From Naegleria lovaniensis (taxonomy: Eukaryota > Heterolobosea > Eutetramitea > Acrasida > Naegleriidae), in assembly GCF_003324165.1 (NCBI RefSeq), contig NW_025407891.1, positions 3,249 to 66,139 of the forward strand: a stretch of DNA of 62,891 bases, read 5' to 3'. How positions within the stretch are numbered: the stretch's first letter is position 1; the number at the start of each line of letters is the position of its first letter. The notes beneath the pieces are model-generated. The model was not told the origin of the DNA and did no database searches. It saw only the letters and a list, made by a program, of their open reading frames with translations. A program made the translations under genes and the position numbers. Positions 1 through 62,891 of this stretch are shown here, one piece after another.

Positions 1-215
1 ACAATCAATACATGAGAATACTTTTTCGAAAGATCATTCAAAAAATCAAAATAACTCCTCAAATAAGCATTTCCGATATCACCTGCCAACACGATCACAT
101 CTCCATATGATTTTTCACATAATTGATGATTGTACTTTTCCTTGTAGCAAGCCTGAAATTTTGCATAGGATTCAAAGTGTTCAATATGAAGATCACTACA
201 AAACTGAATAATCAT
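1..215 (-). CDS. Metallophosphoesterase, calcineurin-like (5' part only)
   Basis: The reading frame starts at the ATG on 213-215, preceded in sense by a run of A, and runs off the left edge, so about 71 residues are visible. They begin MIIQFCSDLHIEHF and continue to DVIVLAGDIG. A D-x-H motif near the N-terminus followed by a G-D motif after a hydrophobic strand is the metal-binding signature of calcineurin-like phosphoesterases. The family hydrolyses phosphoesters using a two-metal centre. The substrate cannot be inferred and the remaining metal ligands lie outside the window. The gene follows the dehydrogenase on the same strand, separated by about 220 bp that hold a complex inverted repeat. 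Confidence 0.75.
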   Translation of the reverse strand, partial: MIIQFCSDLHIEHFESYAKFQACYKEKYNHQLCEKSYGDVIVLAGDIGNAYLRSYFDFLNDLSKKYSHVLI

Positions 216-253
216 TTTTTTTTGTTGTGTGGAACAAAACCGTAGCTGACACG

Positions 254-421
254 ACTTGCCACGTCGAATTCTCGTTTGTGATCTTGGAATGGTCGTCGTG
301 TTGGTAGTGTGTGAATAACTACATGAACTCGTCACTTGCCACGTCGACATCAACACGATTGACACCATTCCAAGATCACAAACGAGAATTCGACGTGGCA
401 AGTGACGAGTTCATGTAGTTA
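254..421. repeat. Compound inverted repeat of three related segments
   Basis: Positions 364-403 are the exact reverse complement of 254-293 (40 bp). Positions 390-421 are the exact reverse complement of 316-347 (32 bp, with a 42-nt loop). The segment at 364-421 therefore carries, inverted and joined, sequence found separately in the two upstream segments. All three share the core ACTTGCCACGTCGA. Looser similarity continues past 293. The block begins 13 bp past the stop of the dehydrogenase, in the spacer before the next same-strand gene. Confidence 0.9.
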
Positions 422-433
422 CTGGTTTATTAT

Positions 434-1417
434 TTACAAAAAACCATCCATTCCCAACACTTTTAACATGTACCACACCATTTTCATATACCAATGATCA
501 ATCACCAAATGAGGAACATTATTCGATGAAAATATTTGTTGACAAATCGCACTCGAGACATGAGCTGGATCTTGAGCATTATCAATGAACCGTTTCGCAT
601 CTTGTTGTTTCTTCACAGCAATATCATGATATTCAGAATTTTCATCAAATGGTTTCAAATTCAAAATATTCGTTCGTGAGAATCCTGGTTCCACACACGT
701 CAATCTCATTCCATTCTTGACTGCTTTGAATTCACGTCTCAAAGAATCACTCAATCCAACCATTGCAAATTTAGAACTTGTGTAAAATCCAAAGAATGGT
801 GGAGCAACAAGACCAGCCACACTTGCAATATTCACAACAATGGATCCATACATGGAATGGTTCTTTTCATTAGAAGAATTTTTCTCACTCACGATTTTGG
901 TCATTTGAGGATACAATTCTCTTAACATTCTGACATGTCCAAATAAATTCACACCAAATACTTGTTGCAAATCTTCTTCAGAATATTCAACAATTCCACA
1001 TCGTTTTTTAGTACCAGGAGCATTGGCAATACCTGCATTATTGACAAGTGCAAAAATTGAATCAGCGTTCCAATTGGAGAGAGTTTGACGAATTTCTTTC
1101 GCTGCTCGTTCGACATGATCCACTTTGGTAATATCACATTCGATTAATTGTAGACGTGAAGCTGTCTTTTCTGATGATAATTCTGTTTTGAATTTTTCTT
1201 CGAGAAATTGTTGATTGATATCGATGGCGATCACTCGACATTGCCACTTGTCAAGTAATTCTTTACAAGTCAAGCTTCCGAAACCACCTGCAGCACCACT
1301 GACAACAATGACGCGACCTTGTGATGGAATGTCGAGAAGAGGTTTACGTTTCAGAACAATTACGTATGAGATTCCCGCAATCAAGGCAGCGAGTGTGAAA
1401 AGGAGCACGAGAATCAT
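434..1417 (-). CDS. Short-chain dehydrogenase/reductase with N-terminal membrane anchor
   Basis: This 327-residue protein is a classical SDR oxidoreductase. After an N-terminal hydrophobic anchor (MILVLLFTLAALIAG, about residues 1-20) come the cofactor-binding SGAAGGFGS motif, an acidic residue in IAIDIN that suggests an NAD preference, and the structural NNAG motif. The catalytic serine lies in NIASVAG and the catalytic tyrosine and lysine in YTSSK, followed by the EPG motif. The combination resembles the membrane-bound retinol and 11-beta-hydroxysteroid dehydrogenase branch, acting on hydrophobic alcohols or ketones at the ER, but the substrate is not determined. The frame is open back to 1516; I prefer the ATG at 1417 because it follows an A-run and starts directly at the membrane anchor. 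Confidence 0.88.
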   Translation of the reverse strand: MILVLLFTLAALIAGISYVIVLKRKPLLDIPSQGRVIVVSGAAGGFGSLTCKELLDKWQCRVIAIDINQQFLEEKFKTELSSEKTASRLQLIECDITKVDHVERAAKEIRQTLSNWNADSIFALVNNAGIANAPGTKKRCGIVEYSEEDLQQVFGVNLFGHVRMLRELYPQMTKIVSEKNSSNEKNHSMYGSIVVNIASVAGLVAPPFFGFYTSSKFAMVGLSDSLRREFKAVKNGMRLTCVEPGFSRTNILNLKPFDENSEYHDIAVKKQQDAKRFIDNAQDPAHVSSAICQQIFSSNNVPHLVIDHWYMKMVWYMLKVLGMDGFL

Positions 1418-1602
1418 TTTTTTTTGTGTCCGAGAGAGGAGGCATCTGGTGATGAGAACTTCATGTGACGGAGACAAGTCACCCGGGCCAATAAAGGACC
1501 TTGAAGTAAATCTCACAAGGATAGGAGCTATTCCATGAACTCTTCAAGAATTTCCATTTCAATTAAAAGCTTTTACTGTACAGTTTTTGAAATCAAAATG
1601 TA

Positions 1603-3180
1603 TTACTTTTCAAGCTTGGCTAATGTATGCTTGACATAATTCTGAATGGCTGTATTCTTGAAAGTGACGGTTCTACCGGTTCTTCTAAAAATTACATTGC
1701 TTTCTAAGAGTTTTCGAACAGGATTGGGGACAAATTCTGTAACAGCACAATTGTATCCACATTCTTTGACCACTTCTGATGATGGCGTCAAAGATTCAAA
1801 ATCATGAACGTCAATAGATCCATGCTGTAAAATATGTCTTGCCACATCTTGAAATGCCTTGTTAAAAAGAGGATCTACTCCTGAATGAATAAACTTTTCT
1901 GTTATAGCTAAATCTACTTGGTATAATTGGTTATACTGATTTAGATACTTTGGAATGTAACCAGTCACAGAGAAGATGCGTTCCATTTCTTGTGGATCAG
2001 TAACATTAAACTTTTTTCTCAAAAATCCTTTTGCTTCTTCCCTTGTCATTTCACCAATTTCATATACTCGAAGTCTACTACTGAATTCAGACACGGTACA
2101 CACACTCTTGTCTCCATCTGTTGTGATCACAAAAATACAATTCAATGCTTCACTGTCAGCCATCTTTTTAGCAAGTTCTTGAAGATTTCTGAAAAATTGT
2201 TTCCCTTCGTCATTGGTATTTAATCGATGGGCATTATCAATCACCATAAGGGGTCGTTTTCCAGTTTTTTTTTTGATTTCAATTCCCACTTTTTCTAAAT
2301 CAGACAAGATATCATGTGAAGAATCAACGTTCAGTAACTTTTTGACATAGTGAAAGAAGGAATTAATTAAGGTGAAATATCCTAATTCGCTTTTCAATCG
2401 TGCCTCGTATTGTCGTTCAGTAGCTGCCGAATAAAAAACTGGAATACCTTGTTTACGTGCTTTGTAAACTAGTCGATTCACAATTTCAGATTTACCACTT
2501 CCACTTTCTCCAATGATCATTGCATATTGATTTAATGAATGTACTGCAAAGTTCAGCAACTCTTCCTCCTCTTTTTTTCTCTCAATAGCTTCAGCAAAAT
2601 GCGCCATATCGTCATCTGTAACGTTAGTTTTGAATTCTTCTTGCACTCTTGACAATTTCATATATTCCTCCACAACCAGCACCAACAAAACCAACAACAC
2701 TGTTGCTAATTTAAAAATCCAAGTGTTTTGCATCAATGATCTGAATGCTCGGGTCCACCTAGAAACTTTTTGTTGAGTTTCTTTTAGGGCTTCTCCAATA
2801 TTTTGATTGGAAAGTAAATGTTTCAAGGATGTAGCATCAAGCGCTAGAAAGGAAAGCCTTGGTTCTGTCTCGTCTTTTCGCGAGGTGCTTTTTTCTTGTT
2901 GATTGGTGGCAGTTATAGTATTTACATTGATAGAAGTGGTACTTGGTGTGGTCGTATTCGGTGGTAGTGGAGATGATGAACGATCCGATTGGCCATTCGT
3001 AACACCCAGCCGGATACAAGTATGAAATCTTCGTTCATGCTGAGGCTGTTGTAATAAATAACGAATTAATGATGCTTTGGGAGTGAGATTATCAGCCACT
3101 GCTGTGGTTGCACATCGATGATACTGAATATTCTTGCCTCTCGAAAATAGAGAAAAGGATCGGCTTAAATTTCTAATCAT
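1603..3180 (-). CDS. Mitochondrial-type AAA/archaeal-ATPase-like protein
   Basis: The 525-residue product starts with an Arg/Ser-rich stretch (MIRNLSRSFSLFSRGKN) typical of a mitochondrial presequence. A Ser/Thr-rich region and a single transmembrane helix follow (about residues 154-170). The ATPase domain has a Walker A motif GESGSGKS (about 224-231) and a Walker B-like PLMVIDNAH (about 309-317), then a C-terminal helical lid. This order resembles the ATPase_2/AAA_16 group of P-loop proteins. A role at the inner mitochondrial membrane is inferred; no partner is evident. The frame is open upstream to 3309, but the ATG at 3180 follows eight A residues and gives the presequence directly, so I chose it. 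Confidence 0.75.
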   Translation of the reverse strand: MIRNLSRSFSLFSRGKNIQYHRCATTAVADNLTPKASLIRYLLQQPQHERRFHTCIRLGVTNGQSDRSSSPLPPNTTTPSTTSINVNTITATNQQEKSTSRKDETEPRLSFLALDATSLKHLLSNQNIGEALKETQQKVSRWTRAFRSLMQNTWIFKLATVLLVLLVLVVEEYMKLSRVQEEFKTNVTDDDMAHFAEAIERKKEEEELLNFAVHSLNQYAMIIGESGSGKSEIVNRLVYKARKQGIPVFYSAATERQYEARLKSELGYFTLINSFFHYVKKLLNVDSSHDILSDLEKVGIEIKKKTGKRPLMVIDNAHRLNTNDEGKQFFRNLQELAKKMADSEALNCIFVITTDGDKSVCTVSEFSSRLRVYEIGEMTREEAKGFLRKKFNVTDPQEMERIFSVTGYIPKYLNQYNQLYQVDLAITEKFIHSGVDPLFNKAFQDVARHILQHGSIDVHDFESLTPSSEVVKECGYNCAVTEFVPNPVRKLLESNVIFRRTGRTVTFKNTAIQNYVKHTLAKLEK

Positions 3181-3212
3181 TTTTTTTGATGGGTTAAATC
3201 CCCGCTTCTCAT

Positions 3213-3294
3213 GGACCCGCAACCCTCTTCGCAAAGTTGACGCTTTTGCGTTAAAAAAACAACGCAAAAATTGCGCACCTGCAAAAAAAAAAAT
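3213..3294. repeat. GACGC/GCGTTAA inverted-motif segment
   Basis: Upstream of the AAA ATPase gene, a short stretch has GACCCGC, then TTGACGC, GCGTTAA, CAACGC and TTGCGC, forming small inverted pairs around A-runs. Order and wording resemble the right end of the palindromic cluster near 9050-9097 read on the opposite strand. It may be part of the promoter, the edge of the neighbouring transposase element, or a relic of a dispersed repeat. Confidence 0.35.
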
Positions 3295-3333
3295 TTCGAA
3301 ACAAAGCAAGGTTTATTTTTCATCACGGCTTCA

Positions 3334-5589
3334 TTAAATATATTGATTTACGTTCTTGTGCATCGGAATGAAATAACTCTTCCCCTTTCTAGTAACAGTA
3401 ACACAAGGAACCAGAGGCTCTTTGTTGGACACTTCAATCACAGACCTGTCTGACAAATTCTGCAAAGTCACTGTGGAATCTGTGAATGATTTGATTTTGA
3501 AGTATTTTGCAGGAGTACAAGAAGTATCAGCCACAACATCTCTCTCTTTCTTCAATACGAAATGACCACACACACATTCCGAAGGTTTGAGTTCACTTAA
3601 ACCAAATATATCGCATAACTGCGCCATATCAAAAAACATAATAGAATACCTTGCAGAATTTGATGAAATGAACGGCTTGGTCAATGTGAAGTTTAGATTT
3701 TCCCCAACAAAGGCTGTATTATGTGCCAATGGACCATATAGGCCTGCATTTCGCACCATATCACTAGCTACATGGAAGTTCATTGTAGCCTTTGCAATAC
3801 CTACCATCTCTTGATAATCCTCCAAAATACCTCTTAGTTCCTCATTAATTGAATTCAAATCAGCTATATTAATGGCATCTGTTAACTTGTCAATTACAAC
3901 AACCATTCTCTTAATAATTTTATACTTCAACTCAATCATACTGAAATTCTTAACATCCTGAAGTAGATCTAGATAATAGTGAATAATCATATATATCTCC
4001 ATTGCCTTAAGGTGTACTAAATTTTTGGAAACTGATCTCGGGTGTCTATGTAAGAACGAAGGAAATTTTTGCTTGAGATATTCTTTGTCGAACTCGTCCC
4101 AATATTGAAGTGGAATCATCTCCATCATGTCACGCATAATTCCTTCATACAAGTTATGCATTGAATCATAGGAGCATATTGTAGTGGGAGTTGGTTTCCA
4201 ACTCTGGTCTAATATTGGAGAATATCCACGAACACCCCATGACAACTCTTTTCCCGAAATATTATTCCAAAAATGTCGATCTCTCAAACCAAAAACAATT
4301 CGTTGATTACTAGAAATGTCTCTCCTAAGTGGATATCTAACTTGAGTAGTTCCTCCTGGTAACTGAACAGGTTCCCCTCGAATCTCGCATAAATGGCAAA
4401 AATAATACCCTGATTTTTGAAATAAGAGAATTTCAGACCTTGCAGGTAAGTCAGCAATTACTCTTTCTAATCTCAATGATATTTGTTTAAATTGATCATT
4501 GAACACATTCAAATCATCCATCATGATTTTCAAACACAAATTGATTTCTTCTTGAGATGGTTTGTTAGGAAATAGTAGCCACAAAAAGTTATTCTTGCGC
4601 TTCTTTCTTACATTTGGTTTCATCTCATTGAATGTGACAGAGAATTCGTAAAAGCTTTGCTGACTAGATTTAAACGGAGCAACACCGTCACCAAATAACG
4701 TCATAGTTTTTCCTCCTTCATCTACGAATTTTTTGTGAATGTTTTTGTAGATGTCTCCGTCACAACGATCTTGGATAAGTTGGGGATCACGATTATCAAG
4801 TTTAAATTGATCCAAAAATTGTGGCTCTCTGAATATCCTTTCCTCGAATTGGAATTTTAATGGGCGTAAAAAGCAATGAGTTTTGATATCTTTCCATAAT
4901 TTCCCACATTTAGGACAGGATTTTTGGTCTGGATTTTTTTGATACGTCTGACAATGAGTGCACATTGGAATTTTCTTTGTCTTTGAAGACAAAAGGAAAT
5001 ACTTATAGAACCCTGTTAATGTCAGCTTATCTGAAAGTTCTTGTTTATCACTCTCATGAATGAGTTGAATGGCTTCTCGAATTAGATTTAAAACCATTTT
5101 GAGACAATTTTCAGAGAGAGAACTTGTTACTGCAAACTTGAGAATTTTTTTCATCAACGTATCAACATTTACATTGACATTATCATTCACAACGCTTGAA
5201 AATGAATGGGAAGAGAGAACTTCTTCATCTAGTATGCCATCATCTCCATCACTCCAATATTCTCTGAAAAACTGTAACAGGTCGTCTTGTTCTGATTGTG
5301 CATTGGATGGATTATTTTCATTCGTCGGAGATGAATCATGAGAACCTGAACAGAGATTTTCCAGACCCTCTGCACTACAATTACATTGTTGATTTTCTAC
5401 TGTATGGTTCTGAGAAGAGTAATTTATATCTATTCCACCAATATCTAACAAAGAATCATCATCAATGCAATGAGCAACAGTCTTACGAAACTTATTTACA
5501 GGCTCATAATTTGGCTCGTGATTGTATTTTGAATTGACAATTGAACTGGACCCTTCTACAGTTTGGCGCTTCAAACCAAATTGCTTCAT
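3334..5589 (-). CDS. tnp2/CACTA-like DDE transposase
   Basis: The 751-residue protein has an acidic, poorly conserved N-terminus and a four-cysteine zinc site (C210, C213, C225, C228). A transposase core of the plant tnp2 (En/Spm, CACTA) type follows: LFGDGVAPFKS with D301, then NNFLWLLFPNKP, then ADLPAR with D380, a C-x2-C at 398/401 and DSMHNLYEGIMRD starting at D475. These are the landmarks of that RNase H-like family, which cuts and joins element ends. The frame is uninterrupted, so it may be functional or domesticated. It is divergently arranged with the ORF at 5761-7167, with 171 bp between the two starts. I found no convincing terminal inverted repeats around the pair. Confidence 0.75.
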   Translation of the reverse strand: MKQFGLKRQTVEGSSSIVNSKYNHEPNYEPVNKFRKTVAHCIDDDSLLDIGGIDINYSSQNHTVENQQCNCSAEGLENLCSGSHDSSPTNENNPSNAQSEQDDLLQFFREYWSDGDDGILDEEVLSSHSFSSVVNDNVNVNVDTLMKKILKFAVTSSLSENCLKMVLNLIREAIQLIHESDKQELSDKLTLTGFYKYFLLSSKTKKIPMCTHCQTYQKNPDQKSCPKCGKLWKDIKTHCFLRPLKFQFEERIFREPQFLDQFKLDNRDPQLIQDRCDGDIYKNIHKKFVDEGGKTMTLFGDGVAPFKSSQQSFYEFSVTFNEMKPNVRKKRKNNFLWLLFPNKPSQEEINLCLKIMMDDLNVFNDQFKQISLRLERVIADLPARSEILLFQKSGYYFCHLCEIRGEPVQLPGGTTQVRYPLRRDISSNQRIVFGLRDRHFWNNISGKELSWGVRGYSPILDQSWKPTPTTICSYDSMHNLYEGIMRDMMEMIPLQYWDEFDKEYLKQKFPSFLHRHPRSVSKNLVHLKAMEIYMIIHYYLDLLQDVKNFSMIELKYKIIKRMVVVIDKLTDAINIADLNSINEELRGILEDYQEMVGIAKATMNFHVASDMVRNAGLYGPLAHNTAFVGENLNFTLTKPFISSNSARYSIMFFDMAQLCDIFGLSELKPSECVCGHFVLKKERDVVADTSCTPAKYFKIKSFTDSTVTLQNLSDRSVIEVSNKEPLVPCVTVTRKGKSYFIPMHKNVNQYI

Positions 5590-5760
5590 TATTTACAACA
5601 ACACAAAACAAGAACGTTGATTGTTTAACGATATAGATTCCATTAAGTGTCTCCAATTACGTATATTCGTCAAGAAATATCTATCGTTCCCAAATTTTCG
5701 ATCCACTTGCAAATTGGACATTTAACGGTTGTAAAACAAGATTCAACATTACTCAAAAAA

Positions 5761-7167
5761 ATGAAAAGAACAAAATCACACCCTGGCAAGAATGCAACAA
5801 AGAAAACCAAAGCAAACGATAGTACACTTTCAACACAAGACACTTCCTCCGATTTAGAGCAAATAATTTTATTCGAGGCCAAAAAGCCAAATGAAAAACA
5901 AGCTAAGTTAATTGCGAAACACTCTGAAAATGCTTTATGTAATAGTATTCCTCAACTTGAGAAATATTTAGACTTTTTGCAAAACATTCACAACAAGGAT
6001 ATTGACATTACAAACAAAGACTCTGTCTCTGCAACATACATTCTGATGAATCAATTTCTCAAACAAGGAGAAAAGGTTTTTGTTGGTATTCAAGCTGGTA
6101 ATCCAGAACGCTTGCGACAGTCAATTTTGCAAACTTATAGCTCGGACAAAGATTTTTCGGAACGAATATGTGCTGCAGTCAAGGCTATCAGTGTAAGCCT
6201 TTTGAAACAAAAAGGTTTAATTGAATCCACATGCCCACCTGTGAGTTCAAATCTCAAAGTTGGAGATTTAGTTGAAATTATTGAAAAGGGAGAGAATTGT
6301 TACTACAAGATTGGTAAAGGAAGAGTTCAATCACTCACTTCAACTAATTGCAGTTTAAATGACATTATATTTCACGTTCCATCCTTCGTTCAAGATCAAA
6401 AGAAGACGATTTTTGATATTTCATGCCTTTCATTAATTGAAGATCGAACCAATCATGCTCCTATGATTCAAAATGCTTTTTCTACGGTTCAGCGAGGATG
6501 TACTCCAGTCTCCTTATTTTCCATGAATTATGATACTGAAGTCGATGATGACAAAATTGATGACAATGAAGTTCTCTCTATAACTCCACCGGAAATTTCG
6601 GATTCAAGAACAAACTCAAATTCAAATGTTGAAGAGAGTGATTCTCCTTTGCAAAATGAGCCCAAGTCTACGGAACCTACTGATTATAAGAATTTCGCTA
6701 GTGATATCTTTTTCCTTCAGCAAGTCAAAGACCTCAGAGAGAAAAACGAGGCCTTATCATTGGAAAACAAACAGCTAAAAGAATTAATCATCAAATTGAA
6801 TAAGCCATTGAACGCATTAATTGCTCTTCAATTACAATACCCGAATATTCTTCCAAGCAAAACAATTTCTGTCACATATGGTGCTAATGTGAAACAAATA
6901 CCCCCAAATTTGGTGTCCAGAATTATCAACAGCAACAAGACGGCTCGGCTTGGCATTGTTAGCAATTATTTGTTTGATAAGGATTATGTTCTTTTGAAAG
7001 ATGATCAGAAAGATATTGTAATTGATTGCATTTTAGAATGTACTGAGGTGCCATTGGATAAGTGGAAAGTGGAACGAATATTATTGATGAATTTAAGTCG
7101 AACTTTAAAACACAACGCATCAAAGAAAGAGCATGAATCCAAAACCAAGAGCAAGCAGTCGTTGTAA
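5761..7167 (+). CDS. Possible BEN-domain DNA-binding protein, transposon accessory ORF
   Basis: The 468-residue protein begins with a basic stretch (MKRTKSHPGKNATKKTK). It has a Ser/Thr- and acid-rich middle and a short coiled coil near VKDLREKNEALSLENKQLKE. The C-terminal part, from about LVSRIINSNKTARLGIVSNY to VERILLMNLSRTL, has the length and helical pattern of a BEN domain, a DNA-binding fold. That assignment rests on pattern only. The frame is open from 5647, but the ATG at 5761 follows an A-run. It lies head to head with the transposase, so a shared promoter and an accessory DNA-binding role are likely, by analogy with the TNPA-type proteins of CACTA elements. It could instead be an unrelated nuclear protein. 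Confidence 0.5.
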   Translation: MKRTKSHPGKNATKKTKANDSTLSTQDTSSDLEQIILFEAKKPNEKQAKLIAKHSENALCNSIPQLEKYLDFLQNIHNKDIDITNKDSVSATYILMNQFLKQGEKVFVGIQAGNPERLRQSILQTYSSDKDFSERICAAVKAISVSLLKQKGLIESTCPPVSSNLKVGDLVEIIEKGENCYYKIGKGRVQSLTSTNCSLNDIIFHVPSFVQDQKKTIFDISCLSLIEDRTNHAPMIQNAFSTVQRGCTPVSLFSMNYDTEVDDDKIDDNEVLSITPPEISDSRTNSNSNVEESDSPLQNEPKSTEPTDYKNFASDIFFLQQVKDLREKNEALSLENKQLKELIIKLNKPLNALIALQLQYPNILPSKTISVTYGANVKQIPPNLVSRIINSNKTARLGIVSNYLFDKDYVLLKDDQKDIVIDCILECTEVPLDKWKVERILLMNLSRTLKHNASKKEHESKTKSKQSL

Positions 7168-8860
7168 AATCTTGAATTACATAAAAAATTTGTTTTAAAA
7201 AAATTCTCAAAAGCTTGTAGCAGCCTCCACGTTCAACAATCACATTCATTCATCAACAGATGCCGCTTGTTCATCTTATATGCTGCTAGAGCTTGCTTTG
7301 CGTAAGTGTACGTGTTTCATTGATACAGATATGATCTCCAAATCATCCAAAGATATCGACACGTTTCATGTTTGCTCGAAATGGAGGACTGTCTTTGCTA
7401 TCATTTGCCTTTTGTCTCTTATAAAGGACAAAGCAGGCTTTTATTGATAAAGTTTTCTACGGTAAGCTTTTCTTTTTCACGAAGTTGTTGTGAATTTCTT
7501 GAATCTGATCAACGATAGATGCTACAAAGGACCTTTAGCATCATCAAACATTTTGGCAAGACGAATGAATGTTATGTTGATGATAGGAGAAGATATTGTT
7601 GAACAAACAGATAGGGTTTGTAGTTAGTGCTTGATTTGAAAGTAATTCTGTTCGTGCTGTTTGAAAAGGTAATTCGTTTCATTTACGGCCATTGTTATTG
7701 TTGTGGAGGATGATTAAACTTGTTCACCTGTTAAACCGGTAAGTATATCCAACCATGTACTAATATCAACAACATTATTCGTTGTTTATTTATTTCCTTC
7801 TAGAGTAACATGATCGGTAGGTTGTTAGATTTGCTGAGCAGATTTTTGTTTATTCAAAATGTTTTAGTTGCTTCTTCTTTATTAGTTGTTGTTTTGAATA
7901 TCCATCATTACACTCTGTACATAGAATGCGTTGGTAGAGATTGGTTGAGGATATTGAAGCAAGTTCTAACATCCAGATAATGAAGGGATATCTTGAGGTA
8001 GGGATTGAATTTAATGATAATCAATTGAGGATAGGATGATAAGACTTCAAGTATATTTGATCCACAGTTGGTTGTTTGATTATTCGTACCCTCTTGTCCC
8101 ACTATGCATTGAGAGTTAAAGGATTGTAGTTGCAACAATAACCAAACAACCGCTTTCTTAACATTTGTCAATGGTAGAACTGAAAAAGATGTTATATTAT
8201 CGAGTTATGGAATTTCAAGCTGAATTTGCTTGGTATTATGAAGGATTATTTGTAGGTTGTTAATTATTATGGATTGATTAACAGAGCTTTCAATGCTTTA
8301 GAGTTTGATGTTTAAACATTTTAAGCCTGGAGTGTATTTAGATCATCGAGGCATTTGTTTGTCATGAATAGGGATTGGTTTGATTGATGTTAAAATATGA
8401 CTTGTTGTGAATAATAATGTCAGTGCAATAGAGATATCAAAACAAATGACAAATTGATATATCATTTATATGAATTTGAAGTGTGTTTTGATTGAACTAT
8501 TGATCACTATGATTATTATGCCGCAACTGAAAAATATTTTAACTGAATGCAAAACCAACATCATGATAAACAAATGAAAAGATGATATGAAATACAAGTA
8601 TTGAATTAGATGATATTTCAACCCGATAGCTTAAATTATTCAAAAGTAAGTAATGTCAATCCAATTCATCTTTCATTTACCATTTATATTCATTAAATTG
8701 GCTACTTTAGCTTTGTTGTTGGATATAAATTAGAGAATTTGGATGAATGAATGTGAGGAAAATGGATAAATATACAAGATTTGAAGATTTGGAGTGGTTT
8801 GAAGAGATTGAATTAGTGAACGATTGGTTGAGCGAGAATGAAAGAGAAATTTGAGAAATA
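7168..8860. other. Long AT-rich region without a convincing gene
   Basis: No frame longer than about 90 codons here reads like protein. The sequence is rich in simple GATTGA/TTGAT words. Several splice-donor-like words occur (near 7461, 7667 and 7739), so an untranslated leader or a non-coding RNA is possible but unproven. Positions 7427-7442 repeat, with one base inserted, a 15-mer found in a hairpin near the right end of the P-like element (44500-44514). Confidence 0.5.
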
Positions 8861-8861
8861 A

Positions 8862-9097
8862 GGAGCGTTAATTTTTCGTCAATTATTTTTATTATGAAAC
8901 ATCATAATAATTGACGTTAATTTGACGCGTGAATAATGAAATCGTTAATGTGGAAAATTAACGCTTTTTATTGACGTTTTTTCGTCAATAATTAACGCTT
9001 TTCAAGCGAGAATAAAATTTTTTTCGTTAACTTTTTGATTGTAATTTTTGACGAAAAAACGTTAAAAATTAACGTCAACCGCGAGTAGCGGGTCGAC
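8862..9097. repeat. Dense palindromic CGTTAA/TTGACG cluster
   Basis: In about 235 bp there are roughly eight CGTTAA/TTAACG and seven TTGACG/CGTCAA words in both orientations. They build nested hairpins, such as ATTGACG-TTTTTT-CGTCAAT near 8980. The right end adds a GC-rich hairpin, CCGC-gagta-GCGG. The surrounding DNA does not share this texture. It lies just past the 3' end of the terpene synthase fusion gene. Candidates are a palindromic miniature transposon, a replication or matrix element, or a folded 3' UTR. Confidence 0.7.
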
Positions 9098-9169
9098 AAA
9101 TCAAAATCTTTGTGGCCATTCAAAAACACTCATAATGATTTTACTCAAAATATTAATGTACATTAATTC

Positions 9170-11893
9170 TTAAACCGCATTGTCAGTATTGATTGAATAA
9201 TTTACAGGTGCAGTAGAGGTGGACGAATTCGAACTGGTAGAATTTTGAGAGTGGTTGTTGTTACGATTAGCTTTCAGCTCGAGCTCACAATTCATGAGAT
9301 AGGGATAGTAGGACGTTGGAGAAATCCAAGGAAACTCATGATGAATGGCATGGTATTTCACCACTTGAATGTTGGATCCAAATAATAAATTTAGTAATCG
9401 ATCCAAATGCATGCATTGAGGGAGGATGTTGTTGATCTTATTCACAAATTTAACCATATCAAATTTGTGAATGAGTTGGGTGAAGATTGCCAACACATAG
9501 CTGGACGCAAATCTCGAGCTCAGTATTACCACGACATAGGAGGTTGTGAACATGACAGTCAGCACAATGAATACAAATATTTTCACTGTCATAATGACAA
9601 CAAATCTCACGAACTGTTTGAATTCTGTGGATTGCAAGATATTATTCTCAATTGCTTGCAATTTGCTCACCAAGTGTGAAGCATAGATTATAGAATAGTA
9701 TTCTGGAAAAAACATGCACTTGATGAGAAGAAGCAATACGTTTTGTGTTGAAAAGAACACAAAATCTACATCCTTCTCTGTCTCTGTAAACATGTGATGT
9801 GTTTTGTGACCGTACTTGGCAATTGAGAGAGTGAAAAACTGACCAAAAGTACCAAGGCCAATCAACACCTCAGAAACAACATCAAACTTTGCACAGGCGT
9901 GCAACACTGTGTGTAAAGAAAGAGTCCACAAGATCGTACAATATTGTTGAACTAGAAACACCTGCCACCAAGAGAGAACACCAAAGTAATGAAACACCAT
10001 CATGAGCAGAGGAACGCCATTGAGAACGTGATTATACACGAGTTCGCTTTTCCTTAAATCGGTCACATTCACTACTTCGTGTTCTTTTCGTTTGATCAAT
10101 TCTATTGAGACTATTTCGTCGATGGGTATGGTACTTACAGATGTGTGAGAGTGTTGAGAGGATTGTTGTTGAAAGGCTACCTCTGGTATGGATTCAAATA
10201 CTTCGTCATCACTGCAATAATTGTTATTGGTTGAGAGAGTGGTCACTTTGCCGTCCGACAAGGAATCATCCCGAATTTCGATGGTAATGAAAGAATGTGG
10301 ATGTAACAATTGTTTCTTTCGTTTTTCATGTCGTATAACATCCAAATAGGTTACTGGTGAAAAAGATGGCGTGGTAATGATTGGAGTTGTTTCATCGACG
10401 AGTTGCTCTTTGTTTGTAAGTATGATCTTTGGCTTCTTTTGTAATGAAGGCAGTGGATGATTTTCATGTTTGAATCGAGGAGATTTTAAACACCATCCCA
10501 TGTAACCAACGGCAACACTCTGAAAGTTCTTGTAGATGTCATACATGAGAAAGGCTTCTTCATCTTTCTTTGACGACAGCTCTTCCAATTGTCGATTCAT
10601 GCTTTCCATACATTTTACAAGCTCTGAAAGGCAATTCATGATGCTGTCCTCCAAATTTGATCCTTCATGCTCTTTCATCCACAGAGAGATATAATTGTTC
10701 TTAATTCCACATTTCAAATCTTTAGGATAGGAACAAACGTCGTTGACAAGAATGCATGCTTTGACAGCATCATTATAGAACTCACTCTTTCTGAGGTCGT
10801 CAAACATGTTTGAGATTGTACTGGCAACAACGACTTGATCCATTCGTGTGTTTTCTTCATTCCTTCCGACAGCAATCAAAAAACCAAAATACATTAAAAC
10901 TTTCGCTAATGAATCACTTTCTCTCATTTTCAAGTACTCTCTTACTGATGGACTCGAGTCCTTCACCCACAACTTTGCCATCCAAACATTGTTCTCGAAT
11001 GTTTCCATCATGATGGATCTAACATTCTCGAAATGATCAATCTCGAAACTTGTCCTTGATGACTGACAAACGGATGACGTTAACTCTGAATAACACTGTA
11101 AAAGGACTTTCTTTCCAAGCTCCAAAGATGGGTTGAAAGTAGATGTGACAGTACTGTGTTTTGTACGACTTCGTGAAGCCCCTATCGCTGAGGATGAATG
11201 ATGTAAAATGGTGCTTGATAACACACTTGAAGCTGTGACAACTTCAGCCGAAGCTTGAATTGGGGATGTTGTCACTGGATCTGTATTGGTAGAGTCTGCA
11301 TTTGGACTGGTTAATGCACAATAATCGCAAGGAGAATCAGCTGGTGTTGTGATATGGAGAGCTAGTGTTGCATCTGTTGTTGGACTTAACAACAGGGTTT
11401 CTGGTTGTGATGTTATGGTTGTTCGATTCTTGTCCGTGGTAGGAATAGAAGGATAAAGGGTGGCTAACAATTCAATATGTGATTCTAGTTCGTCTCTTAA
11501 TTCTCCAGTACAATCCTTCTCTTGATCGCAGGCATCATCCACAACGCTAAGATAAGCGAGAAGTGAAGCAAATAGTTGAAGATGCTCTAATGAAGCATAT
11601 GGAAAGCAGAGTGAGATCCAAAAACAAATATCTACGATGCCTTTCTTGTGATATTCATTGTCAGGAAATTGACATTCTTTGAATTGGACGGATGTGTTTT
11701 CAATGATCTTTTGAAAGTGTGTATTGGTTTCAAGGGTTTCTAGACTGCAGAGATTGAACAATGACTCTGATAAAGAATGAAGGGATTGACGGCTCTCTTC
11801 CTCTCTCGTTTCTTTCGTTGATAGTGATGAAGAATTGTCACTCATCTTTTTTAAATGTTGTGCTATTTTCAAATTGCTATGCACTTTTTTCAT
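9170..11893 (-). CDS. Terpene synthase - membrane desaturase/hydroxylase fusion
   Basis: This is one uninterrupted 907-codon frame. The N-terminal half is a class I terpene cyclase: DDACD (119-123) as the first metal motif, the effector arginine in REYLKMRESDS, the NSE motif NDVCSYPKD (384-392) and the closing SPRF in place of the usual RY pair. A Ser/Thr-rich insert of about 100 residues (150-255) separates the two metal motifs. After a linker (480-610) the C-terminal half has several membrane spans and three histidine boxes: HTVLH (661-665), HKTHH (696-700) and HAIHH (848-852). That is the pattern of membrane di-iron desaturases and hydroxylases. Known chemistry predicts cyclisation of a prenyl diphosphate followed by oxidation, probably at the ER. 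The coupling is inferred. An alternative ATG is codon 17 (11845). Confidence 0.85.
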   Translation of the reverse strand: MKKVHSNLKIAQHLKKMSDNSSSLSTKETREEESRQSLHSLSESLFNLCSLETLETNTHFQKIIENTSVQFKECQFPDNEYHKKGIVDICFWISLCFPYASLEHLQLFASLLAYLSVVDDACDQEKDCTGELRDELESHIELLATLYPSIPTTDKNRTTITSQPETLLLSPTTDATLALHITTPADSPCDYCALTSPNADSTNTDPVTTSPIQASAEVVTASSVLSSTILHHSSSAIGASRSRTKHSTVTSTFNPSLELGKKVLLQCYSELTSSVCQSSRTSFEIDHFENVRSIMMETFENNVWMAKLWVKDSSPSVREYLKMRESDSLAKVLMYFGFLIAVGRNEENTRMDQVVVASTISNMFDDLRKSEFYNDAVKACILVNDVCSYPKDLKCGIKNNYISLWMKEHEGSNLEDSIMNCLSELVKCMESMNRQLEELSSKKDEEAFLMYDIYKNFQSVAVGYMGWCLKSPRFKHENHPLPSLQKKPKIILTNKEQLVDETTPIITTPSFSPVTYLDVIRHEKRKKQLLHPHSFITIEIRDDSLSDGKVTTLSTNNNYCSDDEVFESIPEVAFQQQSSQHSHTSVSTIPIDEIVSIELIKRKEHEVVNVTDLRKSELVYNHVLNGVPLLMMVFHYFGVLSWWQVFLVQQYCTILWTLSLHTVLHACAKFDVVSEVLIGLGTFGQFFTLSIAKYGHKTHHMFTETEKDVDFVFFSTQNVLLLLIKCMFFPEYYSIIYASHLVSKLQAIENNILQSTEFKQFVRFVVIMTVKIFVFIVLTVMFTTSYVVVILSSRFASSYVLAIFTQLIHKFDMVKFVNKINNILPQCMHLDRLLNLLFGSNIQVVKYHAIHHEFPWISPTSYYPYLMNCELELKANRNNNHSQNSTSSNSSTSTAPVNYSINTDNAV

Positions 11894-12464
11894 GTTGACG
11901 GTAGAACTAATTTGTATTGAATCCTTATTTTGACGACTCGTGACATTGTCGAATTGAAACTAGGCTTATCGTCATTTTAATGAGGGATGTTAGACAGATA
12001 AGTACGTTTGATCCCTGCTCCAGTTTTGAACTTTGGAACCTTGTCATGACATATCTCGCACACTCTGAAGATCAACATTCATGTCCATGCCGAGAACTTT
12101 CCGACATCATCAAAAAAATAATGGATTGAGAAGTTACCATCATCAACATTCGCTCTAAAATGCTCGAAACAATATATTGCCAAAATTATGATATACCATT
12201 ATTTGTTTGGAGAGCCTGTTCAGGTCCGAATGTGTTGATTCGTGCTTTTGAATTATTGGTATGAGAAAATTTTGAATTTAAATCGGAGTATTGGTGGGTT
12301 CGGATGGATCTAACTTCGACTTTCTAATGAAGTGGAAATGATGTGGGCCATCCTTTATTGATCCAGTGTTTACAGGGAAGCACAAAATCACAGCGTTTTT
12401 TTTGGTATTGGCAAAGAACATTTATGGAAAAGGAGGAGAATAAGCTCGAAAACTAAACGAAAAA
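11894..12464. other. Divergent intergenic region between fusion gene and cyclase
   Basis: The 571 bp separate the start codons of two divergently oriented genes and probably hold both promoters. I see no RNA gene, repeat or conserved box that I can name. Confidence 0.5.
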
Positions 12465-15400
12465 ATGAACGATCAAAGCCTTAATCCTTCGTCCGGGAAC
12501 AGTAACATCAATACTACAACTGTTGCTGGTGCTGCGAGTGGCACTAACTCTCATCCCTCTTCGACCCATAATCATGGCCATGGATCAGGAGATAGAACGC
12601 ATCATGTTCATCACTCTTCCCAAAATTCTCTCATGGAAGCAGGTCCTCCATCAGGCCTAACATCAGGCTTCAAGAAGGTCAACTCCAAGTAAGAAATGAA
12701 AGCTTTTCGAGCACTTCAGGAGAGACTTTTTCCTCTACCGACCTCTCTACCTTGCACTACAAGATCACCCAAGATTTGATGACATTTCTCTTCACCATGC
12801 AAAATAATTCGAGACATTATGGATGGAAAAATTACTGTCTTGATTTAATATTACATGCCCAGATATTTTGGAGTTTTATATTCATTCCTGTGTTGAGTCC
12901 TCAAGACTTTTTGTTTGGGCAATGGGGAAGTTGGATATTTACCATTTTAAATTGGAACACATCACTCTCAATGGATCTACTGCCTTATTATGGAGCAGTT
13001 GGTATTTCTAGTGCTGGCTTATTTCTCTTATTCATGATGTTTATGTTGTACATTGTCGGTAGGAAAGCAGCACTTGATACATCAAGTATGGTGGTGTATT
13101 TGAGAAAGGTTCTTCATGCTCTGTCTTTTATAATCATTTTGTTCTCGGCTCCAATAGCATTTATATTTTCAAGCTTCTTTGACTGCAGTTATGGATTTCC
13201 AATTATACCTCATGCAACCACTGCTGGTACAATCATACTGTCTAACAGTACCCAACCATCTTCCCTTGAAAACGGCGGTATGAATTTGAATAGATTTCCC
13301 ATGACTTCCTGTTTTTCTAGCGACAACATTATCATGTGGACTATTTCACTGATTGGAATGATTGCATTACTAGCAGTCACAGTGTTGTCTTCATGTATCA
13401 TACCTCACATGCATCCTTTAAGCACATCCCTGTTCAAAAGTGATTCCTTGTTGTTTAGAGTGAGTTTTTTAGCCTGCAACATTGTTTCCATCACTATACA
13501 TTATTTGATTCCTCCGCAATGGGCCTTCGCACGATCTGCTGTTCATATTGCAATAAGCATGGGGATGGCTTTCTTAGTTTTCAAAACAATCCCAATGATG
13601 AGAAGATGGGAAAACTCTCTTCTCTTTGCAATAACATTAGGCAGAGTCGGCACCTCTCTCGGTGGACTTATTTCACATTTAGCTAATACAACATTGAGTA
13701 ACGAGTTTGGAATCGCAATGACCATGATGACAATTGGTTTCATGGCTCTTTTCTTTGTTGCTGGCTTTGTGAGCATGGAACTTTATACAAGGATTGTGTT
13801 TAGTATGTTTAAAAGCAGGTATTTTAACCCTCAAGACGAAGATAATGGAGGAGAACGAGAACTACTGCAATTGTATCATATAATGGAAGAAAACAAGCAT
13901 TTACCGCTCTTATATTTGTAAGTATTTAGTGTGCAGTGTATGGCAGAAAAATTTACATATTTTTTCAGATATCTAAAGTTTTCCATGACCTCATCTAACC
14001 ATGACGACCTACTTCACGGAATTAACCTCATTCGTGGCGTCACATCCTTGAAAGCGTTTAATGACATTCACTCACTAATTGTGTCGGCTCTAATAGTCGC
14101 ATACTTTATACCTGATGAAGTTAATTCGTCAAGTTTTGCTCAAGCCTTGCTAAAGAAGGCCATAAAACAACGCCCTCATATATTTCTAAAATTCCTAATC
14201 GGTCAAAAGAAAAAAGAGATTGAAGTTTACACCACGGAAGTAATTAAAACTAATGGATCTATGGAGTTGAACTCGACACTCTTTAAAGTTGAAAAGAAAA
14301 TTAAAGAATTAACGGCCATTCATAGACACTTTTTTAAGGAATTAATGCAGGAAATTGTATCATATGAAAAAGCTGAAAGAATGATGATGCGATGTGCAGT
14401 TTTGGAAGGAGAATGTGATTCTATTTTCAAAAATGTTCTTAAGCTATTCAACAACAACAAAACAGTGCTTAGAATGTAAGTATTAAAATTTTATTAGGCA
14501 CGATGCTATATGTACTAATATCAAGGTATGCACAATATTTGGAAGCATTCAAATTCAACAAACAGCTGGCACAAGAGTTTTATATGGAGGCTTCTAGTAT
14601 TGAGGAAGAAGAATCTGTTCGAAAGCGAGTTATAGGCTTTAGAAATAGCGGCACAAAAAAACTTGCCAAAAAAACCAACCGAGCATCCGTTGTTCATCCG
14701 GAATCAGAGGAGAATCCAACAACATTGCAGGATTCAGACAAGAGATTTCGTTCTAATAACTCGATCACTGTCAGTGTCCATTCTAGAAATGCTACAGAAG
14801 AAAAACCACCTGATATGGAAAGAGCCAATAGTGAGTCCAGTTTTGATCTTACAGGAGTAGACACTTTAAACAACGAAGCAAAACGTGAACTAACCTACAG
14901 ATCCACATTATCAACACCATCATCGAGAGCTATTCAACTAGGATTGTTTTTGTTTTTCATTGCACTTTCATTTCTGCTTGTCACTGCAAGTTTAGTTATA
15001 GGCTATTTCATTTCTCACGAAGTTACAGACCACGTGACAACGGCACGTAGCGCATGTGCTCCTGTTATGGGATTAACAACAATACTGGTCAATACTCGTG
15101 GATTTCAACTTGTACAAAACTTTGGATCTGAGAGCTTAGCTCATGATGTTTCAACCCAATTGTTTCTAGATATAGAGGAAAATAAGGAAATGATGAAAGG
15201 TAAGTGGAGGGTTTCATATAATGGTGTCAAACCACTTGACAAATCCAGAGATGATGAGCTTGGCAATGGAACTAAGATCGGCTGCTTATGATTCTAAATT
15301 TTCTGACAGGATTTATGGTGTTTATCACGGAGAAGGCTTCCCCGTGCTTATTCCTCAAATCGAAGACCACAGTATTAGAGTTTATAATGTCACCGCAAAA

Positions 15401-18275
15401 GAAAATGCCACCATAGCAGATATCAACAGCATGATCATAGAAGCTACCAAAAAATTGCTACAGTATGACGACATAGAGCTGAAACAAACCTTAACTAGTT
15501 ACGAGTTCATGTTATTGCATAGAAATTTTGATACTTTTACCCACGCCTATGAGAAATTTTGCGGAATGTTCATGGCTTCTTCTCAAAACGACGCGTTAGA
15601 ATTGAATCATACCTATATCACTTACACATCTATTTCTCTTTCTATTTATGTTGTATTTTCAATTTTTTACATGATTTTTATGAGATTTGATTTGGTAATT
15701 GTAAAAAAGCAAATTAAGCTTTTGCAAAAGTTTGTTACGAGGTAAGTTGTTCTGCCGTCTTTGCCTTGATGTTGAGGTATTTTCTTTCAAGAAATGAGAT
15801 TGGAAAGGTGAGTTTGGAAGTTTGATTATTTCTTTTGCTAATGTTGTTCAGATTTATCATGCACTCGGTAAGAGAGTTGGAGACGAAACGACAATACACA
15901 TTTCTAAAGCTGCATATTTGAAGCCAAAAAATTTATTTATCATACTCACCATGGCCATGGCGTTCACAGTAACTCTTAGTTGTGTTCTATTCTTAGAGGA
16001 AACCCTTGCTAATACCAATTACAGCGTGCAATCGTACTCTACCATCAGATACAGCTATCACACGCTGACATTTATTCAACACATCGCTTTCTATGTTACA
16101 GAAATATTTTCCTCAAAAGTAGCACAAAACCAGACACAATTATTGACGCCTGAAGAGCTTGAGTTTTTCCATGACGATTTCAACAATATTATAGCCTCTG
16201 TAAGAGAATATTGGGGGTTATGCTTGTACGGATCTGATGAGCAATCAGGCAGAGATAAAAGAGTGATTGGCTTATTTCCTGAAACTGACGAAATGATTAA
16301 GGGTAATGAAAATTGCACCCTCGAACAGATTTTACATGACTCAACATCTCGTCATAATTTTTCATGTGTTGTTGGCGTTGACAGTACCATTTCTGACATT
16401 GTTTTGAAGAGTAGAAAACTTCTTGAAGATGTTCAAGCCTCAGACAGCTCAATGTGGCAAAATATCAACTTTTTTATGGACATTGCTTTTTTAACCAGCT
16501 ATGTCTCTCAAGTTTTGATCAAGTTTTCGGATGTATTTGCTTTGGCTTCCAGTGAACCCAAGCTAGAACTATTTACAGCTGTCGCAGTGTTAGCTTTCAC
16601 AAGTTTGGTTGTATTACTTTTTGGTTTAGTGAACTCCATGTCACTTCACGCAAAAACGACATTTACCATGAGAATGATGTTCAATTATATTTCTCTTGAG
16701 ACGATTGAAGCTAACGAACGATTGAAAAATTATGTCTTGTATCACTCTTTAATAAGCTTCTTTGAGAAGTTAAGCTACCAAACAGACTCGGATAGCTCAG
16801 ATGCCAAGCTCATCTCGATTTTGAATGCATCCGTTGAGGGAGTGGTGCTTTGTAACTCGACACTGGGGATGGAAATTGTGAATCCTGCTTCTCTTAGAAT
16901 GTTCGGCTATCAAAGTGAAGATGTAATTGGCAAGCCCCTAGTGTCGTTATTCGAAAAGAATAAGCAAGACACGATACGAAAAGAAATCGAGTCAATGAAA
17001 GCAAGTGTCACGGAGCATGATTCAAAAGGAGAAACATTTGATGTGGATTGTATTAGGAAAAATCAGACATTATTTCCATGCAAGGTAACAATATTCGTGT
17101 CGGTGTTCCAAAAGAAGCAGATCGTTACTTGTTTTCTCAAAGACGTAACCTCTGAAAAGAAACAAAATTCTCTTCTTGCAGAAGAAAAGAAGAATAGCGA
17201 AAAGTTGTTACTTAATATTTTGCCTGAAGAGGTTGCTACTCAGTTAAAGAATGGTATTAGTCTAATTGCAGAGAAATTTACTGATGTAACTTGTTTTTTC
17301 AGTGACATGGTGAATTTTACAGGTAGGTTTTGAGTGTGAAACACATGTTTTTTCCAACATTTACCTTGCTTAGCCATGTCGTCCACAATGAGTCCGTCAG
17401 ACTTGGTCCAAATGCTCAATATTATTGTGAATGGATTTGATGATCTTACTGATACATATGAAATTGAAAAAATCAAAACAATTGGTATGTTTTAAAGTTC
17501 CCATTAATATATATAATATACTATTATTTTAGGAGATGCTTATTTTTGTGCTGGAGGACTTTTTAATAGCTTATCCGACCATCCGGAAAGAGTACTTCGG
17601 TTCTCTATGGATACTTTTTCAGTGATCCGACAATTCAATAGCAAGTTAATGTTGGAGTTTTATGGTAATGAAAACAATGTACCTCCTCAACAAATTAATA
17701 TTCGCTGTGGCATTAACACTGGTACGTTTTTTTGCATTTTCAGTTTCATGAATGGATAACATATCTAAAAACCAATTTCTAATGAACTACAGGTGGTGTA
17801 ATTGCAGGAGTGATTGGAAAGAAAAAGGTATGTATTAGAATGATTGGCATTATTTCTTTTACATTTGTCACAGTTTGCTTTTGATTTGTGGGGTGACACC
17901 ATCAATGTGGCCAGCAGAATGGAGAGTACAAGCAAGCCTGGAAGAGTAAGAATTAGGTACGTTTTTGTTTTGGGTTTGATATCCCTCTTTTACACTACTC
18001 CATGGATGAAAAGTCGCTCAACATATGAACGAGTGCATGATCTTGGGTTTACATTTGTGGAAGAAAAGACCGATGTTAAAGGCAAAGGATTGACACAAAC
18101 CTACTTGTTGAATGCGTGTCATCATGTATGTGCCATATTGACATCAGAAGAAATTAATACACTTAGAAGCGAGAAGGATGATTTAAGCGTTGAGAGGCTT
18201 AGTCAAACCAACCTTAATCAATTAGACAATGCCAACGAGAATTTCTCAAAACAATCAGATCTCCCACAACAATAA
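12465..18275 (+). CDS. Multi-pass PAS-linked adenylyl/guanylyl cyclase
   Basis: The gene has eleven exons: 12465-13917, 13969-14475, 14526-15199, 15249-15741, 15792-15807, 15852-17322, 17374-17484, 17533-17721, 17793-17827, 17874-17956 and 18014-18275. Joined, and with one extra base supplied near 12688, they give 1764 residues. A Ser/His-rich N-terminus is followed by several groups of membrane spans with large extracellular loops. A PAS domain (GVVLCNSTLGMEIVNPASLRMFGY and on) leads to a helical stretch with NILPEEVATQLKNG, then a class III cyclase domain with FTDVTCFFSDMVNFTG, KIKTIGDAYFCAGGL and FAFDLWGDTINVASRM. It would make cAMP or cGMP, with the PAS domain sensing a small ligand. The frame change near 12688 is either a lost base or an intron I could not place. 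Confidence 0.88.
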
Positions 18276-18314
18276 AAGGGAATGTGCTTTAAATATCGGT
18301 AATTGCGTATTCCC

Positions 18315-21240
18315 TTATTCAAAGGCTTGATACATGAATTTGAAAAATCTTTCGGAGTATGGCTTGGGATGGATAGCGCTAATGGTGTCTGATTTTGAGG
18401 TGATTGACTTTAAATGATGTTCAGACTCCTTCTTGAAAGTCCACTCAGTTAAAATGTCAATAATTCCAATGTAGTACAATTCTGATTCTTCTTCGAGGTT
18501 CTTAGCAAGCTGAGAACTTGGGATGGCACAAACACACTTGTTGTTTCGCATTAACCTTGCTCCAAATCCACTGGTCTTACGAGAGGTGTTGGGTGTTGAT
18601 GTAAGTATGGTTGTTGGAGATGCAATTTCTTGCTGTGAATCGACTGACACAAAATTAGAAATGGTTGCAGCACCACTACTGGAGGATGTGGTATTATTAC
18701 TTCTTGCTGCTTTACATACTCCAACCAGAAGGGAGTAGTCCAATAAATTACAACTTGCCAAAAATTCTATAATGTTACAGTTCATGAAAGAATAATGGAA
18801 TGATTAATCTCATGAGAATACATACGTGTATCTTTTTCAATGATTTTCATATAATTCAATTTGTTTTCTAATCCAATCGTGAAGGTTCTCTTCTTTTCAA
18901 GTAAATCTAAATCCTTTTTACAAAATCCTTCAGGATTCTTTCGACCCTGAGTACTTCCTTTCAAATCATACAACTCAATCACTGGTCTCGATGATGAAAA
19001 TATATTTCCCATAACAATAAAATTAATACGCTCCGAGTTGATGATCATTTCATGATGACCTAAAATTCGAACAATGAGTGAATCTGGATTTTGTGACAAG
19101 TATTTGTAATACATGGGAAGAATTCGCTTCAAACATGCAACTTCAGCTTTGGAAATGGTTTTGACCATGAATTTTCGATCATTGGAATAAAAGAAAAAAG
19201 ATCCTGATTTTCCATCACTTTGTGAAATTTACATCCATCATCAAGCGCTTGTCATGATTTTCAAGAACATATTAACACCAAAAAACTCACCTCAAATGTT
19301 CAGATAAGGTTGAAATACTACCCAATAGTAAATTTCCAAGTAATTGTTCAGGTCCCAAACTCAACATGTAACTCGCTTCAGTTATTCCTGTCATTTTACG
19401 AATATGTTTAAATACAAATGGAGCATAGTCTACAAAGGTTGCAGCAACTTCTTCAGAATCATAGGGAAGAGAGGAACCTCTTGGAGAATGAGGTCGAGTG
19501 GTGTCAGAATTTGATAATAATAAATTTCGACTCGATTCTTTGGGAAGATCGAACATTAATCTCACACTAAAATCTTCCATTCGTACATCTCTTTCATCTA
19601 TCGTCAAGGTTGTAATTGCAAGTGTGAAATTAAGGTCATTTCAGGAATTTAATAAAATATAATAATAATATAACACGCACACACATACCTATGGATCCAA
19701 TGCAATCGGAAGACAATCTAATTCCAATCATCATATTTAAACATAAATTCCATTTTCTACTTCCAAAGCCAATAATTTTTCCTTGATGTTTCATGGGCTT
19801 GTCTGAAGTGTTTTTAAGATCATTCTCCGTTAATATTGGCATTCCATTTTCTATGCAAAGATTGAACGAGTTTGAACCAAACTAGTACCATTTGTTCAAA
19901 GACCACACACATACCTCTCGTTGTCAAAGCATCTTGATCAATGACTGATTCTGAGCTTTCTAATACTCCCAATCCTTTGAGAAGATTTGAATTCTTTAAG
20001 GCACCCTTTTTGTAAGCTGTAACAATTGTCACCATGTTCGAACGTCGTTACTACAAATTAGATACTTTTCTAATCTACAAACCTTCCAATGTTAAATATC
20101 CACATTTTTCTTCATCCATTTCATCAAACAATTTGTTAGCATATACAATTGGATCTTGCATTGTTTTTGATCCCAATCCCAAAGAGGTCAACACTTTATA
20201 CAGTGCTGTGATCACTTTTTGCAATTCTTCTCTACTTAATTTTCCATCATGGTCCAAATCAATCATTGAAAATGCAAATTCTATTTTCTGTTCCACACTT
20301 CCTCGTGACAAGATTGCCATGGTTGCTAAAAACTCTCTATAATCAATGGTTCCACTGTTGTCTTTATCAAAAGCTCGAAATAATATTTTACCTAAAACCA
20401 GATCGGCATCGGATTGATTGTCGGAATCATTCAATCTTCCTAAACAATTGACAAATTCATTGAGACCAATATTACCACTCTTGTCGATGGCTGAAAATTC
20501 CTCAGAAAGTTGTTTTAATTCTTCCTTATCAACTATGTGTGATGAGTATAGTGAGTTGGGTATTGTTCCATGTCAGTATTTCATTATTAATGTGTCACAC
20601 AATTATGTAAAAATTTCATTCCATTGTCAGTTCAAATCATTGGTTCATTGCACCAAATAATTTTCAATCGTGTATATGGAATGCAATGATTGGAATCGAA
20701 CGTGTAATACACATTCCAAATTCATGTCAACTAACTTTTCAGCATGAGAGCGGGATTAAACTTACATGAAGTTACAGATCCTTCTTCTTTTCTCTTTTCC
20801 TTCTTCTTTCTTCCTCCTAGTAATTTACTTGGTAACAAGGAGGGTATCGTTAAACCAAGAGGAGTAGTACTCTTCATGTCATGACTTGTCGTTTCTTCGT
20901 TCATGGCTTTTTCTTTCAGGTGACTGGCCAATGAGTGAGCCTTGTTGAGAGATCCTCCTTCCGAGTGCTGATCAGCAGCATGGTCATTGAACGTACGATC
21001 GTGAACAAAGGATCCATTTTCGGAAGCTTCAACATTCAATGACCAACGGTGTAATTGAGGAGGTGGGCCATGTTCTTCCAAACTCGTTGTACTCAGAGCA
21101 GCATCTGAAAAACTGATACCATGATGATCGGCACCCGTTTCTGGTGAAGTGACCCTTCTATTGGAGCGAAAGGAAGGTGGACATACACTGCTTTCACTTG
21201 GGCTTTGAAACATTTTTTTTGTGTTGGGGAAAGTTGACAT
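18315..21240 (-). CDS. EF-hand (neuronal calcium sensor-like) phosphatidylinositol phosphate kinase
   Basis: Seven exons (20766-21240, 20083-20532, 19915-20016, 19689-19850, 19291-19597, 18826-19217, 18315-18766) join in phase to 779 residues. After a Ser-rich leader with a basic patch come EF-hand loops: DKSGNIGLNEF, DKDNSGTIDYREF, DLDHDGKLSREEL and a degenerate fourth (DEEKCGYLTLEG). The PIP kinase domain has GKSGSFFFYSNDRKFMVKT, DLKGSTQGR, NLLDYSLLVG, YYIGIIDILTEW and the C-terminal SAIHPKPYSERF activation region. The protein should phosphorylate PI4P (or PI5P) at membranes, with calcium as a plausible direct regulator. Its stop lies 39 bp from that of the convergent cyclase. The alternative ATG at 21213 follows a longer A-run than the first one. 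Confidence 0.88.
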
Positions 21241-21335
21241 TTCCCGTGAAAAAGGAAAATGGTTTACAAACTCGCCAAAATGGTTCTTGTATTATTTGTG
21301 CATTATTATTGGACGCCACTACCCTTTCACAACAA

Positions 21336-23924
21336 TTACTTTTTCTTAGCCTTGACTGGAGCAGGTTTTCCTCCTCGGCCAATATTAGACTTCTTAATTT
21401 CTTTCTCCTTTCTCTTTTGTGAGACTTGTTGCACACGCTCAATATTAGCAAATATTTCCTTCCAGAATGGATGATTTTCGTCATCAATTTTGTATACATC
21501 AAGCTCAGCATCACGAGGATTGACTCTGTTAGGATGCATGTGTGTGCGCTTACCAGGTCGAATTGGACTTGGCATTTCCACTCCTCCTTCAGAATCTACC
21601 TTCTTAACGTATGCTCCAAATCTGTGCATGAGTTCCATCTTGGATTTGAAATCTAGAGTGTCGTTTTGACCCAAAGCACGTGAGTAGTTGGTGAGTACAA
21701 GTCTAGCTACAGTGTCTGGAGCGGTATTGGACTCAATAATTTCATCAAAGTTTCTTTCAAGTGGAGCAAATTTGGCATATTTTCCAGTTTTACCTGCATG
21801 ATGATACAGACCACTGGAGAATGGAACGTCTCTGATATAAGCCAACGTTTCAAACTTTGGTTCATAAACAAATCTTTTCAATAGATACACTCTTTGTCTC
21901 ACTTTTTCAAAGAGGGTTGACACGTGGTTCTTCAATGGAAGGCCTTCGTAGTCTGCCATATACGCTTGAACAGCTCTAGATATTTCTTTTTTCCTTTCAA
22001 CTGGATTTTCCTCATCTCCATAATAATAAGCATCCTCATGGTCGAAATCTTCATTTGGTTGTTCAAGTTTAAATCGGTTATCAATGGCTATCCTATTCAA
22101 ACGCTTCTTTGACAGTAACTCTTCAATTCTTCCATTTAAACTTTGGAATGTGTCTTCTTGGTACATTTTATCTTTAGAAACAAAGGTATGTAAATTATCT
22201 CTGGTAATTCCATATTTAGTTTCCAACTTGCGTTCTCTCTCTTCAATGAAATTTCTCTCAGATTCTGGAAGATATGGAATAGCCGCTGATCCTCTTTTTC
22301 TTACGACTGTATCAAAACAGTCCTCTGCCATACGTTTGATGGTTTCAGGTTGCAACAAGACGCCAACAACACCTCCAATTTGTAAGGTGAAAAGTTTGCT
22401 ATTGAAGTAGTCCAACAGTTTTTCAGCGAGCATCGATGTTGAAATTTCTTGTTTGTATGGCTCCAACACTTGTGGAGTAAGTTGTCCTTCTTTGGACAAT
22501 CGTTCCAAATCTTTGGCAGCCTTTGTCTCAACAGCCTCCATGTTCACAAAATAATCAGGATCGAATAAACTATACAGAGTTGCTCTTGTTTCTGGCTTGT
22601 CAAAATTGTCCTCAAGTTCCTTTCTGGAAGTAGTTTCAAGAGACGAAGATTCAGCCAATAATGGGTAGATTTCTTGAAGTTCAGTAGCTCTCTCCTTGTC
22701 CTCCATGCTCTCCAAAATCTTTCTTGCAAGATTTTGATAATTTTTCATATAACTAAAAAGAAATTCGTACTGCTCATCTCTTACAAGGTTTTTAGCAAGC
22801 AGTTGTTTCATCATTGGAGTAAAGTTTGATCCGTGCTCAGCTCCCATTTCAGATAATGTAGGAATTAGGCCTCTTTTAGAAAGAAGAGCCTGTTGCTCTG
22901 CAAGTAACCGAGGGGTAGTACCAGTATACATTCTGTCAAGATACTCTGCATATTTTTCGTTCATCTCAATATCTACTTTGAGGATATCCTCTTCATCCTG
23001 GGTCTTTTTTCGCATTTGGAGCGATTTGTTCGACTCAGCTCCCTCTTCTGATTCCTCAGATTCAGATCCTCTTTTTCTTTCTCTCTTTTTAGCACCCTTC
23101 TTTTTTGTGCTTGCCGCTTTTTCACCTGCATTTGGTGTTTTCTTTCCTTCGAGTCTTCTTAAGTATTTCTTCTTTTCAATTTCTTCACTCAATGCGCTCT
23201 TGTCTACAAACGTTGATGGTTCAACTAAATCTTCTTCCATTACAATAGCATCATCATCAACAGGTGCAGTAGTACCACTCGATTCTTCACTATTCTTGTT
23301 AAGTTTCTTTTGAAGTTCCTTGAGTTTTTGAGCCTCTTTTAACAAGTTTTCTGCTTCCTCTTTTGAAATTGTTCGTTTAGCTTTGGGTGTGGCTGAAGTA
23401 CCAGTACTAGTAGATGGTGTGGTGCCAGTGGTTGGACTTGTTTGTTCGCCTTCTGTGGTTCTTGGTTTGTAGTAGGGTTTCTTGACGTATTGTGTACTTT
23501 GGGTGGTTTGTTGTGTTCGTTGGTATGGTTGTTTGGTACCTCCTTGTTGATTACTGAATTGTCTTCTCTCTCCTTGTTGTGAGTTACTATTGTTGAATCT
23601 TCGTTCACCACCTCCATATTGCTGTTGTTTGTTTTGTTGTCTATCATAGTTCTTCACAAAAGGTTTACGTTCCCCTTGTGGCTTTCTGTCAGAACTTGAT
23701 GGAGATGACGAAGACTGGCTTTCATCGGCACATTGAATAGAGCACGAAGAAAAATGTCTTGAAGTATTATGATGATTATTGAAAATTAAATTTGATGAAG
23801 TATGTGTTGCTACCATTCCAGAGGGTGTTGTTGTTGATGATGATGCAGAGAACAAGAATTTACTCATCACCAACTTGTTCGACCCTCGCGAGCAAGGATT
23901 GAGCAAGGTCGCATAGAGTCTCAT
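21336..23924 (-). CDS. Mitochondrially targeted protein of unknown function, charged and repeat-rich
   Basis: This 862-residue single-exon frame starts with a presequence-like region (MRLYATLLNPCSRGSNKLVMSKF). A Gln/Gly/Thr-rich low-complexity stretch (about 70-190) and a highly charged Lys/Glu region follow. The rest is globular and helical, ending in HPFWKEIFANIERVQQVSQ and a Lys-rich tail. I do not recognise the globular part. A basic low-complexity N-terminus, a presequence and a charged helical body would suit a lineage-specific mitoribosomal or RNA-associated protein, but that is speculation. The ATG at 23924 follows a run of A. Confidence 0.6.
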   Translation of the reverse strand: MRLYATLLNPCSRGSNKLVMSKFLFSASSSTTTPSGMVATHTSSNLIFNNHHNTSRHFSSCSIQCADESQSSSSPSSSDRKPQGERKPFVKNYDRQQNKQQQYGGGERRFNNSNSQQGERRQFSNQQGGTKQPYQRTQQTTQSTQYVKKPYYKPRTTEGEQTSPTTGTTPSTSTGTSATPKAKRTISKEEAENLLKEAQKLKELQKKLNKNSEESSGTTAPVDDDAIVMEEDLVEPSTFVDKSALSEEIEKKKYLRRLEGKKTPNAGEKAASTKKKGAKKRERKRGSESEESEEGAESNKSLQMRKKTQDEEDILKVDIEMNEKYAEYLDRMYTGTTPRLLAEQQALLSKRGLIPTLSEMGAEHGSNFTPMMKQLLAKNLVRDEQYEFLFSYMKNYQNLARKILESMEDKERATELQEIYPLLAESSSLETTSRKELEDNFDKPETRATLYSLFDPDYFVNMEAVETKAAKDLERLSKEGQLTPQVLEPYKQEISTSMLAEKLLDYFNSKLFTLQIGGVVGVLLQPETIKRMAEDCFDTVVRKRGSAAIPYLPESERNFIEERERKLETKYGITRDNLHTFVSKDKMYQEDTFQSLNGRIEELLSKKRLNRIAIDNRFKLEQPNEDFDHEDAYYYGDEENPVERKKEISRAVQAYMADYEGLPLKNHVSTLFEKVRQRVYLLKRFVYEPKFETLAYIRDVPFSSGLYHHAGKTGKYAKFAPLERNFDEIIESNTAPDTVARLVLTNYSRALGQNDTLDFKSKMELMHRFGAYVKKVDSEGGVEMPSPIRPGKRTHMHPNRVNPRDAELDVYKIDDENHPFWKEIFANIERVQQVSQKRKEKEIKKSNIGRGGKPAPVKAKKK

Positions 23925-24017
23925 TTTTTCAAAACAAAAAAATATTAATTTACAACAGCAATTATTATTAATATTATTATTATTGTTTATATTGAGTTGA
24001 TATTAATTATAATAATA

Positions 24018-25019
24018 TTACTTGTTGTTTCTTTTAAAAAGTGTCCATATATTCTTCAATACATTGTTTCTTTTGTCCTCTCCGATTGGTTCAATATTAT
24101 TCTCTTGTTCATCATCAAGAACGCATGGATGTGTTGGTTTTAATTTAATGAACCATCCACCTTGCACTGCTTCATCCTCAGTCTTTGCTCCCACGCTACA
24201 TATCCAACCACAGTAGCCTCCACCTTGGAGCTTGATGACCTTGTCATCATTGGTCAATTGGGAACTTCCATTACTCATGTATCCATTATGGTGGAAGGAA
24301 GCATCAAAACTGAATGGAGTTCCTGTCAAATCACACAATGCATTGGCATCGTCCATGTGAGGAGCTTCACATCCAAAACAAGATGCATAAGGTATTTGTG
24401 TTTGATTGACAGTATGATGGGAGCAATGCCCAACTGATTTTGCAAATCTAAAATCCCCCGTATGGACATTTAAGGTTGAGGGATCTACTCGAATCTTGTA
24501 CCATGTAGTATAGACATCTGTGTCGTTGGCAGACCATGGCTTTCTTGAAGGAATCTTGTACATGGAAATATTTCTATCAGGATGTGGCAAAGTCAGATAG
24601 AAATGATTGGGAGCACCTTGATAAAAAGTGAATGGGCCTAAGCCACAAACGTGAATTTCTTGTAAACGGTATGACACGCAAATTTCAAAGAAGCGTTTAC
24701 ATGTTAACATGAAATTTCTCCAAGAGTGATCATCATCCTCAATCATCATGAAAATTGACAATAATATTTCATCAGGTAATCTGTTGATGGATCCATACTT
24801 TTGAATGTACATCATGTAGTCAATCACGTCACTCATGGAGATTTGTTTTAATTCTGCTAATGAGATGGGTACCGCATTTGAATTGCCACAGGTACTGCTG
24901 CTCCCTACAATATAATCCTCACCTCTCTCCTCCATTTGTATTGCATGATTAATCACTTTTCGCGAAACAATATTATTGGAGAGCAATGCTTGTGCAAGCA
25001 GAGGTATGACTTGTTTCAT
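24018..25019 (-). CDS. F-box protein with GON-like C-terminal domain
   Basis: The 333-residue protein has an F-box at about residues 58-105 (LPDEILLSIFMMIEDDD then FMLTCKRFF). F-boxes bind SKP1 in SCF ubiquitin ligases. The C-terminal part has cysteines and the phrase ALCDLTGTPFSFDASFHHNG, similar to the GON domain best known from ADAMTS9/20, which would be the substrate-binding part here. The GON assignment is tentative. The ATG follows five A residues. It lies between a mitochondrial-type and a coiled-coil gene on the same strand, with spacers of about 80-95 bp. Confidence 0.6.
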   Translation of the reverse strand: MKQVIPLLAQALLSNNIVSRKVINHAIQMEERGEDYIVGSSSTCGNSNAVPISLAELKQISMSDVIDYMMYIQKYGSINRLPDEILLSIFMMIEDDDHSWRNFMLTCKRFFEICVSYRLQEIHVCGLGPFTFYQGAPNHFYLTLPHPDRNISMYKIPSRKPWSANDTDVYTTWYKIRVDPSTLNVHTGDFRFAKSVGHCSHHTVNQTQIPYASCFGCEAPHMDDANALCDLTGTPFSFDASFHHNGYMSNGSSQLTNDDKVIKLQGGGYCGWICSVGAKTEDEAVQGGWFIKLKPTHPCVLDDEQENNIEPIGEDKRNNVLKNIWTLFKRNNK

Positions 25020-25098
25020 TTTTATTGAGGAGGGTCAAATGGACAAAGTTCATCATGAAACTGTTCCAAATTGGGAACCATAAAGGATGACCTCTCAA

Positions 25099-27081
25099 CT
25101 ACTGGATTGAGTGTACGACTGGAGGACCAGTTGTGTCCAAGCTAGATGCCACATGTTGAACGACATGTTGGCATGCAGATATTCCTTCAGACAAGGACTT
25201 GCACGTGTTGAGGATGGTGTTCCACGTTTCATCGTTTTTCTTTGGTTGTGCTGCCATGACGGCTTTGGACTCCCTAGCTTTTTTGAAAAGCATCTTTTTC
25301 TTTTCATGAAGGTTTTTAAGTTGTGACAACTCCAAATCCTTTTCTTCCACAATTTTGGAGAGCCTGTCGTTTTCGCAATTCAATCTTGCAATTTCAGACG
25401 AGCTTTGACTGACGCTTTCGAATGCAGTTCGAAGATGTGACAAGTCATTCTCAAGCCTGCTGTTTTCACTTTTAAGTTTCTCAATGGTTTCTGCCGCAGT
25501 AAGTTTCATTTCATCAAGAGAATGTTGAAGCTCTTTTTGTTTGTTTGATTCTTCTTTTAACTTTCGTTCGTAATCCTTTTCGATCATGGACAACTTTTGT
25601 TCCAATACTCCATTACTTGACTCAATATCCTTTATGAGATCTAGACTGAATTTTTCTGATTCATTTGACCGTTTCAGCTCATGAATCATTCTTTCTATTT
25701 CTAAGGAATGTGTCGAGTTTTTCTCCTCAATTTCCTCCTTCAATCGTTTGACTTGTTCAAGTAAAATATTAATTTTCAGGTCACTCTTTTGAAGTAGATT
25801 TTCATATCTTTCCAACTCGGCATCGTATTCTTCCTCCAACTCTTCGCTTCGTTTTTGATATTTTGCATAACTCTCACTCAGTACTTGCAAATCATGACAA
25901 GTTTCTAAATATTTTCGTTTATAATAGGTGGCTTCATCTTCTTTGGAAGGAAAATTCGTTTTAGCATTACCTGGTGTTTGAAAATTGCTCTCACTTTCTC
26001 TGTTGTTTGAAGGAGTAGTCACCACCGTTTCTGTAATGTTCGAAATTGTCCCCGTTAAGGGACTTGTTGAGCGTCTTCTTCTTCTTCTGTTCCTTTTTGT
26101 TTCACCGATATTCATCAAGCTTTGTTCCTCATCTTCTTCGTCCTTTGATTCAGCATAGGCCAATCTTGCATTTGAACGGTTTAATTCATCCATCAGATCC
26201 TCTTTCGAGAGGTTGAACCCTTCCACTTGATCCTCTTCTGGTGGACTGTTAATGTCAATAATTTCATCTTCCTCGTCTGACTCGATATTCTCTTCCAACT
26301 CTTCTTCGTCATCATCTTCTTCGTCGTCACCAGAAAGATTTCCCGAGTAACTACTTGCTTTTAAGGTTGGACTGGTGCCTCGAAATCCATGTGAGGGAGG
26401 TGGAGATTTTGATTTTGAAGGAACCACTCGCTGTTGAGTCGAATGATCGATCAATATATTCAATTCCTCCTCATCATCGTTCAACATGTTCATACCACTC
26501 GCATCTTCATCTTCTGTTGAAACATCCGAAACAACTGGTTGATATCGAGGAGAAAGGTGGTGTGGCGTCAGATGATGTATGATGTTATTTACAAGTGCAC
26601 GGGAAGGAGATGCCAGTCGTTCCGAGCCATGATGCAATAAATTATCAATATTGAGGTGGATGTTAGGAGGATGATATTGAGCTCTAGGAGATAGTTGGAG
26701 TAATTTAGAGGGTGAGGCTGAAGCTGTAAGAGGAGAGGTGATAAGTGTGGGAATTAAGGGATTGAGAGGTTTTGGGGTCGTTGATGATAACGATGGCGTA
26801 TCTCTATGAATACCATTGTTGAGATCCTTGCTGCTCTCACTCGCTTGTGCAAGAGTTGATTCTTGAAGAGGAGTTGTTGCAACGTTGGATGAAGTCTCTT
26901 CCATGCTTATTTGTTGTTGAGGAGAGTTGTGATGATCTTCGGAAGAAGGAGGTGATGCAATATTGATGGAGTCCATGTCATCATGGAAATGATTCATTAT
27001 CACCTCCCCAGTTTCCGAAGATTCTTCATCACTGGAAGATAAATCTTGTTCATAATCCATGTTGTGGTTGTTCGTGATCAT
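25099..27081 (-). CDS. Acidic coiled-coil protein of unknown function
   Basis: The 660-residue protein has a disordered Ser/Asp/Glu/Pro-rich N-terminal half with long acidic runs and an Arg cluster (KRNRRRRRRSTS). A long coiled coil follows from about residue 385 to 610, with regular Leu/Glu/Lys heptads. No catalytic motif is visible. Such a layout is typical of scaffold, tether or cytoskeletal adaptor proteins; function cannot be assigned. Splice signals are not needed, as the frame is continuous. Confidence 0.65.
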   Translation of the reverse strand: MITNNHNMDYEQDLSSSDEESSETGEVIMNHFHDDMDSINIASPPSSEDHHNSPQQQISMEETSSNVATTPLQESTLAQASESSKDLNNGIHRDTPSLSSTTPKPLNPLIPTLITSPLTASASPSKLLQLSPRAQYHPPNIHLNIDNLLHHGSERLASPSRALVNNIIHHLTPHHLSPRYQPVVSDVSTEDEDASGMNMLNDDEEELNILIDHSTQQRVVPSKSKSPPPSHGFRGTSPTLKASSYSGNLSGDDEEDDDEEELEENIESDEEDEIIDINSPPEEDQVEGFNLSKEDLMDELNRSNARLAYAESKDEEDEEQSLMNIGETKRNRRRRRRSTSPLTGTISNITETVVTTPSNNRESESNFQTPGNAKTNFPSKEDEATYYKRKYLETCHDLQVLSESYAKYQKRSEELEEEYDAELERYENLLQKSDLKINILLEQVKRLKEEIEEKNSTHSLEIERMIHELKRSNESEKFSLDLIKDIESSNGVLEQKLSMIEKDYERKLKEESNKQKELQHSLDEMKLTAAETIEKLKSENSRLENDLSHLRTAFESVSQSSSEIARLNCENDRLSKIVEEKDLELSQLKNLHEKKKMLFKKARESKAVMAAQPKKNDETWNTILNTCKSLSEGISACQHVVQHVASSLDTTGPPVVHSIQ

Positions 27082-27389
27082 CCTGGGAGCTGCTAGTATT
27101 CTACCTGTTTGAAAATAACGATGATCTTGTGCTACTCGGATTGATACAATCTCATAAAGTTTGTTGTTTCAAACGATGGCTTTTTTATGATTTGAGGAAA
27201 TTCGTAAACGTTGGTTGATGGAGATACGATTCATCGCCTTTGAATCAAATCCAAACTGCAACAGCTGTTATGCTGTTGAACTTGTATGAGCTATGAGTTT
27301 GCATAAAAACACATTCTTAATACAATTATCAAAATTATTTAATGTTCTTATTTACATTGTTTTCTAGCGATTATGATAGAAACTTAGAA

Positions 27390-29219
27390 TTAGCAGAAAA
27401 AGTTAAGTTGTTCATCTTCTTCATTCACAAGAGGCATATCAAACATTTGAATGGAATCAATGATTTCAGCCATTTCCTGATGTTGCATGGACATGATATC
27501 TTCATCAGTAGATAAATGAACAAAGTTTTGTTGTACAGGATTCATCATTGGATGGTTTTGATAAACGTTAGAGGTATACTGTGGTTGCTGATGCATGTTT
27601 GAAGTGGCAAACTCCTCACAAAAGATTTCATCTAGCGTTCGTTTTAAGGCTCTGTTGTCACCTCCATAATTAGAATGAGAAGTGGATTGGGATGGAGCTT
27701 GATAATATTGAATTGGTTGGTATGAAGACTGTTGCGTTTGGAATGTGGATTGTCTTCCGTATTGCTTTTGGAAATCCATCTCAAGAATGTGATTCTTCAT
27801 CAAATTGCCAACATTACTGTTTCCAGTATTTGTTGTTGAGGTGTGATTGTTCCAAGATGTGTTGTCAATGGTATAGGTTGGTGGTGGATTATTCATCATG
27901 TTTGCCATCATGGATGCCAATGTATTGCTTGATTGTTGGTTTGAGGAAAGCGTTGTATTCGAGTAGCTAGTTTGTGGAAGTCTTTGTGAAGTATGGTTTG
28001 CAAATTCCATGCCAAGTGGAACTGTTCCTTGAGACAGAACGCTGTTTCGTGTAGTGTTGTTACTATTATTGATTGGTCTCTGTGCGTTGAAAGGATTGCA
28101 GTTGGTGGACGAGACATGTGGTTGGTGATATTGTTGTTGTTGTTGAGGTTGTTGGAATTGATGAAGAGAGGTTGTCTTGTGATACATGTTGTTGTTGTTG
28201 GCAGCCAAGGATGACGACGAGACTCCAACAAAAGTACTTGGTGCTCCTCCAACCGTCGAGATTTGCTTCTCTTCCTTAACACTTCCTTCTAGTTGAGTCT
28301 TTCTCAGTTTGGTCTTGTTAGCATCGTTTTGGATGGCGTTACTGCTGCTTCTCACTCTTCGCTTCTTGTTGGTTGGTGAGGATGGTTCTTGTGGAACAGG
28401 TCTTGAAGTTGGTTTGTTGTTGGCAGATGTGACGCTCGAGGTGTTTGTTGTTGCTGTGACAGTTGCAGAGGAGGCATCAAATGATTGAACACGGTCAATA
28501 ATTTGATCGATCAAGTCATTATCCATGGACTTTCTGAACATGTAGGCATTCTCAATACCGTACTTGTTGTTTCCTTTACCTAACGAATTTCTCTTGGCCT
28601 TAATCATGAGATAGTAATGCTCTTCTGTCTTGGCAGCATCATTATCAGTCACTACGAATGGTATCACAAAGAGTTTCACTGTTCCATTACAACCTTTACC
28701 ATGACTCTTCACTCTGAATGCCACCTTAGGTGGTTGATTTGAGTTCAAGGTTGTGGTTGTGGTTGCTACTGAACATGTCTTGGAATTATTTCGTGTACCA
28801 TTACACGATACAACTGAGACCTTATCATTCTTTTTAACTGAACTGAATGTTATTGGAAGAATCTTCTTGATCAAGTGACTTGCACAAACAACAGTGGAGG
28901 AAAGACCTTCTTCAGCCAAGTACACACTCACTGACTTTTCTGTTTGAATGTCAAGCGAAGTATGTTCTGTACTCTTTCCTAACAATGAAATCTCTACAGA
29001 GTTGTTGTTAATGTCTGTTCTCTTCTTGGTATAAAGTTGGAATGGTGACAAAATTTTAGTGAGCTGGATGGATGGAGTTTGAGAGTTGTTAGTGCTTGAA
29101 TCGTCAGAGTTATTGTTACTCGATGATCCATTGAGCATGTCTCTGAGGAAGAGTTCTTGTCTTTGAGTAGTCATGGTGGTGTTCATGGTAATTGTGGTTG
29201 GGTTATGGTTGTATTGCAT
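27390..29219 (-). CDS. Asn/Gln-rich nuclear protein, possible transcription factor
   Basis: This 609-residue frame has a structured segment between about residues 55 and 240, beta-strand rich, ending in KVAFRVKSHGKGCNGTVKLF and YYLMIKAKRNSLGKGN. A basic patch (NKKRRVRSS) that could be a nuclear signal follows, then a long Asn/Gln/Ser-rich tail with an acidic end (QMFDMPLVNEEDEQ). The layout, an Ig-like domain plus NLS plus Q/N-rich activation-like tail, suggests a transcription factor of the p53/Rel-like fold class, but I recognise no specific family. It has the second-longest upstream gene-free region in the window (about 1.9 kb), which would fit a regulated gene. Confidence 0.5.
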   Translation of the reverse strand: MQYNHNPTTITMNTTMTTQRQELFLRDMLNGSSSNNNSDDSSTNNSQTPSIQLTKILSPFQLYTKKRTDINNNSVEISLLGKSTEHTSLDIQTEKSVSVYLAEEGLSSTVVCASHLIKKILPITFSSVKKNDKVSVVSCNGTRNNSKTCSVATTTTTLNSNQPPKVAFRVKSHGKGCNGTVKLFVIPFVVTDNDAAKTEEHYYLMIKAKRNSLGKGNNKYGIENAYMFRKSMDNDLIDQIIDRVQSFDASSATVTATTNTSSVTSANNKPTSRPVPQEPSSPTNKKRRVRSSSNAIQNDANKTKLRKTQLEGSVKEEKQISTVGGAPSTFVGVSSSSLAANNNNMYHKTTSLHQFQQPQQQQQYHQPHVSSTNCNPFNAQRPINNSNNTTRNSVLSQGTVPLGMEFANHTSQRLPQTSYSNTTLSSNQQSSNTLASMMANMMNNPPPTYTIDNTSWNNHTSTTNTGNSNVGNLMKNHILEMDFQKQYGRQSTFQTQQSSYQPIQYYQAPSQSTSHSNYGGDNRALKRTLDEIFCEEFATSNMHQQPQYTSNVYQNHPMMNPVQQNFVHLSTDEDIMSMQHQEMAEIIDSIQMFDMPLVNEEDEQLNFFC

Positions 29220-31089
29220 AAAGATGGATGAGGGAGGTGATGAATGATTTGGTTGATCTTGTCAACAAGAGTTAATACAGGTTGGAGAATGATTACAGAG
29301 CTAGAGAGAATGTCTAGAGAGAGGTAATTGGAGATATCAATGCTCAACGACAAGTATCGCTATTTCTTTGAGAAAAAGTACAAAATGCAAAACAATGTCG
29401 TTGTAGAAATAAATGATGATTCGCCACAGATTTGTCACTCACTCTCAGTTATCAAGCTGTGTAATTGTTAATGGTGACTGATGAATGTAATATTTTGAGA
29501 GGTAATGAAGTGATCCACAAAGTGTTATTACTCTCAAAAGTGAGGGGTTATTGAAAAGGTTGTCTGACAGGGCGGGAACAAGCACAACGTAATTACGATA
29601 GTTGAGTGAATGAGTGGTTGCGCCTCTAGAGGATTGTGTTTTACAACTGACAATTGAAATATTATGTCAGTTAGAGCGGTTATCAGATAGAACCGTTAGA
29701 GAAGGATGATCAAAGTGATGCAAAGTGTTGTTACTAGTATTTTCGAACGTTCCGTAAAGACTGGACGAATGGCCTGGATGAATTCTTTACGCTGGTGATG
29801 ATGATGCTACAAGAGACGCGATTCAGAGAGTATGTACAATAAATAGAAATGATAAATATCTCTCTCGAAAAGTAAAAGTCTAGTTTGGCTAAATTACAAT
29901 AGTTGGATAATCAACCGATGATAATGAAATAGAGATAAAGAGAGCGGAATCAGTAAAATCTTCAGTGAGAGAATTATGTGCGGACAAGGAACTACCAAGT
30001 AAAAACAATGAAACAAAATGCTTTCGACAATGATGAGAACAATGCTATTACTAACGATGATAAATTGCACACAACCGCTGTTGTTGTTGTCTTCGTGTGT
30101 TAAACTCCTCAATCCAAACCTCGTCAAAGAATATTTTTTAAAATTTGATTGTGTGATAAAGACAAGAAGGCACAACTCTGGGTGAATCTTGCTCTTTTTT
30201 GCTGTGGTCCCACAAAGGCAGTTGAAACTGTTCTGGGAAGGGCTTGTCCCGTTAAAACGGAGTTTGTTTCTGAAAGAGTGGATGGCAAGATGTGTTGACG
30301 TGTTGACCACAAGATTGTCGTCTTTAGAGTTCAGTGTTTGTAACAAGGTTGTTGCCTATCAAGTTCAACGTGTTGAATTGTTGTTGTTTGTATTGATGTT
30401 TTTTTGAACTTGTGAAAGTGCTGCGCTTAAAACTTTACAGATTCAGCACAACGTTCGTGGTGTTGTCAAGTGCTGTTGTTTGAAGGCTGAGTGCAAAGAC
30501 AAACGACATGATGTGTCGTCAAAATTGGATAATTTCCTCACCTTAGATGAAGGATACTTTCATTCCTCTCAAGAAGTGTCAAAACAATGCTTGATGTGCT
30601 TGAGGTAAAAAGCAACGTCATTTCAAATTAGCGTCAAATTTTCACTTATTTCACACACATTGTAGAATGATGGCTATTTTGCAACCATTGTTGAGGGGTG
30701 AAGGGACAGGTGTTGACAGCGTGGATGTAACGCAACATCGAATCTCATATAAGAATAAATATCGAATGCATATATTATTGAGTTAACAGTTGAAATATTC
30801 GTATATATCAAGTGGAAATGTATTCATATGTTCCATTTAACATTGAATATCTCTCTGATAGGAATGGTTATTTTCAAGCACTTTTTAGACTCTAGGTTAA
30901 TTTTCATCCATTTTCGTTTAGATTAAGCCGTTCATCAATTATAAACATCAATTAACGATAAGTAGTCAACAGACGAGAACACTTGTTGTTGACTTGTCGC
31001 TCGCTTGATGACAATCATTGAGGAATTTGCACCAAATAGATACAATGTCATCCTGTCAAATTGATAGAGTGTTATAGAAAGCACCACAG
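29220..31089. other. Long gene-free region upstream of the Asn/Gln-rich protein
   Basis: This 1.87 kb lies between the 5' end of the Asn/Gln-rich gene and the 3' end of MCM2. The longest frame (29894-30346, minus) is hydrophobic and low in quality. I see no tRNA, rRNA or clear repeat. It probably contains the upstream promoter and any 5' UTR of the Asn/Gln-rich gene. Confidence 0.5.
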
Positions 31090-33744
31090 CTATTGTTGTG
31101 GTGGAGTCCAAATAATTTTGTTCTCCCGAATGGAGAAACCTTTCTTTGCCAACAACTCTTCATTGTCCAAAAAGGTAGAAATGTCGAATATTCTGTTTTT
31201 AGCGACCTCATTCTTGAATTCCTTAATGGAAATGCTAATTTCAGTGTCGTTTTCCTCGTCTTCATCGAACATTGTAGAAATTTTAGCTTTGACCATCTCA
31301 TTGAGAATGTGTAACAATAATTGATGGTCATCTGTTGGAGACTGGAGATATCTTTTGAATTTTCGTTTCAAAGAGCCAGCGACAGAGTATTTTTGAGTTG
31401 AAATAAAACTTTCCAACATGACAGAGATGGCTGTGTTGACGTCGCTATCAGTGACAGAGGACCTCAAATGCATCTTGGCACTTGCTTCAGCCATTCTAAT
31501 AATGGACTCCAAATGTCTTGCTGTGATGGTTAAACCACTTCCTTCTTCAGAACGAGTTCTCAACTCTGAATAAAATTGAGTAATTTTCTCATGGTTGGCA
31601 AGAGCAAGAGAAGGACGTAGTCTCTTTGCAACAATGATGTATTTCTTTAGCATTTCTTGAGGTATTGGATCTCTATTTTGGAGATATGCTTCATCATCCT
31701 TCTTTCCATCTCTTTCATCAAGAAGTTCTCGTATGGCAGCTTGTTGCTCTTGAGTTTTTCTAATAGCAGCTTGTACGGGATGGTTTTTGAAGTGACTATT
31801 CACAACAAACAGTGCCAAGTTTTCGTCAATTTTTTCGTCAACTATATCTCTTACAATGAAAAGAATGTCAAATCGAGAGAGAATAGGTTCTGATAGTTCA
31901 ACATTCTGATGGAATGTTTTGGATGTATCATATCTCCCTTTGATAGGATTGGCTGCAGCAATGACAGCACATCGAGCCTGAAGTGTAGTGACAATACCTG
32001 CCTTTGAAATTGAGATACTCTGTTGTTCCATGGCTTCATGGATAGAGGTTCTATCTTGGTCATTCATTTTGTCGAACTCATCAATCATACAAACTCCTTC
32101 ATCGGCCAGCACTAAAGCACCTCCTTCGAGAGTCCATTCACCAGTAATTGCATCCTTCTTGACAGCAGCTGTTAAACCTACTGCTGAAGAACCTTTACCT
32201 GTTGTATAAACTGCTCGAGTGGCTGTTTTTTCAATATATTTCAAAAATTGAGATTTGGCTTTTCCTGGATCTCCTAGAATAAGTACATTGATGTCACCTC
32301 TTGTAGTGTGTTCTGCTGAAACTCTTCGAACTCCTCCAAATAAACTCAAAGCAATACCTCTTTTGATATCTTCATGGCCAAAAATTGAGGGAGCAATGGA
32401 TTTCACAAGTTTCTCGAAAATGTAAGGATTTCTGGCCAATTCTTGCAGTTTTCGTTCATCTTCTTTAGTGATGGCCTCATTTCTCTTGTCAAATAATTTC
32501 TCAACGTAATTCGCTTCAATTATTGTCGCAAAGACTGGAAATCCTTGTTTAACATTGAGGAAAGCATCATAATTTTGTTTAAAAACTCCTACTACAATGA
32601 CTTCTTCTCCAGGTCTTGCACAATCAATTAAATCGTTTGTTAAAATTACATCTTTGGATCGAGGAATTCTTCCTGCAGGGACAGTACCTGGTGGCTCTTG
32701 AATGGTAATCTTTTGATAATTGGAGTAGAGCGTCTTGGCTTCATTAATGACAAAACAATTCTTTCCTGCACAGCCAGGGCAGCTGGATGGCTTTGCAACT
32801 TCGGAGGCACTTCGAACAGTTACAGGATTCAATCGTTCACCACACTTGACACAATCATAGGATACAAGTTTTAGCTGAGGGAACATGGCAGTTCTTCTTG
32901 TGATCACTCCTCGAACAGCGATCAATTGGTTCAAAGTAGAATGTCTGAGGTCTCGAATGGATTCAACAGCTGGCAGATTCTTGATACGAACATGAATTAT
33001 TTCGTCCTTGTCAAGAGTAAAACCAGCATAATTTGGGAAATATCGATTGACAATTTGTCTGAGAGCTTCTTCCATAATTTCAATGATTGCATCAGGTTCC
33101 TCTGTAAGGAATATTAACAGAAATGGCTCTACTGAAAGGTCAGAAAAGTTGACAACAAGAGACTTCTTGTTATTGGCCACCACATTTTTGATGGCTTCCA
33201 TATAGACATCCTTTTTTTGTTCCGTGAAAAACTTCTTGAATGCTTTCACGATTCGATCTCGCTTTTTGCTGATGGTCAGCTGTTCTCGAAGATTGTTCAA
33301 TAAATCTTCGAACCGACCATCATTTTCATCTTCATCATCGTCATTGAAGGCATCATTATTTTCTTCGTCATTGTTTTCGTCGTCATTGAACAAGGTGTGA
33401 AAGACGGCATTATCAGCGGCACTCCAACTTTTTCTTTCATTTCTCTGGAGTGCCTGTTCCACTTCGTTTTCCGTTTCCTCCTCCGCTTCTCGGTTTTGCA
33501 TTTGCTCTTCAGCTCTCATTCTTTCATGATAACTCATGGGCTGATATTCTTCGTTATCAATGTATTGTTCATCATAAAAATCCTCTTCATGGGGTTCGGC
33601 TCGATAATCTTCTTCTAAAACATCATCGGCAAATAAATCTTCTCCTTCATCGTTCTCATCTTCGTCATCGAACGGAATTTCATCTTCAAACATGTCTTCT
33701 TCTTGTGTTTCTCGTGTGTTGTCATCAAAACCGTTGTTTGACAT
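31090..33744 (-). CDS. MCM2: DNA replication licensing factor MCM2
   Basis: The 884-residue protein is a full-length MCM2, a subunit of the MCM2-7 replicative helicase. A long acidic N-terminus, typical of MCM2 and its histone-binding region, precedes the zinc-binding segment (CVKCGE then CPGCAG). The PAGRIPRSKDVIL phrase is characteristic of this paralogue. The AAA+ core has Walker A GDPGKAKSQ, Walker B VCMIDEFDKMND and the arginine finger in LSRFD. A winged-helix region closes the protein. The start ATG at 33744 follows six A residues. Two E2F-like boxes lie 35-55 bp upstream in the divergent promoter. Confidence 0.95.
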   Translation of the reverse strand: MSNNGFDDNTRETQEEDMFEDEIPFDDEDENDEGEDLFADDVLEEDYRAEPHEEDFYDEQYIDNEEYQPMSYHERMRAEEQMQNREAEEETENEVEQALQRNERKSWSAADNAVFHTLFNDDENNDEENNDAFNDDDEDENDGRFEDLLNNLREQLTISKKRDRIVKAFKKFFTEQKKDVYMEAIKNVVANNKKSLVVNFSDLSVEPFLLIFLTEEPDAIIEIMEEALRQIVNRYFPNYAGFTLDKDEIIHVRIKNLPAVESIRDLRHSTLNQLIAVRGVITRRTAMFPQLKLVSYDCVKCGERLNPVTVRSASEVAKPSSCPGCAGKNCFVINEAKTLYSNYQKITIQEPPGTVPAGRIPRSKDVILTNDLIDCARPGEEVIVVGVFKQNYDAFLNVKQGFPVFATIIEANYVEKLFDKRNEAITKEDERKLQELARNPYIFEKLVKSIAPSIFGHEDIKRGIALSLFGGVRRVSAEHTTRGDINVLILGDPGKAKSQFLKYIEKTATRAVYTTGKGSSAVGLTAAVKKDAITGEWTLEGGALVLADEGVCMIDEFDKMNDQDRTSIHEAMEQQSISISKAGIVTTLQARCAVIAAANPIKGRYDTSKTFHQNVELSEPILSRFDILFIVRDIVDEKIDENLALFVVNSHFKNHPVQAAIRKTQEQQAAIRELLDERDGKKDDEAYLQNRDPIPQEMLKKYIIVAKRLRPSLALANHEKITQFYSELRTRSEEGSGLTITARHLESIIRMAEASAKMHLRSSVTDSDVNTAISVMLESFISTQKYSVAGSLKRKFKRYLQSPTDDHQLLLHILNEMVKAKISTMFDEDEENDTEISISIKEFKNEVAKNRIFDISTFLDNEELLAKKGFSIRENKIIWTPPQQ

Positions 33745-33777
33745 TTTTTATTTTTTTGAATTTCAACAAATAGCGTT

Positions 33778-33800
33778 GGCGGAATGTGAAGTGGCGGGAG
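33778..33800. promoter_or_regulatory. Two E2F-like boxes in the MCM2 divergent promoter
   Basis: GGCGGAAT (33778-33785) and GGCGGGAG (33793-33800) lie in the same orientation, 15 nt apart, in otherwise AT-rich DNA upstream of MCM2. They match the GGCGGGAA core bound by E2F/DP factors, which control MCM genes at G1/S in animals and plants. Function here is inferred from position and known regulation. Confidence 0.5.
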
Positions 33801-33959
33801 TGAATTTCATCTTTCCACTCAATTTTTCTTTGCAATTTATTAATGAAGGGCTTTTTTTGATCTTTCAAATAATCTCACTTGAGTATTTGAGAGAAGAGAA
33901 TTATTTTGTGGTCTGTCTGGTCTCAATGACATTTTGATTACAATCTCATCGCTTAAAAA

Positions 33960-36206
33960 ATGAATCTTCATGTGTGGTCGTTAGTAGCACCAACCACTTC
34001 AAGGATCATGTGCCACAAGCAACAACAACGACTCGGTGCAATCATGATGGTGGCGCTCTTGGCTGTTGTGATGATCATGTCATCATCATGTGCCGCTGAG
34101 TCGCTTGTTCACACTCCAACGAATCATCACATTACTATTCAACAAGTTGCATTTCAATTACCGGAGAGTGGTTTTTCAATGAGATTCAAAGCCTTGGATC
34201 GATCAAGCCAACAAGTGCATGAAGGAACGGCGATTCGATATAAAAATGAAAAAACAGAATCGTTGAATGTGATTTTGGAGAGCGGAATTTTGGGAATGAT
34301 GACATTCTTTGATTCGAGAAGTTTACATGCTTTTATGAAACCTGTTCAAGAGGGTGGTGTGGAAATTTCACAACATACAGACAAGTCCAATGGTGTCACT
34401 CAATGTATTCACATCAATTATGACGCTCCTTGGAATGCTTTTGATAATGGAATGGGATTGAGCAAAATGTTGAACAAGGTTACTTTCAAAGCAGTTCCTC
34501 CAAAGAGTGTCACATTTGATAAGGAAGTGAACACTCATTGTGTCAACAACAAGCTTGACATGTATTCATTTTCGTTTATGGATGAAAGTATGGTGTTATG
34601 TGCCAATGGAACCACTCCAGTTTTTATCATTTCCAAGTCATTGGTTGTTTCTATTAGTGAATTCACACTCACTGAAGAGAAGACTGGTTTTTCTGCTCAA
34701 CCAACATTACACGAAAAGCTGTTCTTGGATCAAATGGATCACCTTGTTTCAAATTGTACCTATTACGACAGAAAATATCTTGCTGAATATTTTGGTAAGA
34801 AAAATATTCACGCCAAGCAAGATACCACTGCAAGGGATATTCTTGAGAAATATCTCACAAAATATAGAGTGAGCGCAAAATATGGACTTCCGTTACCAAT
34901 CATTGAAGAAAAGGCCTCATATCGTTTGTCATTGGACTCTTCTCAAAGAAGGAGCTCCTCAAACGAAGGCTCATTATGGTTCCTTAATGAACAAGAATCT
35001 TGTAGCAGCGGTCACATGAGAGATGAAAAATCATGCGTCTCATATCTCACAAGAAAGTCCTCCGGAGCTGCTCAAAGCAAGCCAACGTGTATTTTCCTTC
35101 ATGGTGCAGGTACGTGTGGCCTTGTTGAATAATTATTTTCATAATTAACTTTCATTCAATATGGAACATCTATTCAATGAACAATAATATTTATTTTACC
35201 ATTTCAATGAATAGGTGGACAAGAGGATTTACCTCCACAAAAAGATTTTAAGGAATATTGGGGCAACGTTTTGGCTTACACAGATCATTGTGGAGATGTG
35301 TGGTTTGGAAGACGTGATACTAAGGTGAGTAACTAGTATGATCGTGCAATGGTGTGAAATGACACTTGCATCAACATCATGGATCTAACAACATGTAGAA
35401 CAGAGGATGGGATGATGAATCTTTGCAAGATTATTATTGCTCCACTGCATTGTTAGGTAGCGGAAATTCAACCAAGATTCAAAATACTCTTCTCTATACT
35501 CACTCAATGGGTAATTTAATCATTGCAGCTGCATTCATGAAAGGAAAATGCTCTATTGATATGTCAACTTCTCAATGGTTTACAATGGGAGCTCCATTTA
35601 ATGGTTCAGTAGTTTCAAGAACATTACAAAACATCTGTCACGATTATTATTACAACAATTTCCCATTGAATTTGAAGGCTCTCTATGGATTTATTGCAAC
35701 AGTTGGTGGGTATTGTGTGAAAGGAACACCCAATGCCTATCAAAGCTATATTTCAGTTGAAGAAGGTTATTGTTCACCGCAAGGAGTTTGTATTCATGAC
35801 TTGTATGAACATACTGATCCGTATGACACGGGAAGACTTTGTGGAGATGATCCTATTGGATTGTTGACACATTATAGTATTGCCTTGGAAATTGTACATT
35901 GGGTTGCAGATTATGGAACTACTTCCGGTAGGTATTAATGAAATGTTCAGAACAAAATACTAACATTTGGTGTTAAATGAATCGTTTATTCATGAACTTG
36001 TCTTTTTTTGAAACTCTCATTATTGAACAGATGGATTTGTGACATTTAAGAGCTGTCAAATGGATGAGGAAAAGAAATTTTCAGATAATGGTCCATCTAC
36101 GGATTGGTACAAGGCAATGGTCAACCATGCTGATGAAACTTGTAGAAATGGAGATGGATGGTGGGGCTCCGATAGAAAACCATGCTCTTTCTATAAAAAA
36201 CAATAA
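33960..36206 (+). CDS. Secreted alpha/beta hydrolase (lipase-like)
   Basis: Four exons (33960-35109, 35215-35324, 35399-35927, 36031-36206) join in phase to 654 residues. A hydrophobic segment ending SSSCAAES (about residues 28-48) looks like a signal peptide. After a large N-terminal region comes the hydrolase core: CIFLHGAGG, whose HG forms the oxyanion hole, then the nucleophile elbow YTHSMGN and a Cys-rich C-terminal part with HYSIALEIVHWV. The many cysteines suit an extracellular, lysosomal or vacuolar enzyme. The substrate is unknown; esterase or lipase activity is the family expectation. It is divergent from MCM2, with 215 bp between the start codons. Confidence 0.75.
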
Positions 36207-36265
36207 ATTATTTTTTGCCTCATCATTCAAAGTTTAAGGCGTTGTTCATAATAATAAATTAAAAA

Positions 36266-38149
36266 ATGCCCAGAAGGATCATCAAAAGAAAATCCTATTC
36301 AACTTGCTCCGAAGCAACTCCCAGTTGCAATAAAGAAGAAAATCTGCAACATGTAAATGATAATAATGGTGATATAATTTTTGATTTAGTGATGGCTGAA
36401 AATGATTCCGGCAATATCGGAAGTGATGATGGTCATGGTTCAACAACAGAACATGATAACGAACAGAAATTATTACTACCAACAGCTCTACCAGAAACAC
36501 ACAAAAATTTAAAGAAGAAGCGAAGGTTCCATAAAGCTTCTTCTTCTTCTGCAGAGTCTTCACAATGCTCTTCTAAAACAAGCCCAGAGGACAAGGAAAC
36601 AGAAAAAATAACATTCACTGCTTGTGAAACAGAACAAATACCACTCCCAATAGTAGAAAAAATCCCAGAAATTCAAGATCAATTACCATCTCATGATATA
36701 CAACATACTCAAGATGAAAACGAAACTAGGGATCGAAATCATGAACAAATATCACTCCCATTAGTAGAAATAACGCCAGAAATTCCATTCGTACCATTAA
36801 CATTGAATGAATTTTCTAATCAACACGACAATGAAATGACAAATCAAGAGCAAGCACAACCTGTAACAGAAAGTTCACCATCAAAAAAGAGCAAGAAAAT
36901 TTATACAAATGAAAGTTCAAAAGAGAATACAGCAGTCAACACTACTAAGAAAGCGTCGAGACCAAGGAAAAAGAAGAGCTCTTCAACTAACGTTGCTGAC
37001 ACGTTAATAATAGACAAAGATAATAAGGTATCCATTGGAGGGGACCTTTATTTAGTTAGGAAAGTGTCTAATTTACATGTTGTGGATTTGAGCAAATATT
37101 TGTCGTCGCTCTATTCCAAGAAGGATCTACCAGGACCGCTTCAAGAACTATTGGACAATAATAGATATTTGTTAACTGATGAAAAAGTGAAATTGAACCA
37201 AAAAATGTATATTACGTGTACCATGAACGCTATACAAGAAACAACCAAGAAGAAAGTATTACTAGTTCTAAAGGGAGCTGAACATATTGGAGGCAGTACC
37301 ATACAATGTCACATCTGTAGAGCTCAGGATGGAGCCAAATTGATCTGTGACAACTCTACTCTCTTCAACATACTTCACTTTGTGCAAAAATATAATGTCG
37401 GTAAGGAAGAGGTCAACATGAACTTTTCATTTCCTGCCTTGCCCTGTGCAATAAGCATGTGTAAGGATTGTATTGAGACCCACGATCATGGAGATTTCGA
37501 ATACTATGCAACGAATGGTCATTTTATTTGTCCTCATTGCCGATCATGTTGCGTTAACCACAAATGTTACACGAGACGTAATTATCCAAACGGAGGAATA
37601 GTGAAATACAATGGACGAAATGCAGAGGAAGTTTTTGTGAGCTTGGCTGCAAACATTAAATATGAAGCAAAACACAAAACCACAGAAACGCCTCTCACTG
37701 AAAAGAAGGAGAGCCCAAAGTCAGAAGATGGAATTGTTGTATCAAGTGAGGAGAATCAATCGGTAATGGCCATTGCCGAACCAACCGCAAAGCAGTTAGC
37801 CACATCATCCAGAAATCTGTTGAGAAACGAGACCCCTAAAACAAAAACCACCAAGAAATGCAGTGATTCTCCTAAATCTACAATTAGTGTTGTTGACAAT
37901 TCAACTTCAGTGAATAACGAGTGTGTTTCTTCCTCATTGCCATACACAAGACGCGGTTTTTGTGCAAACGAACTTAAAACAAGCTCTCTTTTCAATCACG
38001 AAGCAGCCCAACAAGATCCCACAACAACGCGAAAACTTAAGCTTTCCAAAGAGGTACTACAGCTGAAAACCGATGCAGTGGCCAACTATTTGATCCATTC
38101 CTTCTCGCGTCACTTTTCACACAGGCAGAAAGAAAACTCGGGGATGTGA
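36266..38149 (+). CDS. CDCA7-like zf-4CXXC_R1 zinc-finger protein
   Basis: The 627-residue protein has a long disordered, Lys-rich N-terminus. A cysteine-rich domain follows (about residues 349-450): CHICR, a later CKDCIETHDHGDFEYY, then FICPHCRSCCVNHKCYTRR and GGIVKYNGRNAEEVF. Spacing and the order of cysteines match the zf-4CXXC_R1 domain of CDCA7/JPO1 proteins. In animals and plants CDCA7 works with the HELLS/DDM1 remodeller in DNA methylation and heterochromatin. Whether this protein is a true CDCA7 orthologue or a paralogous 4CXXC protein is not settled. The C-terminal tail is basic and disordered. The ATG follows an A-run. Confidence 0.65.
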   Translation: MPRRIIKRKSYSTCSEATPSCNKEENLQHVNDNNGDIIFDLVMAENDSGNIGSDDGHGSTTEHDNEQKLLLPTALPETHKNLKKKRRFHKASSSSAESSQCSSKTSPEDKETEKITFTACETEQIPLPIVEKIPEIQDQLPSHDIQHTQDENETRDRNHEQISLPLVEITPEIPFVPLTLNEFSNQHDNEMTNQEQAQPVTESSPSKKSKKIYTNESSKENTAVNTTKKASRPRKKKSSSTNVADTLIIDKDNKVSIGGDLYLVRKVSNLHVVDLSKYLSSLYSKKDLPGPLQELLDNNRYLLTDEKVKLNQKMYITCTMNAIQETTKKKVLLVLKGAEHIGGSTIQCHICRAQDGAKLICDNSTLFNILHFVQKYNVGKEEVNMNFSFPALPCAISMCKDCIETHDHGDFEYYATNGHFICPHCRSCCVNHKCYTRRNYPNGGIVKYNGRNAEEVFVSLAANIKYEAKHKTTETPLTEKKESPKSEDGIVVSSEENQSVMAIAEPTAKQLATSSRNLLRNETPKTKTTKKCSDSPKSTISVVDNSTSVNNECVSSSLPYTRRGFCANELKTSSLFNHEAAQQDPTTTRKLKLSKEVLQLKTDAVANYLIHSFSRHFSHRQKENSGM

Positions 38150-38440
38150 ACTGCCAAGCAAAACGTTCACATCACATTAAAAGAAAGTCTAGAAAAAAGA
38201 CCGAAAAATTCACAAAAAAACGAATCGATCCTATTCGAGACCATCATCACAGGGTACCAAGCTCATCTTTTGTGTGTCACAACAACCATTCGTTCCAGCA
38301 ACACCTCGTGAATCATTCGTGCTACCATCCCAATACCCCTTTTCATCACATTTGTACACTGCGTACCTTTCCGACTGTGATTTCACACATTGTCAACAAG
38401 CGCAAATTCTCTCTCTTTCAAGTAGATACATACACACAAC

Positions 38441-40210
38441 ATGGTCTTTGAAACACAAGGGTCTGAAATTCTCTTCATTGTACTATGGTTTGTTCAATTC
38501 TTTCTCATGCTTGCATGTTCCATAGTGCTCGTTCTTTTCCGAAACAAGACACAATCCATTCGAGCCCGAGCTCCAGTCCTCTCCGTGTTATCTTCCATCG
38601 GAGCAGGAATTTATTTAGCAGCGTATACACTCTCTTACAGCGTTCCTGGAACACCATGTCAAATGATTGTCTTGTTGGCAAATGTGAGTTTTTATGTCAT
38701 GTTTGCACCTTTACTATTGAGAGCTTGGAGAATTTACTTTATCTACCATTGGAATTTCAAGTGAGTATTATTATGTGTGCATTTGTTGATATTAACTCTA
38801 TATGTGTCTTTTATCATTCGAAATGGAATGGTTCACCATATTTCCTGAATGTTCATATTCGAAACTCAAAACCAATTTTATAAAAGACTCATGAAAAAGC
38901 AAAAAGAACAAGATGAAGCCTCTCAACAACGAAAGAAGGAACGTGCTGCCAGCAGAAAGAATAAGACCAACATTGTTGCCACCACCAATGTCGCTCTCGA
39001 CAGTAACACAACTGTTGTGGATGAATCGACCAATTTGTCAGCAAGTGCCACTGGCACATCGAGTCAAGCACCCATCTCACCTCGAGGTTCTGAAAAACAA
39101 TTCAAATCAACAACTTCGACACTACAACAACAATCAACAAATAGAAATTGGCGTAATGACATTTCTGATTTACACACGCAAAATGATCAAATGTCTGTCA
39201 TTGATGTCGAAGATGTTCCAACCTTATTGGATGCTACTGAAGTTTCTGAAATGATGAGAAAGAGAAGAGCAGAACAAACAAGTACTGTCAACAAGAGAAG
39301 AGCTGAAGAATCGAATCTAGTCAAATTCTTTGTGGTCATGCTCGTGGTTGTCATTGTTGTAATGTTACCTGTGAGTTTGACATATCCTAAATTGTGTCCT
39401 CATGATTTCTTGTGTCAAATCAATGAGAGAGAGACGAACAGTCCATTCATGAGTTACATCTTGTATCCAAGATTGGTAGTTCCATTACTCTTCCTTGTGG
39501 ATATCATGTTGTTAATTGAGGTGGTCATGTTGAAAGATGTCAATGATTCATATTCCCTCAATACTGAAATTCGAGTGACCACAGTCATTGTGTTAATTGG
39601 ATCCATTGCATATGCCACAGTTTCATTCACGAACTTGTCCTTTGCTTTTATTGTGTTGACTCAAATTTGGGTTCAAGCTGTGCACGCTACTTGCTCCTAT
39701 TTCCCTGTCCTCTTACTGATTTATACTTCAATGAAACGAAATACTGACAACTCGGATGAATTGGCCAGAATGGAAGTACCAAATAATATTGACAAAATTC
39801 TGGAAAATGACGTGACCAGAGAATTATTCAAGAGACATTTATTGAATGCATTGTGTGGTGAAACCATGTTGTTTTATGAAGAAGTTGTGGCCTATAAGAA
39901 ATGTACTGCAATGGATCGATCTCAAAAGGCTCCAAATATTATTGAAAACTATATCAAGGATGATGCATTGAATGAAATTAACATTGCTGGTAAAGTCAAG
40001 AAGAGAATTATTCAAAGATATAATCAAATTACCTATGAAGATGAAGTACCTGTTGATTTGTTTGACGTTGCTGTTGAAAAGATGAAATTGGTACTCCATG
40101 AAAATGGTACTTATCAGAGCTTTTTGGAGAGTCAACCGTTCAAGAATTATGTTAAAAAGATTAAGACTGGTAACAAGCTGAAGGCCATTGAGGTTGCAGG
40201 AGGAATTTAA
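38441..40210 (+). CDS. Seven-transmembrane receptor with C-terminal RGS domain
   Basis: Two exons (38441-38760, 38887-40210; intron with GTGAGT and AAAAG) give 547 residues. Membrane helices lie in the first 105 residues and again after about 250, separated by a long polar cytoplasmic loop (about 108-245). The C-terminal third starts NNIDKILENDVTRELFKRHLL and contains NALCGETMLFYEEVVAYKK and YQSFLESQPFKNYVKK, matching the nine-helix RGS fold. RGS domains speed GTP hydrolysis by G-alpha. The 7TM-RGS order resembles plant AtRGS1 and amoebal receptors, so it is likely a receptor that switches off G-protein signalling. The ligand is unknown. Confidence 0.8.
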
Positions 40211-40736
40211 TAAGATCACACTTCTCTCTCACAGTCGTTGTTGTTATTGTTGTTTTATTAACACAATAGTTTATTGTATTTTATTTTCAAACATGCATAT
40301 ACATGAATGAACAGTGAGCATGATCTTTACCTTAATATCATTGATTTTTATTTACTTCAATACGAGAGTAAACATTGTTCAAGTCTTGATGAAGGAGTAT
40401 ATTATTTTGGAGGAGTCATGGATGTGTTTGGTAATTATAAGCTGTAACAAAGATGAGAGAATCCATGTCATTACGACAACGGTGTCCATACTACCAATTT
40501 CATGCCATGAATCCTTTGTTGTTCTCATGCACTTTCGTTATAGACGTTGAGTTTCAACACGCTGTGTAATGTACTCATGGGATGACCTTCACAATTCCAT
40601 TTCGGGCCTGTGACCTCTTGCTCCAGTTCAACCCAGATTCTTCTTCATGTACCATTCAGAATGATGGAGAAAAATACCTTTTGTTGTTTCGAAAAATGGG
40701 AAGGTAAAAATCCACGACTGGATTTGTCCACTTTTT
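40211..40736. other. Region between RGS receptor and P-like element
   Basis: No full gene is visible. On the minus strand, the part nearest the element (40550-40736) has a few short frames that could include a remnant of the interrupted BTB gene (one ends ARNGIVKVIP followed by stop), but the match is too weak to call. Confidence 0.35.
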
Positions 40737-40751
40737 CTGGCGTTCCCAACT
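40737..40751 (+). repeat. Left terminal inverted repeat of the P-like element
   Basis: CTGGCGTTCCCAACT, exact inverted match to 44606-44620. Looser similarity continues inward for about 20 bp (CCA, then GTGTTACA). Confidence 0.8.
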
Positions 40752-40878
40752 CCCAGAAATAGTGTTACAATAGCATTTGGAAAGCACTTTATTTTTTAGA
40801 ATCCTAACCATTTTAAAAAAGGTCGAGCAGGCTGTCGAAGTTTTGTTCTGGTGTTTGCTGGAGGTTTTTTCAATAAAA

Positions 40879-43800
40879 ATGTTAAAACATGAACGAAACG
40901 CCTTTGTCGGTCTGTTGAGACCGGAATATCATGTTGCCATCAAAACAATGCTATTCGCAGTCCATCAATATATTAATGTCGAACATTTAATAGAAGATAT
41001 TATTGATCAATGTGGATTTCATCGCAAGGATTTTAATACCATCCATCGCCATCTCGAACTATATTTCTCATACCTCATCACACACAACAAACGAGTCCCA
41101 TTTGTTCTATACTGTTGCAAATTCCAGGTTGACAATTCAACAAAGATTGCACAATATGTTACTGATTGCATTGACCCGGACGAGGATAGTGCTATCTATA
41201 ACATTTACTCTGACCCAAAATTTCAAAATCAAAGACAAAATCAAGAGTTAACATCAGAATGGATCAACAAACTACATTTTCAAGGCTATTTGAAATTGAA
41301 AGAGTGTCATGACGAGCTGATGCGAATTCGTCAAAAACGTAAACACTCCAAAACAAGTACAGCTTGCGAAGACCCACCTCAAACCTCAACAACGTCACAA
41401 CGTTATTCTAGTTCAACCATCATGAAATTACTCGAACCAGAAAAAAATGTCGGCGTTATTGAATTACATAAAATCCTGGATCATGGTTTTGCTGAAGACT
41501 ACATCACGTTGTCATATTCAACAAAAGAACAAACAGCACCGTATTACATGCTGCAACAACTAATTAACAACAAATTTATTCCAACACACTCATCAATTGT
41601 AAATACCAAGTCCGACACCATCTCTCATAATTTTGTAGACCATGCTGATTTTAAATCACAAAATAACGATGATGATAGTTATTATTCGGAATGTGATATA
41701 TTTGATGAGGATATTCAAGAATTGAAAAAATTGTTTTTTCAGGTGTTAGGTAGTCGCAAATTAGTACCTCGAACTTTCTTTTTCACATATCTTCGTGATG
41801 CTTTTTCACAATTAATTTGCAAAGACAGTAGAGGCCATAGATGGAGCCCATCTGTTCTTTGTTTTGCTCAAGATTTATTGGTTATCATGGGATACAATGC
41901 GTATGAAGCATTGGCGAGAGGGTTGAAACGAGGACAAGAATTTGAACCCTCTTCTGAAAGATGTAACTTAGTCCTACCTTGTTCATCCACACTCGACCAT
42001 CATTTTCACACCGCATCATATGGAGAAGGGAATACTAAACTAGACAAAGATGACTTTGATAAGCTAGTAGAAAAAATGAAGGTTATTGAAAATCAAAATT
42101 TTGGTCTTGTTCAAATTGATGCAGTAGATGTAACACCGCATTTAGGAATCAATACCAAGCTTGGGCTTGTATACGGTGCCAATGAAGGTCCATTGAAGAT
42201 TAGTGATTGTACTGCACTAGCTCAGAGTCCGAATTTTCCACCCAAGGGTTTTTTAGCTGAAAAAATTGTTCAAACTTTATATTGCAGTATTAACGGTGAA
42301 GTTCGAATTCCTGGAAACTTCAAAGTATGCACTACTGAAACTGAACAAACCATTAGAGACACGATTTCTGAATTTCGTGACACATATACTCGAAACATCG
42401 TCTGTACTGTGTCAGATGCAGGGTCTGCTAATTACAAATATTTCACATCGAGCCCAAATGAACTACATCATTTTTGCTACAGTCACCATTGCAAAAACAT
42501 GAGGAATGCAATTAATGGGAGACCAAAATTATATCCGGTTGCCACTAAAGTAGGTGCTCCAAACCTTCAAATTGCACGCCATTCCTCTGCTTGTATTTCT
42601 TCCAACGACAACGGAAACGGTTGCCATTTGATGAAAATTGTTATTCAAAGAACACAAGCGACCAACATACCACTTTCCTTCATAGTGAATGACAAAGACA
42701 CAATTTCATTTGAATGGAAAGAAAAAGAACCACGGAATTTTAACTCTGGAGGCATTTCTTTCTATCATAGCAGCAATGACAACGAATTAAGTGTTACGTT
42801 GTTGAGTGAAACCCTTCATACTAACATTGGTAAAGTGTGTGTGGCAAATTTTAGCAATCAAGACATAGCTGTCACCAAAATTTCTTGTTCTATTTTACAA
42901 CGATTTGAATTGAACACACTCGATGAAATATATAGACAACAACCTTTAGAGTGGTGTAAAATAGTTAAACGGAGCTCGTTTATCAAATATGATGATCAAT
43001 CTGAGGATGTATTACGTGATGTATGCAATTTACAGTTACTTGAAAAATTACGATTATTGAACGAGAGAACCAACTATCGATATTTAGGATTCTATAAGTA
43101 CTTAAAAGCGATACATGATTTATTTCATGTTTACGATGACAAAAATCATGATGGAACATCTTCACACAATTTGCACGAAGTGTTGCAAGTTCTTAAGGAA
43201 AATTTGGACTATTTGAATGAGTGGGATACCGTTTTCCAAGACGTCATTATTTCCAATAAGAATAATAATTTTACATTATCCGGAACCCTCACAAAAAACA
43301 TCATTATCCATAACATCAAAACAATTCAGAAATTGATCAGAATTATTCCACAAGATGCAGTTTTTGATTTGTCTTTATTGGGAACACGTTCTCTTGAAGG
43401 ATTTTTCGGAGAGTCACGTGATTATTCAAAAAGAACCACAGTATTGGACTATCATAGAAGTTACTCAAACATGAAAATCAAATTAGTGAAAAAAGAATGT
43501 GTATATCTTTCATACAATAACGATAGAAAGAGGAAATATTGTGATGCCCCTAGTCAAATTAACCAACAAATTTTGATGAGAATGACTGAAAAACAATTTG
43601 TTGACTTTAATAATGAAAGAAAGCAAGCTAGAGAAAGCGTGACATCCATTTCTTATAGTTTTACAGATCAAGATTTAATTTGTGCGAAAGACTTACAATT
43701 GCGATGTTTACAACATCGTGTCAACTCCATCCGTCAATCATACCATCAGTCAAGACATGACTATAGGGCCGGATTTGCCACCGATTTCATGGAGACAAGC

Positions 43801-44319
43801 ATTTCCAATTACTACAACATTTCACTTCCTGTTTTCCATATTGAAACAAGTGAAGTTTTGCCAAACTTAACAGAACGACTTACATTAACCGACGACATCA
43901 GTTTTACCATTATTCAAACACACGACTCATTAATTCATGCTCAAAATCATATTGCGGCATTTTTGCTTAAAAAGCCCGTAGAATTTGAAATTAAGACTAA
44001 TCATATTTCTTTGAGCAATGCAACCGTAGAGGTTCGCAATTTCAATGAGAACAATGAAAATGCATCTCGACATTCTGAACCAATTAACTCATTTAAAATA
44101 TTTGTGGCACCAAATCAGACGGATCCATTCAAATTTAAATTAATTGGACAATTTTCATCAACAACCAGCACCAAGCTTTATCAAAAACAAATTGCTGTGA
44201 TTGTTGGAAATTATCAGTTGTTGTCACCTCCTTTTTACGTATTTGCAAAGAAAACAAAAAACCTCGTTTCGTATTCCCAGCTGAGCCAGGTGGTGGCTTC
44301 GTCTCAAGACATGCAATAA
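40879..44319 (+). CDS. P-element/THAP9-like transposase
   Basis: The protein is 1146 residues from the ATG at 40879, which follows an A-run; the frame opens at 40777 only by a TTG. An RNase H-like core is recognisable: LVQIDAVDVTPHLG with a candidate first aspartate, VSDAGSANYKYF with a second, and HFCYSHHCKNMRNAI, matching the D-x2-H-L-x-K-x2-R-N region of P transposases. Downstream, LGTRSLEGFFGESRDYS matches the C-terminal N-F-F-G-x-I/V-R segment of the P-element family, with a candidate acidic residue. No N-terminal THAP zinc finger is evident. It would cut and paste the surrounding element. An intact frame of this length is notable. Assignment to P versus a sister superfamily needs a profile search. 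Confidence 0.7.
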   Translation: MLKHERNAFVGLLRPEYHVAIKTMLFAVHQYINVEHLIEDIIDQCGFHRKDFNTIHRHLELYFSYLITHNKRVPFVLYCCKFQVDNSTKIAQYVTDCIDPDEDSAIYNIYSDPKFQNQRQNQELTSEWINKLHFQGYLKLKECHDELMRIRQKRKHSKTSTACEDPPQTSTTSQRYSSSTIMKLLEPEKNVGVIELHKILDHGFAEDYITLSYSTKEQTAPYYMLQQLINNKFIPTHSSIVNTKSDTISHNFVDHADFKSQNNDDDSYYSECDIFDEDIQELKKLFFQVLGSRKLVPRTFFFTYLRDAFSQLICKDSRGHRWSPSVLCFAQDLLVIMGYNAYEALARGLKRGQEFEPSSERCNLVLPCSSTLDHHFHTASYGEGNTKLDKDDFDKLVEKMKVIENQNFGLVQIDAVDVTPHLGINTKLGLVYGANEGPLKISDCTALAQSPNFPPKGFLAEKIVQTLYCSINGEVRIPGNFKVCTTETEQTIRDTISEFRDTYTRNIVCTVSDAGSANYKYFTSSPNELHHFCYSHHCKNMRNAINGRPKLYPVATKVGAPNLQIARHSSACISSNDNGNGCHLMKIVIQRTQATNIPLSFIVNDKDTISFEWKEKEPRNFNSGGISFYHSSNDNELSVTLLSETLHTNIGKVCVANFSNQDIAVTKISCSILQRFELNTLDEIYRQQPLEWCKIVKRSSFIKYDDQSEDVLRDVCNLQLLEKLRLLNERTNYRYLGFYKYLKAIHDLFHVYDDKNHDGTSSHNLHEVLQVLKENLDYLNEWDTVFQDVIISNKNNNFTLSGTLTKNIIIHNIKTIQKLIRIIPQDAVFDLSLLGTRSLEGFFGESRDYSKRTTVLDYHRSYSNMKIKLVKKECVYLSYNNDRKRKYCDAPSQINQQILMRMTEKQFVDFNNERKQARESVTSISYSFTDQDLICAKDLQLRCLQHRVNSIRQSYHQSRHDYRAGFATDFMETSISNYYNISLPVFHIETSEVLPNLTERLTLTDDISFTIIQTHDSLIHAQNHIAAFLLKKPVEFEIKTNHISLSNATVEVRNFNENNENASRHSEPINSFKIFVAPNQTDPFKFKLIGQFSSTTSTKLYQKQIAVIVGNYQLLSPPFYVFAKKTKNLVSYSQLSQVVASSQDMQ

Positions 44320-44471
44320 AATGTCAAGCATTTTTCATCACAAAAAAAGTTCGTCCAAAAATTGGAACACGTTTAAAATTGTTCACCTATTTATTTCTTC
44401 CGACCACAATTACACCGTATTTTTCTAATCACAACAACATACCTCAAGTCGTTTTATTATTCATTATAGCT

Positions 44472-44519
44472 CCAGCAGAAGCCTTTGTCCTTCAACAAAG
44501 ACAAAGCAGCTTTTGCTGG
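44472..44519. repeat. Subterminal hairpin of the P-like element
   Basis: CCAGCAGAAGCCTTTGTC and GACAAAGCAGCTTTTGCTGG form an imperfect stem around a short loop, about 100 bp inside the right terminal repeat. No equivalent is seen at the left end. It may be a transposase-binding or RNA 3'-end structure. Confidence 0.6.
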
Positions 44520-44534
44520 GCGAACAACAAAAAG

Positions 44535-46357
44535 CTAATGTAACAAAAACACTGAGACGTAGCCCGAATGAACCAAATAAAGGAATGTTACACCAGCGAA
44601 GTGGTAGTTGGGAACGCCAGACCAGTTTGCCCCATTACCACCTGCAGCAATAATTAGTGGTTGTTGAAGGTCAGCATCTACAACAAATGTACCTCCGCCA
44701 CCTTAAATTACAAACAAATCAATGGTTAATATTGTCACAATATGAACACCCAAAGAAAATGAAACTCACCTCCTGCTGCACCTCCTCCTGTACCACCTTT
44801 AGCATCTTCACCCTTTTGGCCAACGATAATGCTAATATTCTGACCCTTCTTTAATTTAAACACTCCTGAAACCATGGCTCCTTTACCGCCTGTTAAAGTT
44901 GAATTTAATTCTCATTTCATCATGTGTTACTACGATAGGACTTACCTTTGGTTGTGGTACTGTACGAGTTTTCTCCACCTTAGAAGTAGCATGTCATAAC
45001 AAAATCATTATTGAAATACAAAGTAACAACAAATCAAACATACCACTTGCACCAACAGCTACAATCTTATATTTGCCTGACGAATGAACCTTCCAATTCT
45101 GAAAACCATTCTTCAATGTTAACACTTTACAAAGCTCCTTAGGATAGTGTCCTTCGAACGTTGTAGGTATGGTTGATCCTGTACATCCAAGAGAGGTGAG
45201 TGTGAACACTTTCTTGTAAAATTTGGGTGTTGCTTCTTCTTCGTATGGCAGCTCTCTTTCCAAAAAGGAGAAATGTTTCCTTCTTTCTTCAGGAATTGAT
45301 TCAGCATGCAGTTGAAATTTCATAGCCTCAAAAATTGTTGGTTGGAGTGTTTTCTGTTTGTCTACCAACAATGGGTGATATTCCATTTCAGTGAGTGTGC
45401 GAGGGTCCATTAATGGGAAGCGAATTAAGCTTAAAAACTCCTCAATGTACTTGCTACGTTCATCCCTGTTGTGGTCGACCCATTTCATAAGAGCATTGAA
45501 AAGAATGTCTTCTGGAATAACAATCAGATCAGATTTCAAAAAACGAAGAAGATACTCTGGTGTCATGTTGACGAAATCTGGTCTTTGTACAACGTCATCA
45601 AATTCACCACATATTTTGGCAACTACATTTCTTCTAATTTGTTCAATTTCGTCCAAATCGCAATACCTCTCACAAGCATCAATAAGCGAAAAAACATGCT
45701 CAGATAAACTTGATTCATGCAATGCTTCTCTAAACACAATTTTTCAATCTCTGGAATTTCAAATCTATTTGCAAAAGCATACAGATCAACGAAATTGTGG
45801 ACTGGATATAAACCTGACTTGCCCGAATAAATCACACGCAAAAACATTTCAAACGCCACAGGATCAACGTCGTCAAGAGGAACTTCTTTGAGACCAGCTT
45901 CCATAAAGTCGCCACAGAGCATGGACTAGTATCCCCTTCAGTAGATCACAAAATAATAAAAACAACAACTCACCTTGAACACGGGACTCCATCCAACCAC
46001 CAAAGCTTTTATGGCGTAAAACCTTTTTCTTCCAATCGTGAAAACAATATCAGAGAATTCTTCTTGATTGTAGAGAGAAGCTAACTTTTGTTGGGCAGCT
46101 TCGGGGTTTTCAATCTCGGAATGAGTGTCTTGAAGACCGATGAGCTCTGTAAAGTTTACAGAAGGTGTTTGGGGTGTGATCGGAGTTTGATCACCTTGTG
46201 GTTGGGTGTTTGATGATGATGATGGTGGCGTTGTTGTGTTGCCAGCAGGAACGTATTCGTCGAATGGTGATAAGGGGTCAAGAATATCCATTCTGGAGCT
46301 TTTTTTTAAATTATTGCGATCAAAAAAGTTCTCAAGTTCACCACTGTTCCAATCCAT
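44535..46357 (-). pseudogene. BTB-BACK protein with glycine-rich tail, interrupted by a transposon
   Basis: Exons are 45974-46357, 45044-45925, 44947-44979, 44770-44889 and 44535-44701. The product has a BTB domain (FSDIVFTIGRKRFYAIKALVVGWSPVF), a BACK region (LSEHVFSLIDACERYCDLDEI) and a glycine-rich carbohydrate- or protein-binding tail (AVGASGGENSY, GGTGGGAAGGGGGTFVV, LIIAAGGNGANW). BTB-BACK proteins are often CUL3 adaptors. Two defects: within exon 2, near 45732, the frame changes as if one T were missing, and the last exon enters the P-like element at codon TCT (44619-44621). The final 28 residues and the stop (44535) come from transposon DNA. If the base loss is an assembly error, the gene may still make a chimeric protein. 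It starts only 6 bp after the stop of the deubiquitinase gene. Confidence 0.75.
44606..44620 (-). repeat. Right terminal inverted repeat of the P-like element
   Basis: Reverse complement of 40737-40751. On the minus strand it is read in frame by the truncated BTB gene, as the codons for SGVPN. Confidence 0.8.
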
Positions 46358-46363
46358 TGTTTT

Positions 46364-49132
46364 TTACTTTCGTTTTTGCTTTCTCTCTGCTGTTTTCTGA
46401 ATAGCTTCATTGATTTGCATCCAGTCTTCAGAGCTCTCTTTCTTTCGAATCTTTTTCTTTTTACCTGCATCCAAAGCACGATCGTATTCGTCTCTCTTAA
46501 AAACTTTTGGAGCCAGAACTTTCTCATTGATGTATCGTTGTTGTTTTGCATTTTCTCTAGCCTCATCATTCTCCCAAATATCTACCTCTTCAGAATATTG
46601 GGCAGATGCAGAGGTGAATAGGTCCTTGGCAGATATTTTGGTACATGATGTGTTGCTCTGCTTTGAATCTTCTTGAAAAGTATTATTCGTGGTTTCATTC
46701 AATTCGTGTTGCTGCTCTTCTTCACTGATATCGTCCATCATCTTTCTCTTGGTGCCTTTCTTTTCAAAAACAGATGGTGACATTTGTGAGGTTGGTGAGA
46801 ATAAAGGAGAATCGGAAACAAAGTTCTCGAGAGCAAACGGATTTTGGGGTGTGCCATCATTGGGATTTATAACTTTGAGAGGCGTGGAAGGTGTGTCAGT
46901 ACGAAACAATCTTTCTCTTTTGAATATATCTTTTTTAAGAGTATCGAGATAGTTCTTATTGATCCACATAGTATTGATGTTGGTTGCATTAGTGAGAGAA
47001 ATTGGACTAAATAACCCTCCTACACCTCGCAGATTGAGAACGCCAACAGAATTTGAAGGTCTTTGAGCTTTCAAGCAGTTGAGTTTTTGTGGTGTTAAAT
47101 TTTGCAATACATCGATCTTAACTGGTGCATAAAATGGTGATGGCAGTTCAGGTGCTAAGACATGAGAGGATGGAATGGTAAGGTTTGTTGGTTTTTTGGA
47201 ACTGGAAGATTTTTGAGGAGTGCCAACGGTGCCTGAAGTAGGAGTAGACGAGTCTGCAGTTTGGGAAGAGGATGTTCCATTCGTTTGAATGGCAAGGTTG
47301 GATACTTTTCTTCGGGATTTTTGGGTGGGTGTGACAGAGTGATGACCGTTTTCTTCGATTGATGGTTGACCATTACTTTGAGGTGTTGTTGGAATAATGT
47401 TGGAGGAAGAGACTGGAGGAGTTTGCAACTCAATGGTGTCTTCTACATCCTTATGTTGAGTCACAGATTGGGAGGAAATTCCGTTCTTGTTTTCTCGATA
47501 TCGTTGAATAGACTCTTGGAAAATTGTAGATGATTCTATATGATTAAAGTCTTCCATGTTTCTCGAGTAAAATAAAATGTAGGCTTGTTGGGAAAGTGCT
47601 GTGCTTTGACTAACTTGAGTGACTGATGAGTCGTCCATTTTGTACCATATTCCATTACTATTCTTGACATAGGAGTAGTAATGTCCAGAGCATGATGAAC
47701 CACCAGAATGCACTAAAACTCCATAGAGATGATATTTCGCCACAGAATTTTTGTTACTCATGTATGGGGATAGATCTAAAGTATCTTCATAGGATATCTT
47801 TTTGCTTACTTTCTTTCCAAAAATGTTAAAACGTTTAAGTTGAAGAATTAAATTAATTGGAGCCTCATGAATTGTCAGCTTTTTGGAGGCTGTGACATAG
47901 GTGTTTGTTTTAGGGCATTTGTACTTGTTTTTCCCATCTAAACGGTCAGGTGTAATGTAATTTTGAAGAGATTTTTCAATCGAACTACAATTATTCAATT
48001 GCAGTTCAACATCAATAAATGCATCGTACTTGTTTGAGATGTAGTTTGTCTCTTGAGTTTTGATTTGACTTCTTAGGTAGCCACCAAAAATCTGGTGAAT
48101 TGGATTTGTTTCCAGAACCATGTTATTGAGCTTTCCTTTGTATTTTTCCACGATTGCATTCTCCATCTTGTCAAGAAGCTTGATAATGAATTCGTGAGAA
48201 TCCTCTTGTCTGCCCAACACAAAACCACCAATCCCTTTCAAGTGTTTTGCAATGAAAGCAGGTGCTATTGATGAATAGGCTCTTGTTCTAGCCGATGTTG
48301 ACTCAGACTTGTCGCTAGCAAACATCTCTCTAGCTAAAGCTGACATGGCATCAAGCGCGTTGAACTTTTTGGAAGGCTCTCCCATCTTTCTTGTGAGTAA
48401 AAAGTTACGCATACCTGGTGTATACATGATGCATTGCAAAGCTGCGTTCATAAAGCAAGTATTTCCTAGATTTTGCAAGCCAGGGCCAATCTTTTTGATC
48501 TCAGTCCATGTGTTAAGAGCAATGATCTTTTCTCTCGGAAATAGAAATGTTGATGGCGTCTCCAATTCCTTATTATGTTCAATGCCATTGTCTTGTATTG
48601 TTGATGATGAGGAGGTGGATGTTGTTGCTGTTCCGTTAGTGGACTTGGAAGTAGTTTTAGATGACGAATCAAAAACAAACACATTGTTGGACGTTCCATT
48701 GATTGGTTTCATATTCGAAAAAAGATTTTCATACTTGTCAGGGAGCTGAGCCTTTACAAACGGTATTCTTTGTTCAATTATTTGAGCGGAGCCTTTGAGA
48801 TAGGAACTCAACTGGTCCGTGTTTTCAATGTCGTCATCACCTTGCTCTTCTTTTTGATATTTTTTGATATCTCTTTCGTCTTCACTGTCATCAGACACCT
48901 CTTCTTTTCGGCTTCCGTTTGTTCCAAAATTTCGCTTTTTTGTTGTGGTGTTTGTTCGGTTTGATGTGGATGATGAAAGAATACCTCCATTTTCGTCTTG
49001 CATCATGCTGCGGCTCTCTTCGTACGCATGATGACCATTATAGCCATTAGATGATGTTCTTTTTAAAAACTTGCGAGGTCGTCGAGGGGTGGCGTCTTCA
49101 CCGTTTAATGGCACCGAAGCTTTTGTGCTCAT
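46364..49132 (-). CDS. USP36/USP42-like ubiquitin-specific protease
   Basis: The 922-residue protein has a disordered, charged N-terminus. The USP catalytic domain follows: Cys box GLQNLGNTCFMNAALQCI, later EAPINLILQLKRF and the His box YHLYGVLVHSGGSSCSGHYYSYV with the closing YILFYSR. The Cys, His and following Asp (YKMDDSSV) complete a papain-like triad. Wording is closest to USP36/USP42/yeast Ubp10, which act in the nucleus and nucleolus on ubiquitinated histones or ribosome-assembly factors. The long C-terminal half is Ser/Thr/Pro-rich, with a basic Lys tail compatible with nucleolar targeting. The frame opens with TTG at 49147; the first ATG (49132) follows six A residues. Confidence 0.88.
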   Translation of the reverse strand: MSTKASVPLNGEDATPRRPRKFLKRTSSNGYNGHHAYEESRSMMQDENGGILSSSTSNRTNTTTKKRNFGTNGSRKEEVSDDSEDERDIKKYQKEEQGDDDIENTDQLSSYLKGSAQIIEQRIPFVKAQLPDKYENLFSNMKPINGTSNNVFVFDSSSKTTSKSTNGTATTSTSSSSTIQDNGIEHNKELETPSTFLFPREKIIALNTWTEIKKIGPGLQNLGNTCFMNAALQCIMYTPGMRNFLLTRKMGEPSKKFNALDAMSALAREMFASDKSESTSARTRAYSSIAPAFIAKHLKGIGGFVLGRQEDSHEFIIKLLDKMENAIVEKYKGKLNNMVLETNPIHQIFGGYLRSQIKTQETNYISNKYDAFIDVELQLNNCSSIEKSLQNYITPDRLDGKNKYKCPKTNTYVTASKKLTIHEAPINLILQLKRFNIFGKKVSKKISYEDTLDLSPYMSNKNSVAKYHLYGVLVHSGGSSCSGHYYSYVKNSNGIWYKMDDSSVTQVSQSTALSQQAYILFYSRNMEDFNHIESSTIFQESIQRYRENKNGISSQSVTQHKDVEDTIELQTPPVSSSNIIPTTPQSNGQPSIEENGHHSVTPTQKSRRKVSNLAIQTNGTSSSQTADSSTPTSGTVGTPQKSSSSKKPTNLTIPSSHVLAPELPSPFYAPVKIDVLQNLTPQKLNCLKAQRPSNSVGVLNLRGVGGLFSPISLTNATNINTMWINKNYLDTLKKDIFKRERLFRTDTPSTPLKVINPNDGTPQNPFALENFVSDSPLFSPTSQMSPSVFEKKGTKRKMMDDISEEEQQHELNETTNNTFQEDSKQSNTSCTKISAKDLFTSASAQYSEEVDIWENDEARENAKQQRYINEKVLAPKVFKRDEYDRALDAGKKKKIRKKESSEDWMQINEAIQKTAERKQKRK

Positions 49133-49258
49133 TTTTTCTTTCAACAAAATCCTTGTCGGAGGTTGGTTGGTCTGACAATATTTTAATTGAATGGATTTTG
49201 TGAAAGATTGAAATCAGAAATACCAATTTTCTCAATATTGCGAATCGAACCATACAAA

Positions 49259-50269
49259 TTAAAGAGCTGCTTTTTTCTTTCCATTAACTACTGATTTAAA
49301 TTGGGAAAACACATCTTGCTCGCTTGTTAGGGAGATTGGTCCATGCCAAAAATAATGCTTTTTTCTTGAGGTACAACAAGCTTCAACAAAGACTTCCAAA
49401 AATCGGTCAACAGTAAGCTCTGATTTGGCCACAAGTTCATCTGCAGTCAAATATTCCTTTTCATTATTTGTATTCAAACTTTGCGAGAATGGAACTTGGT
49501 AATAACATACAACTAGCAATTTCTCTCCAGTGCTCTTCATATATTGGTGACCAATGGCTTGCATGGCTATTCTAACTTTTTCTGATGTGAGGTTTTTCTG
49601 ATGGTTCTTCCAAGCCCAATAGAATTTGCTCCTTTGCTTCAAGTCAGGAATTGTGTTTGAGCCGTACATGAGCCTATAAACGTCATCCAACTTGGTCATG
49701 TATGGATCAAAGCTGTGAAAACGAATTAAAAATGGAATGGGATCTGTGGAGAAAGCATGGTCAAATAATTTAAAACTTCTATTTTCGATTATGTACTTGA
49801 TTAAATCGTGTTTAACGAGACGAAATACTTCTTCGTGTGCAGTTTGTTTTAGAATGTCATCTTCTGCAGGTTTCTTATCAGAGTTAAAGAGATGTTTTAA
49901 TCTTCTTGCTTTTCTATAAATGTATTGTTTTTTAAATACTTTGAAGGTTACCAAGCTTTTAGTACAATCATTGTTTGAATAATCACTCGAGATTGACTCA
50001 AAGTCTCTATTTTTGAAAATTGATGTGGGTTCTTTTGTGCTTGCAGCTTGATGATGTGGAACAGTATTACTTTGCTCCAGCGCTGTTTGCTCTTGATAGA
50101 TGCTGTTTTCCAAGAGTAGTAAATGTTCCTTCCATAATTCATAACTGTCCATTAATAAGATCCGATGACTTTCTCTATTCAATAAACACAATTTCATTAG
50201 AACCGTTTCCACATCACAAAATGAAACAATCTCACGAGCCATGTCACGGGGAAGAGCACCAAACGACAT
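49259..50269 (-). CDS. F-box-like protein, otherwise unrecognised
   Basis: The 336-residue frame begins MSFGALPRDMAREIVSFCDVETVLMKLCLLNRESHRILL, the shape of an F-box. WKEHLLLLENS continues it. The remaining 280 residues are mixed charged and helical, ending in a Lys-rich tail (VNGKKKAAL). I recognise no substrate-binding repeat. A role in an SCF-type complex would follow if the F-box is real. The ATG follows seven A residues. It precedes the deubiquitinase on the same strand by 126 bp. Confidence 0.55.
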   Translation of the reverse strand: MSFGALPRDMAREIVSFCDVETVLMKLCLLNRESHRILLMDSYELWKEHLLLLENSIYQEQTALEQSNTVPHHQAASTKEPTSIFKNRDFESISSDYSNNDCTKSLVTFKVFKKQYIYRKARRLKHLFNSDKKPAEDDILKQTAHEEVFRLVKHDLIKYIIENRSFKLFDHAFSTDPIPFLIRFHSFDPYMTKLDDVYRLMYGSNTIPDLKQRSKFYWAWKNHQKNLTSEKVRIAMQAIGHQYMKSTGEKLLVVCYYQVPFSQSLNTNNEKEYLTADELVAKSELTVDRFLEVFVEACCTSRKKHYFWHGPISLTSEQDVFSQFKSVVNGKKKAAL

Positions 50270-50413
50270 TTTTTTAAAGTCGAACTGTGTGAGACAGTGA
50301 GACGAGCTGCACTTGGAACTTGCACAATTTATTTACAAGGCTTTAAAGCTCTCACCGTATACCATAAAACTACTGTAGCATTCTGACAACAACAAACTCC
50401 CAGAATAATTTGA

Positions 50414-51615
50414 TCACCAGCAGCAGCCTCCACCATACGAGTCAGTAGAGTTGGGTTCTGTATTGGAGATGTTGACATTGTCAGAGGATTGTGCTTTGTT
50501 GCGAACTGGTTCAGTGCTTTCAAGTAGATTACTCGTGTTCAGAATTTGGTAAACAACTTCCTCAAAGGCCTTATCTACGTTCTCTTTTGTTTTTGCGGAT
50601 GTTTCAATGTAGACCATGTTATTTGATTTTGCAAAATTATGAGCTTGTTCGACAGTGACCTTTCTGTCATCCTTTCGTAACGGAATTAATATGGGTTCAA
50701 TTAAGTGTTAGTAAATACGTGGGACAGGTATTGATAAACCAACCTTAAGATCAATCTTATTGCCTATTAATAATTTTACCTAAACGACGGAAATGTAAAA
50801 CATGAATGTAAAGTCATACACAATCCAACATAATTTTTACATACACAATCCTCAAATGTTGAATACAAGTCGCATTCTTTCAACCAATTTTTTAGATTAT
50901 CAAACGTCTCAGGTCTAGTGACATCATAAACGAGAATAATTCCGTGAGAATTTCCTGTGGTTTAGAATTTTGGTTTTTGAATTTGATTTTTGAATGCATT
51001 TAATAATTGCTAGTTATGAAACCTACTGTAATAACTAGAAGTTAGTGTTCCTAGAAATGTTGATGTAAACTCAAACAATTCAATACTGATATTAATACTT
51101 ACTAAACCGTTCTTGTCCTGCTGTATCAAAGATCTTGTAAGAAATACTGTAATGCGGCAATCTTCATGAAGAATTTACATACTGTCAACTTCACTTTTTT
51201 CTTGTTTACAGTCATAAATTTTACTTTACTACAATGTGACAATATCCGATATTGAAAATCTAAAATAAATGTTCATGGTTGTTCTCCATGTGTAAACTTA
51301 CAAATCAACTCCGATTGTAGGGGATATTTGTTCTTTGAACTCATCTTCCGTGAACTGTGTAATTATACTACTCTATTTTTACCAATTAAATAATTATCAA
51401 TAATATCCATCGATCATTAATTATCAGGATTTTCGGAATATAGATGACTCACCTTTCCAGTGGCACTGTCGCCAACCATCTATTCCGATCACACAATATC
51501 AAGCGATTGTTGAGGTCATCATGATACAAACGATCATCAAAAACAATTAAAGAACAACGACATCATCGTTACTTACAACCAGCTTAAAATTGTGGTCAAA
51601 GGCTTTGTTGCTCAT
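50414..51615 (-). CDS. Rab18/RabC-like small GTPase with micro-exons
   Basis: Nine exons (51577-51615, 51453-51479, 51302-51372, 51183-51228, 51103-51133, 51027-51050, 50845-50954, 50744-50779, 50414-50671) join in phase to 213 residues. They restore all GTPase motifs: GDSATGKS, the effector TIGVDF, DTAGQERF, GNKID and ETSAK. The C-terminus ends CCW, a geranylgeranylation type signal. GVDFKVKFMTV and LVYDVTRPETF are most like Rab18/plant RabC, which act at the ER and lipid droplets. The subgroup needs a tree. Three exons (27, 31 and 24 nt) lie inside the conserved domain. It is divergent from ATG3, 205 bp apart. Confidence 0.85.
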
Positions 51616-51820
51616 TTTTTAAATATTGTTCGAAATAAATAAATTATTCTATCATCATTTCCCTTAATTCCAAAATAGAGCATCTTTGGAATCGAGTCTA
51701 TCGACCTTTGATCACATTTTGCGCTCACGTTTACCCTTGTAAGAAGACTCCGGGAAACAACCCCATCTTTTATCAGAAAAAAATTCAATTTTACACAAAG
51801 ACCTCACCATCATCACACAA

Positions 51821-52750
51821 ATGTCCAAAGCACAATCATCAAACAACAGTACTGGCAAGGGATCTACCTCCTTCCGTGCTTTTTCTCTCTTTAAAAACTT
51901 TGCAGAATATTTCATTGATGTACCCAAGGAATCTCACTTTTATGAGAGAGGTGTTTTGACCCCAGAGGAATTTGAAAAGGCTGGTGATTTACTCGTTTCC
52001 AAATGTCCAACATGGTCATGGAGCGCAGGTGAATCTTCCAAAAGAAAGGATTATCTTCCTGCCGAGAAGCAATTTCTGATCACGAGAAATGTTCCTTGTT
52101 TGAGACGTTGCAGCGAATTGATTGAGATGGCAAAGGATGAAGAAGCTGTGGAAGATGGCGAGTGGATTGCTACTCACGTGAATCAAACAAAGGAGAAGGA
52201 AGAAATTGGAGAAATTGAGAGTGGATCAGCATTGGCTCAAAATGATCTTGTAGTTCATACGGCCGATGATGAAGAAGATGATGACGAAGAAGCCATTGAT
52301 ATTAATAATTATTCTGATTCGGAACTTGAGGATACTATCAAAGATAAAGGAGCTCTCGAGGCCAACAGCGGAGATGATATTCTCAAGACGAGAACCTATG
52401 ATTTGAGTATTACCTATGACAAGTATTATCAAACTCCACGAGTTTGGCTTTTTGGATATGATGAACGTGGTGCCAAATTGGAAACTGAAAAAATTCTCGA
52501 GGATATTCATGCCGATTACGGAAATAAGACTGTGACAATTGAACAACATCCACATTTGAATACTCAATGGGCCAGTATTCATCCATGCAGACATGCTGAG
52601 GTCATGAAAAAGATGGTTGATCGTTTGTCAGGAGGTGGAGATGGTGACAAACAATTTGTGAGAGTTGATTTGTATCTTTTCTTATTCTTGAAATTCATTT
52701 CTTCAGTGATACCAACCATTGAATATGATTTCACAACTCAAGTTGATTAA
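51821..52750 (+). CDS. ATG3: Autophagy E2-like enzyme ATG3
   Basis: The 309-residue single exon protein is full length. The N-terminal amphipathic start (FRAFSLFKNFAEYF) and GVLTPEEFEKAGDLL are typical of ATG3. An acidic disordered insert (about residues 130-190) precedes the E2 core TYDLSITYDKYYQTPRVWLFGYDERG. The catalytic cysteine lies in ASIHPCRHAEVMKK. The C-terminal YLFLFLKFISSVIPTIEYDFTTQVD is the family's usual end. ATG3 transfers ATG8 from ATG7 to phosphatidylethanolamine on the phagophore. The start ATG is the first in a short leader. Confidence 0.93.
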   Translation: MSKAQSSNNSTGKGSTSFRAFSLFKNFAEYFIDVPKESHFYERGVLTPEEFEKAGDLLVSKCPTWSWSAGESSKRKDYLPAEKQFLITRNVPCLRRCSELIEMAKDEEAVEDGEWIATHVNQTKEKEEIGEIESGSALAQNDLVVHTADDEEDDDEEAIDINNYSDSELEDTIKDKGALEANSGDDILKTRTYDLSITYDKYYQTPRVWLFGYDERGAKLETEKILEDIHADYGNKTVTIEQHPHLNTQWASIHPCRHAEVMKKMVDRLSGGGDGDKQFVRVDLYLFLFLKFISSVIPTIEYDFTTQVD

Positions 52751-52864
52751 ATCAGTTACGTTTCTAACAAATTCCAATTTTTGCAGAATCTAAAGTTCCC
52801 AAAGTCAAATTTAAGGTTCATTTCATCGTTTTTAGGTTGTTTTGTTTTATTAAGGATTATTCAA

Positions 52865-55800
52865 TCATTGACTATTCAGCACCTCTGTCCATTCTTTGTG
52901 CAATTGTTCGAGCGAATCCAATATTTGTGAAAAATCAGGACGTTCAGTGTCATCATTTGCCCAACATGCTTTCATGATTGAAATAAACGAGTCAATTATT
53001 GGGACCAGTGACTCTGGTTTGGTTATTTCAGAGTTTTTCACAGTCTTGTTGCAATGTAAATACCATTCAAGCTTCAAAACATCTTCATCAATGATGGTAG
53101 GAGAATTGACATCGAGAATGGTGGAATCAAGATTTGTAGGAGAGGATTGAATTTGAAGAATTGGTCGAGCATGAGGTTGTTGCTGCAGTGAGGGAAGAGT
53201 ATTCTCCCATGGAATCATTGGTCTCTTGCCATGAATCACATCGTTACCAATGGCAAAAATACTAATCATATCACTGGTGTTGTTGGTCGTGTCACCTGAA
53301 TTGCCCGATCCAGAATATGAATCTGAAAGATGTGGCGAAGACGAGTCACTATTGGATGATGTCAAGAAAGCAAGGCTCTTCTTCGTGTGGTTCGAAACAG
53401 GACACTTTGGAAGATCGCTGTACGGATGAACCATAAAGAATAGTTCATACATGAGAATGGCAAAACTATAAACGTCACACTTGGTGGTATATCTTCTTGA
53501 CTGTTTCAAAATCTCTGGAGAGGTATATTGAATAGTACCATAACAAACACCTGTCATGGTGAGAGAGGATAGTGGTTTTGAAACACCAAAATCGCAAACT
53601 TTTGCAAGTCCTGCTTCATCGAGTAAGACATTTTGTGGTTTCTGTTGTGTTAAAAAGAAAATTAGAGGAAGAGTTGCATTAATTTTCAATTCAAACTTAC
53701 CAAGTCACGATGAATGATTGGTGGTCTCGTATTATGTAAATAAATTAAAGCTCTACAAATATCTTTGAGTATCTCTAATTTTCTTCCAAATGTAATAATT
53801 TCATTCTTTGCCTTCTTTTTGTTATAAATAAGCTTGTCCAAACTACCGCCTTTGACAAATTCAGTGATAATGTACTTGTTGTCTTCGTCAACACTAACAC
53901 CCATCATCAAGACAACATTTGGATGTCTTAGTCCAATTAAAATACTAGCTTCGTGTTCAAATGTTTCATCGTCGTCACTACCAAATTGATTCGATTTGAT
54001 TCGTTTGACAGCGACTTCAGTACCTTTCCAAGCTGCTCTAAATATCACACCTCCTGCTCCTTCAGAAACTCTTTCTTTAAATTCTAAATCTTCAATTGGT
54101 ATAAGATTTGCAGTTTGATGCGTGGTTGTGTCCGTAGATGCATAAAACGACTTGGTATTATGTTCCAATAATTTAGAAAGCATTTCATCTTCTGCTCGTT
54201 TCTTTCTTTTCAAAGCCACTGCCTGTCGACGGAACATAAAACCAAATATTGAAAGTGGAATAGCAATGGCAATAATGACAATTAATGAAACAATGATAAT
54301 GATTGGAACTACCATACATGCGGCCACAGATGTGTTTCTTTCTGTGAAAGTAGGTAAACTCAAAGGACATATCGAACATTGTATGGCGCCTTCAATGTCA
54401 GAATAGGTGGAAAATGGACATGTGGTGCACTGATGATCCTTGTTAAGGAAAAAACTTTTTCACATGCAATGCATGCTGTTGAATTTAGAGAACCTGCAGA
54501 TGATGTCGTTGAACCTGTTGGGCATGAAAAACAAAATGATGAGCCGCTCATGTTAGAATAGAAACCAATGGGACATAAAAGACAATCACTTTCACTGAAG
54601 GAGCCAGATTTTGACAAATACGTTCCAGCAGCACATTTGGTACATGATGCCTGTCCTTTTCTATTGCTGAACGTTCCAGGTGTACAAGGTAGGCAACTAC
54701 TGGCATTTGAAGAACCAATGTTTTCGTTATAGGTTCCAACGTCACATTCTGTGCATTGTGACGACCCTTCTGCACTTGAATATTGTCCACTTGGACACTA
54801 ATTTTGTAGAATTTTTAAGCACAACAATGTGTGAAAAGTCAAGAAATGTAAATTACACAAAAAGTCTTCTTACCTTAATGCAATCCAATGCAGTAGAACT
54901 TCCTGGATTGGGGTTGTAAAATCCAGCAGGGCACAACGTGCAATTACCATTACCAACTGAGGAAGAGAACGATCCAGGTAGACACTAATTTTACACAACA
55001 ACACGACACATCATTAGCAAGATTACATGTAATGTAGTGTGTATATCGTTCAAAAAATTAGTATTCTCAGTTCAACAATTCATCCAAATAAACATACCTT
55101 TAAACAGCTCTCTGAGCTATTTTGTCCATAGAGCGGTTGATAATGTCCAGTTGGACACGATTCACAAGCCCATTCTCCAGATTTATCTGAATATTGGCCA
55201 GGAGGACAAGGTAAGCAACTGGAAAGCCCATCCTTTGGGGCGTAGGTGCCTGGATCACAACTCAAGCATTCTCGTGCCCCTTTGGTTGGTGCATAAGTTC
55301 CAACATCGCACTTAAAGCAAGCAGATTGGCCTTCTTGATCATTAAAGTAGCCAGGATCACAATACAAGCAAGAATTGTTTGATGTCGATGCTTTCAAAGG
55401 ATTGTACGTTGTGGCAGGACATGCTGTGCAATAGGAGCTCCTTCCGTGTCGCTGTAATATCCTGGTTCGCATGGCAGACATGTATCATTAGATATTGCTG
55501 CAGTGTTAGGACTGAACGTTCCTATTGGACATTGACGACATTCTTCATCTTTGAACATGATGGTGTAAATAGTTGGAAGTGATGGAAGCGTCTTGTTCAC
55601 AAAGGCGACAACATAGAGTCTGTCCATTTCACTGTAGGCAGAGTAAATGGAGGCATAAACTTCACGACTATCTAAAGGTCGTTCCTTGTACCATCTTTCA
55701 TGATTTCTGACACAGTACTTTGCGGCAAAGAATCTTGGTTGTTTTTCATTGGGATCTCCAATGTTAGAACCTCCAGGCTATCATGATACCAATATAGATC

Positions 55801-58800
55801 ATTTTCAATAAAAATTATGTTTTGGTATTGATTGTCACTTACCTTAATAACTCCTGTCACGTAGGTATATCCACTAGAATCGACATCAAAGGAAGTGTTG
55901 TAAACATTTTGAAAGGTCAGCATGCTCTGCAAAAATCCATTAGAATCTGTTTTGGTCAAGAAAAAGTTTCTATCGTACTGGCTGGTCACAGTGGTGTTTT
56001 GGAACGACACAAATGATCCAAACTCTCCAGAAAACAAAATATTACGATTGGATCAAATTTGAGTACACTACTAAACTCTGAGGTAAAGAACTCATCTGAT
56101 GTTTTCATATTGTCGTCAGAGCTAGAGTTTGTGGTAATCGATTGAATCCAAAGAACACGTCTATTGCCAGCTAAATCCATAGGGCTAAATTTCAAAATGT
56201 AATATGATAATACGGTTGGATCAGTGTCAAAATTTGCTTATCTTCGAATCTAACGGCGCTTCTGAAAATTCCTGAAATTACAACATTGTCCACAGCATCT
56301 GGAAGCACTGAAAAACCTTTGGACATTCCTTCACTTGTTGTCATCCACAAACAAAAGAGTTCAAACGACGACAATTGAAATACGATGGTGTTGACAAGTG
56401 AAGATGAGGTAGCAGTACAACCAGAGTCAATCTCCACAGATCCTCTATATCCACCAGTGATAAATATCATGCTACTATCTGCAGAGAGACGTACGGACTC
56501 GGGAATGACGTTCCAAATTCCTTAATATGCGAAATGGTTCCATCAGGCTTAATTTTATCAATACTCCAATGAATTGAGTTAAGCCAAATACTTGCAATTG
56601 CTTCCAACCAACAATCCATGTGTTTGAATAATCGTCGGATGTCACGCTTGTCACAACAATGCCTTCTTGTAATGTGTTATTCTGATCAATAAGAAGAATT
56701 GAGGAATATAATTCTGAAGATGCGTTCAATACGCTTCCGAATTTGACAGAAATACCATTGCCTAAAGAATGTAACGTTGGAGAGATGCCATAGCCTGTGT
56801 ATGATATTTGTCCATGGGCATCAAAGGAAATGTATAAAGATGGTGGAAATCCATAGAGCATGATGGGGCTTACAAATCGATCTGCACTGCTTTGATTATA
56901 AAGATAGTTTCCCACACCACAGTGGGTATATCCCTGTACGATTTCAAAGCTACACTGTTCCCCTGTGTAATTGTAAAAACATTTACAAATATCATTTGCA
57001 ACACAATCTCCGTGAGAGGAACAAACAGAGTCATTGGTAGCATAGAGTCCAAAACATCTTGCAATCTCGCAGTTAGTTCCAGAATAGCCATCATTGCAGA
57101 CACAATAGTCATGAAATGCACATCTACCATTACCTGAGCATACAGAAGTGTAGTTTTGAGGCACACCAAAGCATATAGGGTATTGACAGGTTTCTCCTGA
57201 GAAGGTAGAGAGTGAACAACTGCATGAATTTGGACTGTCGCATCGCCCTCTTCCAGAACAAGCTCTAGAATCATCCTGCGTATAGGGACCACACAAAGGA
57301 ATAATGCATTCACTTTCACAGGTATCACAGCCTTCAATGATTGTGGATATAAGAGCGTTTGAAAAACCAACAGGATTGATTCTGGCGTTGGAGTCACCAA
57401 TCACTTGGACACTACCACTAAAAGTGGTGGCTACATAGAATTTTCTAGGATTATAGGTGTCTGTAGTTAAAGTTATGGATTGTGTAGCAATGATAGAGCC
57501 CTTTAAAATTGGCTCTCTGTACACCTCTTCAAGAATGAGCTCGTCACTGTTTTGAATGGTATTAATTTTGAATTTTTGTGAAAACAGAGTAACCGAGCTA
57601 GGCACACCAAAAGTGATAAAACTATCCCAATCAATGTTTGCAAAAACATTTCCTTTCTTTCCAACTACCACCAAATCTTTGTCTGCATTTAGAGAGGTAC
57701 GTACTCCAAAATATGGGCTATCATAAATGAGTAGAGCTGAAATAAATGCTCCATCTTGCGTCGAAATTTGAGTAACAACATTGCTAAAGTTTGCAAGTAA
57801 AACGTTGATGATGAGCTTTCCATTTAGACAGATAATATCATCAATGGACTTTGCTCCATCAATTCCAATAATGTGATTCCAGCGCAAAACTGGAGCAGAA
57901 GGTTGAGAAATGTCATAACTTGCAATGAATACTTTTTGAACAAATCCTACATCTTCCAGAAATGTTTGAACAGTACCTGTTATGTAAATTTCTTGATAAT
58001 TCGATGATATTTCCATCAAGTTGACGTTCACCGAGTTATACTCAATAGCTAAGGTAGGTTCAATCTTGGTGATAAATACAACAGTTCCATTATTGGGATC
58101 TAGCACTCCAAAAAATACCGAACTCTCTTTCTTTGAATCTATAGTGGTCAGAATATCCAGAAATTGAATTTTAGTGTTGAAAACTCCAGTAAAATAAAGT
58201 GTAGCATCGTTACCGTAGACAATATCTTTGACGATGACAATGGGAACGCTGCCCATAATTGTAGGTATCGAAATTCTTGGAGGAACAAACAATGGAGGTG
58301 GTAGTTCTGCTATCTTATTGACAGTTGGTTGGGCATTAACTTGTGACACACTAAATTGAAATATCATCAAATGTTCATTGGGCTTGTAGTTGTTATCTGC
58401 AATAGAAATATAGGGAGCGGGAAGTTCGCCAGCAAATCCCACTCGTCTTAAGCCATGAATAAAGAAATAATCTAGTGTATACAAATAGAATTTGGTATTT
58501 CGTGAGACAGAACCAATTTTGATCATCCTTGAGATCTGTGACGATTGAGAATAAATGATCCAAAAGGCTTGGGTTATTCCAGAAGTAATATTAGAGACAA
58601 CATTGTCTGCCACTAAAGTGTCAGATCCAGATGAGTGACCTATTAAATATCTATGGCTTTCATCAAGAACGAATTTTCTCAAGTCCACTTGCAATGTTGA
58701 GATTGTGTTGAACCATTCTCCTGTCTCTTCTTGCGTGGCCCCTCTTATAAAATTCATCTTCGTTGATGAAACAGTTCCATTCCGTATAATCATGGGATGC

Positions 58801-59267
58801 ATAAAATCTTTACTACAATCCACTATCGTCACTTTGTCATCATTCCATTCTTGAGTGTTGTAATTGTAATATATGGTTGTGGCACTCATGAAATCCGTGC
58901 AGTAAATAAATAAAATCATTATTAGGATGATCATCACCACCCGCATGTTCGTTAAAAGGAGTTCCATAACATGAGATCCTGATGATGTTATTGTAGATGA
59001 TGAAGATGCTCTTATCATATTATTATTGGAACAGCTTGGATGGCAGTTGGTTTCGGATAAAGACCGCCCCGATAAAGATGATACTCCAAGTTTCATCTTA
59101 CCGTTCAAACGATCATGATGATGATTCAAGATCTTGTTGTTATGGACCATCCATGGTTGTTGTGTGTGTTGACACTTGTGCTGTGTGTCTGAGAAGAGCT
59201 GCTGCAGCGCACGTTTTGATGAGCAGAGAGAATCATGATGCAGACTTGAAAAAATCTCTCTCTTCAT
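52865..59267 (-). CDS. Receptor TKL kinase with beta-propeller-like, EGF-like and Cys-rich extracellular repeats
   Basis: Five exons (55843-59267, 55098-55777, 54874-54984, 53701-54797, 52865-53641) are all in phase 0 once six single bases are supplied, giving about 2031 residues. An internal signal anchor (about residues 103-130) precedes a beta-propeller-like SBBP region, then three EGF-like units (CSGRGRCDSPNSCSC type), more SBBP repeats and many TNFR/GCC2-type Cys-rich repeats (CPAGFYNPNPGSS). A transmembrane helix (VVPIIIIVSLIVIIAIAIPL) leads to a kinase: GAGGVIFRAAWKGTEVAVKRIK, HRDLKPQNVLL split by the last intron, and CDFGVSKPLSS with YTSPEIL. This is the tyrosine-kinase-like class. 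The frame breaks near 56554, 56490, 56230, 56049, 55438 and 54452 each behave as one lost base. The ATG at 59267 follows six A residues. Confidence 0.8.
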
Positions 59268-59435
59268 TTTTTGTGAGGATGTGAGCTTTGCTAATGATGA
59301 ACAGTTTCGCAAGAGCCGAGTTTGCAACCATGGACTGGAGTGGTCCCTTTGAAAGGTTGGGTCATCATTCTGTTGAAGCCAGCTGAAGTAATTTAAGACC
59401 ACGAGAAGAACAAAGGGTTGGTCAGAGTTAGTTGA
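59268..59435. promoter_or_regulatory. Short divergent promoter between receptor kinase and VPS36
   Basis: Only 168 bp separate the chosen receptor-kinase start from that of VPS36 on the other strand, so this interval probably carries both core promoters. No named box is obvious. Confidence 0.4.
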
Positions 59436-60854
59436 ATGAAAAAAATGTTATCACCACAACATCAAGCTTTATCTTCTTCCTTCACAACAACCACAGAGGC
59501 TTCATTGAGTAGTAGTACATTTGAACCTGTCGGTAATTTATTTGCCCTCAAGGGATTTGAAAAATGTAGATTAACAACAGCAGGAAGACCCATGTATGCT
59601 TCCGAACTGAAGGAAATTGAAAATATGATTGTTGTTGGAATTGCTCTGATCGATAATAACGGAAAGGAAATGAAAGATTTTAATCATGTATATTTATCGA
59701 CACATAGAATATATTTTTTGAGTCATGCGGAATCATCTGGCAATAATGGAGTTTCTTATGATTACGGGCTTTCATGCTCATTATCAATCGTGGAAAGAGT
59801 TGAAAAAGAAGGTGGAGGATTATTCCGATCACCAAAAACCAAAATTCTAATCAAGTCCAAAGATGTCACCGGCGAAATAGTAATTTCATTTAGAAAGGGG
59901 AAGCGAGACGAGTTTGTGGAATGTATTAACGAGCAATTAAAGAAAAAGAAATGGTTAGAAAGTTTACCAACAGTAAGCTCAACTCCATTGTTTACGACAC
60001 CAACAATAACGTCGTCTTCGCTTGGATCGATGGTGTCAGCATCTACGGACTCATTAGAAAGTATGAGCAAAAAACCAAAGAATTTTCAAACAAGCACTGC
60101 AGGTATTGCAGGTATCATGAAAAGAATTGACGAGGAGAATTTAGAAGAAAGAAAGGAGTTGGATGAAGCCTTTTCAGATCTGAAAAAGCTCATGGAAAAA
60201 GCAGAAGATATGGTTAATTTAGCGGAATCATTTAAAAACAAGATTGTACAACGAAATAAGAGCGTAACACATAACAATACGGCAGAAGAAAATGAAGAGG
60301 AAAATCAAATGTTAGATTTCTTACTGAACTTGGGTCTGTCTTCCCCAGTCACAAAACAATCCAGTGGAGCTCAATACCATCAACAACTAGCAAGACAACT
60401 AGTAGATTTTCTCGACAACATTGTCCAAGAGAGATATGGAGGAGTGATCACATTAACAGATGCCTTTTGTTTATACAACAGAGCCAGAGGAACTGCTTTA
60501 ATTTCTCCTGAAGACATGCAAATTGCATGTTCTTTATTTGAAAAGCTAAAACTACCAATGAAGTTAAGGACTTTTGAAAGCGGCGTTGTAGTCATTCAAT
60601 CCTCTCGATACTCGGACACTTTAATGGCCAACAAAATAGAATCATTTATTCGAGAGGGAAGAGAAAAGGATGCCATGTCCTATTGCTATATTACTGCTGT
60701 GACGTTGGCAAGATTGCTGAATATAAGCGCAATATTGGCAAAAGAATTACTGTTGTCAGCAGAGGCTGCCAAGAAACTATGTCGTGACGAAAATGAGGAG
60801 GGTATTCGATTTTATTTAGTCTCTGATGTTTTTGATCCTTTTGTTAATTATTAA
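59436..60854 (+). CDS. VPS36: ESCRT-II subunit VPS36
   Basis: The 472-residue protein has an N-terminal PH-like GLUE domain (about 30-170; VGNLFALKGFEKCRLTTAGRPMY, VYLSTHRIYFL). A disordered linker and a coiled region follow, then the EAP30-type winged-helix pair (GGVITLTDAFCLYNRARGTALISPEDM, SGVVVIQSSRYSD and a C-terminal SYCYITAVTLARLLNIS). VPS36 and its ESCRT-II partners VPS22 and VPS25 sort ubiquitinated cargo into multivesicular bodies; GLUE binds phosphoinositides and ubiquitin. Single exon. Start at the first ATG, with a second ATG three codons on. Confidence 0.92.
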   Translation: MKKMLSPQHQALSSSFTTTTEASLSSSTFEPVGNLFALKGFEKCRLTTAGRPMYASELKEIENMIVVGIALIDNNGKEMKDFNHVYLSTHRIYFLSHAESSGNNGVSYDYGLSCSLSIVERVEKEGGGLFRSPKTKILIKSKDVTGEIVISFRKGKRDEFVECINEQLKKKKWLESLPTVSSTPLFTTPTITSSSLGSMVSASTDSLESMSKKPKNFQTSTAGIAGIMKRIDEENLEERKELDEAFSDLKKLMEKAEDMVNLAESFKNKIVQRNKSVTHNNTAEENEEENQMLDFLLNLGLSSPVTKQSSGAQYHQQLARQLVDFLDNIVQERYGGVITLTDAFCLYNRARGTALISPEDMQIACSLFEKLKLPMKLRTFESGVVVIQSSRYSDTLMANKIESFIREGREKDAMSYCYITAVTLARLLNISAILAKELLLSAEAAKKLCRDENEEGIRFYLVSDVFDPFVNY

Positions 60855-60940
60855 TGGTAATAATTATTAAAGTTAAGTCTCGTTCTCAAATCATCCACTA
60901 CAATGCAAGCCATTTGTTAAACAAAATACAAAATTGTGCT

Positions 60941-62891
60941 TCATTTCGACAACTTACAGTGTTCATGAATGCCCCTAGAAAGGATGCTGTTAATGATGGT
61001 AAGCAACATTTTGAAACTTTTCTTGAACTCGTCCTCCATTTCAAGTAACTCTGATAAAAATATATCTTCTCTTTGTGTTTCCTTAAAGTTATTCAATTTT
61101 GTGCGAAGTGTTATGCAAATTTGCACAACTTTGAAAATGTGATTTTTCACAAATTGTGCTTTTTTGAGGAGAAATCGATCCTTAATCTTATTCATATAGT
61201 CCTGGTGATAATTTCGTAAATCATCAAGATCTTGTGACGATAGAACATTGTCACATAATTCATTCCACAAAGTATGTAATATTCTATTCATCATATAATA
61301 CTGAACAGCGCTTATGAAATGTTTCAACTGGTTTAAGAGGCTATAAAATTTGAGATAGGCATTTCCTCTATGCACAAAGGCGTCGGTTTTCAAGCTCATG
61401 ATTTCCAATACTTTGAAAATCGTTAGTTGACTAAATATTTTTAACCATTAACATACCTTGTTTTGCTTGTTTAAGTTTAAGATTAAAAATCAACACTTCA
61501 TTGTAGTGCTGAACATGTTCTGTAGAGATAATAACGTTGAGAGGCCACTCTAATTCAAAGTTAAATACTAGCCCATCAAAAAAGTTTCCATCTTCGATCT
61601 TGATCTTGGTGTCATCGAAGATCACAGATATTTTATCTTCTAAAGTAAGAGATGAAAATACGTCGGTAGTATAAAAAGAGGTAGAATTGTTAGTTGCAAA
61701 AGAGTATCGTCTTGGATATTCTACTCCAAGACGCAAAGTATCTCTCAATATCATTTGGATGTCAAATGTGGTAATACCGCGAAAATCGAATGCAATGAAT
61801 CGATCAGAAAGATGAAACAACTGCGTTGAAAAGTAGTCCATAATGTCACCTGCTTCCATTAGAAAAATAGCTCGAATAGCTGTGAGATGGTCAATGAGCT
61901 TCGATCTATAAACTATCAAATTGCACAAGTAGGGAGCTATGCGTGAATATTGTTCCTTAATATTCTTAAAAAGACCTAACTCAAAATTAATTTCAATAGG
62001 CTGTTCAAGTATCTTGCTTGAAGACATGTAATGATTGTCTGACACGCACTGAAAGTCAATCACTTCTGATAAACTCTTTTTCTTCAGCAAATTGAAAATA
62101 TTGCTTGTTTGATCGTCTGACCTAAAGGGGTCTGTGGCGAGTGAGAAGAATGATTTATCCTTGTTATCGGTTGGATCTGAAATAGTATTGCTGTACAAGT
62201 CTTCAGTTTCTAAGAGGGATAACATTCGTTTTTTTTTTGGAGGTGATCTCATAAAATGGATTGAACCAATTGGAATAGATTCAGAACAAATAGAAATTGG
62301 AGATGATAGCTCTACAGTGTTAGAATTTTCGTTGGTGTTATCTTTTCTTGGTTTATGGATTGATCGTAACAGTGTCAGTGCTTTTGGAGATGTTTCCGTT
62401 TTAAAAGTCTCACATGCATGAAAATTTTCATGGTTTACATCACCATTTCTAGAATCCAAATCCAAGGCTGTTTCTAATAGTCTATAGAGAGAAGGTTTTT
62501 CTTTATCCAACATGTAGTCACCTATGGAGCTTGTGTCCAAAGTAATTTCGTGCTTGGTTTCAATGTCTTTCATCAAGATAATGGATTTTCCAATACTAAT
62601 AATTTTATCCTTGGTGTTGGAAAAAATGTTTGGAATTTTGGATTGAATAAATCCTTCAGTCCAAAATAAAGGTGTTTCAACATTCAAATTGTCGTTTTTC
62701 GAGAGCATAAATTCTTGGAATTTGTCTTGAATAATTCCTTCGAATATCCAAGAATCCATTATTCCCAGGTAAGATTTAAGCATGGACATCAGTAGTCGAT
62801 AAACCAAATCATATTCGTCATTGGTGTTGGTATGCATGTACTGTAGATGTGTGATTTTTTCGTAGAAGGAGGAAATAATATCTGATATTGA
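60941..62891 (-). CDS. Gamma-tubulin complex component (5' end missing)
   Basis: Two exons are visible (61457-62891, 60941-61410; donor GTATGT, acceptor CAAAG), with the N-terminus beyond the right edge. The C-terminal GRIP2-like part contains FLMEAGDIMDYFSTQLF, then LEWPLNVIISTEHVQHYNEVLIFNLKLKQAKQ, and after the junction FYSLLNQLKHFISAVQYYMMNRILHTLW. This is the standard signature of SPC97/98-family proteins that bind gamma-tubulin and nucleate microtubules at basal bodies and spindles. A linker rich in Ser and charged residues (about 62080-62400) interrupts the conserved parts, as in GCP4-6. The paralogue cannot be fixed without the rest. It converges on VPS36, 86 bp apart. Confidence 0.85.

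Follow-up and report, generated by a model that had tools for sequence, protein, structure and literature searches.

Does Naegleria lovaniensis carry a terpene synthase and a membrane oxidase on one polypeptide, and could the two act in series? The question is raised by an open reading frame on contig C70 of its genome, within a stretch of 62,891 nucleotides that we call the window. An initial annotation had read this frame as a terpene cyclase fused to a membrane di-iron desaturase or hydroxylase, and our analysis supports this interpretation at the level of sequence. The frame has exactly the extent claimed for it, on the minus strand, and runs free of stops for 907 codons from the first ATG (Table 1). 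This length holds for the open frame but probably not for the protein: because the public proteins of N. lovaniensis (P0001) and N. fowleri (P0002) both begin at Met17, this conserved methionine is probably the true start, giving a protein of 891 amino acids. Codon scoring, in which stop codons count heavily, ranks frame 0 best in 14 of 14 segments of the ORF, the S/T-rich insert and the linker included.

Table 1. Predicted features of the fusion gene, with positions given in the window.
Feature	Residues	Position	Strand	Evidence
Fusion ORF, 907 codons		9170..11893	-	PF19086 and PF00487 matches
Likely true CDS, Met17 start, 891 aa		9170..11845	-	N. lovaniensis P0001 and N. fowleri P0002 begin there
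Class I terpene synthase domain	55-480	10454..11731	-	PF19086 at 273-418; solved synthases match weakly either side of the insert
DDACD (DDxxD metal motif)	119-123	11525..11539	-	invariant in N. fowleri
S/T-rich insert between the metal motifs	152-253	11135..11440	-	39% S+T; frame 0 best
NDVCSYPKD (NSE-type metal motif, final D)	384-392	10718..10744	-	aligns with NDVLSYRKD of PDB 8h6q; invariant in N. fowleri
R473-F474, at the position of the C-terminal RY pair	473-474	10472..10477	-	aligned to R-Y of 8h6q and 9wf7; Y replaced by F here
Linker	481-591	10121..10453	-	60% identity with N. fowleri; in-frame, stop-free; frame 0 best
Membrane fatty-acid-desaturase-type domain	592-876	9266..10120	-	PF00487 at 641-858; custom profile; hhalign; 77% identity with N. 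fowleri
Histidine box 1, HTVLH	661-665	9899..9913	-	profile-aligned; invariant in N. fowleri
Histidine box 2, HKTHH	696-700	9794..9808	-	profile-aligned and hhalign; invariant in N. fowleri
H809, ninth His	809	9467..9469	-	in conserved desaturase His column (profile alignment); invariant in N. fowleri
Histidine box 3, HAIHH	848-852	9338..9352	-	profile-aligned; invariant in N. fowleri

On the basis of its family match and its motifs, the N-terminal half is assigned to the class I terpene synthases. Pfam family PF19086 scores 44.5 bits in the N. lovaniensis ORF (E 2e-11) and 38.1 bits in the N. fowleri protein (E 1.8e-9) against a cut-off of 23.7, while solved terpene synthase structures match this half with a best E of 6.6e-5. 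All the catalytic motifs named in the initial annotation were located, the two metal motifs here and the three histidine boxes in the other half, and all are kept in N. fowleri. The segment from NDVCSYPKD through R473-F474 aligns to presilphiperfolan-8-beta-ol synthase (8h6q, E 1.4e-4), which shares the KD ending of a motif in which D replaces the usual E. The flank of DDACD aligns weakly to caryolan-1-ol synthase (9c7i, E 0.018) and T-muurolol synthase (9hqi, E 0.14); an unrelated protein follows at 0.22. We take R324, assigned by eye from its motif context, to be a candidate diphosphate sensor arginine.

The S/T-rich insert shares only 36% identity with its shorter N. fowleri counterpart, with 37 gap columns; as the codon score favours frame 0 here too, we read it as a probable fast-evolving coding insert. 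A profile search of the 30.69 Mb genome found PF19086 nowhere besides the fusion gene and a second copy on contig C38, and a scan with PF03936 gave no match there, nor did it give one in its controls. Three polyprenyl synthase matches in the genome could supply substrate.

The C-terminal half appears to belong to the FA_desaturase superfamily, as a divergent member in which no metal-binding histidine is missing. Pfam support, which the initial annotation had proposed to check for both halves, is clear for the synthase and narrow for this domain, where it comes from the full-length N. lovaniensis protein alone: PF00487 reaches a marginal 33.4 bits there (cut-off 29.7, E 5.1e-8), whereas neither N. 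fowleri P0002 nor the isolated C-terminal piece has it among the families at E <= 1. NCBIfam models gave only an ABC-permease match to the isolated piece (E 0.094). Among the three families listed at E <= 1 for the full ORF there is no FA_hydroxylase family; the family that matches is FA_desaturase, and the domain may act as a hydroxylase or as a desaturase. The box spacings of 35 and 152 residues (661/696/848) are normal for desaturases, and hydrophobic segments at 622-648, 709-738 and 758-805, from Kyte-Doolittle values only, match the expected transmembrane helices. H809 is presumably a further metal ligand, a role we assume from solved desaturases.

Since PF00487 was missing for N. fowleri and the isolated piece, we built a dedicated profile from 17 desaturases, six of this genome and 11 from bacterial plasmids, with 200 window-shuffled copies as control. 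Scored without the HMMER composition correction, N. lovaniensis reaches 32.7 and N. fowleri 30.5 bits against 22.6 for the best shuffle, and two reversed copies and three other window ORFs rank outside the best 25. All three boxes and H809 of N. lovaniensis are aligned in order. Under the correction N. lovaniensis drops to 7.1 bits and N. fowleri to 2.2 bits; two of the 200 shuffles then score above N. fowleri, and in best single-domain score several shuffles (6.1-7.0) lie above N. lovaniensis (5.3). In leave-one-out runs without correction, N. lovaniensis beats every shuffle in 16 of 17 cases, as compared with 15 of 17 for N. fowleri; true divergent desaturases, when left out, score 15.5 (L015), 21.4 (L018), 31.2 (L012) and 38.1 bits (L010). 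This is complemented by hhalign, which assigns a probability of 90.6%, as compared with at most 2.1% in 40 shuffles, to an alignment of 19 columns around box 2.

The marginal Pfam score would also suit a domain that is catalytically dead and serves as a membrane anchor. We consider such a dead domain improbable, as none of the nine candidate ligand histidines differs between two species whose proteins are 67% identical overall (alignment; 62% by BLASTP) and the desaturase domain is conserved about as well as the synthase blocks (77% as compared with 82, 69 and 78%).

Are the two halves truly joined? The genome sequence confirms that the predicted synthase and desaturase-type domain share one frame in N. 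lovaniensis, and the linker, which the initial annotation had placed at about 10065-10455, agrees with the segment delimited here. A gene-model artefact, with two transcripts or with the linker spliced out, would find its signal in a single donor-like GTAAGT at codon 586, close to the linker. We regard this as very improbable indeed: the linker is open in N. lovaniensis and conserved in N. fowleri, the public protein models of both species read through it, and the second copy on contig C38 is likewise open across the junction. The desaturase part 3' of the GTAAGT is the 77% conserved segment.

The fusion also occurs in a second heterolobosean, as the initial annotation had proposed to look for: the N. 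fowleri protein (865 aa) contains the whole of it, with the metal motifs kept. Conservation is lowest in a loop at residues 342-366 (16% identity). The fusion is thus common to a pathogen, N. fowleri, and to the non-pathogenic N. lovaniensis. It is easily missed, because the public N. lovaniensis entry (P0001, C9374_009223) is partial and ends before box 2, at the matching end of another contig, and because the stored Pfam annotation of P0002 gives PF03936 and PF19086 only, without a desaturase.

The copy on C38 is open over codons 1-692 and ends with the contig just before box 2. The overlap holds 11 substitutions, five of them non-synonymous and all five before the desaturase part, where they make up five of eight; the three that fall within the desaturase part are silent, and a single indel of three bases preserves the frame. 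C38 is collinear with window positions 9816-44316 at 98.1-100% identity, has extra sequence near 25030 and 30165, and shows no match past 44316. Most simply, these patterns would be those of the other haplotype with insertion differences; the genome paper, in the part of its text available, names a diploid-aware assembler (PMC6125883). Since collinearity breaks off exactly where a repeated element has its far border, one contig may be misjoined at the repeat, or a segment may have been duplicated recently. Searched with the whole protein and with the C-terminal domain, the genome yielded no additional copy of either. The repeated element itself (40737-44316) has one 1180-aa ORF without a Pfam match at E <= 0.001, recurs at full length 19 times (itself included) with protein sequences 100% identical, together with degraded pieces, and looks like a recent mobile-element burst.

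The fusion gene is adjoined by several plus-strand ORFs (12752-17333), the last with PAS domains, which are perhaps one intron-split signalling gene. A short-chain dehydrogenase (adh_short, 1e-32) lies on the minus strand at 434-1516, some 7.7 kb from the fusion gene, and we found no evidence tying it to the fusion pathway.

If the fusion is real, the desaturase domain might still act on another lipid, be it an acyl chain, a sphingolipid or a sterol, with the fusion serving anchoring or co-expression. Members of PF00487 act mostly on acyl lipids, and those plasmid-borne members used here that carry an annotation are labelled as desaturases of fatty acids or acyl-CoA. Against this, pairwise similarity to seven other desaturases of the genome was not measurable (z <= 2.6), and a search of 2030 candidates of 191-609 aa from a protein collection brought up no stand-alone relative of the C-terminal domain at E <= 1e-3. 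Such a lack of close relatives argues indirectly against a common-lipid enzyme, which would more likely have them, and we judge this alternative unlikely, although less so than the loss of catalysis. The seven desaturases scored pairwise derive from 13 PF00487 matches in the genome, of which L016 is the fusion gene, L013 shares its ORF with L012, L019 equals L018 in length with a similar score, and L008, L014 and L017 have no usable frame; the profile took in the other six, without the stop-split L011.

The synthase half found P0001 only, among about 8000 candidates admitted to the search, where S/T low-complexity words may have crowded out others; its scans of prokaryote genomes, of viral contigs and, by tblastn, of plasmids gave no relative. 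The same held for desaturase L009 in prokaryotes and, by tblastn, for L010 in plasmids. With the desaturase half, tblastn gave two plasmid matches at E 5-6, one of which spans 84% of the query, coincides in part with a true FA_desaturase and is a weak hint. As separate observations on two further unusual desaturases of the genome, L015 (1459-2427) carries a HAIHH box as in the fusion, and L009 (1276-2370) shows a weak match to an L-arginine hydroxylase model.

The reading that we favour, with moderate confidence, is a bifunctional two-step enzyme that would cyclise a prenyl diphosphate and oxidise the product. The N-terminal synthase would ionise the prenyl diphosphate with the help of Mg2+ coordinated by DDACD and NDVCSYPKD, and then cyclise it; the C-terminal membrane domain would bind two irons via its histidines and draw on O2 together with electrons supplied by another protein, which is probably cytochrome b5, because no b5 domain is fused here. 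The hydrophobic cyclised product would then be hydroxylated or desaturated at the cytosolic face of the membrane. Family knowledge points to the Mg2+-dependent cyclisation, the di-iron oxidation at this face and the separate b5; the fusion itself suggests that what the first domain makes is the substrate of the second. Points that weigh against this reading are the F in place of the RY tyrosine, the D in place of the NSE glutamate, the low profile scores after composition correction, and the non-synonymous changes on C38 before the desaturase part. From the fusion we infer, as the initial annotation had proposed, that the terpene may be fed directly into oxidation.

Given the fusion, one polypeptide may suffice for this amoeba both to cyclise a terpene and to oxidise it. 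If the halves work in series they would form a compact non-P450 route from a prenyl diphosphate to an oxidised terpenoid, and the gene would be a single place to seek a Naegleria terpenoid product. We tentatively propose, at odds slightly below even, that the protein represents a new class of enzyme, namely a cyclase-oxidase anchored in the membrane and converting a prenyl diphosphate into an oxidised terpenoid on one polypeptide, in which a desaturase-type di-iron centre does the usual work of a P450 and which contains the only PF19086 synthase found in a Naegleria genome.

In the open-licence literature we found neither a terpene synthase-desaturase fusion nor a terpenoid described as a Naegleria product, and the word "terpene" is absent from the main text of PMC6125883, PMC9928731 and PMC11702301. 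Amoebal terpene synthases like the N-terminal half of the fusion are described, in the available text of PMC6902781, from dictyostelids, Physarum and N. gruberi, those of N. gruberi clustering with the dictyostelid ones; the words "fused", "fusion" and "P450" are absent from the main text of that paper.

With bacterial-type class I synthases (8h6q, 9c7i, 9hqi) the fusion shares alignable DDxxD and NSE regions in the same order, and it has a candidate counterpart of their C-terminal RY pair with F for Y; it differs from them by the S/T-rich insert of about 100 residues, a second variable loop and the C-terminal membrane domain. With the membrane desaturases of PF00487 it shares the HxxxH, HxxHH and HxxHH boxes, here at spacings of 35 and 152, the hydrophobic segments and the ninth histidine, but its domain is very divergent and located behind a terpene synthase. 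It has no fused cytochrome b5, in contrast to L007 and L012, two other desaturases of N. lovaniensis.

In the HAD-domain drimenol synthases the second domain is a HAD domain and not a membrane oxidase. These enzymes likewise are bifunctional and combine a terpene synthase with a second catalytic domain, as described in the accessible text of PMC9128629. Fused steps of one terpenoid pathway are further described, in the sections of PMC10016063 at hand, for the carotenoid fusions crtIBY and relatives in protists. Like the enzyme proposed here, crtIBY places successive terpenoid steps on one polypeptide in a heterotrophic protist; it differs in being built from the phytoene synthase, phytoene desaturase CrtI and lycopene cyclase families, and we claim no homology.
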